The position numbers and the translations under genes are program-made. A stretch of DNA of 64,000 nt from Lactococcus sp. S-13 (GTDB taxonomy: Bacteria > Bacillota > Bacilli > Lactobacillales > Streptococcaceae). The notes below the pieces were generated by a model that was not told where the DNA came from, made no database searches, and was given only the letters and a program-made list of their open reading frames with translations. The stretch covers positions 1,488,001 to 1,552,000 of the forward strand of contig NZ_SDAK01000001.1 of assembly GCF_004210295.1 (NCBI RefSeq). Reading direction: 5' to 3'. This document shows, one piece after another, positions 1-64,000 of the stretch (the first letter of the stretch is position 1; each line of letters opens with the position of its first letter).

Positions 1-2748
<2,748 letters not shown>

Positions 2749-2847
2749 ATAACTTCCTCCTTTTGATTTGTGCAGGGCGCACTATTTTTAGATTTTACCT
2801 TTAAATACATTGAATCGTTTCAATGGTTGGCTCAAAATGAAAAGCGA

Positions 2848-3651
2848 TTAAAATAAACCAAGTAGGTGCATGATTGGGAAAACGAAGATAAGGTTATCAA
2901 AGCGATCAAGGATTCCACCATGTCCTGGCAGAATTTTACCTGAATCTTTCACACCAAAATGTCGTTTGATACTTGATTCAACCAAGTCGCCCATTTGTCC
3001 AACGATTGAGAAGATGATTGAAAAGATAATCAGCTTCATATAGCCAATCTGTGGCATTTCTTTAGTAAAGAGGAAATACATGACCAAAGCGACTACAACT
3101 GCTGAGGCGATCCCGCCGACTGAACCGATTACGGTTTTATTTGGCGAGACAGAAGGCAGCAGTTTTTGTGGAAATTTTTCTTTTAAGCTCCGACCAAAAG
3201 CATAGGCACCGATGTCGGTCGCCCACACAATAAAAAGTGCTAAAAAGACAATATAGATGCTGCTTTGACGAGCAGTCAAAAGGTTTTGAAAACCAATCCC
3301 GACATAAAAGGCTGAAAGAAATGGAAAGCCCACATCTACAAAAGAATATTTACCATCTGAGAAAACCATGCCGACCAGCATCGCAAAGACAAAAAGAGTA
3401 AACAGCATGACACCGCCGTCCATATTCAGGCCCAGCCAATGTGTGCCCACAGGCAAAGCCAATGAGAGTGCCGCCAAAGTGGCTAAAATTCCTTCAAATG
3501 AAAGTAATTGTAGCTTATACATTCGGAAAAGTTCTTGCATCGCCACAATGACGAGTAGCGCCACCAAAATTTGGAAATAAACGCCACCCAACACTAAAAT
3601 TCCCAGAAATAGTGCGCCAGCAATGACTCCGGTGATGATTCGTTGCATCAT
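2848..3651 (-). CDS. cdsA: Phosphatidate cytidylyltransferase
   Basis: Makes CDP-diacylglycerol from phosphatidic acid and CTP, the branch point to phosphatidylglycerol and cardiolipin; integral membrane enzyme. The 267 residues are mostly hydrophobic helices. The family signature is intact near the C-terminus: SSIKRHFGVKDSGKILPGHG, followed by GILDR. The start codon overlaps the stop of uppS by one base (TAATG), which implies translational coupling. About 100 bp separate it from rseP downstream. Confidence 0.95.
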   Translation of the reverse strand: MMQRIITGVIAGALFLGILVLGGVYFQILVALLVIVAMQELFRMYKLQLLSFEGILATLAALSLALPVGTHWLGLNMDGGVMLFTLFVFAMLVGMVFSDGKYSFVDVGFPFLSAFYVGIGFQNLLTARQSSIYIVFLALFIVWATDIGAYAFGRSLKEKFPQKLLPSVSPNKTVIGSVGGIASAVVVALVMYFLFTKEMPQIGYMKLIIFSIIFSIVGQMGDLVESSIKRHFGVKDSGKILPGHGGILDRFDNLIFVFPIMHLLGLF

Positions 3652-4385
3652 TATTTCAATCCTCCATATCGGCGATCGCGTTTTTGGAAGGCTAAAATCG
3701 CTTGATCAAGCTGTGCCTCATCAAAATCTGGCCACGCCGTGTCTGTAAAATATAATTCACTGTAAGCAGCTTGCCAAGTCAAGAAATTTGACATCCGTTG
3801 CTCACCTGATGTCCGAACAATGAGATCTGGTTCACGCACTTCCTCAGGCAAAATCGCAGTTTGCAAAGCCGTTGCCAACTCTTCTTCGGTTACTGTCGTC
3901 AAATCTTGACCTGTTTGAGCCAATTTTTGCACCGCCAAAATAATATCGCGCCGTCCGCCATAATTCATCGCAAAATTCAAAATCATTCCCGTGTTTTCAG
4001 CGGTTTCGGCCGCTGCACGATCAATTGAAGCCAGAGTTGCTTTAGGCAAGCCTTCGCGTTCACCAATCATCCGAATTTGAATATTTTCAGCCTTTAAAGT
4101 CGGCATATATTTACCATAAAAATCAATCGGCAAGCTCATGATAAATTTCACTTCATCAACGGGTCTTGCCCAATTTTCTGTGGAAAAAGCGTAAACGGTC
4201 ATGACTTTGATGCCTCGTCTAGCACCGTGAACAGCAACTTTTTTCAGTGCGTCCATGCCTGCTTTATGCCCAAAAATTCGCGGTTTACCTTTGGCTTTCG
4301 CCCACCGACCATTTCCATCCATGATAACGCCGATGTGCTGCGGAAGAATTTCTTCTTGCGCTTTATTTTTCAAGTTATTAAACAT
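3651..4385 (-). CDS. uppS: Isoprenyl (undecaprenyl) diphosphate synthase
   Basis: Cis-prenyltransferase that builds the C55 lipid carrier for peptidoglycan and wall polymers. The substrate-binding motif HIGVIMDGNGRWAK puts the catalytic Asp at residue 23, and the C-terminal motif DLIVRTSGEQRMSNFLTWQ is complete. At 244 residues it is typical. A GAGG ribosome site precedes the ATG. It is the first gene of uppS-cdsA-rseP-proS; an extended -10 box (TGGTAAAAT, -10 hexamer at 4523-4528) upstream is a plausible promoter. Confidence 0.96.
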   Translation of the reverse strand: MFNNLKNKAQEEILPQHIGVIMDGNGRWAKAKGKPRIFGHKAGMDALKKVAVHGARRGIKVMTVYAFSTENWARPVDEVKFIMSLPIDFYGKYMPTLKAENIQIRMIGEREGLPKATLASIDRAAAETAENTGMILNFAMNYGGRRDIILAVQKLAQTGQDLTTVTEEELATALQTAILPEEVREPDLIVRTSGEQRMSNFLTWQAAYSELYFTDTAWPDFDEAQLDQAILAFQKRDRRYGGLK

Positions 4386-4591
4386 AATTCCTCACATGGA
4401 AATTTTCAAAGTTTCGCTAAAATCAATGATTGCTTACAAAATAAAACTTATTCTGATTCAATCCAAAGACTTTTGGCGATTTTACTTGTCTTTTTTTAAT
4501 AAAAGACAGTATTAACGATTCTATTTTACCACATTTTGAGTTAGATTAGTAGCTCAACTTGCCTGATTACGCTTTCGCCTCCAAAGTAAGC

Positions 4592-4641
4592 AGAGAAAAT
4601 GCTGACGAATTTGCTTTTTCGTTTTCGTCAGCATTTTCTCT
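4592..4641. repeat. Inverted pair of the 16-bp element
   Basis: One copy at 4592-4607 faces its exact complement at 4626-4641. With flanking bases the arms are 18 bp and perfect, around an 14-nt loop. The hairpin lies just beyond the yajC terminator. Confidence 0.9.
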
Positions 4642-4644
4642 CAG

Positions 4645-4671
4645 CAAAAAAGCCGTCAGTTCACTGACGAC
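4645..4671 (-). terminator. Rho-independent terminator of yajC
   Basis: On the minus strand the sequence reads GTCGTCAGT, a two-base loop region, ACTGACGGC, then six Ts. It is 35 bp beyond the yajC stop. Confidence 0.8.
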
Positions 4672-4705
4672 TCTTCTTTTTGCTGTTATAAAGGGTTTGA
4701 TCCGC

Positions 4706-5026
4706 TTAGTTTTCTTCAATTGGGCTTTCAACAGTTGTTTCTTCTGTTTCAACAGTTGATGGTGTCACACCACTTTTCACTGTTTTGACAGCCGCGCGGT
4801 CAAAAGTCAAAATGATACCTTCACAGTCCAACTCAATTGTCCCTTTAGCTGAATCCACACTCACGAGTGTGCCGTGCAAACCACCGATTGTAACAATTTC
4901 TGAACCTGGTTGCATCGCATCCAACTGTTCTTGACGTTTTGCTTGTTGTTTCTTTTGTTGGCGGTTCATGAAGAACATCATCCCACCCATAACGATAACG
5001 ATGAAAATAAGAGAAAATCCTGACAT
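4706..5026 (-). CDS. yajC: Preprotein translocase accessory subunit YajC
   Basis: Small membrane protein of the Sec accessory complex (SecDF-YajC). One N-terminal transmembrane helix (residues about 4-20, FSLIFIVIVMGGMMFFMN) is followed by a basic QQKKQQAKRQE segment and the conserved core LDAMQPGSEIVTIGGLHGTL. The 106 residues end in an acidic Thr/Glu tail. The ribosome site AGGAGA is well placed. It is a single-gene unit with its own terminator. Confidence 0.92.
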   Translation of the reverse strand: MSGFSLIFIVIVMGGMMFFMNRQQKKQQAKRQEQLDAMQPGSEIVTIGGLHGTLVSVDSAKGTIELDCEGIILTFDRAAVKTVKSGVTPSTVETEETTVESPIEEN

Positions 5027-5118
5027 TTCTGTCTCCTTTTGTGTTTTTATTCAAATACAAGTTCATTTTTGAACATTGCTTTTATTCTATCACAGTTTGA
5101 AAGCTCTGTCAAATCAAG

Positions 5119-5841
5119 CTATTTCAGATATTTACTGGCTTCACGAAGTGAAAGTTTTGCCATTTTTTCTTCATGTTCATGCAGAAAATTTTTGACCCAC
5201 ACAGGATTACTTTTAGAAAAATCACGCAAGGCCCAACCAATGGCCTTATTAATGAAAAATTCGTCAGCAAATTGGGAACCGACCAAATTTTGCTCAATGA
5301 CAAATTTTAGAAGTTCCGTGTCCGTTTTTTCCTTAAAAGTGAGCTGACAATCAATCGCCAAGCGCCGTACCCAAAAATTCTCATCTGATGCCCAATTTTT
5401 AATTTCCGTCAGTATTTTTTCGCGTTGCCCCTGCTCAGAAAAGTTTTCGTCAGTAATTTCTCTGGCTTTTTTGTCCTTTTTAGGCAGCAAAAGCGCACTG
5501 ACTAGCTTATCCAAGTTATCCACCGTGTCCCACCAAGACTTCGTGACTGCCAGCTTCTTGATTTTTTCCATATCCGAAAACTGCAGGTATTTTTTCATTT
5601 TCACCAAATAGTCACACGCCAAATATTGAAAATCTCGCTCTGGTAAATACCACAAAGCCCAAACCATTGGCCAATCAACCTGATTTGAGCGACTTTTTTC
5701 ACTCAAAAAATTTTTCGATAATTCCCGACGTTCCGGTGTTTTCAAGCCAATAAATTCAAATTGATTGCGCATATAAGCCGCTTGAGCAGCCGCAGTTTGT
5801 GGATTTGCTTGCGCGCGAAATTTTTCCACAATGTCAATCAT
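5119..5841 (-). CDS. DNA alkylation repair protein, AlkD-like HEAT-repeat family
   Basis: The 240 residues match the AlkD/YhaZ family of HEAT-like DNA glycosylases that remove N3- and N7-alkylated purines. The N-terminal segment with FEFIGLKTPERREL and the central KKLAVTKSWWDTVDNL and NFWVRRLAIDCQL stretches are characteristic. Two degenerate 16-bp elements (5407 and 5448) lie in the coding region and are read as KILTEIKN and REITDENF; the linker between them looks longer than in homologues I recall. A GGAGG ribosome site precedes the ATG. It lies 14 bp downstream of rlmH, so it is probably co-transcribed. Substrate specificity is inferred from the family. Confidence 0.85.
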   Translation of the reverse strand: MIDIVEKFRAQANPQTAAAQAAYMRNQFEFIGLKTPERRELSKNFLSEKSRSNQVDWPMVWALWYLPERDFQYLACDYLVKMKKYLQFSDMEKIKKLAVTKSWWDTVDNLDKLVSALLLPKKDKKAREITDENFSEQGQREKILTEIKNWASDENFWVRRLAIDCQLTFKEKTDTELLKFVIEQNLVGSQFADEFFINKAIGWALRDFSKSNPVWVKNFLHEHEEKMAKLSLREASKYLK

Positions 5842-5855
5842 TTTATTCCTCCAAT

Positions 5856-6335
5856 CTACTTATGATAAGCCGAGCCGCGATTGATCATCTGTGCCCGATA
5901 GATTTGTTCCACCAAAACCAGTCGCATCAACTGATGAGGCAAGGTCATCCGTCCAAATGAGATTTGAATATCACTGCGTTTATACACCACATCCGCAAGA
6001 CCAAGCGAGCCACCAATCACAAAGACCAAATTGCGCGTGCCATAAACTTCTGCATTTTTGACTGTGGCTGCCAAATCCTCTGACGACATCAGTTTCCCCT
6101 GAATCGCGAGAATGGCCAACTTGTCGCCCTCCTGAACACGCGCCAAAATTTTCTTAGCTTCGCTCTCCTTGACCGCTTCTTGCTCTTTTGCCGAAGCATT
6201 TTCAGGAATTTTCTCATCAGCAAGCTCAATAATCTCTAGCGGCAACATCGTACTCATTCGTTTAACATATTCAGCGATGCCCTCTTTGAGATATTTTTCT
6301 TTGAGTTTTCCCACCACAATTAGTTTTATTTTCAT
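5856..6335 (-). CDS. rlmH: 23S rRNA pseudouridine-1915 N3-methyltransferase
   Basis: SPOUT-fold enzyme that methylates pseudouridine 1915 of 23S rRNA on the 70S ribosome. I choose the ATG at 6335 ([19 protein letters not shown]), which gives the canonical 159 residues; the frame stays open upstream for 27 codons but those are unlike the family. The knot region [18 protein letters not shown] and the C-terminal [18 protein letters not shown] are complete. It is divergent from htrA; the rlmH-htrA neighbourhood also occurs near oriC in streptococci, but no dnaA or parB is present here. Confidence 0.95.
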
Positions 6336-6680
6336 TCGTTTTTTCTCTTCTAAAATACTGAAATTTTCCCCAATTTTTCTATCATTTCTTATTGAAATCT
6401 GAAAAAAAGAGAACAATTATTAAATTTATCCCTATAATTTTACTCTTTTCCCCCGCTGAAAACAAGATGAAAGCATGATTTATCAACATTTTTTTAATTT
6501 TTTCCACTTTTGTGTGGAAAACCGCAAAAAAATATCCACTTATTCCCACAAGTTTCCTCTTTTTCCACAAAACTGTGGAAAAGTATTATATAATTTTCAT
6601 TTTAGTAACGATTATGGTATTGTTAAGTATAGATAGCTATAATCGCATTATATTATAGGAAAAGATGAAAGGAATTATTT
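6336..6680. other. Divergent rlmH/htrA control region with DnaA-box-like sites
   Basis: AT-rich spacer with no gene. It contains three exact TTTTCCACA sites (6561-6569 plus; 6513-6521 and 6574-6582 minus) arranged in two inverted repeats (6501-6520 and 6560-6583). The htrA ribosome site (GAAAGGA) lies at the right-hand end. Confidence 0.7.
6501..6583. promoter_or_regulatory. Cluster of DnaA-box-like sites upstream of htrA
   Basis: TTTTCCACA fits the relaxed DnaA-box consensus TTWTNCACA. Two copies face each other at 6561-6569 and 6574-6582 with a 4-bp gap, and another lies at 6513-6521 within an inverted repeat TTTCCAC-N6-GTGGAAA. The position fits the upstream edge of the htrA promoter. Binding by DnaA is inference; a stress regulator using a GTGGAAA palindrome is an alternative. 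Confidence 0.5.
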
Positions 6681-7898
6681 ATGGCAAAAGGCAATTTTGG
6701 AAAATTATTATTAACAGGTGTAGTTGGCGGCGCAATCGCCCTCGGCGGTAACGCAGTCTATCAAAATACAGTAAACCCTAGCTCAACAAATTCAGCAAGT
6801 AATACAACAAGTACAAAAGTCAGCAACGTTTCAGTCAATGTCAACAGCGACGTCACTGACGCCATCAAAAAAGTTTCCACTTCTGTTGTTTCAGTGATGA
6901 ACTATCAAAAACAAAGTAGTGGTGATGATTTTAGTTCTATTTTTGGCAATAATTCTAGCTCAGAGAGTACCAGTCCCCAACTCGCCAGTGAAGGTTCTGG
7001 AGTCATTTACAAAAAATCTGGCAATGAAGCTTATGTCGTAACCAACTATCACGTCATCGCTGGCAACTCGTCTTTGGATGTGCTTCTTTCTGGAGGCCAA
7101 AAAGTCAAAGCTACCGTAGTCGGCTATGACGAATTCACCGACCTTGCCGTTCTCAAAATCAGCTCACAATACGTAAAATCAGTGGCCACTTTTGCAGATT
7201 CAAGCAAATTAACCATTGGTGAGCCAACCATTGCCGTTGGTTCACCGTTGGGTAGCCAATACGCAAACACTGCGACTCAGGGGATTTTGTCTGCTAAAAA
7301 TCGCCAAGTGACCCTCACTCAAGAAAATGGCCAAACCACAAGTATCAATGCCCTCCAAACAGATGCCGCAATCAATCCAGGTAACTCTGGTGGTGCTTTG
7401 ATTAACATTGACGGTCAAGTTATCGGGATTACTCAAAGTAAGATTACAACAACCGAAGACAGCAGCACATCAGTTGAAGGTTTAGGCTTTGCTATCCCTT
7501 CAAACGACGTCGTAAATATCATCAATAAACTTGAAACGGACGGTAAAGTCACTCGTCCAGCCCTCGGCATCCAAATGGTTGATTTGTCTAACCTGTCAAC
7601 CAGTGATCGCTCACAATTGAACTTACCAAATAGCGTGACGGGCGGAGTTGTCATTTATTCTGCTCAAGCTGGAATGCCAGCCGCAGCCGCAGGTCTAAAA
7701 GCTGGCGACGTCATTACAGCGATTGGTAAAACATCACTCACTTCTTCAACTGACCTCCAAAGTGCGCTCTATTCACACAGCATTGGAGATACGATTAGTG
7801 TAACTTACTACCGTGACGGCAAATCTCATACAGCAAATATCAAGCTTGACAAAACAACAAGCGATTTATCAACAAGTAGCTCAAGCTCACCTGACTAA
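6681..7898 (+). CDS. htrA: Surface serine protease HtrA (DegP family)
   Basis: Membrane-anchored quality-control protease and chaperone acting outside the membrane; it is the main housekeeping surface protease in lactococci. An N-terminal signal anchor (residues about 8-27) and a Ser/Thr/Asn-rich linker precede the trypsin-like domain. The catalytic triad is H124 (TNYHVIAG), D154 ([10 protein letters not shown]) and S236 (NPGNSGGAL). One PDZ domain spans about residues 300-390, and a Ser-rich tail follows. At 405 residues it is normal. It is a single-gene unit ending in a strong terminator. Confidence 0.96.
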
Positions 7899-7916
7899 CC
7901 CTTTCTTAAAAAATAG

Positions 7917-7938
7917 CCTCCCACTTGGGAGGTTTTTT
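7917..7938 (+). terminator. Terminator of htrA
   Basis: Stem CCTCCCA/TGGGAGG with a two-base spacer, followed by six Ts, 18 bp after the htrA stop. Confidence 0.9.
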
Positions 7939-7999
7939 CAGTCTAAAGACTGAAATTTTCAGAAAACGGCAGATTTCTGTTTTTCTTTGATTATTTTAT

Positions 8000-8007
8000 G
8001 GTAAAAT
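8000..8007 (+). promoter_or_regulatory. Extended -10 box of the CpoA-like gene, very short leader
   Basis: TGGTAAAAT ends 11 nt before the ATG at 8019. Transcription would start about 4-5 nt upstream of the start codon, leaving no room for a ribosome site. Confidence 0.6.
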
Positions 8008-8018
8008 AAGACTTAAGC

Positions 8019-9017
8019 ATGAAAATTTTACTTTACCTAGAAGCCGAGGAATTTCTGAGTCATTCAGGAATTGGTCGAGCGATGAAACATCAACAAAGAG
8101 CACTAGATTTAATGGGGGTAGATTGGACAAAAGATCCAACTGAGGATTATGATATCCTTCACCTCAATACTTATGGATTTAGCAGCTGGAAAATGTTGCG
8201 TCAAGCCAAGAAAGCTGGAAAAAAAGTCATTTTCCACGGTCATTCGACCAAAGAAGACTTCCAAGATTCATTCCTTGGTTCAAACATCATTGCACCTTTT
8301 TTTAAACGTTACCTCCTCCATTTTTACCGAGCAGCAGACTTGGTCATCACACCAACCGACTATTCTGCACGATTGATTCGCTCATACGGAATAAAATGCC
8401 CGATTTTACCAATTTCAAATGGAATTGATTTGGCGAAATATTCACGAAATGAGGCTAAAGAATTAGCTTTTCGCGAACATTTCGGCTTGTCCATTGACCA
8501 AAAAGTCGTCGTAACAGCAGCCCTCTATTTTAAGCGCAAAGGCATTGATGATTTTGTCAAAGTCGCTCAAAAAATGCCAGAGGTGACTTTCATCTGGTTT
8601 GGCTATCAAAATTTATGGACGATTCCTGGCTGGGTACGCCGGATTGTCAAAAAAAATCATCCAAAGAACTTGCTTTTCCCTGGTTACATCAAAGGCGATG
8701 TTTTTGAAGGGGCCATGACTGCAGCAGACTGCTTCTTTTTCCCATCACGTGAGGAAACAGAAGGAATCGTAGTCTTGGAAGCTTTGGCGAGTCGACAAAA
8801 AGCTTTGGTGCGAGACATCCCTGTTTATGAAGGATGGTTGAGCGATCACGAAGTGAGTACGGCGCGTGACGTGGATGGATTTGTCAGCGCTTTGGATGAC
8901 ATTTTAGCTGGAAATGTTGATAAAACACAAGCGGGTTATCAAGTTGCTAAGCAACGAACCATTGAAAAAGTCGCCGAGCAATTAGTAGTGGCTTATCAAC
9001 AGACCTTGGAGCTTTAA
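8019..9017 (+). CDS. cpoA: Glycosyltransferase family 4, CpoA-like glycolipid galactosyltransferase
   Basis: Strongly resembles pneumococcal CpoA, which adds the second sugar to glucosyl-diacylglycerol and so supplies the lipoteichoic acid anchor and the bilayer/non-bilayer lipid balance. The N-terminus MKILLYLEAEEFLSHSGIGR, the HGHSTKEDFQDSFLGSN segment and the GT4 nucleotide-sugar motif (FPSREETEGIVVLEALASRQ, the E-x7-E type) are visible. No ribosome site precedes the ATG; an extended -10 box lies 11 nt away. The gene for the first glucosyltransferase follows after 58 bp. Sugar specificity is inferred from the family. Confidence 0.85.
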   Translation: MKILLYLEAEEFLSHSGIGRAMKHQQRALDLMGVDWTKDPTEDYDILHLNTYGFSSWKMLRQAKKAGKKVIFHGHSTKEDFQDSFLGSNIIAPFFKRYLLHFYRAADLVITPTDYSARLIRSYGIKCPILPISNGIDLAKYSRNEAKELAFREHFGLSIDQKVVVTAALYFKRKGIDDFVKVAQKMPEVTFIWFGYQNLWTIPGWVRRIVKKNHPKNLLFPGYIKGDVFEGAMTAADCFFFPSREETEGIVVLEALASRQKALVRDIPVYEGWLSDHEVSTARDVDGFVSALDDILAGNVDKTQAGYQVAKQRTIEKVAEQLVVAYQQTLEL

Positions 9018-9075
9018 CATTGACTTGTCCGAGTCAATAGTAACAAAAGATTAGAAGATTGATTGGGAAATATTT

Positions 9076-10410
9076 ATGAGAATTGGACTTTTTACAGATA
9101 GTTATTATCCACAGATTAGTGGAGTGGCTACGAGTATTCACACTTTAGCTTTAGAATTGGAAAAATCTGGTCATGAAGTTTTTATTTTTACGACGACGGA
9201 TCCACGAGCTGATGTTGACCATGAACACAATATTATTCGCTTGCAGTCGATTCCTTTTGTGAGTTTAGCTGAGCGCAAAATTGTCCTCAAGGGAGTTTTT
9301 GCAGCTTACTTGATTGCCAAAGACTATCATTTGGATATTATTCATACTCAAACAGAGTTTGGGATGGGAATTTTAGGTAAAATGGTAGCGGCTCAGCTAC
9401 GGATTCCTGTCATTCATACCCTGCACACTAAATATGAAGACTATGTTTATTATATCGCCAGAGGGCATCTGATTCGGCCGAGCATGGTAAAATATGTGAT
9501 TCGTAATTTCTTGCGAGGAACAGAGGCCATCATTTGTCCGAGCGAAATGGTACTGGAAACAGTCAATAATTATGGGGTAGATCTACCCAAACGTGTGATT
9601 CCGACAGGGATTGAAATTGATCGGTTCAAGCGTGAGGATATTACACCCCAGCAAACAGCGGATTTGCGAGAAAGCTTAGGGCTTAAAGCTGGTGAAATCA
9701 TGCTGCTGAGTCTTTCACGGATTGCGGCAGAGAAAAATATTCAAGCGGTCATTCAGGCCTTGCCCGATATTTTGGCAGAGTTTCCCGTGAAACTTGTCGT
9801 AGTCGGACACGGCCCTTACGCGGAGCGACTCAAAAGCCTCGTTGCGGAGCTTGATTTGGAGGAGTTTGTGATTTTCACAGGTCGAGTGGAAAATGAGCAA
9901 ACAGCTTATTATTATAAGGCAGCCGATTTTTTCATTTCGGCTTCAACTTCAGAAACGCAAGGCTTAACTTACCTAGAAGCGATGGCGGCGGGGACGCGCG
10001 TTTTGGCGGCAAAAAATCCTTATTTATCAAGTTTAATCAATGATTTAGAATTTGGACGACTTTTTGAGGGTGATGACGATTTGGCAGAGGTGACCATCGC
10101 TGCCCTACGTGATTTACACCCGATTGATACCGATAAGTTTGAACAGAAACTCTATGAGATTTCTGCAGAAAATTTTGCCAAACAGGTTTATTTATTCTAT
10201 TTGGATACTATTATTCAGTATGATCAGCTCAAAACGCTGGAAGCGGAGCGTTTCCCTATGAAAATGGAGGATACAATTCGCCAAATGCCAATTACAGTGA
10301 AGCGCTCGCTTAAAAGAGAGCAGATTCGAGCAAAATATTTTGCCCGAAAAGCCAGTAAACTTGCCAAAAATCTGCAAAGTTATGTTAAAATAGATAAGGA
10401 TAAAGAGTAG
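9076..10410 (+). CDS. 1,2-diacylglycerol 3-glucosyltransferase, GT4 family
   Basis: Puts the first glucose on diacylglycerol; the preceding gene extends it. The N-terminus MRIGLFTDSYYPQISGVATS, the HTLHTKYEDYVYY segment and the donor-binding STSETQGLTYLEAMAAGTRV motif are those of the pneumococcal and mycoplasmal monoglucosyl-diacylglycerol synthases. At 444 residues it is typical, with a basic C-terminal tail (residues about 400-440) suited to membrane-surface binding. It is transcribed with the CpoA-like gene. Function is assigned by family and gene pairing. Confidence 0.87.
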   Translation: MRIGLFTDSYYPQISGVATSIHTLALELEKSGHEVFIFTTTDPRADVDHEHNIIRLQSIPFVSLAERKIVLKGVFAAYLIAKDYHLDIIHTQTEFGMGILGKMVAAQLRIPVIHTLHTKYEDYVYYIARGHLIRPSMVKYVIRNFLRGTEAIICPSEMVLETVNNYGVDLPKRVIPTGIEIDRFKREDITPQQTADLRESLGLKAGEIMLLSLSRIAAEKNIQAVIQALPDILAEFPVKLVVVGHGPYAERLKSLVAELDLEEFVIFTGRVENEQTAYYYKAADFFISASTSETQGLTYLEAMAAGTRVLAAKNPYLSSLINDLEFGRLFEGDDDLAEVTIAALRDLHPIDTDKFEQKLYEISAENFAKQVYLFYLDTIIQYDQLKTLEAERFPMKMEDTIRQMPITVKRSLKREQIRAKYFARKASKLAKNLQSYVKIDKDKE

Positions 10411-10521
10411 CTTGAGCAGAGAAAGCTCAGCCGGCTCATTTAAATGGGAAATTGCAACCAAAAGAGCAATTTGATAATACAGAGTTTTGCTTGGCAAAAC
10501 ATCGAAAGGAATATTTACAAA

Positions 10522-10746
10522 ATGAAATCACACTTATTGGCAATCATGAATCGCTTGAATCGTTTGGTTGAAGGCGGTGATCCAAAGGAAACTTATAATT
10601 TTGAACGTGAAGGCGAAGTAATGCTTACTGTCAGCTATAGCCCTGAGGAACAAGCTTTTTCACTGCGTTATCCTAAACAAAAAGATGCTTCTTTGTTTGA
10701 CGATATCGACCTTGTTGCGATTGAAATTTACGATATTATTTATTAA
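10522..10746 (+). CDS. Conserved small protein, YkuJ-like (DUF1797)
   Basis: A 74-residue protein from the ATG at 10522, which has the ribosome site GAAAGGA eight bases upstream. The open frame extends further upstream, but that part lacks a ribosome site. The sequence MKSHLLAIMNRLNRLVEGGD and the ending DDIDLVAIEIYDIIY resemble the DUF1797 family found in streptococci and bacilli. No enzymatic function is known for the family. A strong terminator follows directly. Confidence 0.8.
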   Translation: MKSHLLAIMNRLNRLVEGGDPKETYNFEREGEVMLTVSYSPEEQAFSLRYPKQKDASLFDDIDLVAIEIYDIIY

Positions 10747-10767
10747 GAAGACGCTAAGTCTAAAAAA

Positions 10768-10797
10768 GTTACTGACAAATTTGTTAGTAGCTTTTTT
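10768..10797 (+). terminator. Terminator after the DUF1797-like gene
   Basis: A 12-bp stem (arms 10768-10779 and 10780-10791, with two GT pairs) is followed by six Ts. The left arm contains ACTGAC, so it is related to or mimics the dispersed element. Confidence 0.8.
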
Positions 10798-10847
10798 GTT
10801 TCTGCTTTGTTTTCATAAATTTTCTTTTATTTCCGCTAAAGAAACAA

Positions 10848-10876
10848 TTGACATTATTAGGAAATAGTAGTATACT
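10848..10876 (+). promoter_or_regulatory. Strong promoter of the lipoprotein gene
   Basis: TTGACA at 10848-10853, exactly 17 bp, then TATACT at 10871-10876. The ribosome site AAAGGAGGA lies before the ATG at 10919. Confidence 0.9.
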
Positions 10877-10918
10877 ATGTGCAAAATAATTCATTTCTAT
10901 CCTAAAGGAGGATTTAAC

Positions 10919-11920
10919 ATGAGAACATGGAAACTGTTTACCGCAGGAGCGCTTTTTGCGAGTGTCCTAACCTTATCGGCTTGTTCAGCTAAAAATTCTG
11001 ACGCTGCTAAAAAAGCTTTTGTTTCTGATGTCATAGCACTCAATGATACCAAAGTTTATAACGGGCAGAATGTTAATCTAAAGATTGACTCCTTCAAAGC
11101 AAGTGGAGAGGGTGCTACTTCTCCTAGCAAAGCTCTCGAAGGTGCTACTTTTGATATCTCAACGGGGATTGATAAGGATAAGAAAATTATGGCCTATGCG
11201 GCTACTGCAAACATTGACTCAAAAGCTTATAAACTCGATGCGCTCCTTTCAGAAAACGGGATGTACATCAACAGTAGTGACATCAAAGCCCTCTACAACA
11301 GTAACAAGAAAAATATCTCCAAATCAGACAATCAGGTCGCTTTGATTTATGGCAGTATGGTAGATAGCCTGACAAAGCCATATTTTGTTATGGATGCTGC
11401 GACGTTTGATTCAATGGCTGCTTCTACTGGCGAAACGTGGGCTTCAACTGTTGACAAAGCCTTTGCTCAAAGTACAGCTTTGAAAAAATCTGATTTGGAA
11501 AAAGTACTTAAAGATGCCCCAAATACTGATTTTACAAAATCCGGTGACAAGATTACTGCAAAAATTTCTGGACAAGGTGGCTCTTTAGCTGACGTTCTGA
11601 AAAATTATTCAAGCTTTGCCAATCTTTCTAAAAATCAACTTGATCTCTTTAAAAAGGCAACTAAAGACATCAAGATTGATCATTTATCTGTAAAAATAGT
11701 GATTGACGAAAAAGCTCACACGATGGATAGTGATTTTTCAGGAAAAGTCCAAGATAGCCAAAATAACTCTGGTCTTGCTTTCAAAATGTCTATGGACGCT
11801 AGTCGTAGCAAGCTCAAAGCTGCATTGACTGAGCCTGCCAGCACTGAAACAGAAACTTTAGCCGATTTACAAAAAGCAGTGATGTCTAAACTGCAAAGTC
11901 AATCGGGACTGGCTTATTAA
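10919..11920 (+). CDS. Lipoprotein of unknown function
   Basis: The start at 10919 is set by the near-perfect ribosome site AAAGGAGGA; an in-frame ATG at 10877 overlaps the end of the promoter and is not used. The 333-residue product has a lipoprotein signal peptide with lipobox LSAC, putting the lipidated cysteine at residue 22. The rest is a soluble, Lys/Ser/Asp-rich extracellular domain. I recognise no enzyme motif; the fold resembles the broad class of lipid-carrier-like Firmicute lipoproteins, but that is a guess. The strong promoter implies high expression. Confidence 0.85.
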   Translation: MRTWKLFTAGALFASVLTLSACSAKNSDAAKKAFVSDVIALNDTKVYNGQNVNLKIDSFKASGEGATSPSKALEGATFDISTGIDKDKKIMAYAATANIDSKAYKLDALLSENGMYINSSDIKALYNSNKKNISKSDNQVALIYGSMVDSLTKPYFVMDAATFDSMAASTGETWASTVDKAFAQSTALKKSDLEKVLKDAPNTDFTKSGDKITAKISGQGGSLADVLKNYSSFANLSKNQLDLFKKATKDIKIDHLSVKIVIDEKAHTMDSDFSGKVQDSQNNSGLAFKMSMDASRSKLKAALTEPASTETETLADLQKAVMSKLQSQSGLAY

Positions 11921-11923
11921 AAT

Positions 11924-11961
11924 AAAAAAGGTTACTGACGTTTTGCCAGCAGCCTTTTTTT
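11924..11961. terminator. Bidirectional terminator
   Basis: Arms AAAAAAGGTTACTG and CAGCAGCCTTTTTT flank a short loop. It serves the lipoprotein gene from the left and the trmN6-like gene from the right, whose stop it touches. Confidence 0.85.
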
Positions 11962-12721
11962 ATTCGTTTTTTCCGTAATAAATCCTATTGATTTCGTCAG
12001 TATAAGTGCCGTCATCATTATGCACAATCAGTGGAGGTAAGAAAATTTCACCGCCAGCTTTGCCATCTTTTATGGCATCAATCAGCAGGATATTGGCTGG
12101 CTGATCAGCTTTGGGATAGACAAATTGAATCCATTTGGGCTGTAAATTATTAGCACGCATCTTGTCCACAATTTCCAAAAAACGTTCTGGGCGATGCACC
12201 ATCGCAATATGACCGTTTGATTTGAGGAGTTTTTTGCTGATTGAAAAAATCTCATCGAGATTTGTTGTTAATTCGTGGCGCGCGAGTGTGTAATGCTGGC
12301 TTTCGTTGAGGTGACTGTCGCTGGAATCGACTTTAAAATAAGGCGGATTACAAAAAATCAAATCGGTGCTGGAGGTATGCAAATGGTTCAGCGCTTGATT
12401 GAGGTTGTCATTGATGACGGACATCTGCTCGCCAAGTCCATTGAGCAAAATGGAGCGTTGCGCCATATCTGCTAAGCGTTCTTGCAGTTCCAACTCAATA
12501 ATTTTTGCTGACGTTTTCGAGCTGGCAAATAATCCCACCGCGCCATTTCCCGCACACATATCGATAATTTGGGCCTGCTTTTTCTTGGGCAAACGTGGAA
12601 AACGCGCCAGTAAAATGGCATCAATGCTAAAAGAAAAAACCGCACGGCTCTGAATAATTTTCACGCCGCTGTTTGCAATTTCATCAATTCGTTCATCCAC
12701 TTGTAATTCGATATTTTCCAT
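11960..12721 (-). CDS. tRNA1(Val) A37-N6 methyltransferase-like (TrmN6/YabB family)
   Basis: SAM-dependent adenine-N6 methyltransferase: the SAM loop is DMCAGNGAVGLFASSK and the catalytic motif is FCNPPYF. I start it at 12721 (MENIELQVDERIDEI), giving 253 residues as in the family. The open frame runs on to 12877 but there crosses the promoter and a 16-bp element. The extended -10 TGCTATAAT ends 6 nt before this ATG, so the mRNA should be leaderless. The tRNA substrate is inferred from the family. Confidence 0.87.
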   Translation of the reverse strand: MENIELQVDERIDEIANSGVKIIQSRAVFSFSIDAILLARFPRLPKKKQAQIIDMCAGNGAVGLFASSKTSAKIIELELQERLADMAQRSILLNGLGEQMSVINDNLNQALNHLHTSSTDLIFCNPPYFKVDSSDSHLNESQHYTLARHELTTNLDEIFSISKKLLKSNGHIAMVHRPERFLEIVDKMRANNLQPKWIQFVYPKADQPANILLIDAIKDGKAGGEIFLPPLIVHNDDGTYTDEINRIYYGKNE

Positions 12722-12727
12722 AAATCT

Positions 12728-12735
12728 ATTATAGC
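12728..12735 (-). promoter_or_regulatory. Extended -10 box, leaderless start of the trmN6-like gene
   Basis: TGCTATAAT on the minus strand; six nucleotides separate the hexamer from the ATG at 12721. Confidence 0.75.
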
Positions 12736-12837
12736 ACACCCTCGCGTCATGCCTTAAAGATTGCCTTATTTTGCTGTTGATGTTCAGAAATTTTACTGAC
12801 GGATTTTTTGAACACTTTTTTCTTAAAAAATCAATTT

Positions 12838-12884
12838 CGTCAGCATTTTCTCTGATGAATTTGATTTTCGTCAGCAAATTCTCT
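12838..12884. repeat. Two direct copies of the 16-bp element
   Basis: Copies at 12838-12853 and 12869-12884 (complement orientation on the plus strand), 31 bp apart start to start. This is the same spacing as the tandem at 49.1 kb. Confidence 0.85.
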
Positions 12885-12894
12885 GTTGCAAAAT

Positions 12895-12923
12895 AAAAAA
12901 ACTGATTTTACGTCAGTTTTTTT
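12895..12923 (-). terminator. Terminator of polA
   Basis: Arms ACTGACG and the imperfect complement around TCAGT, flanked by A- and T-runs, just beyond the polA stop. Confidence 0.7.
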
Positions 12924-12928
12924 AGATA

Positions 12929-15565
12929 TTATTTGGCTTCATACCACGTATTTCCAGCATTCTCATCTACTTTCAGTGGTACAGCAAGTGTGATGGCAGC
13001 TTCCATTGTTTCTTGCACCAATTGACGAATTTGCGGTAATTCCTCTTTGGGTACATCAAGGATAATTTCATCGTGTACTTGCAACAACATTTTGGCTTTG
13101 AACTGTTGCGCATTTAAGGCTTTGTCCAAATTGATCATTGCGATTTTTAAAATATCAGCCGCTGATCCTTGAATTGGTGAATTGATTGCCGTCCGTTCTG
13201 CAAAGCCACGCACGTTGAAGTTCCGAGCATTAATTTCTGGAATTTTGCGGCGGCGATGACTCATTGTTTCCACAAATCCTTTATCTCTCGCCTCACGAAC
13301 AATGTTTTCCATGTAGTTTTTAATCCCTGGATAACGCTCAAAATAAGTATCAATGTAGTTTTTAGCTTCTTTTCTCGTAATCCCAAGATTACGTGCCAGT
13401 CCAAAATCGGAAATGCCATAAACTACACCAAAATTAACTGCCTTAGCTTTGCGTCGGTCATTCGCCGTCACATCCTCAGGTTTTTCAATCCCGAAAACGC
13501 GCATCGCCGTTGAGGTATGAATGTCCGCCCCGTGTTTGAAAGCCTCAATCAGATGCTCGTCGCCCGAGATATGCGCCAAAACCCGTAGCTCAATTTGCGA
13601 ATAGTCGGAACTCAGCAAAACACTGTCGCTACTCGGCACAAAAGCTTTGCGAATCTTGCGTCCTTCCTCCAAACGCACAGGAATATTTTGTAAATTCGGA
13701 TCAACTGAAGATAAACGTCCCGTCTGCGTCAAATCCTGCACATAGCGCGTGTGAATTTTTCCATCAGCTGCAATCTGTGGAATTAAGCCCTTGACATAGG
13801 TCGATTGAACCTTGTTAATCTGACGATATTCGAGAATTTTTGCAACTAAAGGCGACACCAGAGCCAAATCTTCCAGCACATCCACAGCTGTTGAATAACC
13901 CGTCTTTGTCTTTTTACCTGCGGGCAGTTGCAATTTTTCAAACAAAATCACCCCAAGCTGTTTTGGCGAATTGATATTAAATTCCTCACCAGCCAACTCG
14001 TAGATTTCTCTGGTCAAGAGTGCCAATTTTTCTTCATTTTCCGCACCGATTTTTTCAAGGGTTTCTTGGCTGACCGAAATTCCCGCAATTTCCATTTTGG
14101 CAAGAACTTCTGCCAAAGGCAACTCCATGTCCGAAAGCAAATGCTCTTGTTCATTTTCCACAAGTTCCGTAAGCATTTTTTCTTTTGAGGCCACTAAAAC
14201 TTTAATTTTGCGCGCCAAATGCTCGAACAAGACATTGTCCTCAGGCAGGGCCAACTTCGTCCCTTTTCCGAAAATCTCCTCGTCCAAAGCCAAATGTCCC
14301 GCCTCAAACAAACGTGCAATCGTCGAAATTTTATTATCTTCCGTCGTTGAAATCAAGTATTTAGCTAACATCGCATCAAATTTGCTCAACTTAAGCTCCC
14401 GCCCAAAATGACTCAGAAGGACGCGGTTTTTCTTGAAATCATAAGTATTTTCTGGAAATTCCATCTCTGACAAAAGCGCCAAATTCTTAGAAACATAAAT
14501 CTTGTCAGCATTTCCCCAAGCAAAAGCAACAACATCCTCCCGATGGTAGTTTTCAGCCAAAGTTTCCAGATAGAAAAAGTCATCTGGTTTGACCAAATCA
14601 CTGACGAAATTATCCGTCACCACTTCAAACACAATTTCCTCTTTAGCAGCAAATTCGTCAGCATTTTCTCCCGCATTTTCCGCCAACAATTTATTTTTAA
14701 ACTGCACAAAGCCCATTTCGTCATAAAAACGCCCCAGCTCTGCGACATTCTTTTCCTGCAATCTTGTATCATCAAGACTGATTTCAAGCGGCGCCGTTGT
14801 ATTGATGGTCGCCAAGCGTTGCGACAAATAAGCCATTTCTTTATCAGCAATCAGATTTTCTTTCATCTTACTTGCCTTGAGCGAGTCCACATTGGCATAC
14901 AAATTATCCAACGAGCCCCATTCTTGCAGTAACTTCAAGGCAGTCTTTTCTCCGACCTTCGTCACTCCAGGATAATTATCCGAGCTATCGCCCATCAAAG
15001 CCTTCAAATCAATAAATTGATGCGCCGTCAGCCCCATTTTTTCCTGCAAATAATCCGTCGTATATTCCTCAAACTCAGCAACACCCTTTTTAGAAATCTC
15101 CACCCGTGTATTTGCATCAACCAGCTGGATCATATCCTTATCACCCGTTACAATGGTCACATCAAAATTCACTCCAGGCGCTTCAGCCATTTTATCCAAA
15201 GTTCCAATGATATCATCCGCCTCATAATTCGCCAATTCATAATGACGAATCCCTAACTTTTCAATCATCTCCTTGATAAAAGGCAACTGTTCACGAAACT
15301 CATCGGGTGTCTTTGAACGCCCTCCCTTGTATTCCGCAAACATTTCTGTACGAAAAGTCGTCTTACCCGCATCAAAAGCAATCAATACGTGCGTTGGCTG
15401 AACCCGCTCCATCAATGAAGCAAGCATGGTATTAAAAGCATAAATCGCATTCGTATGTAAGCCATTTGGCGCCTTAAAACGATCCAACTGATTATACAAA
15501 GCAAAGAAAGCCCGAAAAGCCACCGACGAACCATCAATCAACAAAAGTCTATTCTTATCTTCCAT
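12929..15565 (-). CDS. polA: DNA polymerase I
   Basis: Repair and Okazaki-fragment polymerase, 878 residues. The N-terminal 5' nuclease domain (residues 1-290, LLLIDGSSVAFRAFFAL, SSDNYPGVTKVGEKTA) precedes a 3'-5' exonuclease-like domain. The polymerase domain has motif A (DYSQIELRVLAH), the O-helix (RRKAKAVNFGVVYG) and motif C (QVHDEIILD). The first exonuclease carboxylate motif DxE reads YLE, so proofreading is probably lost, as in other Gram-positive Pol I. The linker after the 5' nuclease (residues about 298-306, NAGENADEF) is encoded by a 16-bp element at 14656. An extended -10 TGGTATAAT upstream (hexamer 15643-15648) is the likely promoter. Confidence 0.97.
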   Translation of the reverse strand: MEDKNRLLLIDGSSVAFRAFFALYNQLDRFKAPNGLHTNAIYAFNTMLASLMERVQPTHVLIAFDAGKTTFRTEMFAEYKGGRSKTPDEFREQLPFIKEMIEKLGIRHYELANYEADDIIGTLDKMAEAPGVNFDVTIVTGDKDMIQLVDANTRVEISKKGVAEFEEYTTDYLQEKMGLTAHQFIDLKALMGDSSDNYPGVTKVGEKTALKLLQEWGSLDNLYANVDSLKASKMKENLIADKEMAYLSQRLATINTTAPLEISLDDTRLQEKNVAELGRFYDEMGFVQFKNKLLAENAGENADEFAAKEEIVFEVVTDNFVSDLVKPDDFFYLETLAENYHREDVVAFAWGNADKIYVSKNLALLSEMEFPENTYDFKKNRVLLSHFGRELKLSKFDAMLAKYLISTTEDNKISTIARLFEAGHLALDEEIFGKGTKLALPEDNVLFEHLARKIKVLVASKEKMLTELVENEQEHLLSDMELPLAEVLAKMEIAGISVSQETLEKIGAENEEKLALLTREIYELAGEEFNINSPKQLGVILFEKLQLPAGKKTKTGYSTAVDVLEDLALVSPLVAKILEYRQINKVQSTYVKGLIPQIAADGKIHTRYVQDLTQTGRLSSVDPNLQNIPVRLEEGRKIRKAFVPSSDSVLLSSDYSQIELRVLAHISGDEHLIEAFKHGADIHTSTAMRVFGIEKPEDVTANDRRKAKAVNFGVVYGISDFGLARNLGITRKEAKNYIDTYFERYPGIKNYMENIVREARDKGFVETMSHRRRKIPEINARNFNVRGFAERTAINSPIQGSAADILKIAMINLDKALNAQQFKAKMLLQVHDEIILDVPKEELPQIRQLVQETMEAAITLAVPLKVDENAGNTWYEAK

Positions 15566-15642
15566 TTTATTCCTATCTTAATTCAATATTTCTTACAAAA
15601 CTTTTAGTCATCTCATCCAATTTCACAAATGAACTTTACTAA

Positions 15643-15650
15643 ATTATACC
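15643..15650 (-). promoter_or_regulatory. Extended -10 box of polA
   Basis: TGGTATAAT on the minus strand about 80 bp before the polA ATG. Confidence 0.6.
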
Positions 15651-15707
15651 ATTTCATCACTCCTTTTGGAATTGCCCGCTTTTTTATAAAATTTACGATA
15701 ATTATGC

Positions 15708-15738
15708 TTGACATGGAACGCGTTCCACAGTTTAAAAT
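15708..15738 (+). promoter_or_regulatory. Promoter with LacI-type operator palindrome
   Basis: TTGACA (15708-15713) is followed at once by TGGAACGCGTTCCA (15714-15727), a perfect 14-bp palindrome with the central CG typical of LacI-family operators. A -10 follows at 15731-15738 (TTTAAAAT; hexamer assignment uncertain). A repressor bound here would block polymerase. The gene pair it controls ends in a LacI-family regulator, so autoregulation is likely. Confidence 0.85.
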
Positions 15739-15813
15739 ATGATTATCAAAATAAAACAACCGAGTTCACGCTTTTCAAAAGCAATAAAACTCGGATTCAA
15801 AGGAGATTTACAT

Positions 15814-16626
15814 ATGAAAATCAAACACATCTTCACAGACATGGACGGCACCCTGCTCAATTCTAACGGCACACTCTCAGATACCAACCTTTGGTCAATT
15901 TACTACAGTAACCTGCCACTCACCCTTGTTTCCGCGCGTAGTCCACTGGAAATGAGCACCACTATTGACAAATTACAGCTCACTGCTCCCCAAATTGCAT
16001 TTAACGGAAACCTCATTTTCACTCAAAATCAATTTGGCCTTCAAATTATAGAAAAAAACACCCTCACTAAAGAAAGTGTCATCCAACTCTTAGACTACAT
16101 TTCAAACCATTTTCCTAAAATCAGCCTTAGCTGGTATAGTCTTACCCACTGGTACATCAAAAAACAAGACAAAGGAACCTTTCTTCAAAAAGCCATCACA
16201 GGAATTGAACCAAGACTCAAAGCCTATGATGGCAATTCCGAAATTTACAAAATAATGATGATTGTCTTTAATCCAGCTGAACTTCAAAAAATCGAAGCAG
16301 CACTCAATGCTTTAAAAATTCCTAACATTTCAATCAAACAAAGTGGACAATGGCACCTTGAAATCACCTCTAGCCAAAATACAAAAGCTGATGCCGTGAG
16401 CACCATCCTTAACAGCGAAAACTTAGCTTTCGAAGAAATCGCCGCCATCGGTGATAGCTCCACTGATATCCCCCTTTTAAAAGCAGCAGGACTTGGCATC
16501 GCCGTAGATAATGCTAGCCCCGAAGTCAAAAAACATGTTAAAATGATTGTAGCAAAAAATACGAACCACGGTGTAGCTGAAGCAATATCAGTTATCAGCG
16601 AACTAAATGAACAGGTGAACCAATGA
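15814..16626 (+). CDS. HAD-superfamily (Cof-type) phosphatase
   Basis: Cytoplasmic haloacid-dehalogenase-type phosphatase, class IIB, 270 residues. The nucleophile motif is FTDMDGTLL at the N-terminus and the last motif is GDSSTDIPLLKAAG. The start at 15814 is preceded by AAAGGAGA; the in-frame ATG at 15739 is at the transcription start and is rejected. Its stop overlaps the start of the LacI-type gene by four bases (ATGA). Substrate is probably a sugar phosphate, but the sequence does not say which. Confidence 0.87.
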   Translation: MKIKHIFTDMDGTLLNSNGTLSDTNLWSIYYSNLPLTLVSARSPLEMSTTIDKLQLTAPQIAFNGNLIFTQNQFGLQIIEKNTLTKESVIQLLDYISNHFPKISLSWYSLTHWYIKKQDKGTFLQKAITGIEPRLKAYDGNSEIYKIMMIVFNPAELQKIEAALNALKIPNISIKQSGQWHLEITSSQNTKADAVSTILNSENLAFEEIAAIGDSSTDIPLLKAAGLGIAVDNASPEVKKHVKMIVAKNTNHGVAEAISVISELNEQVNQ

Positions 16627-17546
16627 CCTCTTTAACCACCCTATCAAAACTGAGCGGTTACTCCAAAGCAACCGTATCTCGGGCTCTTTCAGGAAATGGA
16701 TATGTTTCAAAAGAAGCTAGAGAACTCATCCTCGATCTTGCCAATCAACTCGACTATACGACCAACGCCATTGCTCAAGAACTATCCGCAGGGACAACCA
16801 AAAACATTGGTGTCGTCCTTCCCTATGTCAAACACCCCTTCTTCAGCCAAATTCTCGAAGGAATCCTTGATAAAAGTTTTGAAACAGGTTATAAAATCGT
16901 TATTCTTCCCTCAAATTATAATCAAAACCTCGAAATTCAATATTTAGAACAACTCCGTAAAAAGGCATTTGAAGCGCTTATTTTTACCTCACGGGAAGTC
17001 TCAGAAGAAACAGTCCTTAACTATCAAAAGTATGGCTCGATCGTCCTCTGCCACAAACCCAAGAGTAAAAATATTTCTGCCAGCTATGCCGAAAGAAAAA
17101 CGGGTTATCGCAAAGCATTCCAATGGTTAAAATCACAGAGCTATTCAAATACTGGCTTCCTATTTTCTCGTGCTCAAAGTCCCACCACATCTGTTACCCT
17201 GCAGACCTACAAAGAAACCTATAAACTTCCTGCCCAATCCGAACAGATTACCACAGGTGCCGTTTCTTCTCTCGATGGTTACAGACTCGCACCCAAACTC
17301 ACAAAATTTGATAGTATTTTTGCCAACTCAGACGATATCGCTGCAAACGTATGGCGCTGGTTTGAAGACCAAAAAATCCCAAAACCTCTGATTATCGGCC
17401 AAGAAAATCTAGTTTCAGGACAACTGTTAAACCTTCCGACCGTAGATAACCACTTCCTTCAAGTTGGACGTTCAGCCTTTGACATCGCCATTTCAAAAGA
17501 AATCAAACAAACATTCATTGAGTCAGAATTCATCATTGATCGATAA
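16623..17546 (+). CDS. LacI-family transcriptional repressor
   Basis: A 307-residue regulator. The N-terminal helix-turn-helix (TTLSKLSGYSKATVSRALSG, residues about 5-24) includes the ATVSRAL recognition helix. The hinge region follows to about residue 60 and a periplasmic-binding-protein-like effector domain fills the rest (NIGVVLPYVKHPFFSQILEG). It is translationally coupled to the HAD phosphatase and probably binds the palindrome in their shared promoter. The inducer is unknown. Confidence 0.92.
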   Translation: MTSLTTLSKLSGYSKATVSRALSGNGYVSKEARELILDLANQLDYTTNAIAQELSAGTTKNIGVVLPYVKHPFFSQILEGILDKSFETGYKIVILPSNYNQNLEIQYLEQLRKKAFEALIFTSREVSEETVLNYQKYGSIVLCHKPKSKNISASYAERKTGYRKAFQWLKSQSYSNTGFLFSRAQSPTTSVTLQTYKETYKLPAQSEQITTGAVSSLDGYRLAPKLTKFDSIFANSDDIAANVWRWFEDQKIPKPLIIGQENLVSGQLLNLPTVDNHFLQVGRSAFDIAISKEIKQTFIESEFIIDR

Positions 17547-17573
17547 CCCTAAGCGCAAAAGCTAGGGTTTTTT
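17545..17573 (+). terminator. Terminator of the HAD/LacI operon
   Basis: AACCCTAAGC pairs with GCTAGGGTT with one mismatch, followed by Ts. It faces the rRNA operon terminator 10 bp away. The same CCCTA/TAGGG type of hairpin follows recX at the second rRNA operon. Confidence 0.85.
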
Positions 17574-17581
17574 GAAACAAC

Positions 17582-17605
17582 AAAAAAAGAAGCCTTAGCT
17601 TCTTC
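17582..17605 (-). terminator. rRNA operon 1 terminator
   Basis: GAAGAAGCTAAGGCTTCTT followed by seven Ts on the minus strand, just past the 5S gene. Confidence 0.85.
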
Positions 17606-17611
17606 ACTCAA

Positions 17612-17725
17612 CTTGGCCACGAGCCTATCTCCCAGGGGGCAACCCCCAAGTACTTCCGCCGTAGATGGACTTAACTGCTGTGTTCGACATGGGAACAGGT
17701 GTATCTCCATCACTATGATGACCAA
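17612..17725 (-). rRNA. rrf: 5S ribosomal RNA, operon 1
   Basis: The minus strand reads GGTCATCATAGTGATGGAGA and ends near GAGATAGGCTCGTGGCCAA, with the loop around CCCATGTCGAACACAGCAG. These are standard Gram-positive 5S features. The ends are estimated to within a few bases. Confidence 0.93.
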
Positions 17726-17811
17726 ATCTTTAAATGTTACTTTGAACATTCAAAACTAAATAACACTTCTTCTAACGCTTAACCTTAAGCTTTTTATATT
17801 TGACTCTTTTG

Positions 17812-20706
<2,895 letters not shown>

Positions 20707-20844
20707 ATGATGAATTTAATCATCTTTTTTCAAGTATAAGTTTGTAAATTCTTTAAAATTCACAGCTTTTGGTTTATTTTATCGTTATTAGATATTGTTA
20801 TTTAGTTTTCAATGTTCAAGTGATTTTAACGTCTTGTCTGACAA

Positions 20845-20917
20845 TGGAGCCTAGCGGGATCGAACCGCTGACCTCCTGCGTGCAAAGCAGGCGCTCTCCC
20901 AGCTGAGCTAAGGCCCC
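20845..20917 (-). tRNA. tRNA-Ala (anticodon TGC), operon 1
   Basis: 73-nt cloverleaf beginning GGGGCCTTAGCTCAGCTGGG. The anticodon stem-loop is CCTGC-TTTGCAC-GCAGG and the T arm GGTTCGATCCC. The 3' CCA is not encoded. It sits in the 16S-23S spacer. Confidence 0.98.
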
Positions 20918-21004
20918 ACAATCAAGAAATTGATTCTTGTATAGGTTTTCTACTAAACCCCTCAAAACTGAATAAAGTTGAATGCTCACGTCTTTGTATA
21001 TATT

Positions 21005-22557
<1,553 letters not shown>

Positions 22558-22711
22558 AGTATTTAAGTCACACTAATGTGACTGGCTTGTCTTTCATTAT
22601 TGATTGACAGATTTTTTGATGTCTTTCGACATCACATGAGTCATTCTTCTTTATTCAGTTTTCAATGGTCTAGCTCGCTTCAAGACCCTCGTCTCTTGCG
22701 ACAACTATTAT

Positions 22712-22740
22712 ATTCTATCAAACCCCCCTCCCTTTGTCAA
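22712..22740 (-). promoter_or_regulatory. rRNA operon 1 promoter
   Basis: On the minus strand TTGACA, 17 bp, TAGAAT. An overlapping TATAAT sits five bases further. The spacer is G-rich. It lies about 155 bp upstream of the 16S gene. Confidence 0.85.
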
Positions 22741-22862
22741 GGATTAAATGTATTCCTTCTCACTTTTTTTAGTTTCGTTCGCTTTTTACCCGCTCCTGTA
22801 TCCCTTTTCTTCCTTACCCTGACTCAGTTATCATACTTTTAAATTTTTTTATTTTTAGGTAT

Positions 22863-22897
22863 AAAAAAAGATAAAATCTTAGTAATTTTATCTTTTG
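22863..22897 (-). terminator. Terminator of ezrA
   Basis: AAAGATAAAAT pairs with ATTTTATCTTT across a short loop, followed by a T-run on the minus strand. Confidence 0.85.
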
Positions 22898-22905
22898 TGG
22901 ATCTA

Positions 22906-24636
22906 TTATAAATAATCTGGGGTGGTTTTTGTCTTGAAATAAACTCCAGAAATCCGAGCTGCAGCTCCTGGTTCAGCAAGCTCCAAAACTTTTGAAATTT
23001 CATCAAATGAAGCATCATAATCTCGTTCACGTTCAAATAATTGAAGAGCCCGAGAGATACCTTGTGCAACTTGCTCATTCGTAGCTTTATACCGGTTGGC
23101 ATATTGAATCAATTGTTCTGCCAATACGGCGTGATCCGTCATATTGGTTGTTGTTTCTTTAAGGACGTGCATATCTTCAGTACTTACGTCAACAAGATGG
23201 TTAATCGTGTCAATATTAATTCTCACTCGTCCTAATTCTTTAAAGAGATTTTGAACACGGTCTCCTGTCATGAAGAATAAATCGAGATAATCTTTCGGAA
23301 GTCCTGGAAGATTTCTTTTTTCAACATAACGTTTGATAATACGTAGTTCTGAATCAAAACGTTCCGCAATCTCTTGGGCTGCGCGTTCTTCATCTTTGAG
23401 CCCTGTGAGTGTGTTGCTAATTTTGATTTGATTCTTTTCCATATCTTCCAGAGCACCAACAATCGCATTGATTCGGTGTGAAAGAATAGAGTAAGGTAAT
23501 TTTTTACTTTCGATGCTTGACATAATCTCAGCAACATCAGCGTCTAAGGTTTCAAGGTGTTCTTGATAACCACGGACATAACCTTTTTCATTTCCTGATA
23601 AAACGTAGGCTTGTGTCACATGATCAATTTCGAGGAGCAAGTTTTTATTGTTATTTCGAATGTGTTCAATATAATCTCTAAGAACTACTGAACGCTTTTC
23701 AACATTTCGACGAGCAGCATATTCTTTTTCGAAAATAGCATAAAGAGCTGAGACTTTGTCTTGAATTACAGCAAGTTCTGCTTCAACGTGATCGAGTTCA
23801 AATTGTTCTAACAACGCACCGCTTTCATCAAGAAGATCTTGGAGTTCTGCCATTCTTTCATCAACATTGACACTTTCCGGAAGAATATATTCTTCTTCGA
23901 TGAACTTATCGGCTGCTTCACGTAGATCTGCAAATTGTTTAGGAACGTCTTTTTCAATTTTCTGTGTAAATGCTGGAATCTGCTCTGTAATTGCTCGTAA
24001 AGCAATGGTATGTTCTTCGGCAGTTTCCAATACTTCAGCAGCTTCAATCGGATCACCTGTTGAGTTCAGGGTAACAAATTGTGAAAACTCCGTCTCAATA
24101 TTTGCTAAGTGCTTTTCAAGCTCACCGATGACATTGCCATAAATGTCAGCATTATCTGTGATGTCGTTTCGAAGATTATCGTACAAGTCTAAGGACTCTT
24201 GAATTTTATTGGAATTACGTTTTTCTTGCTCAATCAATTGAGCAACACCGTCACGAATTCCTTGGACATCTTCTTCCATGAGAGCAATTTGTGCTTCACT
24301 ATCTGCTACAGATTCACGGGCGCGGAAAAAATGAAATGAGTCATTCAGTTGTTCAGCTTCAAAAATATGATTTTCAAGATCGGCAAAAGAGTTTGACGAC
24401 AAGTCAATCCATTTTTGGTTCCATTCGCGGAAAATCGTTTGTGATTGGCCGACAAGGTGCATCTTCTTCACAGAATCGATTTCTTCTTGAACGGGAAGAT
24501 CAAAAAGGGTTTCTTTTCGCTCTTCCATTTCCAAAATGCGATCTTCTGTTTTTTTGCGCATCAAAATGGCAAAAACATAGAAGGCGATGATGATAACAAC
24601 GAGGGCAACAATAAGGATAATTACAGTACTTGACAT
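22906..24636 (-). CDS. ezrA: Septation ring formation regulator EzrA
   Basis: Membrane-anchored cell-division protein of low-GC Gram-positives that binds FtsZ and organises the septal ring and wall-synthesis proteins. One N-terminal transmembrane helix (residues about 5-26, [20 protein letters not shown]) is followed by about 540 residues of nearly continuous spectrin-like coiled coil. At 576 residues it is the usual length. It lies immediately upstream of rRNA operon 1 and has its own terminator. Confidence 0.95.
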
Positions 24637-24780
24637 GCTTTACTCCATAAAATGATTTAATTACTTGGGTTATAGGTTATTTAGATAGAAAATCTCAAAT
24701 ATAATTATAGCATACTGATGCAAATAAATACACTATTTTTTCAGATTGGTGTTAAAAAATCATTTTGTGTGTCGCTAAAA

Positions 24781-24812
24781 GAAAAAAACAGCTTTTTGAG
24801 CTGTTCTTTTTT
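24781..24812 (-). terminator. Terminator of tsf
   Basis: AACAGCTCAAAAAGCTGTT hairpin followed by Ts on the minus strand. Confidence 0.9.
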
Positions 24813-24817
24813 CTGAA

Positions 24818-25846
24818 TTAAAGTCCTGCTTTTGCTGCTTCAACTTCAGCGGCAAAGTCTGTTTCAACTTTTTCAATTCCTTCACCAACTTCAAAACGTG
24901 TGAAGCTGATTGCTTTTGCTGCTTTTGACTCAAGGAATGCTTCAACTGTTTTGCTGTCATCCATGATGTAAAGTTGTGCAAGAAGCGCAAATTGTTGGTC
25001 AACTTTTGTGTTGTCAACGATGAATTTAGACATTTTACCTGGAATGATTTTGTCCCAAATTTGTTCTGGTTTACCTTCAGCTTTGAGTTCTTCTTCAAAT
25101 GAAGCTTTAGCGGCTGCAAGAACTTCTTCTGTCAATTGGCTCTTAGAACCATATTCGTGGTGTGGAAGTTCTGGTTTGTTAACGAGTACACGGCTAGCAT
25201 TGTCTTCGTCAATTTTGTGGTTCATTTGTGCCAATTCTGCTTTAACAAACTCTTCGTCAAGTTCGTCAGCTGAAAGAACTGTTGGGTTCATGGCAGCGAT
25301 GTGCATTGATACTTGTTTTGCGAGTGCTTCGTCAGCGCCTTCGATAACAGAGATAACACCGATTTTACCACCATTATGTTGGTAAGCACCGAAGTGTTGT
25401 GCGTCTGTTTTTTCGATAACAACAAAACGACGGAAAGTGATTTTTTCTCCGATTGTTGCTGTTGCTTGAACGAGTTCTTGCTCAAGAGAAACACCTGAAG
25501 CTGTTGTAAGTGCCAATGCTTCTTCGTTGTTTGCTGGTTTGTTTGCTGCAAGGAGTTCTGCTGTTTCTTTTACCAAAGCAACAAATTGTTCGTTTTTCGC
25601 AACGAAGTCTGTTTCTGAGTTCAATTCAACAAGGGCTGCAACATTCCCGCTTACAGCGATGCCTGTAAGACCTTCAGCGGCTACACGGTCAGCTTTTTTA
25701 GCTGCTTTTGCAATTCCTTTTTCACGGAGGAGTTCTGCTGCTGCTTCCATGTTTCCGTCAGTTTCTACGAGCGCACGTTTAGCGTCCATGATTCCTGCGC
25801 CAGTTTTTTCGCGTAATTCTTTTACTTGAGCTGCTGTTACTGCCAT
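24818..25846 (-). CDS. tsf: Elongation factor Ts
   Basis: Nucleotide exchange factor for EF-Tu. The UBA-like N-terminus ([20 protein letters not shown]) and the core [17 protein letters not shown] are intact. The 342 residues include the C-terminal extension common in Lactobacillales. It lies downstream of rpsB, separated by a strong hairpin that should reduce read-through. Confidence 0.97.
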
Positions 25847-25899
25847 TTTGTAAATCTCCTATGTGTTTTTTTCTGTCAGTATTGACAGTAGTTTTATTT

Positions 25900-25933
25900 A
25901 AAAAAACAGGTGAGGCGTAAGGCCTCGCCTGTT
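25900..25933 (-). terminator. Attenuator/terminator between rpsB and tsf
   Basis: Stem AACAGGCGAGGC/GCCTCACCTGTT, then seven Ts, on the minus strand. It sits inside the rpsB-tsf unit, so it probably sets the S2 to EF-Ts ratio rather than ending all transcripts. Confidence 0.85.
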
Positions 25934-25967
25934 GTAGTTACTTAATTAGTATAAGTTGAAGTTAAAA

Positions 25968-26735
25968 TTATTTACCTTCAACGATTTCAGCAAGTTCTTC
26001 AAGAGATTCTTCTGAAGCTGCTTCTTCGGCTACGAAGTCTTCTGCTGCATCTTCACCTTGACGGCCTTCGATGATTGCATCTGCCATTTTAGCTGTGATG
26101 AGTTTAACGGCGCGGATAGCGTCATCGTTTGCAGGGATAACAACGTCGATTGGTTCTGGATCTGCGTTTGTATCAACCATCGCTACAACTGGGATTCCCA
26201 AAGTTTTAGCTTCTTTAACTGCGATTTGTTCAGCATGTGGGTCAACGATGTACATTACATCTGGGATACGAGGCATATCAGCGATACCACCGATGAATTT
26301 TTCAAGACGTTCGCGTTCTTTGTTCAAGAGTACAACTTCTTTTTTAGGAAGAACTTCGAAAGTTCCTTCTTCTTCCATTTTGTTGATTTCTTTAAGACGA
26401 GCTACACGTGTTTGGATAGTGTTCCAGTTAGTGAGCATACCACCCAACCAACGGTGGTTAACGTAGTATTGACCAGCACGAAGGGCTTCTTCTTTAACTG
26501 CTTCAGCGGCTTGTTTTTTAGTCCCAACAAAGAGTACTACTGCACCTTCTTGTGAAGCGTTTTTTACATAGTTGTAAGCATCGTCAACAAGTTTTACAGT
26601 TTTTTGAAGGTCGATAACGTGGATACCATTACGTTCTGTGAAGATGTATGGTTTCATTTTTGGGTTCCAACGACGCGTTTGGTGACCAAAGTGTACACCA
26701 GCTTCGAGGAGTTGTTTCATTGAAATAACTGACAT
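25968..26735 (-). CDS. rpsB: 30S ribosomal protein S2
   Basis: The start at 26735 ([20 protein letters not shown]) follows the ribosome site AAAGGAGA and gives 255 residues. The 19-codon upstream extension of the frame is not conserved. The core [20 protein letters not shown] and [20 protein letters not shown] is standard. The acidic C-terminal tail is Lactobacillales-like. Confidence 0.97.
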
Positions 26736-26879
26736 GGATATGTCTCCTTTTAAAATAGTTTTTCCTCTTTTATCTGTCTTCCGCAGCCGCAATACTTGCG
26801 TACACTACGACCTTGTCAAGATAAAATGTGAAATGGTTGCCTTTTTTAATTATGATTTCGCACACATAGCAACTTTCTC

Positions 26880-26908
26880 ATTATACACTGTTTTCTTCGT
26901 TTTTGCAA
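26880..26908 (-). promoter_or_regulatory. rpsB-tsf promoter
   Basis: TTGCAA, exactly 17 bp, then TATAAT on the minus strand. It leaves a leader of about 140 nt before the rpsB ATG, long enough for S2 autoregulation. Confidence 0.85.
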
Positions 26909-26924
26909 GTTTTTTTGATGTTTC

Positions 26925-26991
26925 CGTCAGTAATTTCTCTGAGAGAAAATGCTGACGGATTTGCTGGATGAGTTTCGTCAGTAATTTTTCT
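26925..26991. repeat. Three copies of the 16-bp element
   Basis: Complement copy at 26925-26940, forward copy at 26942-26957 and complement copy at 26976-26991. Adjacent copies are inverted, so alternative hairpins can form between two divergent promoters. Confidence 0.9.
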
Positions 26992-27014
26992 AAGAAAAAA
27001 ATGAATATTTTCGC

Positions 27015-27038
27015 TGAAAACGCTTTTTTATGATAAAA
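27015..27038 (+). promoter_or_regulatory. pgl promoter with cre-like site
   Basis: Extended -10 TGATAAAAT at 27031-27039. TGAAAACGCTTTTT at 27015-27028 matches the cre consensus TGWAANCGNTNWCA except in the last two bases, and overlaps the spacer. Confidence 0.5.
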
Positions 27039-27081
27039 TAATAATATAAGTATTTTTAAATTAAAAAAAGGAGAGAATAAA

Positions 27082-28107
27082 ATGAAAGAAAAAATCTTGT
27101 TGGGTGGCTACACTAAACGCAAATCTAAAGGAGTTTACAGCGTTCTTTTAGATTCTAAAAATAAAGAATTAACAACTTTGAGCGAGGTGGCGGCGGTACA
27201 AAATCCGACCTACATCGCCGTTGATAAAGCAGGACATCTCTACACCTGTGCCGCTGATGGCAATGGTGGTGGAGTGGCAGCTTTTGCTTTCAATGGTGAG
27301 ACGGCAACTCCTCTTGGAAATGTAACAAGCACTGGCGCGCCACTTTGCTATGTTGCTGTCGATGAAGCACGCCAATTAGTTTATGGTGCGAATTACCATC
27401 TTGGTGAAGTCCGTGTCTACAAGATTCAAACTGATGGTTCACTCAAATTGACCGATACAGTCAAACATGAAGGTTCTGGTCCCCGACCTGAGCAAAGTAG
27501 CGCTCATGTTCATTATGCTGATTTGACTCCCGACGGTCGATTAGTAACTTGCGATTTGGGAAGTGACGAAGTGACCGTTTATGATGTCCTGGGTGACGGA
27601 AAACTTAATATTGCTGCGATTTACCGCGCTGAAAAAGGCATGGGCGCTCGCCATCTGACTTTCCACCCTAATGAAAAAGTGGCTTATCTCGTTGGCGAAC
27701 TTAATTCAACCATCGAAGTCTTGAGCTATAACAGCGAAAAAGGTCGTTTTGCCCGCATCCAAACGATTTCAACTCTTCCTAGTGACTATACCGAATTTAA
27801 TGGTGTCGCTGCTATCCGTCTTTCTGATGACGGAAAATTCCTCTATACTTCCAATCGTGGACATGATTCTTTGGTGACTTACAAAGTAAGCCCACTCGGA
27901 ACAAAACTTGAGTTGGTTGGTTGGGTAGCTACCGAAGGCAACATTCCTCGCGATTTCAATTTTAATAAAAGTGAAGATTTTGTGATCGTCGCTCATCAAA
28001 ATTCTGACAATCTGACCCTCTTTTCTCGTGATAAATCAACAGGTCAACTCACTTTGGAACAAAAAGACGTTTATGCCCCTGAAATAACTTGCGTTTTGCC
28101 TTACTAA
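27082..28107 (+). CDS. pgl: 6-phosphogluconolactonase, beta-propeller (YkgB/Pgl) type
   Basis: Hydrolyses 6-phosphogluconolactone, the second step of the oxidative pentose phosphate pathway, upstream of the Gnd reaction encoded at 60 kb. The 341-residue protein has the seven-bladed-propeller lactonase signature (MKEKILLGGYTKRKSKGVYS, SAHVHYADLTPDGRLVTCDL, ARHLTFHPNEKVAYLVGELN). An AAGGAGAG ribosome site precedes the ATG. Single-gene unit. Confidence 0.9.
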   Translation: MKEKILLGGYTKRKSKGVYSVLLDSKNKELTTLSEVAAVQNPTYIAVDKAGHLYTCAADGNGGGVAAFAFNGETATPLGNVTSTGAPLCYVAVDEARQLVYGANYHLGEVRVYKIQTDGSLKLTDTVKHEGSGPRPEQSSAHVHYADLTPDGRLVTCDLGSDEVTVYDVLGDGKLNIAAIYRAEKGMGARHLTFHPNEKVAYLVGELNSTIEVLSYNSEKGRFARIQTISTLPSDYTEFNGVAAIRLSDDGKFLYTSNRGHDSLVTYKVSPLGTKLELVGWVATEGNIPRDFNFNKSEDFVIVAHQNSDNLTLFSRDKSTGQLTLEQKDVYAPEITCVLPY

Positions 28108-28110
28108 ATT

Positions 28111-28183
28111 ACTGACGGATTTTTCGTCAGCATTTTGGGAAATGAAAACTAATTTTATTGTCAAATAAAATTTATTTGACAAT
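28111..28183 (+). terminator. Two hairpins after pgl
   Basis: A degenerate element pair (ACTGACGGA/TCGTCAG, 28111-28136) is followed by an almost spacer-free inverted repeat at 28157-28183, with 13-bp arms ATTGTCAAATAAA around one base and then a T-run. The second may be a terminator or an operator upstream of adhE. Confidence 0.65.
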
Positions 28184-28264
28184 ATTTTTTTGCTCAAAGC
28201 ATTGGTATAGACACTGTCCTGAACAGCCGTATTCTTTAGATTGTAAAATCACTCACAATATCAC

Positions 28265-28301
28265 TTGACATTCCGAAAAATGTTTGTTAAACTATTCACG
28301 T
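28265..28301 (+). promoter_or_regulatory. adhE promoter with Rex-like operator
   Basis: TTGACA (28265-28270), 17 bp, TAAACT (28288-28293). TTGTTAAACTATTCACGT at 28284-28301 overlaps the -10 and matches 11 of 14 fixed bases of the Rex consensus TTGTGAA-N4-TTCACAA. Redox (NADH/NAD) control is the expected logic for adhE, but binding is inferred. Confidence 0.65.
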
Positions 28302-28342
28302 ACTATTAAGTGAATGTTATCACAAAGGAGAAAAATATAAAC

Positions 28343-31054
28343 ATGGCAACTAAAAAAGCTGCTCCAGCCGCTAAAAAACCTTTAACCGCTGAAGAAAAAG
28401 CCGCAAAATTCCAAGAAGCTGTCGCTTATACTGATAATTTGGTCAAGAAAGCGCACGATGCTGTTCTTAAGTTTGAAGGTTACACTCAAGCGCAAGTTGA
28501 TACAATTGTTGCCGCTATGGCACTTGCCGCAAGTAAACACTCACTTGAACTCGCTCACGAAGCAGTTAACGAAACAGGTCGTGGCGTTGTTGAAGATAAA
28601 GATACAAAAAACCATTTCGCCTCAGAATCTGTTTATAACGCCATCAAAAACGATAAAACTGTTGGCGTGATTGCTGAAAATAAAGTCGCTGGCTCTGTTG
28701 AAATCGCAAGCCCACTCGGTGTTCTTGCTGGTATTGTGCCAACAACAAACCCAACTTCTACAGCAATTTTCAAATCACTCTTGACAGCAAAAACACGCAA
28801 TGCGATTGTCTTTGCTTTCCACCCACAAGCGCAAAAATGTTCTTCACACGCAGCTAAAATCGTGTATGATGCAGCCGTTGAAGCTGGCGCACCTGAAAAC
28901 TTTATCCAATGGATTGAAGCACCAAGTCTTGATATGACGACTGCGTTGATTCAAAATCACGGAATTGCAACAATCCTCGCAACAGGTGGACCTGGTATGG
29001 TCAATGCTGCCCTCAAATCTGGTAACCCTTCACTCGGTGTTGGTGCCGGTAATGGTGCAGTTTACGTTGATGCTACTGCAAACATTGAACGTGCCGTTGA
29101 AGATTTATTGCTTTCAAAACGTTTTGATAACGGAATGATTTGCGCTACTGAAAATTCAGCTGTTATCGACGCTTCTATCTATGATGAATTTGTTGCTAAA
29201 ATGCAAGCGCAAGGTGCTTACATGGTGCCTAAAGAAGACTATAAAGCCATCGAAAGCTTTGTATTCGTGGAACGCGCTGGCGAAGGCTTTGGTGTTACAG
29301 GGCCTGTAGCTGGTCGCTCTGGTCAATGGATTGCTGAGCAAGCTGGCGTAAACGTCCCTAAAGACAAAGATGTTCTCTTGTTTGAACTTGACAAGAAAAA
29401 CATTGGCGAAGCGCTCTCTTCTGAAAAACTTTCTCCATTGCTTTCAATCTACAAATCAGAAACACGTGAAGAAGGAATCGAAATCGTCCGCGCCCTCCTT
29501 GCTTATCAAGGAGCTGGTCACAATGCCGCAATCCAAATCGGTGCAATGGATGATCCATTCGTTAAAGAATACGGTGAAAAAGTCGAAGCTTCTCGTATCC
29601 TCGTCAACCAACCTGACTCAATCGGTGGTGTCGGCGATATCTATACAGATGCAATGCGTCCATCACTTACACTTGGAACTGGTTCATGGGGGAAAAATTC
29701 ACTTTCACACAATTTGAGTACATATGATCTTTTGAATGTTAAAACTGTGGCTAAACGTCGTAATCGCCCACAATGGGTTCGTTTGCCAAAAGAAATCTAC
29801 TACGAAAAAAATGCAATCTCTTACTTGCAAGAATTGCCACACGTCCACAAAGCTTTCATCGTTGCTGACCCTGGTATGGTTAAGTTTGGCTTTGTTGACA
29901 AAGTTTTGGAACAACTTGCTGTTCGTCCAAAACAAGTCGAAACAAGCATCTATGGTTCTGTTCAACCTGACCCAACTTTGAGCGAAGCGATTGCGATTGC
30001 CCGTCAAATGAAACAATTTGAACCAGATACTGTCATCTGTCTTGGTGGTGGTTCTGCTCTTGACGCTGGTAAAATCGGTCGTTTGATTTATGAATATGAT
30101 GCGCGTGGTGAAGCTGACCTTTCTGATGATGCTAGCCTCAAAGAACTCTTCCAAGAATTGGCTCAAAAATTCGTGGATATTCGTAAACGGATCATCAAAT
30201 TCTACCACCCACATAAAGCACAAATGGTCGCTATCCCTACTACTTCTGGTACTGGTTCTGAAGTGACACCATTTGCCGTTATCACTGACGATGAAACTCA
30301 CGTGAAATACCCACTTGCTGACTATCAATTGACACCACAAGTAGCGATTGTTGACCCTGAGTTCGTTATGACTGTGCCAAAACGTACCGTTTCTTGGTCT
30401 GGTATCGACGCTATGAGTCACGCGCTTGAATCTTACGTTTCTGTTATGGCTTCTGACTATACAAAACCAATCTCACTTCAAGCCATTAAATTGATTTTTG
30501 AAAACTTGACTGCGTCTTACCACTACGACCCAGCTCATCCAACTAAAGAAGGACAAAAAGCTCGCGAAAATATGCACAATGCTGCAACGCTTGCTGGTAT
30601 GGCTTTCGCCAATGCCTTCCTTGGTATTAACCACTCACTTGCACACAAAATTGGTGGTGAATTTGGATTGCCTCACGGTCTTGCTATTGCCATTGCTATG
30701 CCACACGTTATCAACTTCAACGCTGTAACAGGAAACGTTAAACGGACACCTTACCCACGCTATGAAACTTACCGTGCGCAAGAAGACTACGCTGAAATCT
30801 CGCGCTTCATGGGATTTGCTGGTAAAAATGATTCTGACGAACAAGCTGTACAAGCTTTGGTTGCTGAACTCAAGAAATTGACTGATAGCATTGATATTAA
30901 CATCACTCTTTCTGGAAATGGTGTTGATAAAGCCCATCTCGAACGTGAACTCGACAAACTTGCTGACTTGGTTTACGATGACCAATGTACTCCTGCTAAC
31001 CCACGTCAACCACGTATTGATGAAATCAAACAACTCTTGCTTGATCAATATTAA
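28343..31054 (+). CDS. adhE: Bifunctional acetaldehyde-CoA/alcohol dehydrogenase
   Basis: Reduces acetyl-CoA to acetaldehyde and then ethanol, regenerating NAD in anaerobic mixed-acid fermentation. I start at 28343, after AAAGGAG, giving 903 residues. The N-terminal half is the aldehyde dehydrogenase (catalytic Cys in FDNGMICATENSA, NAD segment PLGVLAGIVPTTNPTSTA). The C-terminal half is the iron-dependent alcohol dehydrogenase (GGGSALDAGK, TTSGTGSEVTPFAVITD, and His ligands in GINHSLAHKIGGEFGLPHG). A short Ala/Lys-rich lead (residues 2-13) precedes the first domain. Codon use suggests high expression. Confidence 0.98.
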   Translation: MATKKAAPAAKKPLTAEEKAAKFQEAVAYTDNLVKKAHDAVLKFEGYTQAQVDTIVAAMALAASKHSLELAHEAVNETGRGVVEDKDTKNHFASESVYNAIKNDKTVGVIAENKVAGSVEIASPLGVLAGIVPTTNPTSTAIFKSLLTAKTRNAIVFAFHPQAQKCSSHAAKIVYDAAVEAGAPENFIQWIEAPSLDMTTALIQNHGIATILATGGPGMVNAALKSGNPSLGVGAGNGAVYVDATANIERAVEDLLLSKRFDNGMICATENSAVIDASIYDEFVAKMQAQGAYMVPKEDYKAIESFVFVERAGEGFGVTGPVAGRSGQWIAEQAGVNVPKDKDVLLFELDKKNIGEALSSEKLSPLLSIYKSETREEGIEIVRALLAYQGAGHNAAIQIGAMDDPFVKEYGEKVEASRILVNQPDSIGGVGDIYTDAMRPSLTLGTGSWGKNSLSHNLSTYDLLNVKTVAKRRNRPQWVRLPKEIYYEKNAISYLQELPHVHKAFIVADPGMVKFGFVDKVLEQLAVRPKQVETSIYGSVQPDPTLSEAIAIARQMKQFEPDTVICLGGGSALDAGKIGRLIYEYDARGEADLSDDASLKELFQELAQKFVDIRKRIIKFYHPHKAQMVAIPTTSGTGSEVTPFAVITDDETHVKYPLADYQLTPQVAIVDPEFVMTVPKRTVSWSGIDAMSHALESYVSVMASDYTKPISLQAIKLIFENLTASYHYDPAHPTKEGQKARENMHNAATLAGMAFANAFLGINHSLAHKIGGEFGLPHGLAIAIAMPHVINFNAVTGNVKRTPYPRYETYRAQEDYAEISRFMGFAGKNDSDEQAVQALVAELKKLTDSIDINITLSGNGVDKAHLERELDKLADLVYDDQCTPANPRQPRIDEIKQLLLDQY

Positions 31055-31075
31055 GCGTTAAATGTCACTAAAATA

Positions 31076-31106
31076 AAAATGCTCTGATAAGTAATCAGAG
31101 CATTTT
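31076..31106. terminator. Bidirectional terminator adhE / sepM-like gene
   Basis: AAAAATGCTCTGA and TCAGAGCATTTTT around a 7-nt loop. It serves both convergent genes. Confidence 0.9.
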
Positions 31107-32138
31107 TTATTTTTCTAGATAATCCAAAGCGTCTTGAATGGTCTTGACGGGGATGATTTTCATCTTGGTATTGAGTTTTTGAGCGGCTGCTTTGGCCTCA
31201 AGGTAATTATTGGTGCTGTTTTTCTTGGTTCCTGAGTCAGGGACGAGGAAAACTTCAGCGCCTTCTTTACTGGCCGTAGCCACTTTCTTATCGACTCCAC
31301 CGATTTGTCCGATTGTGCCATCTTCTTCGATTGTACCAGTACCTGCGATTTCGCGACCACTTCGCAAATCTTTACCTGTCAACTGACTGTAAATTTCCAA
31401 AGTGAACATCATGCCGGCAGAGGGGCCACCGATTGCACCTGCGTTAATCTCGACTTTTGGGTCTGTGACGACTTCAGTGTGATCAACTAAACTGATACCG
31501 ATTCCTGTTTTGCCATTGGCGATTTTGATGTATTTCCCAGTAGATTTGTGCTTGCTGCCATCAATTCTGGTGTATTCAATTGTGACTGTATCGCCTACTT
31601 TTTGCTTGGAAACGTAGTCAATCATCTCAGCACTTGATTTGAAATTTTGACCATCGACTGCAGTAATGGTGTCTGCGAGTTGCAATTTGTTTTTAAAGGT
31701 TGAATTTTTAGAAATTTGCAAGACATAAACCCCTTTATAGCTGATTGTATAGGGTTTATTAGCTTGTTTAAAGGCTTGATAAATGGCTGTATTCTGCGCC
31801 GTTTGCATATAGTATTGGTTCACTAAATTAAACTGCTTATTGTTCAGACCGCCTGTCATCTGTTGCTCACTGTAAATCGTTGTAAAAGAGTTAAAGTGAC
31901 TGTAAATCATGGTAGCCAGATTTGCGCGCGCAATTTGGACGGTTGTGAGGAAAAAGTCGCCTTTGTGTTCATCTTTTTTCCCTGCGACTTGCACCATTTT
32001 GCCTAGTGGTTCGGTCGTTCCAGGCATTTCTACATAATAGCTTGTGGGGTAAATCAAAGCAATGATGCTAATAAAAACAAGGGCAAGGGAGAGAAGCCAT
32101 TTGAATTTACGGCTCTTTTTGTGCTTATTTTTTTTCAT
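31107..32138 (-). CDS. SepM/YlbL-like membrane protease with PDZ and Lon-type domains
   Basis: The 343 residues comprise an N-terminal transmembrane helix (residues about 14-30), an extracellular PDZ domain around residues 130-220, and a C-terminal Lon-like serine/lysine protease domain. The nucleophile lies in [16 protein letters not shown] and the lysine in [19 protein letters not shown]. The streptococcal homologue SepM trims competence-stimulating peptide outside the cell; here the substrate is unknown. It overlaps coaD by 14 bp, a conserved Firmicute arrangement (rsmD-coaD-ylbL). Confidence 0.92.
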
Positions 32139-32622
32139 ATAATTTCCTCAGTTCGTGAGCGACGTTTTCGGGTAGCCACTGGCTAACGTCTTGGCCAAAA
32201 GCGTGGAGTTCTCGCATTCGGGTTGAATTTATGGGTTCTAATGCGGGTTTTGCTAGGAAAAACACGGTCTCAATGCCGGTCATTTCCATGTTGAAATAGA
32301 ACATATTTTTTTCGTATTCTAAGTCTTGCGCATTTCGCAACGAACGAACTAATGCTGTCACACCAAGCTTTTTGGCAATATTAACGGTCAAATCACGGTC
32401 GTGTTGAATGACTTTAATGGTACTTGCTTGTGGCAATGTGTTCACTGCTTCTTCAATCATTTTCAGTCGTTTGTCCGTCGAAAAAAGGGGATTTTTCTGA
32501 TCATTTTTAAAAATACCAACGTAAAGCTGGTCAAAATGTTGGCTGGCGCGCTCAATAATGTCCAAATGACCATTGGTCAGCGGGTCAAAAGTCCCTGTGA
32601 AAAGTCCAATTTTTGCTGTCAT
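32125..32622 (-). CDS. coaD: Phosphopantetheine adenylyltransferase
   Basis: Penultimate step of coenzyme A synthesis. I start at 32622 ([20 protein letters not shown]), giving 165 residues with the nucleotidyltransferase motif TNGH; a GAAGGAGAA ribosome site supports this. The open frame upstream runs through two 16-bp elements and is not family-like. The 3' end overlaps the protease gene. Confidence 0.96.
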
Positions 32623-32658
32623 TACTTTCTCCTTCTTGGAAATTTTGTTGGGCAATTT

Positions 32659-32713
32659 CGTCAGCATTTTTTCTGATAAAATTTTGCTAGGAAAATCCGT
32701 CAGCATTTTTTCT
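32659..32713. repeat. Two direct copies of the 16-bp element
   Basis: Copies at 32659-32674 and 32698-32713 (CGTCAGCATTTTTTCT), between rsmD and coaD. A partial inverted match, TTTTTACTGACGAAATGCTG, follows at 32720-32740. Confidence 0.85.
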
Positions 32714-32763
32714 AACAGAATTTTTACTGACGAAATGCTGGGCTTAGCGCTGAGCTGATTTTT

Positions 32764-33303
32764 TTAAAATTCGTAAATTGAAATTTTGGAAATGCCGTAG
32801 ATTTTTTGTTTCGTCAGCACTAAACTACCAATTTGTTCAGGAAGCTCAACGGATTTATCTGTCTCACAAACAACGGTAACGGCCTGCGTCAGCAAATTTT
32901 GCTCTTGCAAAAAAGTGAGATTTTGGACAATCTGCTCTTTGGCATAGGGAGGGTCGAGCAAAATCAAGTCAAATTGACCTGTCAAATGGCTCAGCGCACG
33001 TTCTGCTGGCATTTTCAGAAGCTGAAATTTTTCAGTTTCTTTGGTCATTTTGATATTTTCCAAAATCACTGCCTGTGCTGCGCGATCTTTCTCAATCAAC
33101 ACCGCCTCATCCATGCCTCGCGAAATCGCTTCGATGGCGAGGCCGCCTGATCCCGCAAACAAGTCTAACACCCGTCCACCTTCAAAATAAGGCCCAATCA
33201 TATTAAAAATTGCGCCCTTCACCTTGTCGGTCGTTGGTCGTGTCGTCTTGCCTGCCAATGTTTTCAGCGGTCTACCGCCATAATTTCCTGAAACTACTCT
33301 CAT
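32764..33303 (-). CDS. rsmD: 16S rRNA guanine-966 N2-methyltransferase
   Basis: Methylates G966 of 16S rRNA during 30S assembly. The start at 33303 ([20 protein letters not shown]) gives 179 residues. The SAM loop is [17 protein letters not shown] and the catalytic motif is [13 protein letters not shown]. The extended -10 TGATATAAT ends 7 nt before the ATG and there is no ribosome site, so the transcript should be leaderless. coaD and the protease gene follow. Confidence 0.94.
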
Positions 33304-33310
33304 GAAAACA

Positions 33311-33318
33311 ATTATATC
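33311..33318 (-). promoter_or_regulatory. Extended -10 box, leaderless start of rsmD
   Basis: TGATATAAT on the minus strand with a 7-nt gap to the ATG at 33303. Confidence 0.75.
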
Positions 33319-33367
33319 ACAAAATTTTACAGACAGATTCGTCAACCCTTTCAGCCGCGATTTTACA

Positions 33368-33427
33368 AGAGAATTTACTGACGTAAAGCAAAATTTCTGA
33401 TTTACAGATTACGTCAGCATTTTCTCT
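33368..33427. repeat. Inverted pair of the 16-bp element
   Basis: AGAGAATTTACTGACG (33368-33383) and CGTCAGCATTTTCTCT (33412-33427), arms extended by TAA/TTA. Confidence 0.9.
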
Positions 33428-33457
33428 GTATTTTTTAAACAACTTCCTTTTTCAAAG

Positions 33458-33486
33458 AAAAAAATAGCGCAAATGAGCGCTATTTC
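33458..33486 (-). terminator. Terminator of the MFS cluster
   Basis: AAATAGCGCTCATTTGCGCTATTT followed by Ts on the minus strand. It stands between two element pairs. Confidence 0.85.
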
Positions 33487-33489
33487 ACA

Positions 33490-33548
33490 AGAGAATTTGC
33501 TGACGTAAAGCAAAAATTTTGAGCCACAAATCCGTCAGCATTTTTTCT
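33490..33548. repeat. Second inverted pair of the 16-bp element
   Basis: AGAGAATTTGCTGACG (33490-33505) and CGTCAGCATTTTTTCT (33533-33548); the right copy overlaps the MFS stop codon. The segment between, CAAGAGAATTT...GACGTAAAGCAAAA, closely repeats that of the pair at 33368. Confidence 0.9.
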
Positions 33549-34770
33549 AAACTTTTTCGTGCATCCGAATCGCCCGCAAGGATGGAAAAACACTCAAAAC
33601 AATGATGAGAAACATAAAAATTGCCATGCCGACATTGCCATAAAGACCCGATAGAGAAACCAAAATCCCCGACAAGACTGAGGCAATCGGCTGTGTCACC
33701 GAAAAGGCCCCCGTGTAAGTTCCCACTTGATCGCCTTCCATCAAATCCGCCCGCAAAGCTTGTGAGACAGGAACTAAAATCATCTCCCCAATGGAAGCGA
33801 TAATCACCGCGATAATTTCCCACGTCAAATCCCGCCCCAGAAAGGCAATGATAAAACCTAGCCCCTCCAGCAAAACACCCCAGAAAATTCCATGACTTCG
33901 TGACCAATTTTTCGTCCAGCGATTGACACGCCCCATAAATAAAACAATAATCAGGGTATTGACCATCAAAAATACCGTCAACATCCGCTGCCCGTAGATT
34001 TCAATGCCCAAAAGTCGAGTCGTGCGAAAACTATCACTCAAATGCACCGGCAAATAGTAATCAATCTGACTAAAAATCATCGCAATGAAAACCGAAGCAA
34101 AAAGATAATACATGAAAACTTTATCCTTAGCCACCGTAAAATAAGCCTTGATAATATTCGTTTCCGGCTTACGATGCTCTGCCTTAGGATCAAAAGATTC
34201 ATCAATCCAAAAAATAACCACCAAACAACTCAGAATTTCCTCAAGCGTAATCACAAGTAAAAGCCAAACCAAATGATCTCGGAAAAACCAGCCCGATAGC
34301 CCCGAACCAATCATAATCGCAAAATTGATGATCCAGTATTGAATACTATAAACAACCCGCCGATTCTCGCTCGTCGTCAAATCAACAATCATCGCCTGAC
34401 TCGCCGTATTAAAAAAACCAAAACCAAAGTTGACAATCAAAAATCCAAAGAAGGTCACCCAAGGATTAAAATAAAAACTTGAGTTGGCAAAAGTCGCGAG
34501 AGCTGCCCCAACACTCGTCACTGCAGTAGAAAAAACCATAACCGGTTTACGCCCCTGAATATCCGTCAGATGACCCGCATAAAGCCCAATCAAAAAAACC
34601 ATGACCGAGCTGACAATCAAAAGCATCCCCGTGATGCCCGCTCCCATATATTTATTATAATAAATCGTCATCGAACCCCCTACCGTACTAAAGCACAGAG
34701 AGCCCAAAAAGTTCATAATCAATCGAATCTTAATCGTTCGATTTAGTCCAAAAAAATCTTTCATTCCCAT
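33547..34770 (-). CDS. MFS transporter, paralogue 3 of 3
   Basis: Twelve-helix major facilitator, 407 residues, of drug:H+ antiporter type. The loop 2-3 signature is GHLTDIQGRKPVMV. It closely matches the two upstream genes throughout (MTIYYN-YMGAGITGMLLIV, EIYGQRMLTVFL, ALRADLMEGDQVGTYTGAFS). It lies 28 bp after paralogue 2 and is likely co-transcribed. The substrate cannot be told from sequence. Confidence 0.9.
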   Translation of the reverse strand: MGMKDFFGLNRTIKIRLIMNFLGSLCFSTVGGSMTIYYNKYMGAGITGMLLIVSSVMVFLIGLYAGHLTDIQGRKPVMVFSTAVTSVGAALATFANSSFYFNPWVTFFGFLIVNFGFGFFNTASQAMIVDLTTSENRRVVYSIQYWIINFAIMIGSGLSGWFFRDHLVWLLLVITLEEILSCLVVIFWIDESFDPKAEHRKPETNIIKAYFTVAKDKVFMYYLFASVFIAMIFSQIDYYLPVHLSDSFRTTRLLGIEIYGQRMLTVFLMVNTLIIVLFMGRVNRWTKNWSRSHGIFWGVLLEGLGFIIAFLGRDLTWEIIAVIIASIGEMILVPVSQALRADLMEGDQVGTYTGAFSVTQPIASVLSGILVSLSGLYGNVGMAIFMFLIIVLSVFPSLRAIRMHEKV

Positions 34771-34798
34771 TTCTTCCTAAATAATTTAAATTTCAACA

Positions 34799-36022
34799 CT
34801 AAGTTGACCCACGTTCAAAGCGGTTAATCGAAAGTACCGCTGGAACAATTGCAAAAACTGTCACTAAAGCCAGTACAATCCCCATTCCACCACTCTTTAA
34901 AAATGGTGAAGCAGAAACCAGCAAGCCACTGATTACCTGTGCAATCGGCCCAATTGCTGAGAAGGCACCGGTGTAAGCCCCCACTTGCTCCGGATTCATC
35001 ATGTCCGCACGCAAGGCCTGCTCAAAAGGAACCAAAATCAACTCTCCCAAGACATTGATTAAAGCTGCCAATAATTCCCAAATAAATTGATGGCTACTCA
35101 CGGCGATAACCCAGCCTAATCCCATCAAAGCTGCACCAACCACAAATCCGACCTTATTTGACCAATGGTTTGTCCAACGACGCACCGTTGATAAAAACAA
35201 AATAACCAATGCCGAATTAAGCAAAGCCATAATCGCCAACATTCTTTGCCCATAAATTTCCAACCCCCACAGATGACTCACCCTAAAATCATTCGTCAAA
35301 TGCACAGGAATGAAAAAATCCACTTGAGCAAAAATCATCGCCACAAATAAGGAGGCCACAAGATACAAGACAAAGGTTTTATCCTTAGAAACTCGAAGAT
35401 AAGCTTTAAAAATATTATTTTCATGTGTTTGTAGATGTTCACTCGGCACAAAAGTTTCTCGAATTAAAAAAACAACAATCAAAAGATTCAGCACATCACC
35501 AAGCAAACACAGCAACAAGAGCAAAAACAAATGCTCCCGAAATAGCCAACCTGAAATCCCACTTCCCAGCGCAGCAGCTAGATTCAACGTCCAGTAATTC
35601 AGCGAGAAAACCAATTTGCGACTTTCTGATGTCGTTATATCAACCAGCATAGCACTCGCACCCGAATTAAAAAATCCAAAACCAAAACTCGCCAACATCA
35701 AACCCAAAAAAGTCAACCACGGATTCACCAAAAATGGAGAATTTGCCACAGCCGCTAAAGCCGCTCCCAAAGCCGAAGTAATCATTCCAATCAACATCGT
35801 CGGCTTGCGCCCCTGAACATCCGAAAAATGCCCCGACCACATTCCGACCAGAAAACTGACCACAGAGCTAACAATCAGCAAAATTCCTGTAATTCCAGCC
35901 CCCAGATGTTGATTATAATAAATGGTCATACTGCTACCAATCGTAAAATAGGTTAAAACACCAATAAAGGTCATCAAAATTCGCAGTTTAATATTTCGAT
36001 CTAACTTAAAAAAATCACTCAT
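34799..36022 (-). CDS. MFS transporter, paralogue 2 of 3
   Basis: 407 residues, twelve predicted helices, signature GHFSDVQGRKPTML. Shares with paralogue 3 the blocks SSMTIYYNQHLGAGITGILL, VPFEQALRADMMNPEQVGAY and LEIYGQRMLAI, and the same central break with a hydrophilic loop (SEHLQTHENNIFKAY). Paralogues 2 and 3 look closer to each other than to paralogue 1. It lies about 110 bp after paralogue 1. Substrate unknown. Confidence 0.9.
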   Translation of the reverse strand: MSDFFKLDRNIKLRILMTFIGVLTYFTIGSSMTIYYNQHLGAGITGILLIVSSVVSFLVGMWSGHFSDVQGRKPTMLIGMITSALGAALAAVANSPFLVNPWLTFLGLMLASFGFGFFNSGASAMLVDITTSESRKLVFSLNYWTLNLAAALGSGISGWLFREHLFLLLLLCLLGDVLNLLIVVFLIRETFVPSEHLQTHENNIFKAYLRVSKDKTFVLYLVASLFVAMIFAQVDFFIPVHLTNDFRVSHLWGLEIYGQRMLAIMALLNSALVILFLSTVRRWTNHWSNKVGFVVGAALMGLGWVIAVSSHQFIWELLAALINVLGELILVPFEQALRADMMNPEQVGAYTGAFSAIGPIAQVISGLLVSASPFLKSGGMGIVLALVTVFAIVPAVLSINRFERGST

Positions 36023-36132
36023 TTTTCAATCCAAACCAGCTCTAGCACCGCTTCTTTAGCTTTCTTCCCCTCAGTTGAATAAAGAGAAAATTGTTGAAAA
36101 AACAAGAAAAAGTTGGTTTTCTTTCTTCTATC

Positions 36133-37362
36133 TCAAATTCTCAGTCCTTCTTTTTTATGACGGGCAACGGCGATACTGACCAGCACAATTGCCATAATTT
36201 CCACAAGCGCAAGAACTGCTGAAACGCCTGTTGCTTTGATGATTGGCGAAATCGAAACCAAAAGTCCCGCCAAAATTGATGCAATGGGTGTCCTGATTGC
36301 TCCCATCCCATTATAAGAACCAATTTTCTCTGGATCCATTAAATCTGCACCCAAAGTCTGAACACTTGGTGTATAAACAATTTCCCCCAAGGTGTAAACA
36401 ACCCCAGCAATAAAAATAGGAGTGAAAGTTGTCGTCAAAAAGGAGAAAATCATCCCCAAGGCCATAAACACACTCCCCCAAATAAATCCCTTGCGGTGTG
36501 ACCAATTACGCGTCAAATGATTCAAGCTAGTCATCAAAACCACGACCAAAACACAAGCTAAAATCAGGTAAATCGTCAACATCCGCTGCCCATAAATCTC
36601 AAGCCCAAAAAAAGTCACCGTCTGAAAACTATTGGACAGATGCACCGGCAAAAAATTGTCAAACTGCATGATAATAAAGGTCGTTCCAATATTTGCCGCC
36701 ATAAAAATCATATAAGTCTTATCTCGGACAACCGTCTTATAAGCTTGAAAAATATTTTCTTTCGGAGTATCTTCGTCTAAAGAAGGCGTGAAGGTTTCGG
36801 TCATCACAAAAGTCGTCAACCCAAAGGAAACTAAGACTGTCAGGAGCAAAATCACCAAAAGGGCCTCAAAAGCGGGTTTGAACAACCATGCTCCTAAAGC
36901 TGCCCCTAAAATAACGGAGAGGTTTTGAGCCCAATAATCCAACATGAAAACCACTTTTCGGTTATGAGCTGATGAAGCATCAATAATCATGGCATTTCCA
37001 GCTGTAATCACAAAATTATAACCAAAACTAATCAGCAAAAAGGCAATAAAAGTCGTCCAAGGATTGACATGGTGTGGTAAATTCGAGCCAATAGCAACTA
37101 AACTCCCCAAGAGTTGAATCATTGTTCCCATCACCATCACCGGTTTACGTCCCTTTCGATCGGCAAAGTAACCAGCCAAAAGCCCCGCAATAAAGGTAGC
37201 CACCGCCGATAGGGCCAATAAAATTCCCGTTATTCCACTTCCTAAATGGAGATTATAATAAATGGTCATTGAAGAAAAAACGGTGCCGTAAGAAAAGGCA
37301 CCTAAAAATACAATTCCTAAACGAAGTTGTAAATTTTTATCTAAGTTCCAAAATTCTTTCAT
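36133..37362 (-). CDS. MFS transporter, paralogue 1 of 3
   Basis: 409 residues, twelve helices, signature GYFADRKGRKPVMV. First of three tandem homologous transporters, sharing SSMTIYYNLHLGSGITGILL and LEIYGQRMLTIYL with the others but diverged elsewhere. Gene duplication in place is the simplest origin. No regulator lies next to the cluster: pgi is upstream and rsmD downstream. Substrate unknown. Confidence 0.9.
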   Translation of the reverse strand: MKEFWNLDKNLQLRLGIVFLGAFSYGTVFSSMTIYYNLHLGSGITGILLALSAVATFIAGLLAGYFADRKGRKPVMVMGTMIQLLGSLVAIGSNLPHHVNPWTTFIAFLLISFGYNFVITAGNAMIIDASSAHNRKVVFMLDYWAQNLSVILGAALGAWLFKPAFEALLVILLLTVLVSFGLTTFVMTETFTPSLDEDTPKENIFQAYKTVVRDKTYMIFMAANIGTTFIIMQFDNFLPVHLSNSFQTVTFFGLEIYGQRMLTIYLILACVLVVVLMTSLNHLTRNWSHRKGFIWGSVFMALGMIFSFLTTTFTPIFIAGVVYTLGEIVYTPSVQTLGADLMDPEKIGSYNGMGAIRTPIASILAGLLVSISPIIKATGVSAVLALVEIMAIVLVSIAVARHKKEGLRI

Positions 37363-37480
37363 AAATTACCTTAAATTCTTTTAAATTTTCAAATTTTCTT
37401 AATTTATCTACAATTGTAGCATAAATCAATTTTAAAAACTAGGTGATTTCCGAAAAAATTTCTCCAGTGACTGAAACTAA

Positions 37481-37513
37481 AAAAACTTATCGACAAAAAG
37501 GTCAATAAGTTTT
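37481..37513 (-). terminator. Terminator of pgi
   Basis: AAAACTTATTGAC pairs with GTCGATAAGTTTT around a short loop, followed by Ts on the minus strand. Confidence 0.85.
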
Positions 37514-37534
37514 CGTTTAATTTTTTATCAAAGA

Positions 37535-38881
37535 TTAAAGGCGGTCGTTCAATTCTTTGCTGAGTTCTTCAAATCCTGGTTTACCAAGAAGCGCGAACAT
37601 ATTTTTCTTGTAAGCTTCAACACCTGGTTGGTTGAATGGGTTGATACCGTTCAAGTAACCAGAAACACCGATAGCAAGTTCAAAGAAGTAAATCGCATAG
37701 CCAAGTGTGAATTCGTCTTGTTCAGGCAATGTCACGATCATGTTTGGCACATTTCCGTCAGTGTGAGCAAGAAGCACGCCGTCAGCAGCTTTTTTGTTAA
37801 CGAAGTCCACATCTTTACCTTGCAAGTAGCCAAGTCCATCAAGGTCAGCTTCAAGTTCAGGAATGTTGATGTTTTTACGTGGTTTTTCAATACGGATTGC
37901 TGTTTCAAAAACAGTACGTGTTCCTTCTTGAATCCATTGACCTAATGAGTGGAGGTCTGTTGAGAAGTTAGCTGAAGTTGGGTAAATTCCTTTTTGGTCT
38001 TTCCCTTCTGATTCACCAGCTAATTGTTTCCACCATTCTGAGAAATATTGAAGGCTTGGTTCGTAATTGATCAAGATTTCTGAGAATTTACCTTTACGGT
38101 AAAGGATGTTGCGGAGGGCAGCGTAGGCGTAAGCGTCGTTTTCACGAACGTCTGTAGAAGTGTATTCTTTACGCGCAGCGTTAGCACCTTCCATCAAAGC
38201 AGTGATATCAGCACCTGAAGCGGCGATTGGCAAAAGTCCAACAGCTGTCAATACAGAGAAGCGTCCACCAACTGAATCTGGAACAACGAAAGTTTCCCAG
38301 TTGTTTGCGTCAGCATTAACTTTTACAGCACCTTTTTCTTTGTCAGTAGTTGCGTAAATACGTTTGTTTGCTTCTTCACGACCGTATTTTTTAACGAGCA
38401 TTTCTTCGAAGACACGGAAAGCAATTGCTGGTTCTGTAGTTGTACCTGATTTAGAGATGACATTGACAGAGAAATCTTTATCAGCAACGTAATCTACAAG
38501 GTCAGCCAAGTATGATGATGAAATTGAGTTTCCAGCGTAAAGGATTTGTGGTGCTTTACGTTCGTCAGCAGTTTGCAAGTTTACGAAGCTGTTGTTCAAG
38601 AAGTCAATTGCCGCACGCGCACCGAGGTATGAACCACCGATACCGATAACAACAAGCACTTCTGAATCAGATTGAATTTTTTTAGCTGCTTTTTGAATAC
38701 GAGCAAATTCTTCTTTGTCGTAGTCTTCTGGCAAATCAATCCAACCAATATAGTCGCTACCAGCGCCTTTTCCTTCGTGAAGCAATTTTGCTGCTCCGTC
38801 GATTTGCCATTGGATTTCATCCAATTCATTTTCAGCTACAAATGGAGCGAGTTTTGAGTAGTCAAATTTAATGTGAGCCAT
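37535..38881 (-). CDS. pgi: Glucose-6-phosphate isomerase
   Basis: Interconverts glucose-6-phosphate and fructose-6-phosphate in glycolysis. The start at 38881 ([20 protein letters not shown]) gives 448 residues, following GAAAGGAAT. Signatures [38 protein letters not shown] and [19 protein letters not shown] are intact. It supplies the branch to the pentose phosphate enzymes encoded elsewhere in the window (pgl, gnd). Confidence 0.97.
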
Positions 38882-39047
38882 TTTGATTCCTTTCAATGTC
38901 TTGCTTTTACAAGAATTTAGCTATTGAAGAAGGGTTATTTTATCTGAATCTTTCTTCAAATTTCTAGTTAATTTTATCACTTTTTACCATTTTTTACAAG
39001 ATATGATAGTGCTGTTCTGCTTTATTCCTTTTATTTTTCCTACTTTT

Positions 39048-39056
39048 TGATAAAAT
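39048..39056 (+). promoter_or_regulatory. Extended -10 box, leaderless start of the YkgJ-like gene
   Basis: TGATAAAAT ends 7 nt before the ATG at 39064; no ribosome site is possible in between. Confidence 0.75.
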
Positions 39057-39063
39057 ATAGGCA

Positions 39064-39549
39064 ATGGATATTGAACGTTATAAAAATCTTGCTCAACAAA
39101 AGCAAAAAGTACACAAAAAATTTCTAGCAAATTTAGCGAAAAAACCACCAAAACAACTGGATAAAATCACTAAAGAAGTCCATGAAGAGGTTTTTTCTGA
39201 GATTGACTGCACCAAATGTGCGAATTGTTGTAAAATTTTAGGCCCCTTGTGGACGGAAGCAGATATTGAGCGTGTCGCAAAATTTATGCGTCTGAAAGTT
39301 AGTGACTTTGAAGCCAAATATTTACGCACTGACGAAGATGGTGATAAAGTTTTTCAGACCATGCCTTGTCCTTTTTTGGGAAGTGATAATCTGTGTAGCA
39401 TTTATGAAGTTCGTCCGAAAGCTTGCCGTGAATTTCCGCATACTGACCGTAAAAAGATTTATCAAATCAACAAGTTGACCATCAAAAACACGCTTTATTG
39501 CCCTGCTGCTTATGAATTTGTTGAGAAAATGCAGAAACGTTTGGACTGA
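39064..39549 (+). CDS. YkgJ-family cysteine-cluster protein
   Basis: 161 residues with the cysteine pattern of the YkgJ (zinc/iron-chelating) family: CTKCANCCKILGPLW, then CPFLGSDNLCSIYEVRPKAC with the conserved REFPH. The cluster probably binds Fe-S or Zn; a role in RNA or protein modification has been suggested for the family but is not established. The N-terminus is Lys-rich (about residues 1-45). The ATG is 7 nt from an extended -10, so the mRNA should be leaderless. Confidence 0.85.
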   Translation: MDIERYKNLAQQKQKVHKKFLANLAKKPPKQLDKITKEVHEEVFSEIDCTKCANCCKILGPLWTEADIERVAKFMRLKVSDFEAKYLRTDEDGDKVFQTMPCPFLGSDNLCSIYEVRPKACREFPHTDRKKIYQINKLTIKNTLYCPAAYEFVEKMQKRLD

Positions 39550-39555
39550 CGGAAC

Positions 39556-39636
39556 AGAGAAAATACTGACGAATCTGATTTTTGTTCTCAGGGGATAGAA
39601 AAAATACTGACGAAAATTTTCGTCAGTATTTTTTAT
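39556..39636. repeat. Three copies of the 16-bp element, bidirectional terminator
   Basis: Forward copy at 39556-39571, then an inverted pair with ATACTGACG and CGTCAGTAT arms (39595-39612 and 39621-39636) flanked by A- and T-runs. The pair can terminate both the YkgJ-like gene and the convergent rgg-like gene. Confidence 0.85.
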
Positions 39637-39659
39637 TAGGCTTATACGGGCAAACAGCT

Positions 39660-40547
39660 TCAATTATGCGACTTTATTTGATTGATTTCGTCAGCTACAG
39701 CATTCGCTGTACTAAAACATTCACAAAACTCTAGGATTTCTAAGCACTGCTTCATCGTGGACAGTGCATTTTTATTGCCTTTTTTATAATCAAGAGTTGC
39801 TTTGTCATAAATGAAAGTCAATTTTTCAAACAAGTGATATTCATGAATCTTATTTTCGTCAAGATAATTAACCAGTTGATTAGCAAGATGATACTGGTCA
39901 TTTTCAATAAAGATACTGAGAACGTTGAGAACGGTGCGAATCATCTCTCGTTGAATGTAATGAATTTTTGTACTCATCTGCGTAGGACTAATCATCTGAT
40001 TTACCATTTCGTAGAGTGTTTTCAGGTCAAAAATTGAAGCGCAACGCCCTAGCAAAATAATATCATAAAGTCCCCACTCATCAATTTGAAGCAGATAATT
40101 TTGGATATAGCGCCTATCTGCTAGTGGCATAGGAAAATCTGGGGAGAGTATGGATAAAACAGCTTGCACATTGATTCTATCTAATAAATATTTTTTCTTT
40201 TGAGGATTTTGTGAACTGAGCTGAGTCAGTTTTTTTAATATTGATTTTAATTTAGAGATATTATTGTGTCGATAAGCATCAGTAACTTCGACATCAAAGA
40301 GGAGCAAATCTCTGGCCTCTAAATAGCTGTTGTAGGTGTATTGAAATTCAAAAGAATTAACATTGATATTCTGCAAAATTTGAAAAAATTTATCTGCACC
40401 TAACATTGCTTTGCCATTTTCAAAATTTGATAGCTCATTAGGAGAAATATCGTTTCCCGCAGCTTCTTTTTGAGTAAAATTTTTAGATTTACGAAAAAGT
40501 CGATAGACTTCTCCGAAATAATTAGGGTGGGAAACTTTTGAAGTCAT
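39660..40547 (-). CDS. Rgg/GadR/MutR-family transcriptional regulator
   Basis: 295 residues. The N-terminal helix-turn-helix (VYRLFRKSKNFTQKEAAGND, then ISPNELSNFENGKAML, residues about 11-50) precedes an alpha-helical, TPR-like peptide-binding domain. This is the architecture of Rgg regulators, many of which sense short hydrophobic peptides, while others act without a peptide. It is divergent from three small membrane-protein genes, its most likely targets. I found no convincing pheromone gene beside it. Confidence 0.85.
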   Translation of the reverse strand: MTSKVSHPNYFGEVYRLFRKSKNFTQKEAAGNDISPNELSNFENGKAMLGADKFFQILQNINVNSFEFQYTYNSYLEARDLLLFDVEVTDAYRHNNISKLKSILKKLTQLSSQNPQKKKYLLDRINVQAVLSILSPDFPMPLADRRYIQNYLLQIDEWGLYDIILLGRCASIFDLKTLYEMVNQMISPTQMSTKIHYIQREMIRTVLNVLSIFIENDQYHLANQLVNYLDENKIHEYHLFEKLTFIYDKATLDYKKGNKNALSTMKQCLEILEFCECFSTANAVADEINQIKSHN

Positions 40548-40760
40548 AATTTTTTTACCTTTTATTCAATATATTGATTTTTACATCTAATAGGAAAATA
40601 TGATAAAAGTCAATAGATACAATGGCTATAAGTATAATGACTGAAGATTACAGCTTCAATATCTTATTGAAATCAAGGTCATCTCCAAGCAACATATCAT
40701 CTTAGTTAATTATATAATAAAGGTAAGAAAAACAAAAGAATTACGATACGAAGGAAGAAC
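40548..40760. promoter_or_regulatory. Divergent control region rgg / small membrane-protein genes
   Basis: AT-rich. A TATAAT (40713-40718) and ribosome site GAAGGAAG serve the plus-strand operon. An imperfect inverted repeat around TTCAAT-N5-ATTGAA (about 40656-40672) is a candidate regulator site. Two tiny frames at 40600 (14 codons) and 40622 (27 codons) lack a clear ribosome site and a hydrophobic pheromone-like C-terminus. Confidence 0.5.
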
Positions 40761-41162
40761 ATGAAAAATCAAAAAATTATAAGTGCCCTCGTGTTTCTCC
40801 TGCTTGGAGCAGGAATTGGTATAGGAGCTTACTCCTATCTCAGTAAACCAGTGGCTAGGTTTTCTGTCTCTATGCATCAACAAAAAAATAGAAAAAACCG
40901 AACGATTGAATATTGTGTTAAGCGTTTTCCAACGGTAGCTTCTTTCAGGGAAATTTATAACTTGAAGGATTATCCAGACCGTTCAAAGCATTTATTAGTA
41001 CTTCCTCATGGTGGAATATTAGGTTCTCTTTCAAATAAAAGTGATTTGGTAGAACTCCAAGAAGGAGATAAGGTAACCTACTACCATACGCAGACTGACC
41101 CCAACTCTGCTAGTATGGCTCAAATTGAAAAAGCGATAGAAACGAGGAACAATAAAGAATAA
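40761..41162 (+). CDS. Small membrane-anchored protein of unknown function
   Basis: 133 residues with one N-terminal hydrophobic segment (residues about 7-27, ISALVFLLLGAGIGIGAYSY) acting as an uncleaved anchor or signal peptide, then a basic extracellular or cytoplasmic domain. Preceded by GAAGGAAG and a TATAAT. I recognise no family. It is the first of three small genes read together away from the rgg-like gene. Confidence 0.7.
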   Translation: MKNQKIISALVFLLLGAGIGIGAYSYLSKPVARFSVSMHQQKNRKNRTIEYCVKRFPTVASFREIYNLKDYPDRSKHLLVLPHGGILGSLSNKSDLVELQEGDKVTYYHTQTDPNSASMAQIEKAIETRNNKE

Positions 41163-41180
41163 GCAGGATAGTCAAATTTT

Positions 41181-41450
41181 ATGGAAAAGCGTAATAAATA
41201 TTTTATCTGGGGAACAACGGTTTTGCTTTCGATTGTTTTAGGTATAGGACAAACGCAAAGGCAAGATGCTATTCCTATGATGTTAAATTTAGGCAAGTTA
41301 GCAAATAAGACCATTAACCCCCACCAAACGAGTAAAGAGGTAATTAGCGCAGAACCTTTAGTTCCATTTGAAAAATCTCATGGTTCCAACTACTCTTTCG
41401 TTCTTCAAGTAACAGAGAAAGATAATGTCAAAGAGCCACCAGGGGATTGA
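41181..41450 (+). CDS. Small secreted or membrane protein of unknown function
   Basis: 89 residues with an N-terminal hydrophobic segment (residues about 8-23, FIWGTTVLLSIVLGIG) and a hydrophilic remainder ending in EPPGD. It begins 18 bp after the previous stop with a weak ribosome site (GCAGGATAG). No family recognised. The small size, position beside an Rgg regulator, and lack of homology that I know of make it a candidate secreted factor, but that is speculation. Confidence 0.6.
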   Translation: MEKRNKYFIWGTTVLLSIVLGIGQTQRQDAIPMMLNLGKLANKTINPHQTSKEVISAEPLVPFEKSHGSNYSFVLQVTEKDNVKEPPGD

Positions 41451-41486
41451 TATTAAATCTAATGTAATGAAGAGGAGGAAAACAAT

Positions 41487-41780
41487 ATGAAAAAATCTGA
41501 ACTCTACCATGTTGGAAAGTACAGAGTTGGAGTTTTTAATCCATACAAACAACCCGTAACGGTTGAAGTGCTTGATGACCAACGGATTTCAGTCAATGGT
41601 CAAGAGTTTATAATTACTGGACGTACCGCTATTGCACTAGAAAAAGATGGCAATCTCTTTGCTGCGCCAAGCATATGGCCTATTATAAGAAGAGATAGAA
41701 GGATGATTATCACATTACTTATAATCTTTGGGATAGGAGTGCTTCTGGAACTCTTTATTATCTTAGCACCGCTGTTTTAA
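41487..41780 (+). CDS. Small C-terminally anchored membrane protein of unknown function
   Basis: 97 residues. A soluble N-terminal part (YHVGKYRVGVFNPYKQPVTV) is followed by a basic stop-transfer (RRDRRM) and one C-terminal transmembrane helix (residues about 73-97, IITLLIIFGIGVLLELFIIL). A strong AGAGGAGGAAA ribosome site is present, so it is likely the best translated of the three. No family recognised; an immunity-type or signalling role is possible from its shape only. Confidence 0.65.
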   Translation: MKKSELYHVGKYRVGVFNPYKQPVTVEVLDDQRISVNGQEFIITGRTAIALEKDGNLFAAPSIWPIIRRDRRMIITLLIIFGIGVLLELFIILAPLF

Positions 41781-41854
41781 ATATAGCCAATCAAACCATT
41801 TTCAAAATATTAGAGCAAATGAGGCTAATTTGAAAGGAGCAGCAGAAAAAAGAT

Positions 41855-41893
41855 AGAAAAAATGCTGACGAAAATTTACGTCAGCATTTTTTA
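41855..41893. terminator. Element inverted pair acting as bidirectional terminator
   Basis: AAAAAATGCTGACG(A) and CGTCAGCATTTTTT arms around a short loop, directly at the stop of the NmrA-like gene. Confidence 0.85.
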
Positions 41894-42739
41894 TTAGACC
41901 AAAAGTTCTTTCAAAGCTTCTTTTGTATCCGTCAGTGAATGTCCCAAGGCTTTTTCAAAATCTTTAGATTCCACATCCAAATCTTTTGCTTCAATATCTT
42001 TTTGGAAGCCAAGGAAAAGTTCCCCTACAAAATCTGGAAGTCCAGTTTCAACTAAATGACTGACAAAAGTTTTGTCATCAGCTACAATCACTTCAAAATC
42101 CTTATCAGAAACTGATTTGAGGACTTGAGCAAGTTCTGCGTAAGTCAATCTTTTTCCTGAAAGCTCCAAAATTTCTGGAAAATCTGCTCCAGCAAGTGCT
42201 TTTGCCCCAACTTCTGCGTATTCACGTTTCAAAGCCCAACCCACTTTACCTGTTGGTGCATTGTAAACAAATTTCCCAGTTGAAAGTGCGGCTGCAATAA
42301 TTGGCATTTCATTTTCAAAGTACCAGTTATTACGTAAAAATGTGTGAGCAATTCCTGATTTTTCAATCGCCTTTTCAGTATAGATGTGGTCAGCAGCTAA
42401 GTCACTTGTTGCCCTTTCTGCTTGAGGAAAACTTGTATAAGCAATATAAGAAATGCCAGCACTTTTGGCTGCATCAACCACATTTTGGTGCTCAACTTGA
42501 CGATTTCCCGGCGCTCCTGAAACAAAAAGCAAACGGTCAATTCCTGTGAAGGCTTGTTCTAAAGCAGTTAGATCTGAATAATCTGCCAAACGTACATCGT
42601 AGCCTGCCGCTTTGAGTGGAGCTGCTTTTTCTTCTGTACGAGCCAAAACCGCAATATCAGAAATTGGAACCAATTCTTTCAAAAATCCGAGGGCATAAGT
42701 ACCGTATCCACCTGTCGCACCTGTTACTAAATATTTCAT
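41894..42739 (-). CDS. NAD(P)-binding NmrA-type oxidoreductase (QorB-like)
   Basis: Short-chain-dehydrogenase-like protein, 281 residues from the ATG at 42739, which follows GGAGGATTT. The nucleotide-binding motif is MKYLVTGATGGYGTYALG. The pattern SYIAYTSFPQAERATSDLAA and overall layout resemble quinone oxidoreductase 2 (QorB/YtfG), which reduces quinones with NADPH. It is divergent from an HxlR regulator, the usual partner in redox- or aldehyde-responsive pairs. The physiological substrate is unknown. Confidence 0.87.
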   Translation of the reverse strand: MKYLVTGATGGYGTYALGFLKELVPISDIAVLARTEEKAAPLKAAGYDVRLADYSDLTALEQAFTGIDRLLFVSGAPGNRQVEHQNVVDAAKSAGISYIAYTSFPQAERATSDLAADHIYTEKAIEKSGIAHTFLRNNWYFENEMPIIAAALSTGKFVYNAPTGKVGWALKREYAEVGAKALAGADFPEILELSGKRLTYAELAQVLKSVSDKDFEVIVADDKTFVSHLVETGLPDFVGELFLGFQKDIEAKDLDVESKDFEKALGHSLTDTKEALKELLV

Positions 42740-42848
42740 GTTAAATCCTCCATTATTTTGTTTTAAAATTTCCAAGCAGTTTGCTTTTTCTGCTCTATAA
42801 ATGTATAATAACATTGTACTGCTTATCTGTAAAGTAAGCACTTTAAAG

Positions 42849-42882
42849 TTAGATACTCCCCTTTTAGATACTATTGTATAAT
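42849..42882 (+). promoter_or_regulatory. Divergent promoter with direct repeats, likely HxlR operator
   Basis: TTAGATACT occurs twice (42849 and 42864, 15 bp apart), followed by TATAAT at 42877-42882 for the hxlR-like gene. The repeats sit between the two divergent genes, where the regulator should bind. Confidence 0.6.
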
Positions 42883-42907
42883 ACCAACGATTAGAGGTGA
42901 TAAAAAA

Positions 42908-43240
42908 ATGAAAAAAATTTCTGAACTTCCAGATTGTCCTGTTGAAACAGCACTTGTTTTGATGGGCGACCGTTGGAAAATGCTCATAGTCCGTGACTTA
43001 TTAGAGCGAACCATGCGCTTTGGCGAACTTCAACGTTCAGTTGGACATATTTCCCAAAAAGTTTTGACCCAACATTTACGTGCCCTCGAAGAAAGCGGGC
43101 TGGTTCATCGTGAAGTATATGCAGAAGTGCCCCCTCGTGTTGAATATTCCCTGACAGAGCTTGGAAGAACCCTCAAACCCATCCATGATACGATGGCAGC
43201 TTGGGGAAATCTTTATAAAAAAGAAATCAGCAAAGCTTAA
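42908..43240 (+). CDS. HxlR-family transcriptional regulator
   Basis: 110-residue winged-helix regulator with the family signature CPVETALVLMGDRWKMLIVR, RFGELQRSVGHISQKVLTQH and VPPRVEYSLTELGRTL. The cysteine at residue 10 is the one through which relatives sense oxidants or electrophiles. It probably controls the divergent oxidoreductase gene. Confidence 0.93.
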   Translation: MKKISELPDCPVETALVLMGDRWKMLIVRDLLERTMRFGELQRSVGHISQKVLTQHLRALEESGLVHREVYAEVPPRVEYSLTELGRTLKPIHDTMAAWGNLYKKEISKA

Positions 43241-43275
43241 AAGTTACTGACAGATTTGTCAGTGAAATTCATAAA

Positions 43276-43311
43276 GAAAAAATCACTGACGAACTGGTCA
43301 GTGATTTTTTT
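43276..43311. terminator. Bidirectional terminator hxlR-like / valS
   Basis: AAAAAATCACTGAC and GTCAGTGATTTTTT around an 8-nt loop. A second weaker ACTGACA/TGTCAGT hairpin precedes it at 43245-43264. Confidence 0.9.
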
Positions 43312-43313
43312 AC

Positions 43314-45956
43314 TTAGTTTTCTTTCAATTCTGCAATACGAGCGTTCACCGTATCGAATTTTTCTTGATAATCGGCTAATTTATCTTTTTCTTTTTGGAC
43401 AACTTCTGCTTTAGCATTCGCAACAAAACGTTCATTACCCAATTTTTTATTCACTAAATCTAACTCTTTTTGCCATTTAGCAAGTTCTTTTTCAAGTCGA
43501 GCAATTTCTTCTTCGATGTTAATCAGACCTTTGAGTGGTAAGAAGAGCTCAGCCCCTGTGATAACAGCAGTCATCGCTTGCTCATCAAGCACGACTTCTT
43601 CTGCAATGACAAGCTCTGACGGGTTGGCAAAGCGTGCGATATAAGGCGCCACAGAGTTCAAGAATTCCGCTTGTTCAGATTTGATGAAGATTGGCACTTG
43701 TTTAGACAATGGAGTATTAACCTCAGCACGAATATTACGAACGGCTGTAATTAATTCGATTAACATCGCCACCCCTTCGCTTGCTTTGTCATCATTAAAT
43801 TCTGGACGTACTTTTGGATATTCGGCAACAACAATTGAACCAGAAGTGTTTGGTAATTTTTCAAAGATTTCTTCAGTGAAGAAAGGCATAATTGGGTGTA
43901 ATAGACGTAAAACTTGATCTAAAACATGGAGCAATACTGCACGTGTAATGTCTTTTTCAGCTTCATCCTCACCAAACATGACTTCTTTGGTTAATTCCAA
44001 ATACCAGTTTGCAAACTCATCCCAAATGAAATTGTAAAGGATATGACCAGCGACACCAAATTCAAATTTATCCATTTGTTCAGTCACGCGCTCAACCGTA
44101 TCATTCAAACGTGTCAAAATCCAACGGTCAGTGACATTACCAGCAGTTTGATTTGCAACTTTTGTCAAAGCCGAAGAAACAGCATCAGCGCTGACATCTT
44201 CTGCATTCATCAAAATATAACGTGAAACATTCCAAATTTTATTGATGAAATTCCAAGCGGCATCCATTTTATCATAAGAAAAACGTACATCTTGTCCTGG
44301 TGCAGAACCATTTGATAGGAACCAACGGAGTGCATCAGCACCGTATTTTTCAATCACATCCATTGGGTCAATTCCGTTACCGAGTGATTTAGACATTTTA
44401 CGTCCTTCTTCGTCACGTATCAAACCATGAATCAAAACATTGTGAAATGGTGCTTTGCCAGTGAATTCTAAAGATTGGAAAATCATGCGTGAAACCCAGA
44501 AGAAGATAATATCATAACCTGTGACAAGGGTACTTGTTGGGAAATAACGTTTGAAGTCTGCTGAGTTTTCATCTGGCCAACCCATTGTTGAAAATGGCCA
44601 CAAAGCTGAACTAAACCAAGTATCAAGTACATCAGCATCTTGTGTCCAACCTTCTCCCTCAGGTGCTTCTTCACCAACATACATTTCACCCGCTTCGTTA
44701 TACCAAGCTGGAATTTGATGTCCCCACCAAAGTTGACGTGAAATAACCCAATCATGAACATTTTCCATCCATTGCATGAACGTATCATTGAAACGTGGCG
44801 GATAAAATTCTACGGCATCTTCTGTTGCTTGATTAGCAATTGCATTTTTAGCTAATTCGTCCATTTTGACGAACCATTGTGTTGATAAACGTGGTTCAAC
44901 AACCACTCCTGTTCGCTCTGAGTGCCCAACTTCATGGCGGACTGGTTTTATATCAACCAACTGCCCCAATTCCTTGAGGTCAGCAACAATTTGTTTGCGG
45001 GCTTCAAAACGGTCAAGTCCTTCATATTTTCCACCATTTTCATTGATGGTTCCGTCATTGTTCATCATGTTAATCATTGGCAAATCATGACGCATCGCAA
45101 CTTCAAAGTCATTAGGATCATGAGCAGGTGTAATTTTTACAACCCCAGTTCCTTTTTCCATATCAGCATGGTCGTCTGTCAAAATCGGAATGACCCGATT
45201 AATGATTGGGAGGATAACATTTTTGCCCACTAAATGTTTATAGCGTTCATCTTTTTCATTGACGATAACAGCTGTATCACCAAGGAAAGTTTCTGGACGT
45301 GTTGTGGCGATTTCAACAAACTCATCACTTCCTTCAATTTGGTAAGTGATGTGGTAAAAAGCCCCATCAATTTCTTTGTGAATGACTTCAATGTCTGACA
45401 AAGCAGTCATCGCTTTTGGATCCCAGTTGATGAGTTTTTCACCACGGTAAATCCAGCCCTTTTTGTAAAGGGACACAAAAACCTTACGAACAGCTTTATT
45501 AAGCCCTTCATCGAGAGTAAAACGTTCACGAGAATAATCCACTGAAATCCCCATTTTACCCCATTGTTCCTTGATTGTTGTGGCATATTCATCTTTCCAC
45601 TCCCAAACTTTATCAAGGAATTTTTCACGTCCAAGGTCTTGTGGTAAAATACCATCTTCAGCAAGGCGGGCAGCAACTTTTGCTTGAGTGGCAATCCCCG
45701 CATGGTCCATTCCTGGCAACCAAAGCGTATCAAAACCTTGCATCCGTTTTTGACGGATGATGATGTCTTGCAAAGTTGTATCCCAAGCATGACCCAAGTG
45801 GAGTTTTCCTGTCACATTTGGTGGTGGAATAACGATGCTATAAGGCTCTGCATCGGGATTTCCAGAAGGTTTGAAAACATCAGCTTCAAGCCATTTTTCG
45901 TAGCGTCCTGCTTCAACTTCGGTGGGGTTGAATTTTGTTGATAATTCGTTTGTCAT
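43314..45956 (-). CDS. valS: Valyl-tRNA synthetase
   Basis: Class I synthetase, 880 residues from the ATG at 45956 ([20 protein letters not shown]), which follows AAAGGAGAA. The frame stays open into the T-box terminator but is not conserved there. The HIGH motif is in [13 protein letters not shown] and KMSKS is [14 protein letters not shown]1 editing domain follows the first motif, and the C-terminal coiled-coil arm ([20 protein letters not shown]) is present. Expression is controlled by the T-box leader. Confidence 0.98.
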
Positions 45957-45974
45957 CGTTGTTCTCCTTTGGGC

Positions 45975-46200
45975 GCAAAAAAGCACCCTGATTATTCTCC
46001 AGGGTGCTTCCGCACGGTACCACCTGATTTCCGTCAACTGACGGCACTCATTTTATATTCCAAATCACTGACGGATTTTTTCGTCAGCAATTTCTCCTGA
46101 AATGACGCAACCTTCATAAAGTTCGACTGAGCGCTCTCACCTGCCGCGCTCTCTCTTCAAATCTTGCTTTATTACTCCTCGCCAAGTTATTTCATTTTAT
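45975..46200 (-). promoter_or_regulatory. T-box riboswitch of valS
   Basis: On the minus strand the leader contains the T-box AGGTGGTACCGTGCGGAAGC, which pairs with the uncharged tRNA acceptor end. It is followed by the terminator hairpin AAGCACCCTGGAG...CAGGGTGCTTTTTT (45979-46010). Upstream a purine-rich AGAGAGAGCGCGGCAGGTGAGAG region and a GTC triplet (in GGTTGCGTCAT) are candidates for the conserved stem I motifs and a Val specifier. A 16-bp-element hairpin (46066-46097) is lodged between the specifier region and the antiterminator. Confidence 0.9.
46066..46097. repeat. 16-bp element pair inside the T-box leader
   Basis: Complement copy CGTCAGCAATTTCTCC at 46082-46097, partnered by TCACTGACGGA at 46065-46075. 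It forms its own hairpin within the leader. Confidence 0.8.
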
Positions 46201-46234
46201 CAGATTTTTAGGGTTTTTACAAGGCTTTTTGGGC

Positions 46235-46906
46235 TTATTTTTCTTTAATGATTTCCAAAAATTTATCGAGCCCTTGTGCGGACTGAACCTGCTGATTGCA
46301 AAGGTCTGAGTCTAAGCAAATATAGGTGCCGTTCTTTGTATAAGTGCCGTCTGCGCCTGTCTTAGTCGTTGCTAAAAATTGAGTCACGACGCTTGTTTTT
46401 TGACAAATGGCACAAATATTTTTTATGTTTCCAGAAATTGTCCCGTAAAATCCTCGACCGTCGGCGGTCAAAATGTATTTTCGGTTGCTAGAAACTTCGT
46501 TCCAAGCCAAATAAGTGACCTCACGTAAGTCCCATTGGCTCAGTGCTGGCAGTTTCAATTTTTTCACTTTTTTGAAGGCTTTTTTCATCTGCGCTTCGGT
46601 GGGCAAATGGAAGGGTTCGACCCAATTTTTTAATTCCATCAGCATTTTCTCTGCTTGCTCTCTGGAAAAACTTGGATTTTCTAGTGCTTTCAAATAGTTT
46701 TCAAGTGCCGATTTTACTGACGAATTGTCTGGCAGCTGATTTACTGACGAAAAATTTCCGTCAGCATTTTCTCCAAGCTGTAAAATTTCGCTGGCGACTT
46801 GGGCGTAAACCGCATTAACTGTGGATTTATCATTGACAGAATGATAAACATTCACCAAGTCAAAAGTGAGGTATTTGATGCGATTGTATTCGTGTGGTTT
46901 TAACAT
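46235..46906 (-). CDS. FusB/FusC-like EF-G-binding protein
   Basis: 223 residues aligning by eye with FusB: YNRIKYLTFDLVNVYHSVND at the start, VEPFHLPTEAQMKKAFKKVK, LAWNEVSSNRKYI in the middle, then a four-cysteine zinc finger (CAICQ and CLDSDLC). FusB-type proteins bind EF-G and free it from fusidic-acid-stalled ribosomes. Relative to FusB there is extra sequence at residues about 45-65 (GENADGNFSSVNQLPDNSSV), encoded around a 16-bp element at 46759; a degenerate element at 46636 encodes EKMLMELKN. Whether this chromosomal version gives resistance is unknown. Confidence 0.85.
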   Translation of the reverse strand: MLKPHEYNRIKYLTFDLVNVYHSVNDKSTVNAVYAQVASEILQLGENADGNFSSVNQLPDNSSVKSALENYLKALENPSFSREQAEKMLMELKNWVEPFHLPTEAQMKKAFKKVKKLKLPALSQWDLREVTYLAWNEVSSNRKYILTADGRGFYGTISGNIKNICAICQKTSVVTQFLATTKTGADGTYTKNGTYICLDSDLCNQQVQSAQGLDKFLEIIKEK

Positions 46907-47065
46907 TTTCTTATTCCTTTAAGTTGCGTCGGGCGCTGCCCGAAATTTAAGTGATATTTCATCCGCAAAGAAACAAGGCTCTGCGGCAATCTAAGCGAGA
47001 GCTATTACTCGCACTTGATTACCAACCATATTTTCTAAATTCATATGAAGCTCCTTTAGATTTTT

Positions 47066-47314
47066 TTAGTAAGTTTTTGTTCCAAGATCTGGAATTTCAT
47101 GGAAATTTTTTCCATTTTTGTAATTTTCAAATTTTCCTTGGAGAAAATGATAAGCATCCAAGCGACTTTCGTAGCGAATTGCGGCTTCAGCGGCTTCTTT
47201 TTTTCCATCTTCATGAGCAATTTTTTCCGCAGCTTTCATGGCTAGTTCGGAAATCTGTACTTGTTGGTTCACCCATTCTTGAAAATCTTTCAAAAATTCT
47301 TGTTCGTAGTTCAT
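47066..47314 (-). CDS. Small conserved protein, DUF1912-like
   Basis: 82 residues, MNYEQEFLKDFQEWVNQQVQ, mostly alpha-helical and acidic, ending DLGTKTY. It resembles the streptococcal DUF1912 family from memory, with the shared RYESRLDAYHFLQGKFENYK core. No function is known. AAAGGAGAA ribosome site. First downstream partner of the YjbR-like gene (11 bp apart). Confidence 0.75.
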   Translation of the reverse strand: MNYEQEFLKDFQEWVNQQVQISELAMKAAEKIAHEDGKKEAAEAAIRYESRLDAYHFLQGKFENYKNGKNFHEIPDLGTKTY

Positions 47315-47325
47315 TGGTTCTCCTT

Positions 47326-47664
47326 TTATTTTAGTGTTAAATCGTAACTGGTTTCAATCATTTTGCAAATTTGTTCATCAGCCACGTCACCACCCAAACG
47401 CAGATCGTTCCAATGCACCTTGTTCATATGAAAAGCAGGGCTGATGTCCTTGAAAAACTCTCGAAGTTCTACGGAAACTTCCGGATTTTGCTTCACCGCG
47501 ACAATCAAATCGCCTGAACGCTCTGAAATGTAAGCAAAACATTTTTTATTTTTAAGATGTCTGATGACTGTTGTCGGCCTTGCTTTCTCCATTTTCACAA
47601 AGGGTTGATCAGCAAAAGTCGCCCCGAGTGACAGGCAAAAATCAATCAGTTCCTGCTTGTTCAT
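47326..47664 (-). CDS. MmcQ/YjbR-family protein
   Basis: 112 residues with the double-wing CyaY-like fold signature of YjbR proteins (LSLGATFADQPF at the start, HMNKVHWNDLRLGGDVADEQ near the end). Members are suspected DNA-binding proteins, without a proven role. Its start overlaps the GNAT gene's stop by four bases, so the two are coupled. Confidence 0.87.
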   Translation of the reverse strand: MNKQELIDFCLSLGATFADQPFVKMEKARPTTVIRHLKNKKCFAYISERSGDLIVAVKQNPEVSVELREFFKDISPAFHMNKVHWNDLRLGGDVADEQICKMIETSYDLTLK

Positions 47665-48167
47665 GGCAACTCCAGCTGATAAGCAATGCGGTCACCTTCA
47701 AACTGAACCAGCCCGCGTTTGACAAAGCCTTCACGTTCAAAAACGCGCTGCATGACTTTGTTTACAGGGTGCGTGTCCACACGAAAATCCCGATATCCAG
47801 CTGCATACATCAGACTAAAAAGATTTGAAAAAAGCTGTTTAGTCAAGGATTGCCCACGAAATTCGTCCGACAAAGCAATCCGATGCACCGTCACATAATC
47901 CAAGTTTTCATTAGTCCATGCTCCCTCGCGAATCCGAGTGTAAGCTGGCTCTTCGCCCACAACCAGCGCACAATAGCCCCCGATTTTTCCATCAACCACA
48001 AGCACATAAGCCTGTGCTTTGGCAAAATCGCGTTCAATATCCGCCGTCGCTGGATAAGCAGCTTGCCACTGATCACTCCCGGCAGCAGCCAGAAAAGCCC
48101 GCGCTTGCTGAATAATTCTCATAATTTCAGCCAAATCCTTTGGCTCCGCCTTACGCAAATAAATCAT
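47661..48167 (-). CDS. GNAT-family N-acetyltransferase
   Basis: 168 residues. GNAT motif A is visible as VHRIALSDEFRGQSLTKQLF with the Q/RxxGxG/A-like acetyl-CoA loop degenerate (RGQSLT), and motif B as FRVDTHPVNKVMQRVFEREG. The N-terminus IYLRKAEPKDLAEIMRI is typical. AAAGGAG ribosome site. The acceptor substrate is unknown. Head of a three-gene unit with the yjbR-like and DUF1912-like genes. Confidence 0.88.
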   Translation of the reverse strand: MIYLRKAEPKDLAEIMRIIQQARAFLAAAGSDQWQAAYPATADIERDFAKAQAYVLVVDGKIGGYCALVVGEEPAYTRIREGAWTNENLDYVTVHRIALSDEFRGQSLTKQLFSNLFSLMYAAGYRDFRVDTHPVNKVMQRVFEREGFVKRGLVQFEGDRIAYQLELP

Positions 48168-48278
48168 TTTTCACTCCTTTGAATCGCTGATTCTATTTTA
48201 TCACAAAAAGCTTCATGATTAAAACCGCCAGCAAAGCTGACGGCACTTATTTTACACTGGAACAGTCCTGAATCATTC

Positions 48279-48325
48279 CGTCAGCATTTTTTCTGATGAA
48301 ATTCAGTTCCGTCAGCATTTTCTCT
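48279..48325. repeat. Two direct copies of the 16-bp element
   Basis: CGTCAGCATTTTTTCT at 48279-48294 and CGTCAGCATTTTCTCT at 48310-48325, again 31 bp apart, in the short gap after the B3/B4-domain gene. Confidence 0.9.
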
Positions 48326-48331
48326 CGTTGT

Positions 48332-49045
48332 TTAATCTTGCGTCAGCACCATTTCTGGATTTTCTTTGTTCACAAGAATAACTTCTGCTGTTCCACCCAA
48401 ATATTTTTCACTCAACTCAGCCAATTTTGCTGTGGCTGCTTGCAAAGTGTCCATGCGTTCTGGATCTACACATTCGATAATCAAGAAAGCATTTTTCGTT
48501 TGCTCAGTCAACATCGTCCGTTGACCATCACGCCAGTTCCACGAACGGCAAACCGCACCTTCATCGTCCAAATAACAAATTTCGCCAGGCAAAGCATTAT
48601 CCGCTTCTTCATCGCCCAAAGCCAAGAAATACTCCCCACCAACTGCTTTCGTCAAGCGCAAGTCGCCCACAAAAGTGTCAATATCTTCACCACCAGCTGG
48701 CAAACCGTAGTTCAAGCTGATGCTATTGTAAAGGTCAACAAGTGGGTTAATAGAGCCAACCGCGCGCCCTTTATCCACCCGTTTGAGCAAAGCTTCGATT
48801 GAGCTACGTGCGCCTTTTTTCGTCTTAAATTTTTGATAAGCCTTGCGCCAAACCGCAATCACAGGATTCTCGCTAAAGACCGCAGCATCCAAGAACTGTT
48901 CCGCATTATCATTGGCTTCATCCAGTAATTTTTTGATTTCAGCAGATGATTCCATGCTGTTGTCAATATTTTTGGCAAGAACAATTCCGATTTGCGTTTC
49001 AGGGAAAAGCTCCCAAAATTCTGATTCCACAACAAATTTTTTCAT
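48332..49045 (-). CDS. B3/B4 tRNA-binding-domain protein
   Basis: 237 residues that match the stand-alone B3/B4 domain related to the editing domain of phenylalanyl-tRNA synthetase beta. Typical segments are VVESEFWELFPETQIGIVLA, SSIEALLKRVDKGRAVGSIN, PLVDLYNSISLNYGLPAGGE and CYLDDEGAVCRSWNWRDGQR. Possible trans-editing of mischarged tRNA is a family-level inference. AGGAGAC ribosome site. Confidence 0.87.
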   Translation of the reverse strand: MKKFVVESEFWELFPETQIGIVLAKNIDNSMESSAEIKKLLDEANDNAEQFLDAAVFSENPVIAVWRKAYQKFKTKKGARSSIEALLKRVDKGRAVGSINPLVDLYNSISLNYGLPAGGEDIDTFVGDLRLTKAVGGEYFLALGDEEADNALPGEICYLDDEGAVCRSWNWRDGQRTMLTEQTKNAFLIIECVDPERMDTLQAATAKLAELSEKYLGGTAEVILVNKENPEMVLTQD

Positions 49046-49087
49046 TTTTTGTCTCCTAAAAAGGGTTTAAAAATTTACTGACAAATC

Positions 49088-49165
49088 CGTCAGTAAATTC
49101 TCTCCTTCAAATCAATTCCGTCAGTAAATTCTCTCCTTCAAATCAATTCCGTCAGCATTTTCTCT
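49088..49165. repeat. Tandem of three 16-bp elements with a 31-bp period
   Basis: Copies at 49088, 49119 and 49150, each starting exactly 31 bp after the last. The 15-bp spacers are identical (CTTCAAATCAATTC core). A partial inverted partner, AATTCACTGACGGAATTC, follows at 49170-49188. Confidence 0.95.
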
Positions 49166-49194
49166 CAGAAAATTCACTGACGGAATTCAAATTT

Positions 49195-50751
49195 TTAATA
49201 TTTTCCATATTTTTGCTGACGACGACCACGACCGCGATTTTTTCCTTTGGTTGCCGCAGCACGTTTTTCCGCCTTACGTTCTTCTTCCAAATGTTCAAAT
49301 TTAACAATACGTAAAGGCACATCACGTTTCGTCAGCTTAACCACAGCCTCCGTCCGCGCTGTATGTGGGAACATATCAACAGATTGGATATACTCCACCT
49401 TGTAATAATTCGCCAAAACCACCAAATCTTTAGCCAAAGTCGATACATTACAGCTGACATAAGCAATTTTTTCTGGTGGATATTTCGTGATGGTTTCAAG
49501 CAGTGCATCATCAAGACCAGTACGTGGCGGGTCAACAATCATCGCTGTTGCTCGGTGCCCAGACTTGTTCCAGTTTGGAATAATCCGCTCAGCTTTACCA
49601 ATCTCATAATGACAATTTTTCAGTCCCAAGCGTTTTGCATTTTCGCGCGCGTCAAAAATTGATTCTGGCGTAATATCCATCCCATGAACCGATTTCACTT
49701 TTTTAGCCACGGCAAAACCAATCGTTCCCACACCACAATAAGCATCAATCACACGATCATCTTTTTTAGGACTCAGCGCCTTCACAGCTTCAGCATAAAG
49801 CACACTCGCTTGCTCACAGTTCAGCTGATAAAAGGCACGTGGACTAAGCTCAAACTCATAATCCAGCACACCTTCCGTGATGGTTTCCTTTTCGTTGAAC
49901 AAGATTTGCGTCTGTTCCCCATAAATTTCACTGCTCTTTCGTGGGTGGAAATTGACCGCAACCGTCACAATTTCTTCAAATTGATCCGTCAATGCTGAAA
50001 GCAATTTATCAAATTTTACAAACGAATTTTTCTGACGTTTTGATGCCTCTTCACGCAGTTCAGGCCAAACCTGTCCATCCAAAATAATCGGCGTTGACGA
50101 CACAAAGATAATTTGTACCTCACCCGTTTTTTGAGAACGACGTACCATCACCGTACGAATCCCACCAATCTTGCGCTCATCATAAACAGGGAGATCAAAT
50201 TTTTCAATCAAACGACAAATAAAATTGATAATTTCTTGCGTTTTTGGATCCTGCACCAAACAATTTTCCAAATTCACCAAATGATGCGTGCCTTCTTGAT
50301 AAAGTCCAGCAATCACCGTCCCATCATTCAAGCGACGCACTTGAAATTGTAATTTATTCCGATAACCGAGCGTGTTTTTCATCCCTAAAGTCGCCCGCAA
50401 ATCATAGTTTTGCCAACCCGCTGGTTTATATTTTTCCAAAGCCTGACGCAAAACATCGCGCTTAAACTCCAGTTGCATCGGATAAGACAAATGCATAATA
50501 TGCGATTGACTCATCTCATGATAAGCCCGATCCTGCGGTTTCACCCGATTAGGTGATTTCTCAATAATTTTCACAAGCTTAGCCCGACTAAAATTACGAG
50601 CATTTTCTGTGATTTCTACAAGTACTTCTTCGCCTGGGAGTGCGTAAGGAATGAAAACCAAACGTCCTGAAATAACGCCAATTCCCTCACCATTGATCCC
50701 CATTCGTTCAATTTCGACTTGAATTTTTTGTCCAATTTTTAAATTTACCAT
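49195..50751 (-). CDS. RlmD/RumA-family 23S rRNA uracil-C5 methyltransferase, cluster-less type
   Basis: 518 residues: N-terminal TRAM domain (residues about 1-60), then the SAM domain with DAYCGVGTIGFAVAKKV, MIVDPPRTGLD and the catalytic cysteine in AYVSCNVSTLAKDL. Where RumA has an Fe-S motif of the PCxxxxxCGGCxxQH type, this protein reads KPQDRAYHEMSQSHIMHLSY, with no cysteines, so it lacks the cluster, as some Firmicute paralogues do. A basic Arg/Gly/Lys tail (about residues 485-518) is unusual and probably binds RNA. The ATG follows an extended -10 by 6 nt, so the mRNA should be leaderless. Whether it targets U747, U1939 or both is not visible. Confidence 0.9.
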   Translation of the reverse strand: MVNLKIGQKIQVEIERMGINGEGIGVISGRLVFIPYALPGEEVLVEITENARNFSRAKLVKIIEKSPNRVKPQDRAYHEMSQSHIMHLSYPMQLEFKRDVLRQALEKYKPAGWQNYDLRATLGMKNTLGYRNKLQFQVRRLNDGTVIAGLYQEGTHHLVNLENCLVQDPKTQEIINFICRLIEKFDLPVYDERKIGGIRTVMVRRSQKTGEVQIIFVSSTPIILDGQVWPELREEASKRQKNSFVKFDKLLSALTDQFEEIVTVAVNFHPRKSSEIYGEQTQILFNEKETITEGVLDYEFELSPRAFYQLNCEQASVLYAEAVKALSPKKDDRVIDAYCGVGTIGFAVAKKVKSVHGMDITPESIFDARENAKRLGLKNCHYEIGKAERIIPNWNKSGHRATAMIVDPPRTGLDDALLETITKYPPEKIAYVSCNVSTLAKDLVVLANYYKVEYIQSVDMFPHTARTEAVVKLTKRDVPLRIVKFEHLEEERKAEKRAAATKGKNRGRGRRQQKYGKY

Positions 50752-50757
50752 TCTCTG

Positions 50758-50766
50758 ATTATACCA
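50758..50766 (-). promoter_or_regulatory. Extended -10 box, leaderless start of the rlmD-like gene
   Basis: TGGTATAAT on the minus strand; 6 nt separate the hexamer from the ATG at 50751. Confidence 0.8.
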
Positions 50767-50858
50767 TAAAAACCGCCGTTTTTAGCCCTCTCATTCTAAT
50801 TTTACAGATAAATTTTTGCAAATAAAGCAAGCCATGACCATTCAGTCATTTTTTCGTA

Positions 50859-50864
50859 TATAAT
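50859..50864 (+). promoter_or_regulatory. -10 box, leaderless start of recX
   Basis: TATAAT ends 6 nt before the recX ATG at 50871; the gap AGTGAT cannot serve as a ribosome site on a transcript starting there. Confidence 0.75.
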
Positions 50865-50870
50865 AGTGAT

Positions 50871-51677
50871 ATGGGAAAAATTACAGCAATTAAAAAATTA
50901 AAACGCCTCTACCGAATTGACCTTTGCGACCTTGAACAAGAAAAAATTTATGTCTGTGAAGACACCATCGTTCATTTCTTTCTCAATGTTGACAAAAGCC
51001 TCAGCCAAGAAGAACTTACCGAAATCACCACTTTTGATCACTTTGCTCAAGGAAAATCATTAGCCCTCTACTACATTTCATTCAAGATGCGCACCAGCAC
51101 AGAAGTCAAAAAATACCTTCAAGAACACGACATCCCTTCCGAACAAATTGAGCAAATCATTGCCGTACTCATCGAAAATAACCTCATCAATGACTTATCC
51201 TATGCCGAAAATTTCATCCAAGGAAAAATTTCGATGGCAAGTTCAGGACCTTATCAAATTAAACAAAAACTTTTAACTAAAGGCATTGACAATAACCTCA
51301 TCACCCAAGCCTTAGATGAATTTTATAACGAAGAAGAACAAATCGAAGTGGCCTACAAATTAGCAGAAAAACTCGTCCGTAGCTCCGCTCATCGCCTCAC
51401 CCTCAATCAACTCAAACAAAAAATCCTCCAAAGCCTGATGAATAAAGGTTTTTCCTACTCAATCAGTAGCATCTCCCTTGATTCTCTTGCCCTAACTGCC
51501 GATGAAGAAAATGAAACAGAACTTCTCTATACAGAGCTAGACAAAGTCGCCAAGCGCTACAGCCGCAGTTACGACGGATATGAAAGAAAACAAAAAATCA
51601 CCCAAGCACTTGCAAGAAAAGGATTCGACTACGACGACATCAATTCGGCACTGCGCGACTATACATTTGAACCCTAG
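50871..51677 (+). CDS. recX: Recombination regulator RecX
   Basis: Binds RecA and RecA filaments and tempers strand exchange. The 268 residues show the repeated three-helix RecX modules (LALYYISFKMRTSTEVKKYL, YAENFIQGKISMASSGPYQI, KITQALARKGFDYDDINSAL). An N-terminal extension of about 60 residues is the usual Gram-positive form. It is divergent from the rlmD-like gene and both look leaderless. It converges on rRNA operon 2. Confidence 0.92.
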   Translation: MGKITAIKKLKRLYRIDLCDLEQEKIYVCEDTIVHFFLNVDKSLSQEELTEITTFDHFAQGKSLALYYISFKMRTSTEVKKYLQEHDIPSEQIEQIIAVLIENNLINDLSYAENFIQGKISMASSGPYQIKQKLLTKGIDNNLITQALDEFYNEEEQIEVAYKLAEKLVRSSAHRLTLNQLKQKILQSLMNKGFSYSISSISLDSLALTADEENETELLYTELDKVAKRYSRSYDGYERKQKITQALARKGFDYDDINSALRDYTFEP

Positions 51678-51696
51678 CCCTCTGCTAGGGTTTTTT
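51671..51696 (+). terminator. Terminator of recX
   Basis: ACCCTAGC and GCTAGGGT with a short loop, then Ts. It overlaps the recX stop codon. Confidence 0.9.
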
Positions 51697-51705
51697 GAAG
51701 GCAAT

Positions 51706-51729
51706 AAAAAAAGAAGCCTTAGCTTCTTC
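51706..51729 (-). terminator. rRNA operon 2 terminator
   Basis: Identical hairpin to that of operon 1, followed by seven Ts on the minus strand. Confidence 0.85.
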
Positions 51730-51735
51730 ACTTAA

Positions 51736-51849
51736 CTTGGCCACGAGCCTATCTCCCAGGGGGCAACCCCCAAGTACTTCCGCCGTAGATGGACTTAACT
51801 GCTGTGTTCGACATGGGAACAGGTGTATCTCCATCACTATGATGACCAA
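51736..51849 (-). rRNA. rrf: 5S ribosomal RNA, operon 2
   Basis: Identical to operon 1 over the mature region. Ends are estimated. Confidence 0.93.
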
Positions 51850-51935
51850 ATCTTTAAATGTTACTTTGAACATTCAAAACTAAATAACACTTCTTCTAAC
51901 GCTTAACCTTAAGCTTTTTATATTTGACTCTTTTG

Positions 51936-54831
<2,896 letters not shown>

Positions 54832-54969
54832 ATGATGAATTTAATCATCTTTTTTCAAGTATAAGTTTGTAAATTCTTTAAAATTCACAGCTTTTGGTTT
54901 ATTTTATCGTTATTAGATATTGTTATTTAGTTTTCAATGTTCAAGTGATTTTAACGTCTTGTCTGACAA

Positions 54970-55042
54970 TGGAGCCTAGCGGGATCGAACCGCTGACCTC
55001 CTGCGTGCAAAGCAGGCGCTCTCCCAGCTGAGCTAAGGCCCC
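54970..55042 (-). tRNA. tRNA-Ala (anticodon TGC), operon 2
   Basis: Identical to the operon 1 copy, 73 nt, without an encoded CCA. Confidence 0.98.
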
Positions 55043-55129
55043 ACAATCAAGAAATTGATTCTTGTATAGGTTTTCTACTAAACCCCTCAAAACTGAATAA
55101 AGTTGAATGCTCACGTCTTTGTATATATT

Positions 55130-56681
<1,552 letters not shown>

Positions 56682-56835
56682 AGTATTTAAGTCACACTAA
56701 TGTGACTGGCTTGTCTTTCATTATTGATTGACAGATTTTTTGATGTCTTTCGACATCACATGAGTCATTCTTCTTTATTCAGTTTTCAATGGTCTAGCTC
56801 GCTTCAAGACCCTCGTCTCTTGCGACAACTATTAT

Positions 56836-56864
56836 ATTCTATCAAACCCCCCTCCCTTTGTCAA
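56836..56864 (-). promoter_or_regulatory. rRNA operon 2 promoter
   Basis: TTGACA, 17 bp, TAGAAT on the minus strand, identical to operon 1. Confidence 0.85.
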
Positions 56865-56962
56865 GGATTAAATGTATTCCTTCTCACTTTTTTTAGTTTC
56901 GTTCGCTTTTTACCCGCTCCTGTATCCCTTTTCTTCCTTACCCTGACTCAGTTTGTGAAATT

Positions 56963-56991
56963 AAAAAAACAAGTCAAAATTGACTTGTTTT
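56963..56991 (-). terminator. Terminator of the gluconate operon
   Basis: AAAACAAGTCAA and TTGACTTGTTTT hairpin followed by Ts on the minus strand, at the gntP stop. Confidence 0.9.
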
Positions 56992-58407
56992 TTAGTGAAT
57001 CCAGATATTCATCAACATAACCATTCCTAAACCTACTACTGCGATAATTGTTTCCAAGACTGTCCATGTTTTCAATGTTTGTTTCACATCTAAATCAAAG
57101 TATTCTTTAAACATCCAAAATCCTGCACCGTTGACATGAGAAGCAGCAATTGATCCTGCTCCAATCGCGAGAACCATTAGAGCTGCTGTATTTGGAGATG
57201 CAGTAGCAAGCATAGGCTGAACTAAACCTGCCGCGGTCAATGCAGCAACAGTTGCTGATCCTAATGAAATTCTCAAAATAACGGCGATTATCCAAGCAAG
57301 GAGCAATGGTGAAAGTGATGAATCTTTAAACATACTTGCAATTTGGGAGGATATCCCTCCGTCAATAAGGACTTGTTTTAGCGCTGCGCCACCTCCGATG
57401 ACTAAAAGAAGCATGGAAATTGATTTTATGGAATCTGCAATGGAGTTGGCGATTTCAGAGTGATCCTTGCGTTGGAGCCATCCCATTGTAAATAAAGCAA
57501 ATAATAATGAGAGAATCATCGCTGAAACTGGATTGCCTATGAACATCATTATATTTTCGATTAAATGCTCCGGATATTTGGTGATCGTCACAACTTTACC
57601 AGCTTTGATACTACTACTTGTAATGGCCGTATAGGGTTTACCATCATTGGTTACAATGGAGTATATTGTACTAATTGCCATCAAAATTACCGGCATCAGT
57701 GCTGTCAAAATGGAAATTCCAAAACCTGGTGTTTCTTCTAATTTCCATTTTTTAATTTCACCGAAGGCAGACAACTTACTTTTGACAACAAAAGCTTCAG
57801 GAACCCATTTTTTAGCAATTTTTGTAAAGACAGGGCCTGCAATGATAACGGTAGGAACAGCCGCAACAATCCCGTAAAGCAGGACAGTTCCTGGATTTGC
57901 CCCTAAAACACCTGCAATTGCCGTAGGTGCTGGGTGAGGTGGTAAAAATCCATGTGTTACGGACAAGCCAGCAGTCATTGGAATTCCGAGATAAATCAGA
58001 GGAACTGAGGCTTCCAATGCTACCGCGAAAACGATGGGAATAAGCAAAACCATTCCTACTTCAAAGAACAAAGCAACCCCAATGATAAAGCTGGCAACCA
58101 TGATTGCCCATTGAATTCTCTTTTTCCCAAAATAGTCAATCAATGTTCTGGCAATCCGGTAGGCGCCACCAGCATCGGCAATTAGACGGCCAAGCATCGC
58201 TCCAAAACCAAAGACGATGGCCAGCTCTCCTAAAGAGCTGCCTATTCCGTTTTGAATAGAAACAGGGATTTGCCCCAGTGGCATTCCTAAGCCCAAACCA
58301 ATTAAAACCGAAACGACAATTAATGAGACAAAGGTGTTAATCTTAAATTTGATAATCATCAATAAAAGAATCAAGACTCCGCCAAATAAGACGAGTAAAT
58401 CAAGCAT
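56992..58407 (-). CDS. gntP: Gluconate:H+ symporter, GntP family
   Basis: Imports gluconate with protons. The 471 residues form twelve or more hydrophobic helices. The N-terminus MLDLLVLFGGVLILLLMIIK and the GFLPPHPAPTAIAG motif (a GntP-family signature) are present. It is the last gene of gnd-gntK-gntP; a stem-loop with CTCAACG/CGTTGAG arms (58474-58505) separates it from gntK and may tune its expression. Confidence 0.94.
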   Translation of the reverse strand: MLDLLVLFGGVLILLLMIIKFKINTFVSLIVVSVLIGLGLGMPLGQIPVSIQNGIGSSLGELAIVFGFGAMLGRLIADAGGAYRIARTLIDYFGKKRIQWAIMVASFIIGVALFFEVGMVLLIPIVFAVALEASVPLIYLGIPMTAGLSVTHGFLPPHPAPTAIAGVLGANPGTVLLYGIVAAVPTVIIAGPVFTKIAKKWVPEAFVVKSKLSAFGEIKKWKLEETPGFGISILTALMPVILMAISTIYSIVTNDGKPYTAITSSSIKAGKVVTITKYPEHLIENIMMFIGNPVSAMILSLLFALFTMGWLQRKDHSEIANSIADSIKSISMLLLVIGGGAALKQVLIDGGISSQIASMFKDSSLSPLLLAWIIAVILRISLGSATVAALTAAGLVQPMLATASPNTAALMVLAIGAGSIAASHVNGAGFWMFKEYFDLDVKQTLKTWTVLETIIAVVGLGMVMLMNIWIH

Positions 58408-58473
58408 TTATTTTTCCTTTCAAACCATCTAGCAGATTGTATGCTTGCGCTTACATTCTGATTTTTAAATTTA

Positions 58474-58505
58474 GCTCAACGTTATTTTTTAAGCTGTCGT
58501 TGAGC
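58474..58505 (-). promoter_or_regulatory. Stem-loop between gntK and gntP
   Basis: GCTCAACG and CGTTGAGC arms around a 16-nt loop. There is no long T-run, so it looks like an RNA-processing or stability element rather than a terminator. Confidence 0.5.
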
Positions 58506-58516
58506 CTTTTGGAAAT

Positions 58517-60028
58517 TTATTTATTGGCTTTAAATCGGCGTTGGAAGTCAGAGATATTTTCATATTCTAAGCCTAAGGTATGCGAGAGGCGAATGAAAAT
58601 CGGACTTAGTTCGCGATAGCGCGCAACATTTTCTGGATTGGGTAGATAGGTTTGATTATTTCCAATCATTGTGCTTATTTCTCCTAAGTCGTCGATCATG
58701 CCCAATGCTTTTTCAGCCATCACTACTGCGGCTAAACAACCTGCTTCTCGGCTTTCCGAAACGTTGATGGGTTGTTCAAAAATATCTGCCATAATCTGCG
58801 TCCAGAGCTTGGAACTTGTAAAGCCTCCCGTGGCTTGAATCATGTTTAAATCACCGACAACTTCAACAAGGCTTAGAGCAACTGTGTAGAGATTGAAGAC
58901 GATTCCTTCAAGTACACTGCGAGCCATGTGGTTTCGATTGTGTCCATAATTTAGGCCAAAAAATGACCCTCGAGCATTGGCGTCCCAAATCGGAGCACGT
59001 TCTCCTCCAAGATAGGGATGAAAAAGTAGCCCGTCAGCTCCCGCTGAAACTTTTGTGGCGAGTGCTGTCACTTCTTCAAAGCTCATTTCTCCTTCAAAAA
59101 TCTGGTCTCGAACCCAACGAAAAACGTCTCCGCCAGAGTTAACGGGCCCTCCTACTACCCAATGCTCTCTATCCAAAGCATAAGTGAAGGTGCGACCTTT
59201 TTCATCTGTTTTAGGTTTGTCGGTGACAACTCGAATAGCGCCAGACGTCCCGATGGTTATTGCGGCAACGCCGGGAGCGATAGCGTTGACGCCTAGGTTT
59301 GACAGAGGCCCATCGGCTGCTCCCCAAACGAATTTTGTTTTTCTCTGGATTCCCATTTGCTTGGCGAAATCTTCGGAAAGATTTTGCTCAATTTCGTAGG
59401 GTTCAACGACTTGGGGGAGTTGCTCAGGGGTTACTCCTGTGATTTCCAGTGCTGCTTTGTCCCACTGAAGATCAAAAATATTGAAAATTCCTGTTCCTGT
59501 CGCTGTTGATAAATCAATCTTATTAACAGCAAACAGGCGATAAAAGATATAACCTTTGAGTTCTAGATAGTGGGCTGCTTTTTCGTAGATGTCTGGGCGG
59601 TCATTTTTTAACCAGATGAGTTTGGAGAGAGGGGCCATTGGATGAAGGGGTGTGCCTGTGCGGCGGTAGATTTCTGATCCCACTTTCGAGGCTTTGAGCT
59701 GCTCGGTGTATTTGACGGCGCGGGTATCCGCCCAAGTGATAAGGCGTGTGAGGGGCTGCCAGTTCTCATCAAAAGCGATAAGCGAGTGCATTTGTGTGCT
59801 AAAAGAAATAGCTAAAAGTTCATCGTTTTCTTCTATAATGATGGCAACTTCCCGGATTGCGCTTAGGACGGCTTCAAAGATATCTTCTAGTGCTTCTTCT
59901 GCCATACCACTTGCATCACGATAAAGGGGGTAGGCTTGGCTACTGCTTGCGATAATCTTGCCATTTTTTTCAAACAATACTGCTTTTGTCGCCGTTGTTC
60001 CTAAATCAACGCCAATCAAATAGTCCAT
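58517..60028 (-). CDS. gntK: Gluconate kinase, FGGY family
   Basis: Phosphorylates gluconate to 6-phosphogluconate. The 503 residues start MDYLIGVDLGTTATKAVLFE (phosphate-1 loop). FGGY-type segments AAITIGTSGAIRVV and GGERAPIWDANARGSFFGLN, and the ATGGFTSSKLWTQIMADIFE signature, are clear. Context with gntP and gnd favours gluconate over xylulose or glycerol. GAGAAAAAATGG start with AAAGGAG upstream. Confidence 0.94.
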   Translation of the reverse strand: MDYLIGVDLGTTATKAVLFEKNGKIIASSSQAYPLYRDASGMAEEALEDIFEAVLSAIREVAIIIEENDELLAISFSTQMHSLIAFDENWQPLTRLITWADTRAVKYTEQLKASKVGSEIYRRTGTPLHPMAPLSKLIWLKNDRPDIYEKAAHYLELKGYIFYRLFAVNKIDLSTATGTGIFNIFDLQWDKAALEITGVTPEQLPQVVEPYEIEQNLSEDFAKQMGIQRKTKFVWGAADGPLSNLGVNAIAPGVAAITIGTSGAIRVVTDKPKTDEKGRTFTYALDREHWVVGGPVNSGGDVFRWVRDQIFEGEMSFEEVTALATKVSAGADGLLFHPYLGGERAPIWDANARGSFFGLNYGHNRNHMARSVLEGIVFNLYTVALSLVEVVGDLNMIQATGGFTSSKLWTQIMADIFEQPINVSESREAGCLAAVVMAEKALGMIDDLGEISTMIGNNQTYLPNPENVARYRELSPIFIRLSHTLGLEYENISDFQRRFKANK

Positions 60029-60056
60029 TTTTTCTCCTTTTCTTCTATAATATTAT

Positions 60057-60983
60057 CTATTTGTGTTCTATTTCGTGTCCACCAAAGCCATTGCGCAGAG
60101 CTGCGACCACTTTACCTGTCATCGTGTCGTCTTGCAAAGAGCGATTGCGCATCATGAGTGAGAGCGCAATGATAGGGGCAGGGACATTTAAGTCCAAACT
60201 TTCTTCAACCGTCCACTTTCCTTCGCCTGAAGCTTGGACGCGTCCTAAAATTTGCTCTAGTTTTGGATCTTTGGCGAATTGTGCTTCAGCGAGTTCCATG
60301 AGCCAACTGCGAATGACGGAGCCATGATTCCAGAGTTTTGCGACGGCTTCATAGTCATAGTCAAAAGGGGAGTGTTCCAAAATTTCAAATCCTTCTGCGA
60401 TGGCCTGCATCATGCCGTACTCAATGCCGTTATGAATCATTTTCAAGTAATGACCACTTCCGAGTCGCCCTGTGTAGAGGTAACCATTTTCTTGAGAAAT
60501 GGCTTGAAATAGAGGTTCGATAAGTTGCCATGCTGGCTCATCGTCACCACCAATCATGAAATTTCCGCCTTGGCGAGCGCCTGATGTGCCGCCCGATGTG
60601 CCTGCATCAAAGAATTTGATGCCTTTGGCTTTTAATATCTCATTTTGTTTGAGGTTGTCTTTGTAATTGGAATTGCCTCCGTCAATCAAAATGTCTCCTG
60701 CTGACATTTTTTCACTGAGTGTTTCAATGATTGAATTTGTTGGCTCACCCGCTGGCACCATGACCCAGATTATTCTCGATTGGCCGAGAGAATTTGCTGA
60801 CGGATTTAATTCCGTCAGTAATTTCTCTAGATTATCTACTGCTGTAATCTTCTCGGAATAATTTTTGACGCGAGCTAAGGCCGTTTGATCGACATCGTAG
60901 GCAACGACTTCGATATCATGGTCGACAGCGTTTTTTACGAGATTCATGCCCATTTTTCCTAGGCCAATCATTCCAAATTTCAT
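60057..60983 (-). CDS. gnd: 6-phosphogluconate dehydrogenase, short GntZ/YqeC type
   Basis: Oxidatively decarboxylates 6-phosphogluconate to ribulose-5-phosphate. The 308 residues are of the compact type (about 300, versus 470 in the classical enzyme). Rossmann motif MKFGMIGLGKMGMNLVKNAV, the SGGTSGARQGGNFMIGG loop and the catalytic region GSGHYLKMIHNGIEYGMMQA are present. Residues about 51-66 (LEKLLTELNPSANSLGQS) come from an inverted pair of the 16-bp element (60787-60828) that lengthens a surface loop before the conserved RIIWVMVPAGEPT strand. Confidence 0.94.
   Translation of the reverse strand: MKFGMIGLGKMGMNLVKNAVDHDIEVVAYDVDQTALARVKNYSEKITAVDNLEKLLTELNPSANSLGQSRIIWVMVPAGEPTNSIIETLSEKMSAGDILIDGGNSNYKDNLKQNEILKAKGIKFFDAGTSGGTSGARQGGNFMIGGDDEPAWQLIEPLFQAISQENGYLYTGRLGSGHYLKMIHNGIEYGMMQAIAEGFEILEHSPFDYDYEAVAKLWNHGSVIRSWLMELAEAQFAKDPKLEQILGRVQASGEGKWTVEESLDLNVPAPIIALSLMMRNRSLQDDTMTGKVVAALRNGFGGHEIEHK
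60787..60828. repeat. Inverted pair of the 16-bp element within gnd
   Basis: AGAGAATTTGCTGACG at 60787-60802 and CGTCAGTAATTTCTCT at 60813-60828. With the flanking GGA/TCC the arms form a near-perfect hairpin in the coding region without breaking the frame. Confidence 0.95.
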
Positions 60984-60997
60984 TGGTTTCTCCTTTA

Positions 60998-61011
60998 TGT
61001 TATCGTTTTCA
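60998..61011 (-). promoter_or_regulatory. cre site (CcpA) of the gluconate operon
   Basis: TGAAAACGATAACA on the minus strand matches TGWAANCGNTNWCA at every fixed position. It lies just downstream of the promoter, where bound CcpA would block transcription. Confidence 0.85.
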
Positions 61012-61025
61012 TTTTTGTTAATTCT

Positions 61026-61054
61026 ATTATACGTAATTTATTTTCAATTGTCAA
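61026..61054 (-). promoter_or_regulatory. gnd-gntK-gntP promoter
   Basis: TTGACA, exactly 17 bp, TATAAT on the minus strand: a consensus promoter that needs a repressor, consistent with the neighbouring RpiR and cre site. Confidence 0.9.
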
Positions 61055-61131
61055 TAATATTTTTTGTAAATCTTTTTCTTGTTTTTTGTTTTATTTCTAA
61101 AGGATTGTGCGAAGCGGAGGGTCGTTTTTGT

Positions 61132-61139
61132 GGTATAAT
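61132..61139 (+). promoter_or_regulatory. rpiR-like gene promoter
   Basis: Extended -10 TGGTATAAT (hexamer 61134-61139); the ribosome site GAAGGAGG follows, so this gene has a normal short leader. Confidence 0.8.
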
Positions 61140-61165
61140 GTAATCAAATTAGAAGGAGGCTTGGT

Positions 61166-62014
61166 ATGGCGCGGACGCTTATTAGCCGTATTCGGAGTTA
61201 CTATGATAACCTTAGCAAATCAGATCAGGCCATTTCTGATTATTTGATTGCCAATATTGATAGTGCAGCTTTGCTTTCAATTCAAGAGTTTGCTCAAGAA
61301 ATTCATGTTTCGACGGCAACGATTTCCAGATTTTCTAAAAAGATTGGTTTTAATTCTTTTCAAGAGCTGAAATTGGCGATTCATGCGACGGACGCCAGAG
61401 CAACGGATGAATTTTTCAGCGAACTTTCACCGACGGATAATTATAAAGAAATTTTGACGAAAAATTTTAATGGTAATATCTCTTCGCTGTCCTCCACTTT
61501 GAATCTCGTCAGTGAAAAACAGCTCAATCAGAGCATGAAACTTTTGTTGGCGGCGCAAACCTGTGGATTTTTCGGGCTTGGCGGCTCAAATGCCGTGGCC
61601 TTGATTGCTTTTCACAAGTTTTTACGGATGCCTTTGCACTGCGTTTATCATCAAGATTTTCATTTTCAGCAGATGCAGGCAGCAAAATTGACGAGCAAAG
61701 ATTGTGCGTTTGTGATTTCACACACTGGAAATAACAAGGACACCATGCGTTTAGTGGAAATTTTGAAAAGTCGTGATGTTCCGATTATTGCGATTACTTC
61801 TTTTGCCAGCTCGGCTTTGGCTAAGGCGGCTGATGTGGCGCTTATTTCGATTTCAGAGGAAATTTCTTTCCGGCCCGAAGCGGTGGCTTCAACGGTTTCA
61901 CAAATCAGTTTATTGGATGCCTTGTTCATGATGTATGGCATGAAAATGAAAGACGGTTCGGAGGAAACATTGAGCGAAATCCGAAAAGTAATTCGCAATT
62001 CTCGAATTTCTTGA
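61166..62014 (+). CDS. RpiR/MurR-family regulator, likely of gluconate genes
   Basis: 282 residues: N-terminal HTH (SKSDQAISDYLIANIDSAAL and EIHVSTATISRFSKKIGFNS, residues about 18-60) followed by a sugar-isomerase (SIS) domain that binds phosphosugars (GFFGLGGSNAVALIAFHKFL, VISHTGNNKDTMRLVEILKS). Divergent from gnd-gntK-gntP, so it probably senses 6-phosphogluconate and controls that operon. Confidence 0.92.
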   Translation: MARTLISRIRSYYDNLSKSDQAISDYLIANIDSAALLSIQEFAQEIHVSTATISRFSKKIGFNSFQELKLAIHATDARATDEFFSELSPTDNYKEILTKNFNGNISSLSSTLNLVSEKQLNQSMKLLLAAQTCGFFGLGGSNAVALIAFHKFLRMPLHCVYHQDFHFQQMQAAKLTSKDCAFVISHTGNNKDTMRLVEILKSRDVPIIAITSFASSALAKAADVALISISEEISFRPEAVASTVSQISLLDALFMMYGMKMKDGSEETLSEIRKVIRNSRIS

Positions 62015-62046
62015 CCTTTATTTGATGAAAGAAAGGATGTGATGTT

Positions 62047-62355
62047 ATGGCTTTTTCTAATACACGGCGACGTTATGCGAGTTTTGACACGGTAGCGTCG
62101 ATTCCCGGAGAGGTCATTGATGCCTTTTGGTTTATTATTGATTATCATCTCAAAGGGGTATTTTTGTTGGAGCCTGTGATCAATTTTGATCTTATCAATG
62201 CTCAGGGCTTGCTCTCGATTCAATTTTCTCAAGGTAATAGTCCAACAAAGATTGTCGTTGATTTTGATTATCCTTTCAACCCAAAATGGCCAAGTGCCTA
62301 TCGGGCGGTGGACAATATGGGCCGCGAAACAATCATGACGGCACGCGAAATGTGA
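62047..62355 (+). CDS. Small conserved protein, possibly DUF960
   Basis: 102 residues, MAFSNTRRRYASFDTVASIP, with a VIDAFWFIIDYHLKGVFLLE core and a C-terminal NPKWPSAYRAVDNMGRETIM stretch. It resembles DUF960 proteins of Firmicutes, though I am not certain. It is 32 bp after the rpiR-like gene, with GAAAGGATG before the ATG, and likely co-transcribed. Function unknown. Confidence 0.7.
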   Translation: MAFSNTRRRYASFDTVASIPGEVIDAFWFIIDYHLKGVFLLEPVINFDLINAQGLLSIQFSQGNSPTKIVVDFDYPFNPKWPSAYRAVDNMGRETIMTAREM

Positions 62356-62363
62356 TTTTTGCC

Positions 62364-62398
62364 AGAGAAAATGCTGACGTAAATTTTCGTCAGTAAAA
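62364..62398 (+). terminator. Element pair as terminator after the DUF960-like gene
   Basis: AGAGAAAATGCTGACG at 62364-62379 faces CGTCAGTA at 62389; Ts are poor but an A-run follows. The stem is TGCTGACG/CGTCAGTA. Confidence 0.65.
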
Positions 62399-62405
62399 AA
62401 GTCAA

Positions 62406-62442
62406 TAAAAAAAGTCCGTCAGTAATTTTGACGGACTTTTTT
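62406..62442. terminator. Bidirectional terminator
   Basis: AAAAAAGTCCGTCA and TGACGGACTTTTTT around a short loop, at the stop of the phosphoesterase gene. Confidence 0.9.
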
Positions 62443-63226
62443 AAAGGTCATAATAAACAATTTCTGGTGGAACGCCAAAACGAATAGGCAAAAAGGTCAG
62501 ACCAATGCCACAATTCACGTAAAGTCGCGTCCGCTCATTGAGCTGATAAATGCCTTTGTCAGCGCTGCTTGAACCATTATTGTGCAGGCGCCAATTACCC
62601 AAACGAATCTGACCACCATGACTATGACCAGATAAAATCAAATCAAATTTGCTGACGGTTTTCATGTCCAAAACGGTGTCCGGCTCATGGATCAACAAGA
62701 TTGAAAAATCTGATACTTCGGGTGCAAGTTCAAAATTGGGCTGACCTTCTCGCCAGTCATCCACGCCCGAAAGCGTGATTTTGCCTTGAGGAAGTTCCAG
62801 CAAAACGCTGCTATTTTTCAAGACGACAAAGCCTGCTTTTTGCAAAAATTCTTCGACAAAAGCTGCCGATTTTTCTTCGTCAAAATCATGATTGCCCACG
62901 ACCGCAAACTTGCCCAGCGGAGCGTCTAATGCTGACAATTGCGTCAGTAATTTCTCCCAATTTTTTCCCTTCGCCCAAGCCACCTTGTCAAACAAATCAC
63001 CAGAAAACACGATGATGTCTGGCTTTTCTAGCGTCATATTTTTGGCAAATTTTTTAAAACGACGATAAGTCGTGTGCCAAGTAAAATGTGTATCTGTAAA
63101 ATGAGCAATTTTCAGACCTTGCTGAGCGGTTATTTTGACTCGACGCACTTTCATCAAATGCGGCTCGACAAAAATGCCATACATCAGCAAAATCAAACCG
63201 ATTGCTCCTATCATCAATCCAATCAT
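62441..63226 (-). CDS. Metallophosphoesterase, YkuE-like, membrane-anchored
   Basis: 261 residues. One N-terminal transmembrane helix (residues about 3-18) precedes the calcineurin-like fold with all metal motifs: HFTDTHF, FSGDLFD, VVGNHDF and SGHSHGGQIRLG. Members hydrolyse phosphodiesters such as UDP-sugar lipids; the substrate here is unknown. A 16-bp element at 62942 is read as EKLLTQL in a helix where homologues have similar residues. The extended -10 TGTTAAAAT ends 6 nt before the ATG, so the mRNA should be leaderless. Confidence 0.9.
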   Translation of the reverse strand: MIGLMIGAIGLILLMYGIFVEPHLMKVRRVKITAQQGLKIAHFTDTHFTWHTTYRRFKKFAKNMTLEKPDIIVFSGDLFDKVAWAKGKNWEKLLTQLSALDAPLGKFAVVGNHDFDEEKSAAFVEEFLQKAGFVVLKNSSVLLELPQGKITLSGVDDWREGQPNFELAPEVSDFSILLIHEPDTVLDMKTVSKFDLILSGHSHGGQIRLGNWRLHNNGSSSADKGIYQLNERTRLYVNCGIGLTFLPIRFGVPPEIVYYDL

Positions 63227-63232
63227 CTGTCC

Positions 63233-63241
63233 ATTTTAACA
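63233..63241 (-). promoter_or_regulatory. Extended -10 box, leaderless start of the phosphoesterase gene
   Basis: TGTTAAAAT on the minus strand, with 6 nt (GGACAG) between the hexamer and the ATG at 63226. Confidence 0.75.
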
Positions 63242-63332
63242 TAAATTTACTGACAAAAACATCTTTTTCACTGACGAATCGCTCCGGACTCAACAAATCA
63301 ACAAACCCTTACGCTTACCACTGAAAAAAACG

Positions 63333-63348
63333 CGTCAGTAATTTCTCT
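63333..63348. repeat. Single 16-bp element
   Basis: CGTCAGTAATTTCTCT, alone, between rpsR and the phosphoesterase gene. Confidence 0.9.
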
Positions 63349-63409
63349 ACAAAAAACCACCCCTCAAACTCGTGCAAAACAAGACCAGCTCACCAACGAA
63401 TAGAGCAAA

Positions 63410-63437
63410 AGAAAAAACCGCCTAGGCGGTTTTTTTA
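63410..63437 (-). terminator. Terminator of the ssb-rpsR operon
   Basis: AAAAACCGCC and GGCGGTTTTT around TA, a strong hairpin with T-run. Confidence 0.9.
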
Positions 63438-63490
63438 TATTCGCTTATGAACCCTACCGTAAGCGCCGAAGCACTAACGACTAGTGGTTT

Positions 63491-63736
63491 TTAGTTTTGG
63501 TCTTCAGCTACGAATGGAAGCAAAGCCATTACGCGCGCGCGTTTGATTGCGTTAACCACTTTACGTTGGTTTTTAGCAGATGTACCAGTCACGCGACGTG
63601 GCAAGATTTTACCACGTTCTGAGATGAAACGTTTCAAAAGTTCAGTGTCTTTGTAGTCAACGACTTCGATTTTGTTTGCAGCGATGAAGTCAACTTTTTT
63701 ACGGCGTTTGAAGCCGCCACGACGTTGTTGTGCCAT
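63491..63736 (-). CDS. rpsR: 30S ribosomal protein S18
   Basis: 81 residues from the ATG at 63736 ([20 protein letters not shown]), following AAGGAGAAA; the 13 upstream codons are not conserved. The [20 protein letters not shown] end is standard. It lies downstream of ssb, the usual rpsF-ssb-rpsR order. Confidence 0.97.
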
Positions 63737-63875
63737 TTTATTTCTCCTTATATTATTTTTTAGATGTCCTATCAATTAAAGTTTTCTAGGATACGACGCT
63801 TTGTCGAAAAGCCAATTTTGCTTTTCTTAAAAAGCGAGTAAGACGTTAGGCAAAAGTTCCAAAGAATTTTGCCAT

Positions 63876-63908
63876 CTTGTAATTAGGCGCTTTAGGGTCA
63901 ATTACAAG
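63876..63908 (-). promoter_or_regulatory. Hairpin between ssb and rpsR
   Basis: CTTGTAATT and AATTACAAG arms, perfect, around a 15-nt loop. No T-run; possibly a processing or S18 feedback element. Confidence 0.45.
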
Positions 63909-63914
63909 TACGTA

Positions 63915-64000
63915 TTAGAATGGAAGATCATCATCCGAAATTTCCATTGGTGAGCTGCCAAATGGGTCAGCATCACGCCCAAAATTATTCGGTGCTGCGT
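63915..64000 (-). CDS. ssb: Single-stranded DNA-binding protein, C-terminal end
   Basis: Only the last 27 or so codons are in the window. They read APNNFGRDADPFGSSPMEIS then DDDLPF and stop, the conserved acidic SSB tail that recruits repair and replication proteins. Confidence 0.93.
   Translation of the reverse strand, partial: AAPNNFGRDADPFGSSPMEISDDDLPF

Follow-up and report, generated by a model that had tools for sequence, protein, structure and literature searches.

The REP/BIME repeats of enterobacteria are numerous short sequences that lie in gaps between genes, form alternating pairs and are found on the chromosome only, and the motif described here is placed likewise; a single REP already forms a hairpin by itself, and genes almost never contain one. 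In the Rickettsia palindromic elements (RPEs) a complete element, about 100 bp in length or longer, has been inserted, and essential genes tolerate it as a loop. In the uptake signal sequences (USS) of the Pasteurellaceae a short GC-containing core lies beside an A/T tract, which is also the layout of the present motif. The USS show an in-gene orientation bias (PMC2346458), and the DNA-uptake sequences (DUS) of the Neisseriaceae form dialects, reach about 1900 copies per 2.2 Mb and occur as inverted pairs at terminators (PMC3630211).

Here we analyse a window of 64 kb, the whole stretch of DNA under study, in which a palindrome inside the gnd gene led to a 21-bp motif whose closest analogue appears to be the DNA-uptake sequence of the Neisseriaceae and Pasteurellaceae. 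Like the DUS (PMC3630211), the motif has on the order of at least 1000 copies per ~2.2 Mb, dialects built on a common core and copies inside genes; its inverted pairs lie mostly between genes, those of the DUS at terminators. The DUS is, in contrast to the 21-bp unit found here, a 10-12 bp unit of Gram-negative bacteria with a known receptor, ComP. Like the USS (PMC2346458, PMC7811141), the motif has hundreds to thousands of copies and an orientation bias in reading frames. The USS sequence differs, and its bias towards gene ends has no significant counterpart in the positions of the in-gene units here (KS p 0.17); moreover, uptake specificity has been demonstrated for the USS, whereas for the present motif it would be a prediction. 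With the RPEs it shares palindromic DNA placed in frame in essential genes, but the unit is only 21 bp long, one of the two arms in gnd is native and half of the pair was gained.

The gnd palindrome is an inverted pair of a chromosome-wide 21-bp motif

The gnd gene, which encodes a short-type 6-phosphogluconate dehydrogenase (Table 1), is the first in a gnd-gntK-gntP run, and the structure model of its product has a fold that matches the short 6PGDHs 10gw, 8ihe and 6vpb. The original prediction placed a palindromic pair inside this gene, and both arms are indeed present within 60787-60828, at 60787-60804 (+) and 60811-60828 (-), in frame in the 308-aa reading frame, where they encode LEKLLTELNPSANSLGQS. 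The view of the element as a palindrome did not hold up. The motif to which a position weight matrix converged, yAGARAAWWTRCTGACGnAWnT, is an asymmetric and sharply bounded unit of 21 bp whose flanks carry zero information, and units are mostly single or in direct, helically phased arrays. By this matrix a single unit is neither a palindrome nor a hairpin, unlike the REP unit. We conclude that the gnd palindrome consists of two units of a 21-bp DNA motif in inverted orientation, and that this motif is species-specific and spread over the whole chromosome.

Depending on the threshold, ~300-376 units were found in 464 kb of sampled chromosome, against 1-8 in a Markov control. The unit statistics rest on these sampled stretches, which amount to about a fifth of the chromosome and extrapolate to ~1,500 units in the genome. 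Within the window CTGACGGA occurs 25 times where 1.1 are expected, and unit 2 of gnd has a 91% match with another copy there. Genome-wide, the 16-mer AGARAAWWTRCTGACR is found 599 times and its reversed control 0 times; in 18 congeners the same 16-mer has 0-9 occurrences. Against an expectation of about 68 units, the 106.6 kb of plasmid-like contigs contain 2. Viral contigs gave only single motif matches per stretch, which by our estimate is close to what chance would yield for a 15-16-mer in so large a collection. The unit thus shares with uptake sequences both over-representation as a short chromosomal motif and scarcity in plasmids and phages. Literature searches found no described repeat of comparable kind in Lactococcus, and an Rfam scan of the window returned rRNA and tRNA only. 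The window also contains two near-identical rRNA operons (17565-22711 and 51689-56835), 34 kb apart.

Table 1. Coordinates of gnd, its motif units and other features. Positions refer to the window unless another stretch (L) is named; a point marks features given without strand.
Feature	Position	Strand	Basis or remark
gnd, short-type 6-phosphogluconate dehydrogenase, 308 aa	60057..60983	-	ORF list, relatives, fold
Motif unit 1, coding strand CTAGAGAAATTACTGACGGAATT, encodes LEKLLTEL	60808..60830	-	motif score 31.3
Motif unit 2, inverted, GAGAGAATTTGCTGACGGATTT	60786..60807	+	motif score 29.0
21-bp in-frame extension, AAT CCG TCA GCA AAT TCT CTC, residues N60-L66	60786..60806	-	alignments; absent from Gnd outside the genus; model loop
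Phased array between two genes, three direct units 31 bp apart and one inverted	49084..49188	.	window
rseP-like gene, two units 31 bp apart in different reading frames	2428..2476	-	window
Units in a gap between convergent genes	62361..62434	.	similar hairpin at 62422 in G001, G005 and G017, in own dialect
coaE with in-frame units	L123:3792-4517		linker grown strongly relative to sisters
dnaG with in-frame unit	L124:16116-18065		essential gene

Native codons and in-frame growth in gnd and other genes

In coding sense the gnd site reads CTA GAG AAA TTA CTG ACG GAA TTA, AAT CCG TCA GCA AAT TCT CTC, GGC. Its first part matches codon by codon CTT GAA AAT TTA CTG ACA GAA TTG (LENLLTEL) of the sister species G001, and unit 1 aligns without gaps with CTTGAAAATTTACTGACAGAATT of the same genome. 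Unit 1 consists of native codons (LLTEL) that were turned into motif by substitutions, and unit 2 came with an in-frame extension of 7 residues (21 bp) in the loop that joins helix 52-58 to strand 71-74. Several positions differ between the two arms and each difference is permitted by the motif, from which we infer that the second arm is no recent copy of the first. A loop insertion tolerated by Gnd had been proposed; the in-frame extension agrees with this, but insertion of the entire 42-bp pair does not, as one arm is native and gap-free relative to the sisters.

The expectation that Gnd proteins elsewhere have a shorter loop was borne out by a multiple alignment of ~105 relatives, in which only the source species and three species of the same genus have extra residues at this place, with no such extension outside the genus (Weissella, Leuconostoc, bacilli and others); an identical loop in Gnd of genera lacking the element was looked for and not found. 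The three, counted among 15 other genomes of the genus with full-length Gnd, have 7 (G009), 22 (G017) and 23 (G005) extra residues. The extension of G009 carries CTACTGACAGAGCTGTCAGTA and that of G017 TTACTGACAAAATTGTCAGTG, at the same place and each in its own spelling, and all three sister extensions are spelled in the dialect of their species. Trees for the gain and loss of the extension do not settle the order of events, with support of 63-78 at the key PolI nodes and 18-58 in the Gnd tree. In the structure model, residues 61-70 have a mean pLDDT of 65, whereas the remainder of the Rossmann domain is above 90. Such low confidence is what a flexible surface loop would be expected to show.

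It could be argued that an enzyme of the transposase type inserted a mobile palindrome of the REP or RPE kind into gnd. Such an origin would account for the clean 21-bp in-frame extension that holds the second arm and for the growth of an array in coaE, and it has a precedent in the RPEs, which are in-frame gene inserts. Insertion of the whole palindrome into gnd is nevertheless ruled out by the LEKLLTEL arm, whose native codons align without gaps, and gnd does not show the whole element inserted relative to orthologues that characterises the RPEs. Furthermore, units have neither conserved flanks nor a fixed pair geometry, the gene copies at 46642, 62947 and 60818 are pure substitutions without indel relative to the sisters, and the sisters spell the same place in their own way. 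We consider this the least likely of the rival explanations and very improbable.

Related events are seen in other genes. The linker of coaE has few residues in G003, G005, G010 and G017 and is longer in G001, G009 and G016; it is longest in the source genome (G000), where it holds several units and grew by in-frame extension. In dnaG a conserved RRENM stretch became a unit and gained one residue. One pattern thus recurs in gnd, coaE and dnaG, in which a unit is seeded in native sequence and then grows in frame.

Placement, orientation and helical phasing of the units

ORFs of 90 aa or more, which served as gene proxies, cover 81% of the sequence and leave 19% as gaps; these gaps hold 200 of the 295 units. 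About a third of the units lie within ORFs, in which the motif differs from REP/BIME. At equal length, 59 units fall between convergent genes and 8 between divergent ones. Units in codirectional gaps follow the direction of transcription (78:24); in genes most units stand alone and in sense orientation, with a ratio of 67:11 outside hairpins. Orientation along transcription, even between genes, would also suit a transcription-linked role. A replication-oriented signal resembling KOPS or Chi is unlikely, since orientation tracks the gene on both strands.

Most neighbouring units form direct rather than inverted pairs. There are 40 inverted (+-) pairs within 55 bp, of which 30 lie between genes, 7 in ORFs and 3 are mixed, and gnd is therefore not alone in carrying one. 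Such pairs, when 18-19 or 29 bp apart, form hairpins of an A-tract, a stem and a T-tract, which raises the possibility that units are parts of intrinsic terminators or of 3'-end RNA hairpins, with single units half-built or decaying. The location of 30 of the 40 pairs wholly between genes and the enrichment between convergent genes would fit, as would the gnd pair, which on the antisense strand scores as a terminator, if a weak one.

At gnd itself the predicted mRNA hairpin is confirmed in that the 45-nt coding strand has a folding energy of -19.5 kcal/mol (a z of -8.7 relative to dinucleotide shuffles of the same stretch), but it is not exceptional gene-wide: an equally stable 45-nt window arises in 16 of 200 synonymous gnd shuffles, so stability alone is no argument. 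The arrangement typical of an intrinsic terminator, a GC stem and then a T-run on the transcribed strand, is absent from gnd, where the sense strand has no T-run and the weak match on the antisense strand is the only one, which rules out a sense terminator. As the unit is asymmetric and occurs mostly singly or in direct phased arrays, the gnd mRNA hairpin is probably a by-product. Across the chromosome, too, direct neighbour pairs outnumber inverted ones, the in-gene units are mostly single and in sense, and helical phasing would be meaningless for RNA hairpins. A terminator role for the units is consequently improbable.

Direct neighbour units are spaced 21, 30-32, 41-42 or 51 bp apart; convergent pairs are 18-19 and 29 bp apart and divergent pairs 22 bp. 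After pairs with similar spacers had been collapsed, the 52 direct pairs with unrelated spacers gave a 10.5-bp period with R=0.76; the p value of about 1e-13 is approximate, because a range of periods was scanned and the distances cluster at 30-31 and 41. The units thus recur on the same side of the helix, and the persistence of this period with unrelated spacers points to a protein that sits on that face of the DNA at the units. In the rseP-like gene (Table 1) the spacing is not set by codons, because 31 bp is no multiple of three. In most arrays the spacers are unrelated, which rules out that their spacing arose by tandem duplication. Some longer arrays with a 41-bp period and related spacers (L115:6929-8511, L121:6975-7103 and L124:1409-1573) are apparently tandem-amplified, and they were among those collapsed ahead of the period analysis.

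Phasing of direct pairs despite arbitrary spacers, together with matching offsets of the convergent and divergent pairs, is what a chromosome-organising or global DNA-binding protein would produce if it bound the motif cooperatively on one face. Filaments or loops would then start from arrays, with the pair in gnd as one weak node. The contrast in unit density between chromosome and plasmids and the preference for gaps over genes are in line with such a protein. Odd for an organiser, however, are the scarcity of units between divergent genes and their orientation with transcription, and sister dialects of different geometry would mean that the protein had co-evolved again and again with over 1000 sites. 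We therefore regard an organising protein as rather unlikely.

Dialects in sister species and a putative uptake code

The window is syntenic with G001, G005 and G017. The motif takes the form A.TTACTGACAGA in G001 and G016, TTCTGTCAGTACTGACAGAA in G005 and G017, and TTACTGACAGagCTGTCAGTaa in G009; G010 has GTACTGACAGAA, similar to that of G005, and weaker variants are found in G014 (CTGACAGAGC) and G011 (TCTGTCAAAA). No such motif was found in the sampled stretches of G002, G003, G008 and G013. The motif core is present at the orthologous place in sisters in 69 of 169 cases, compared with 53 of 887 control positions, although comparisons with related sisters are not independent. These data indicate that the motif network has dialects in the sister species, as uptake sequences have among related species, and keeps its orthologous places. 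In two congeners without the CTGAC motif, G003 (L149-L151) and G015 (L221-L222), another word, AGCACAGC, is over-represented (35 in 60 kb, 1 expected); it may stem from a repeat protein or belong to a different network.

We tentatively favour the explanation that units accumulate through preferential uptake of self-DNA in natural transformation, and that the gnd pair is an uptake tag. This is suggested by the likeness to the DUS and USS in density, dialects, inverted pairs and in-gene orientation bias. A sequence-specific protein would read the unit as double-stranded DNA, unit-rich DNA would more often be taken up and recombined, and the resulting bias at the population level would let copies accumulate. 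Units would arise by mutation and then expand into arrays in permissive gaps and loops, units and receptor would drift together into a dialect, and the gnd pair would be a tag in a tolerant loop without a role in the enzyme. Reading frames for comEC and comEA are present in the source genome but do not discriminate, as both are also found in congeners without the motif. Uptake sequences are not known to form arrays or to be strongly phased on the helix, and helical phasing of direct arrays is not known from the DUS; this counts against uptake as the cause, as does the orientation of units along transcription. Uptake outside Neisseria and Haemophilus has also been described as sequence-independent (PMC12040237), which again stands against it.

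It is conceivable, if doubtful, that a Gram-positive clade, probably Lactococcus to judge from plasmid matches and gene content, evolved an uptake code of its own, with phased arrays for multiple receptors and with loops of Gnd and CoaE rewritten in the process. Uptake codes are well established in two Gram-negative groups only, and with a dialect-forming Gram-positive motif of similar density the origin of such codes becomes testable in bacteria that are harmless; the helical phasing of the units suggests multivalent protein binding. If the motif is no uptake code, it would mark a new chromosome-wide DNA-binding system. Either way, essential enzymes can have new peptide loops imposed on them by a signal at the level of DNA.
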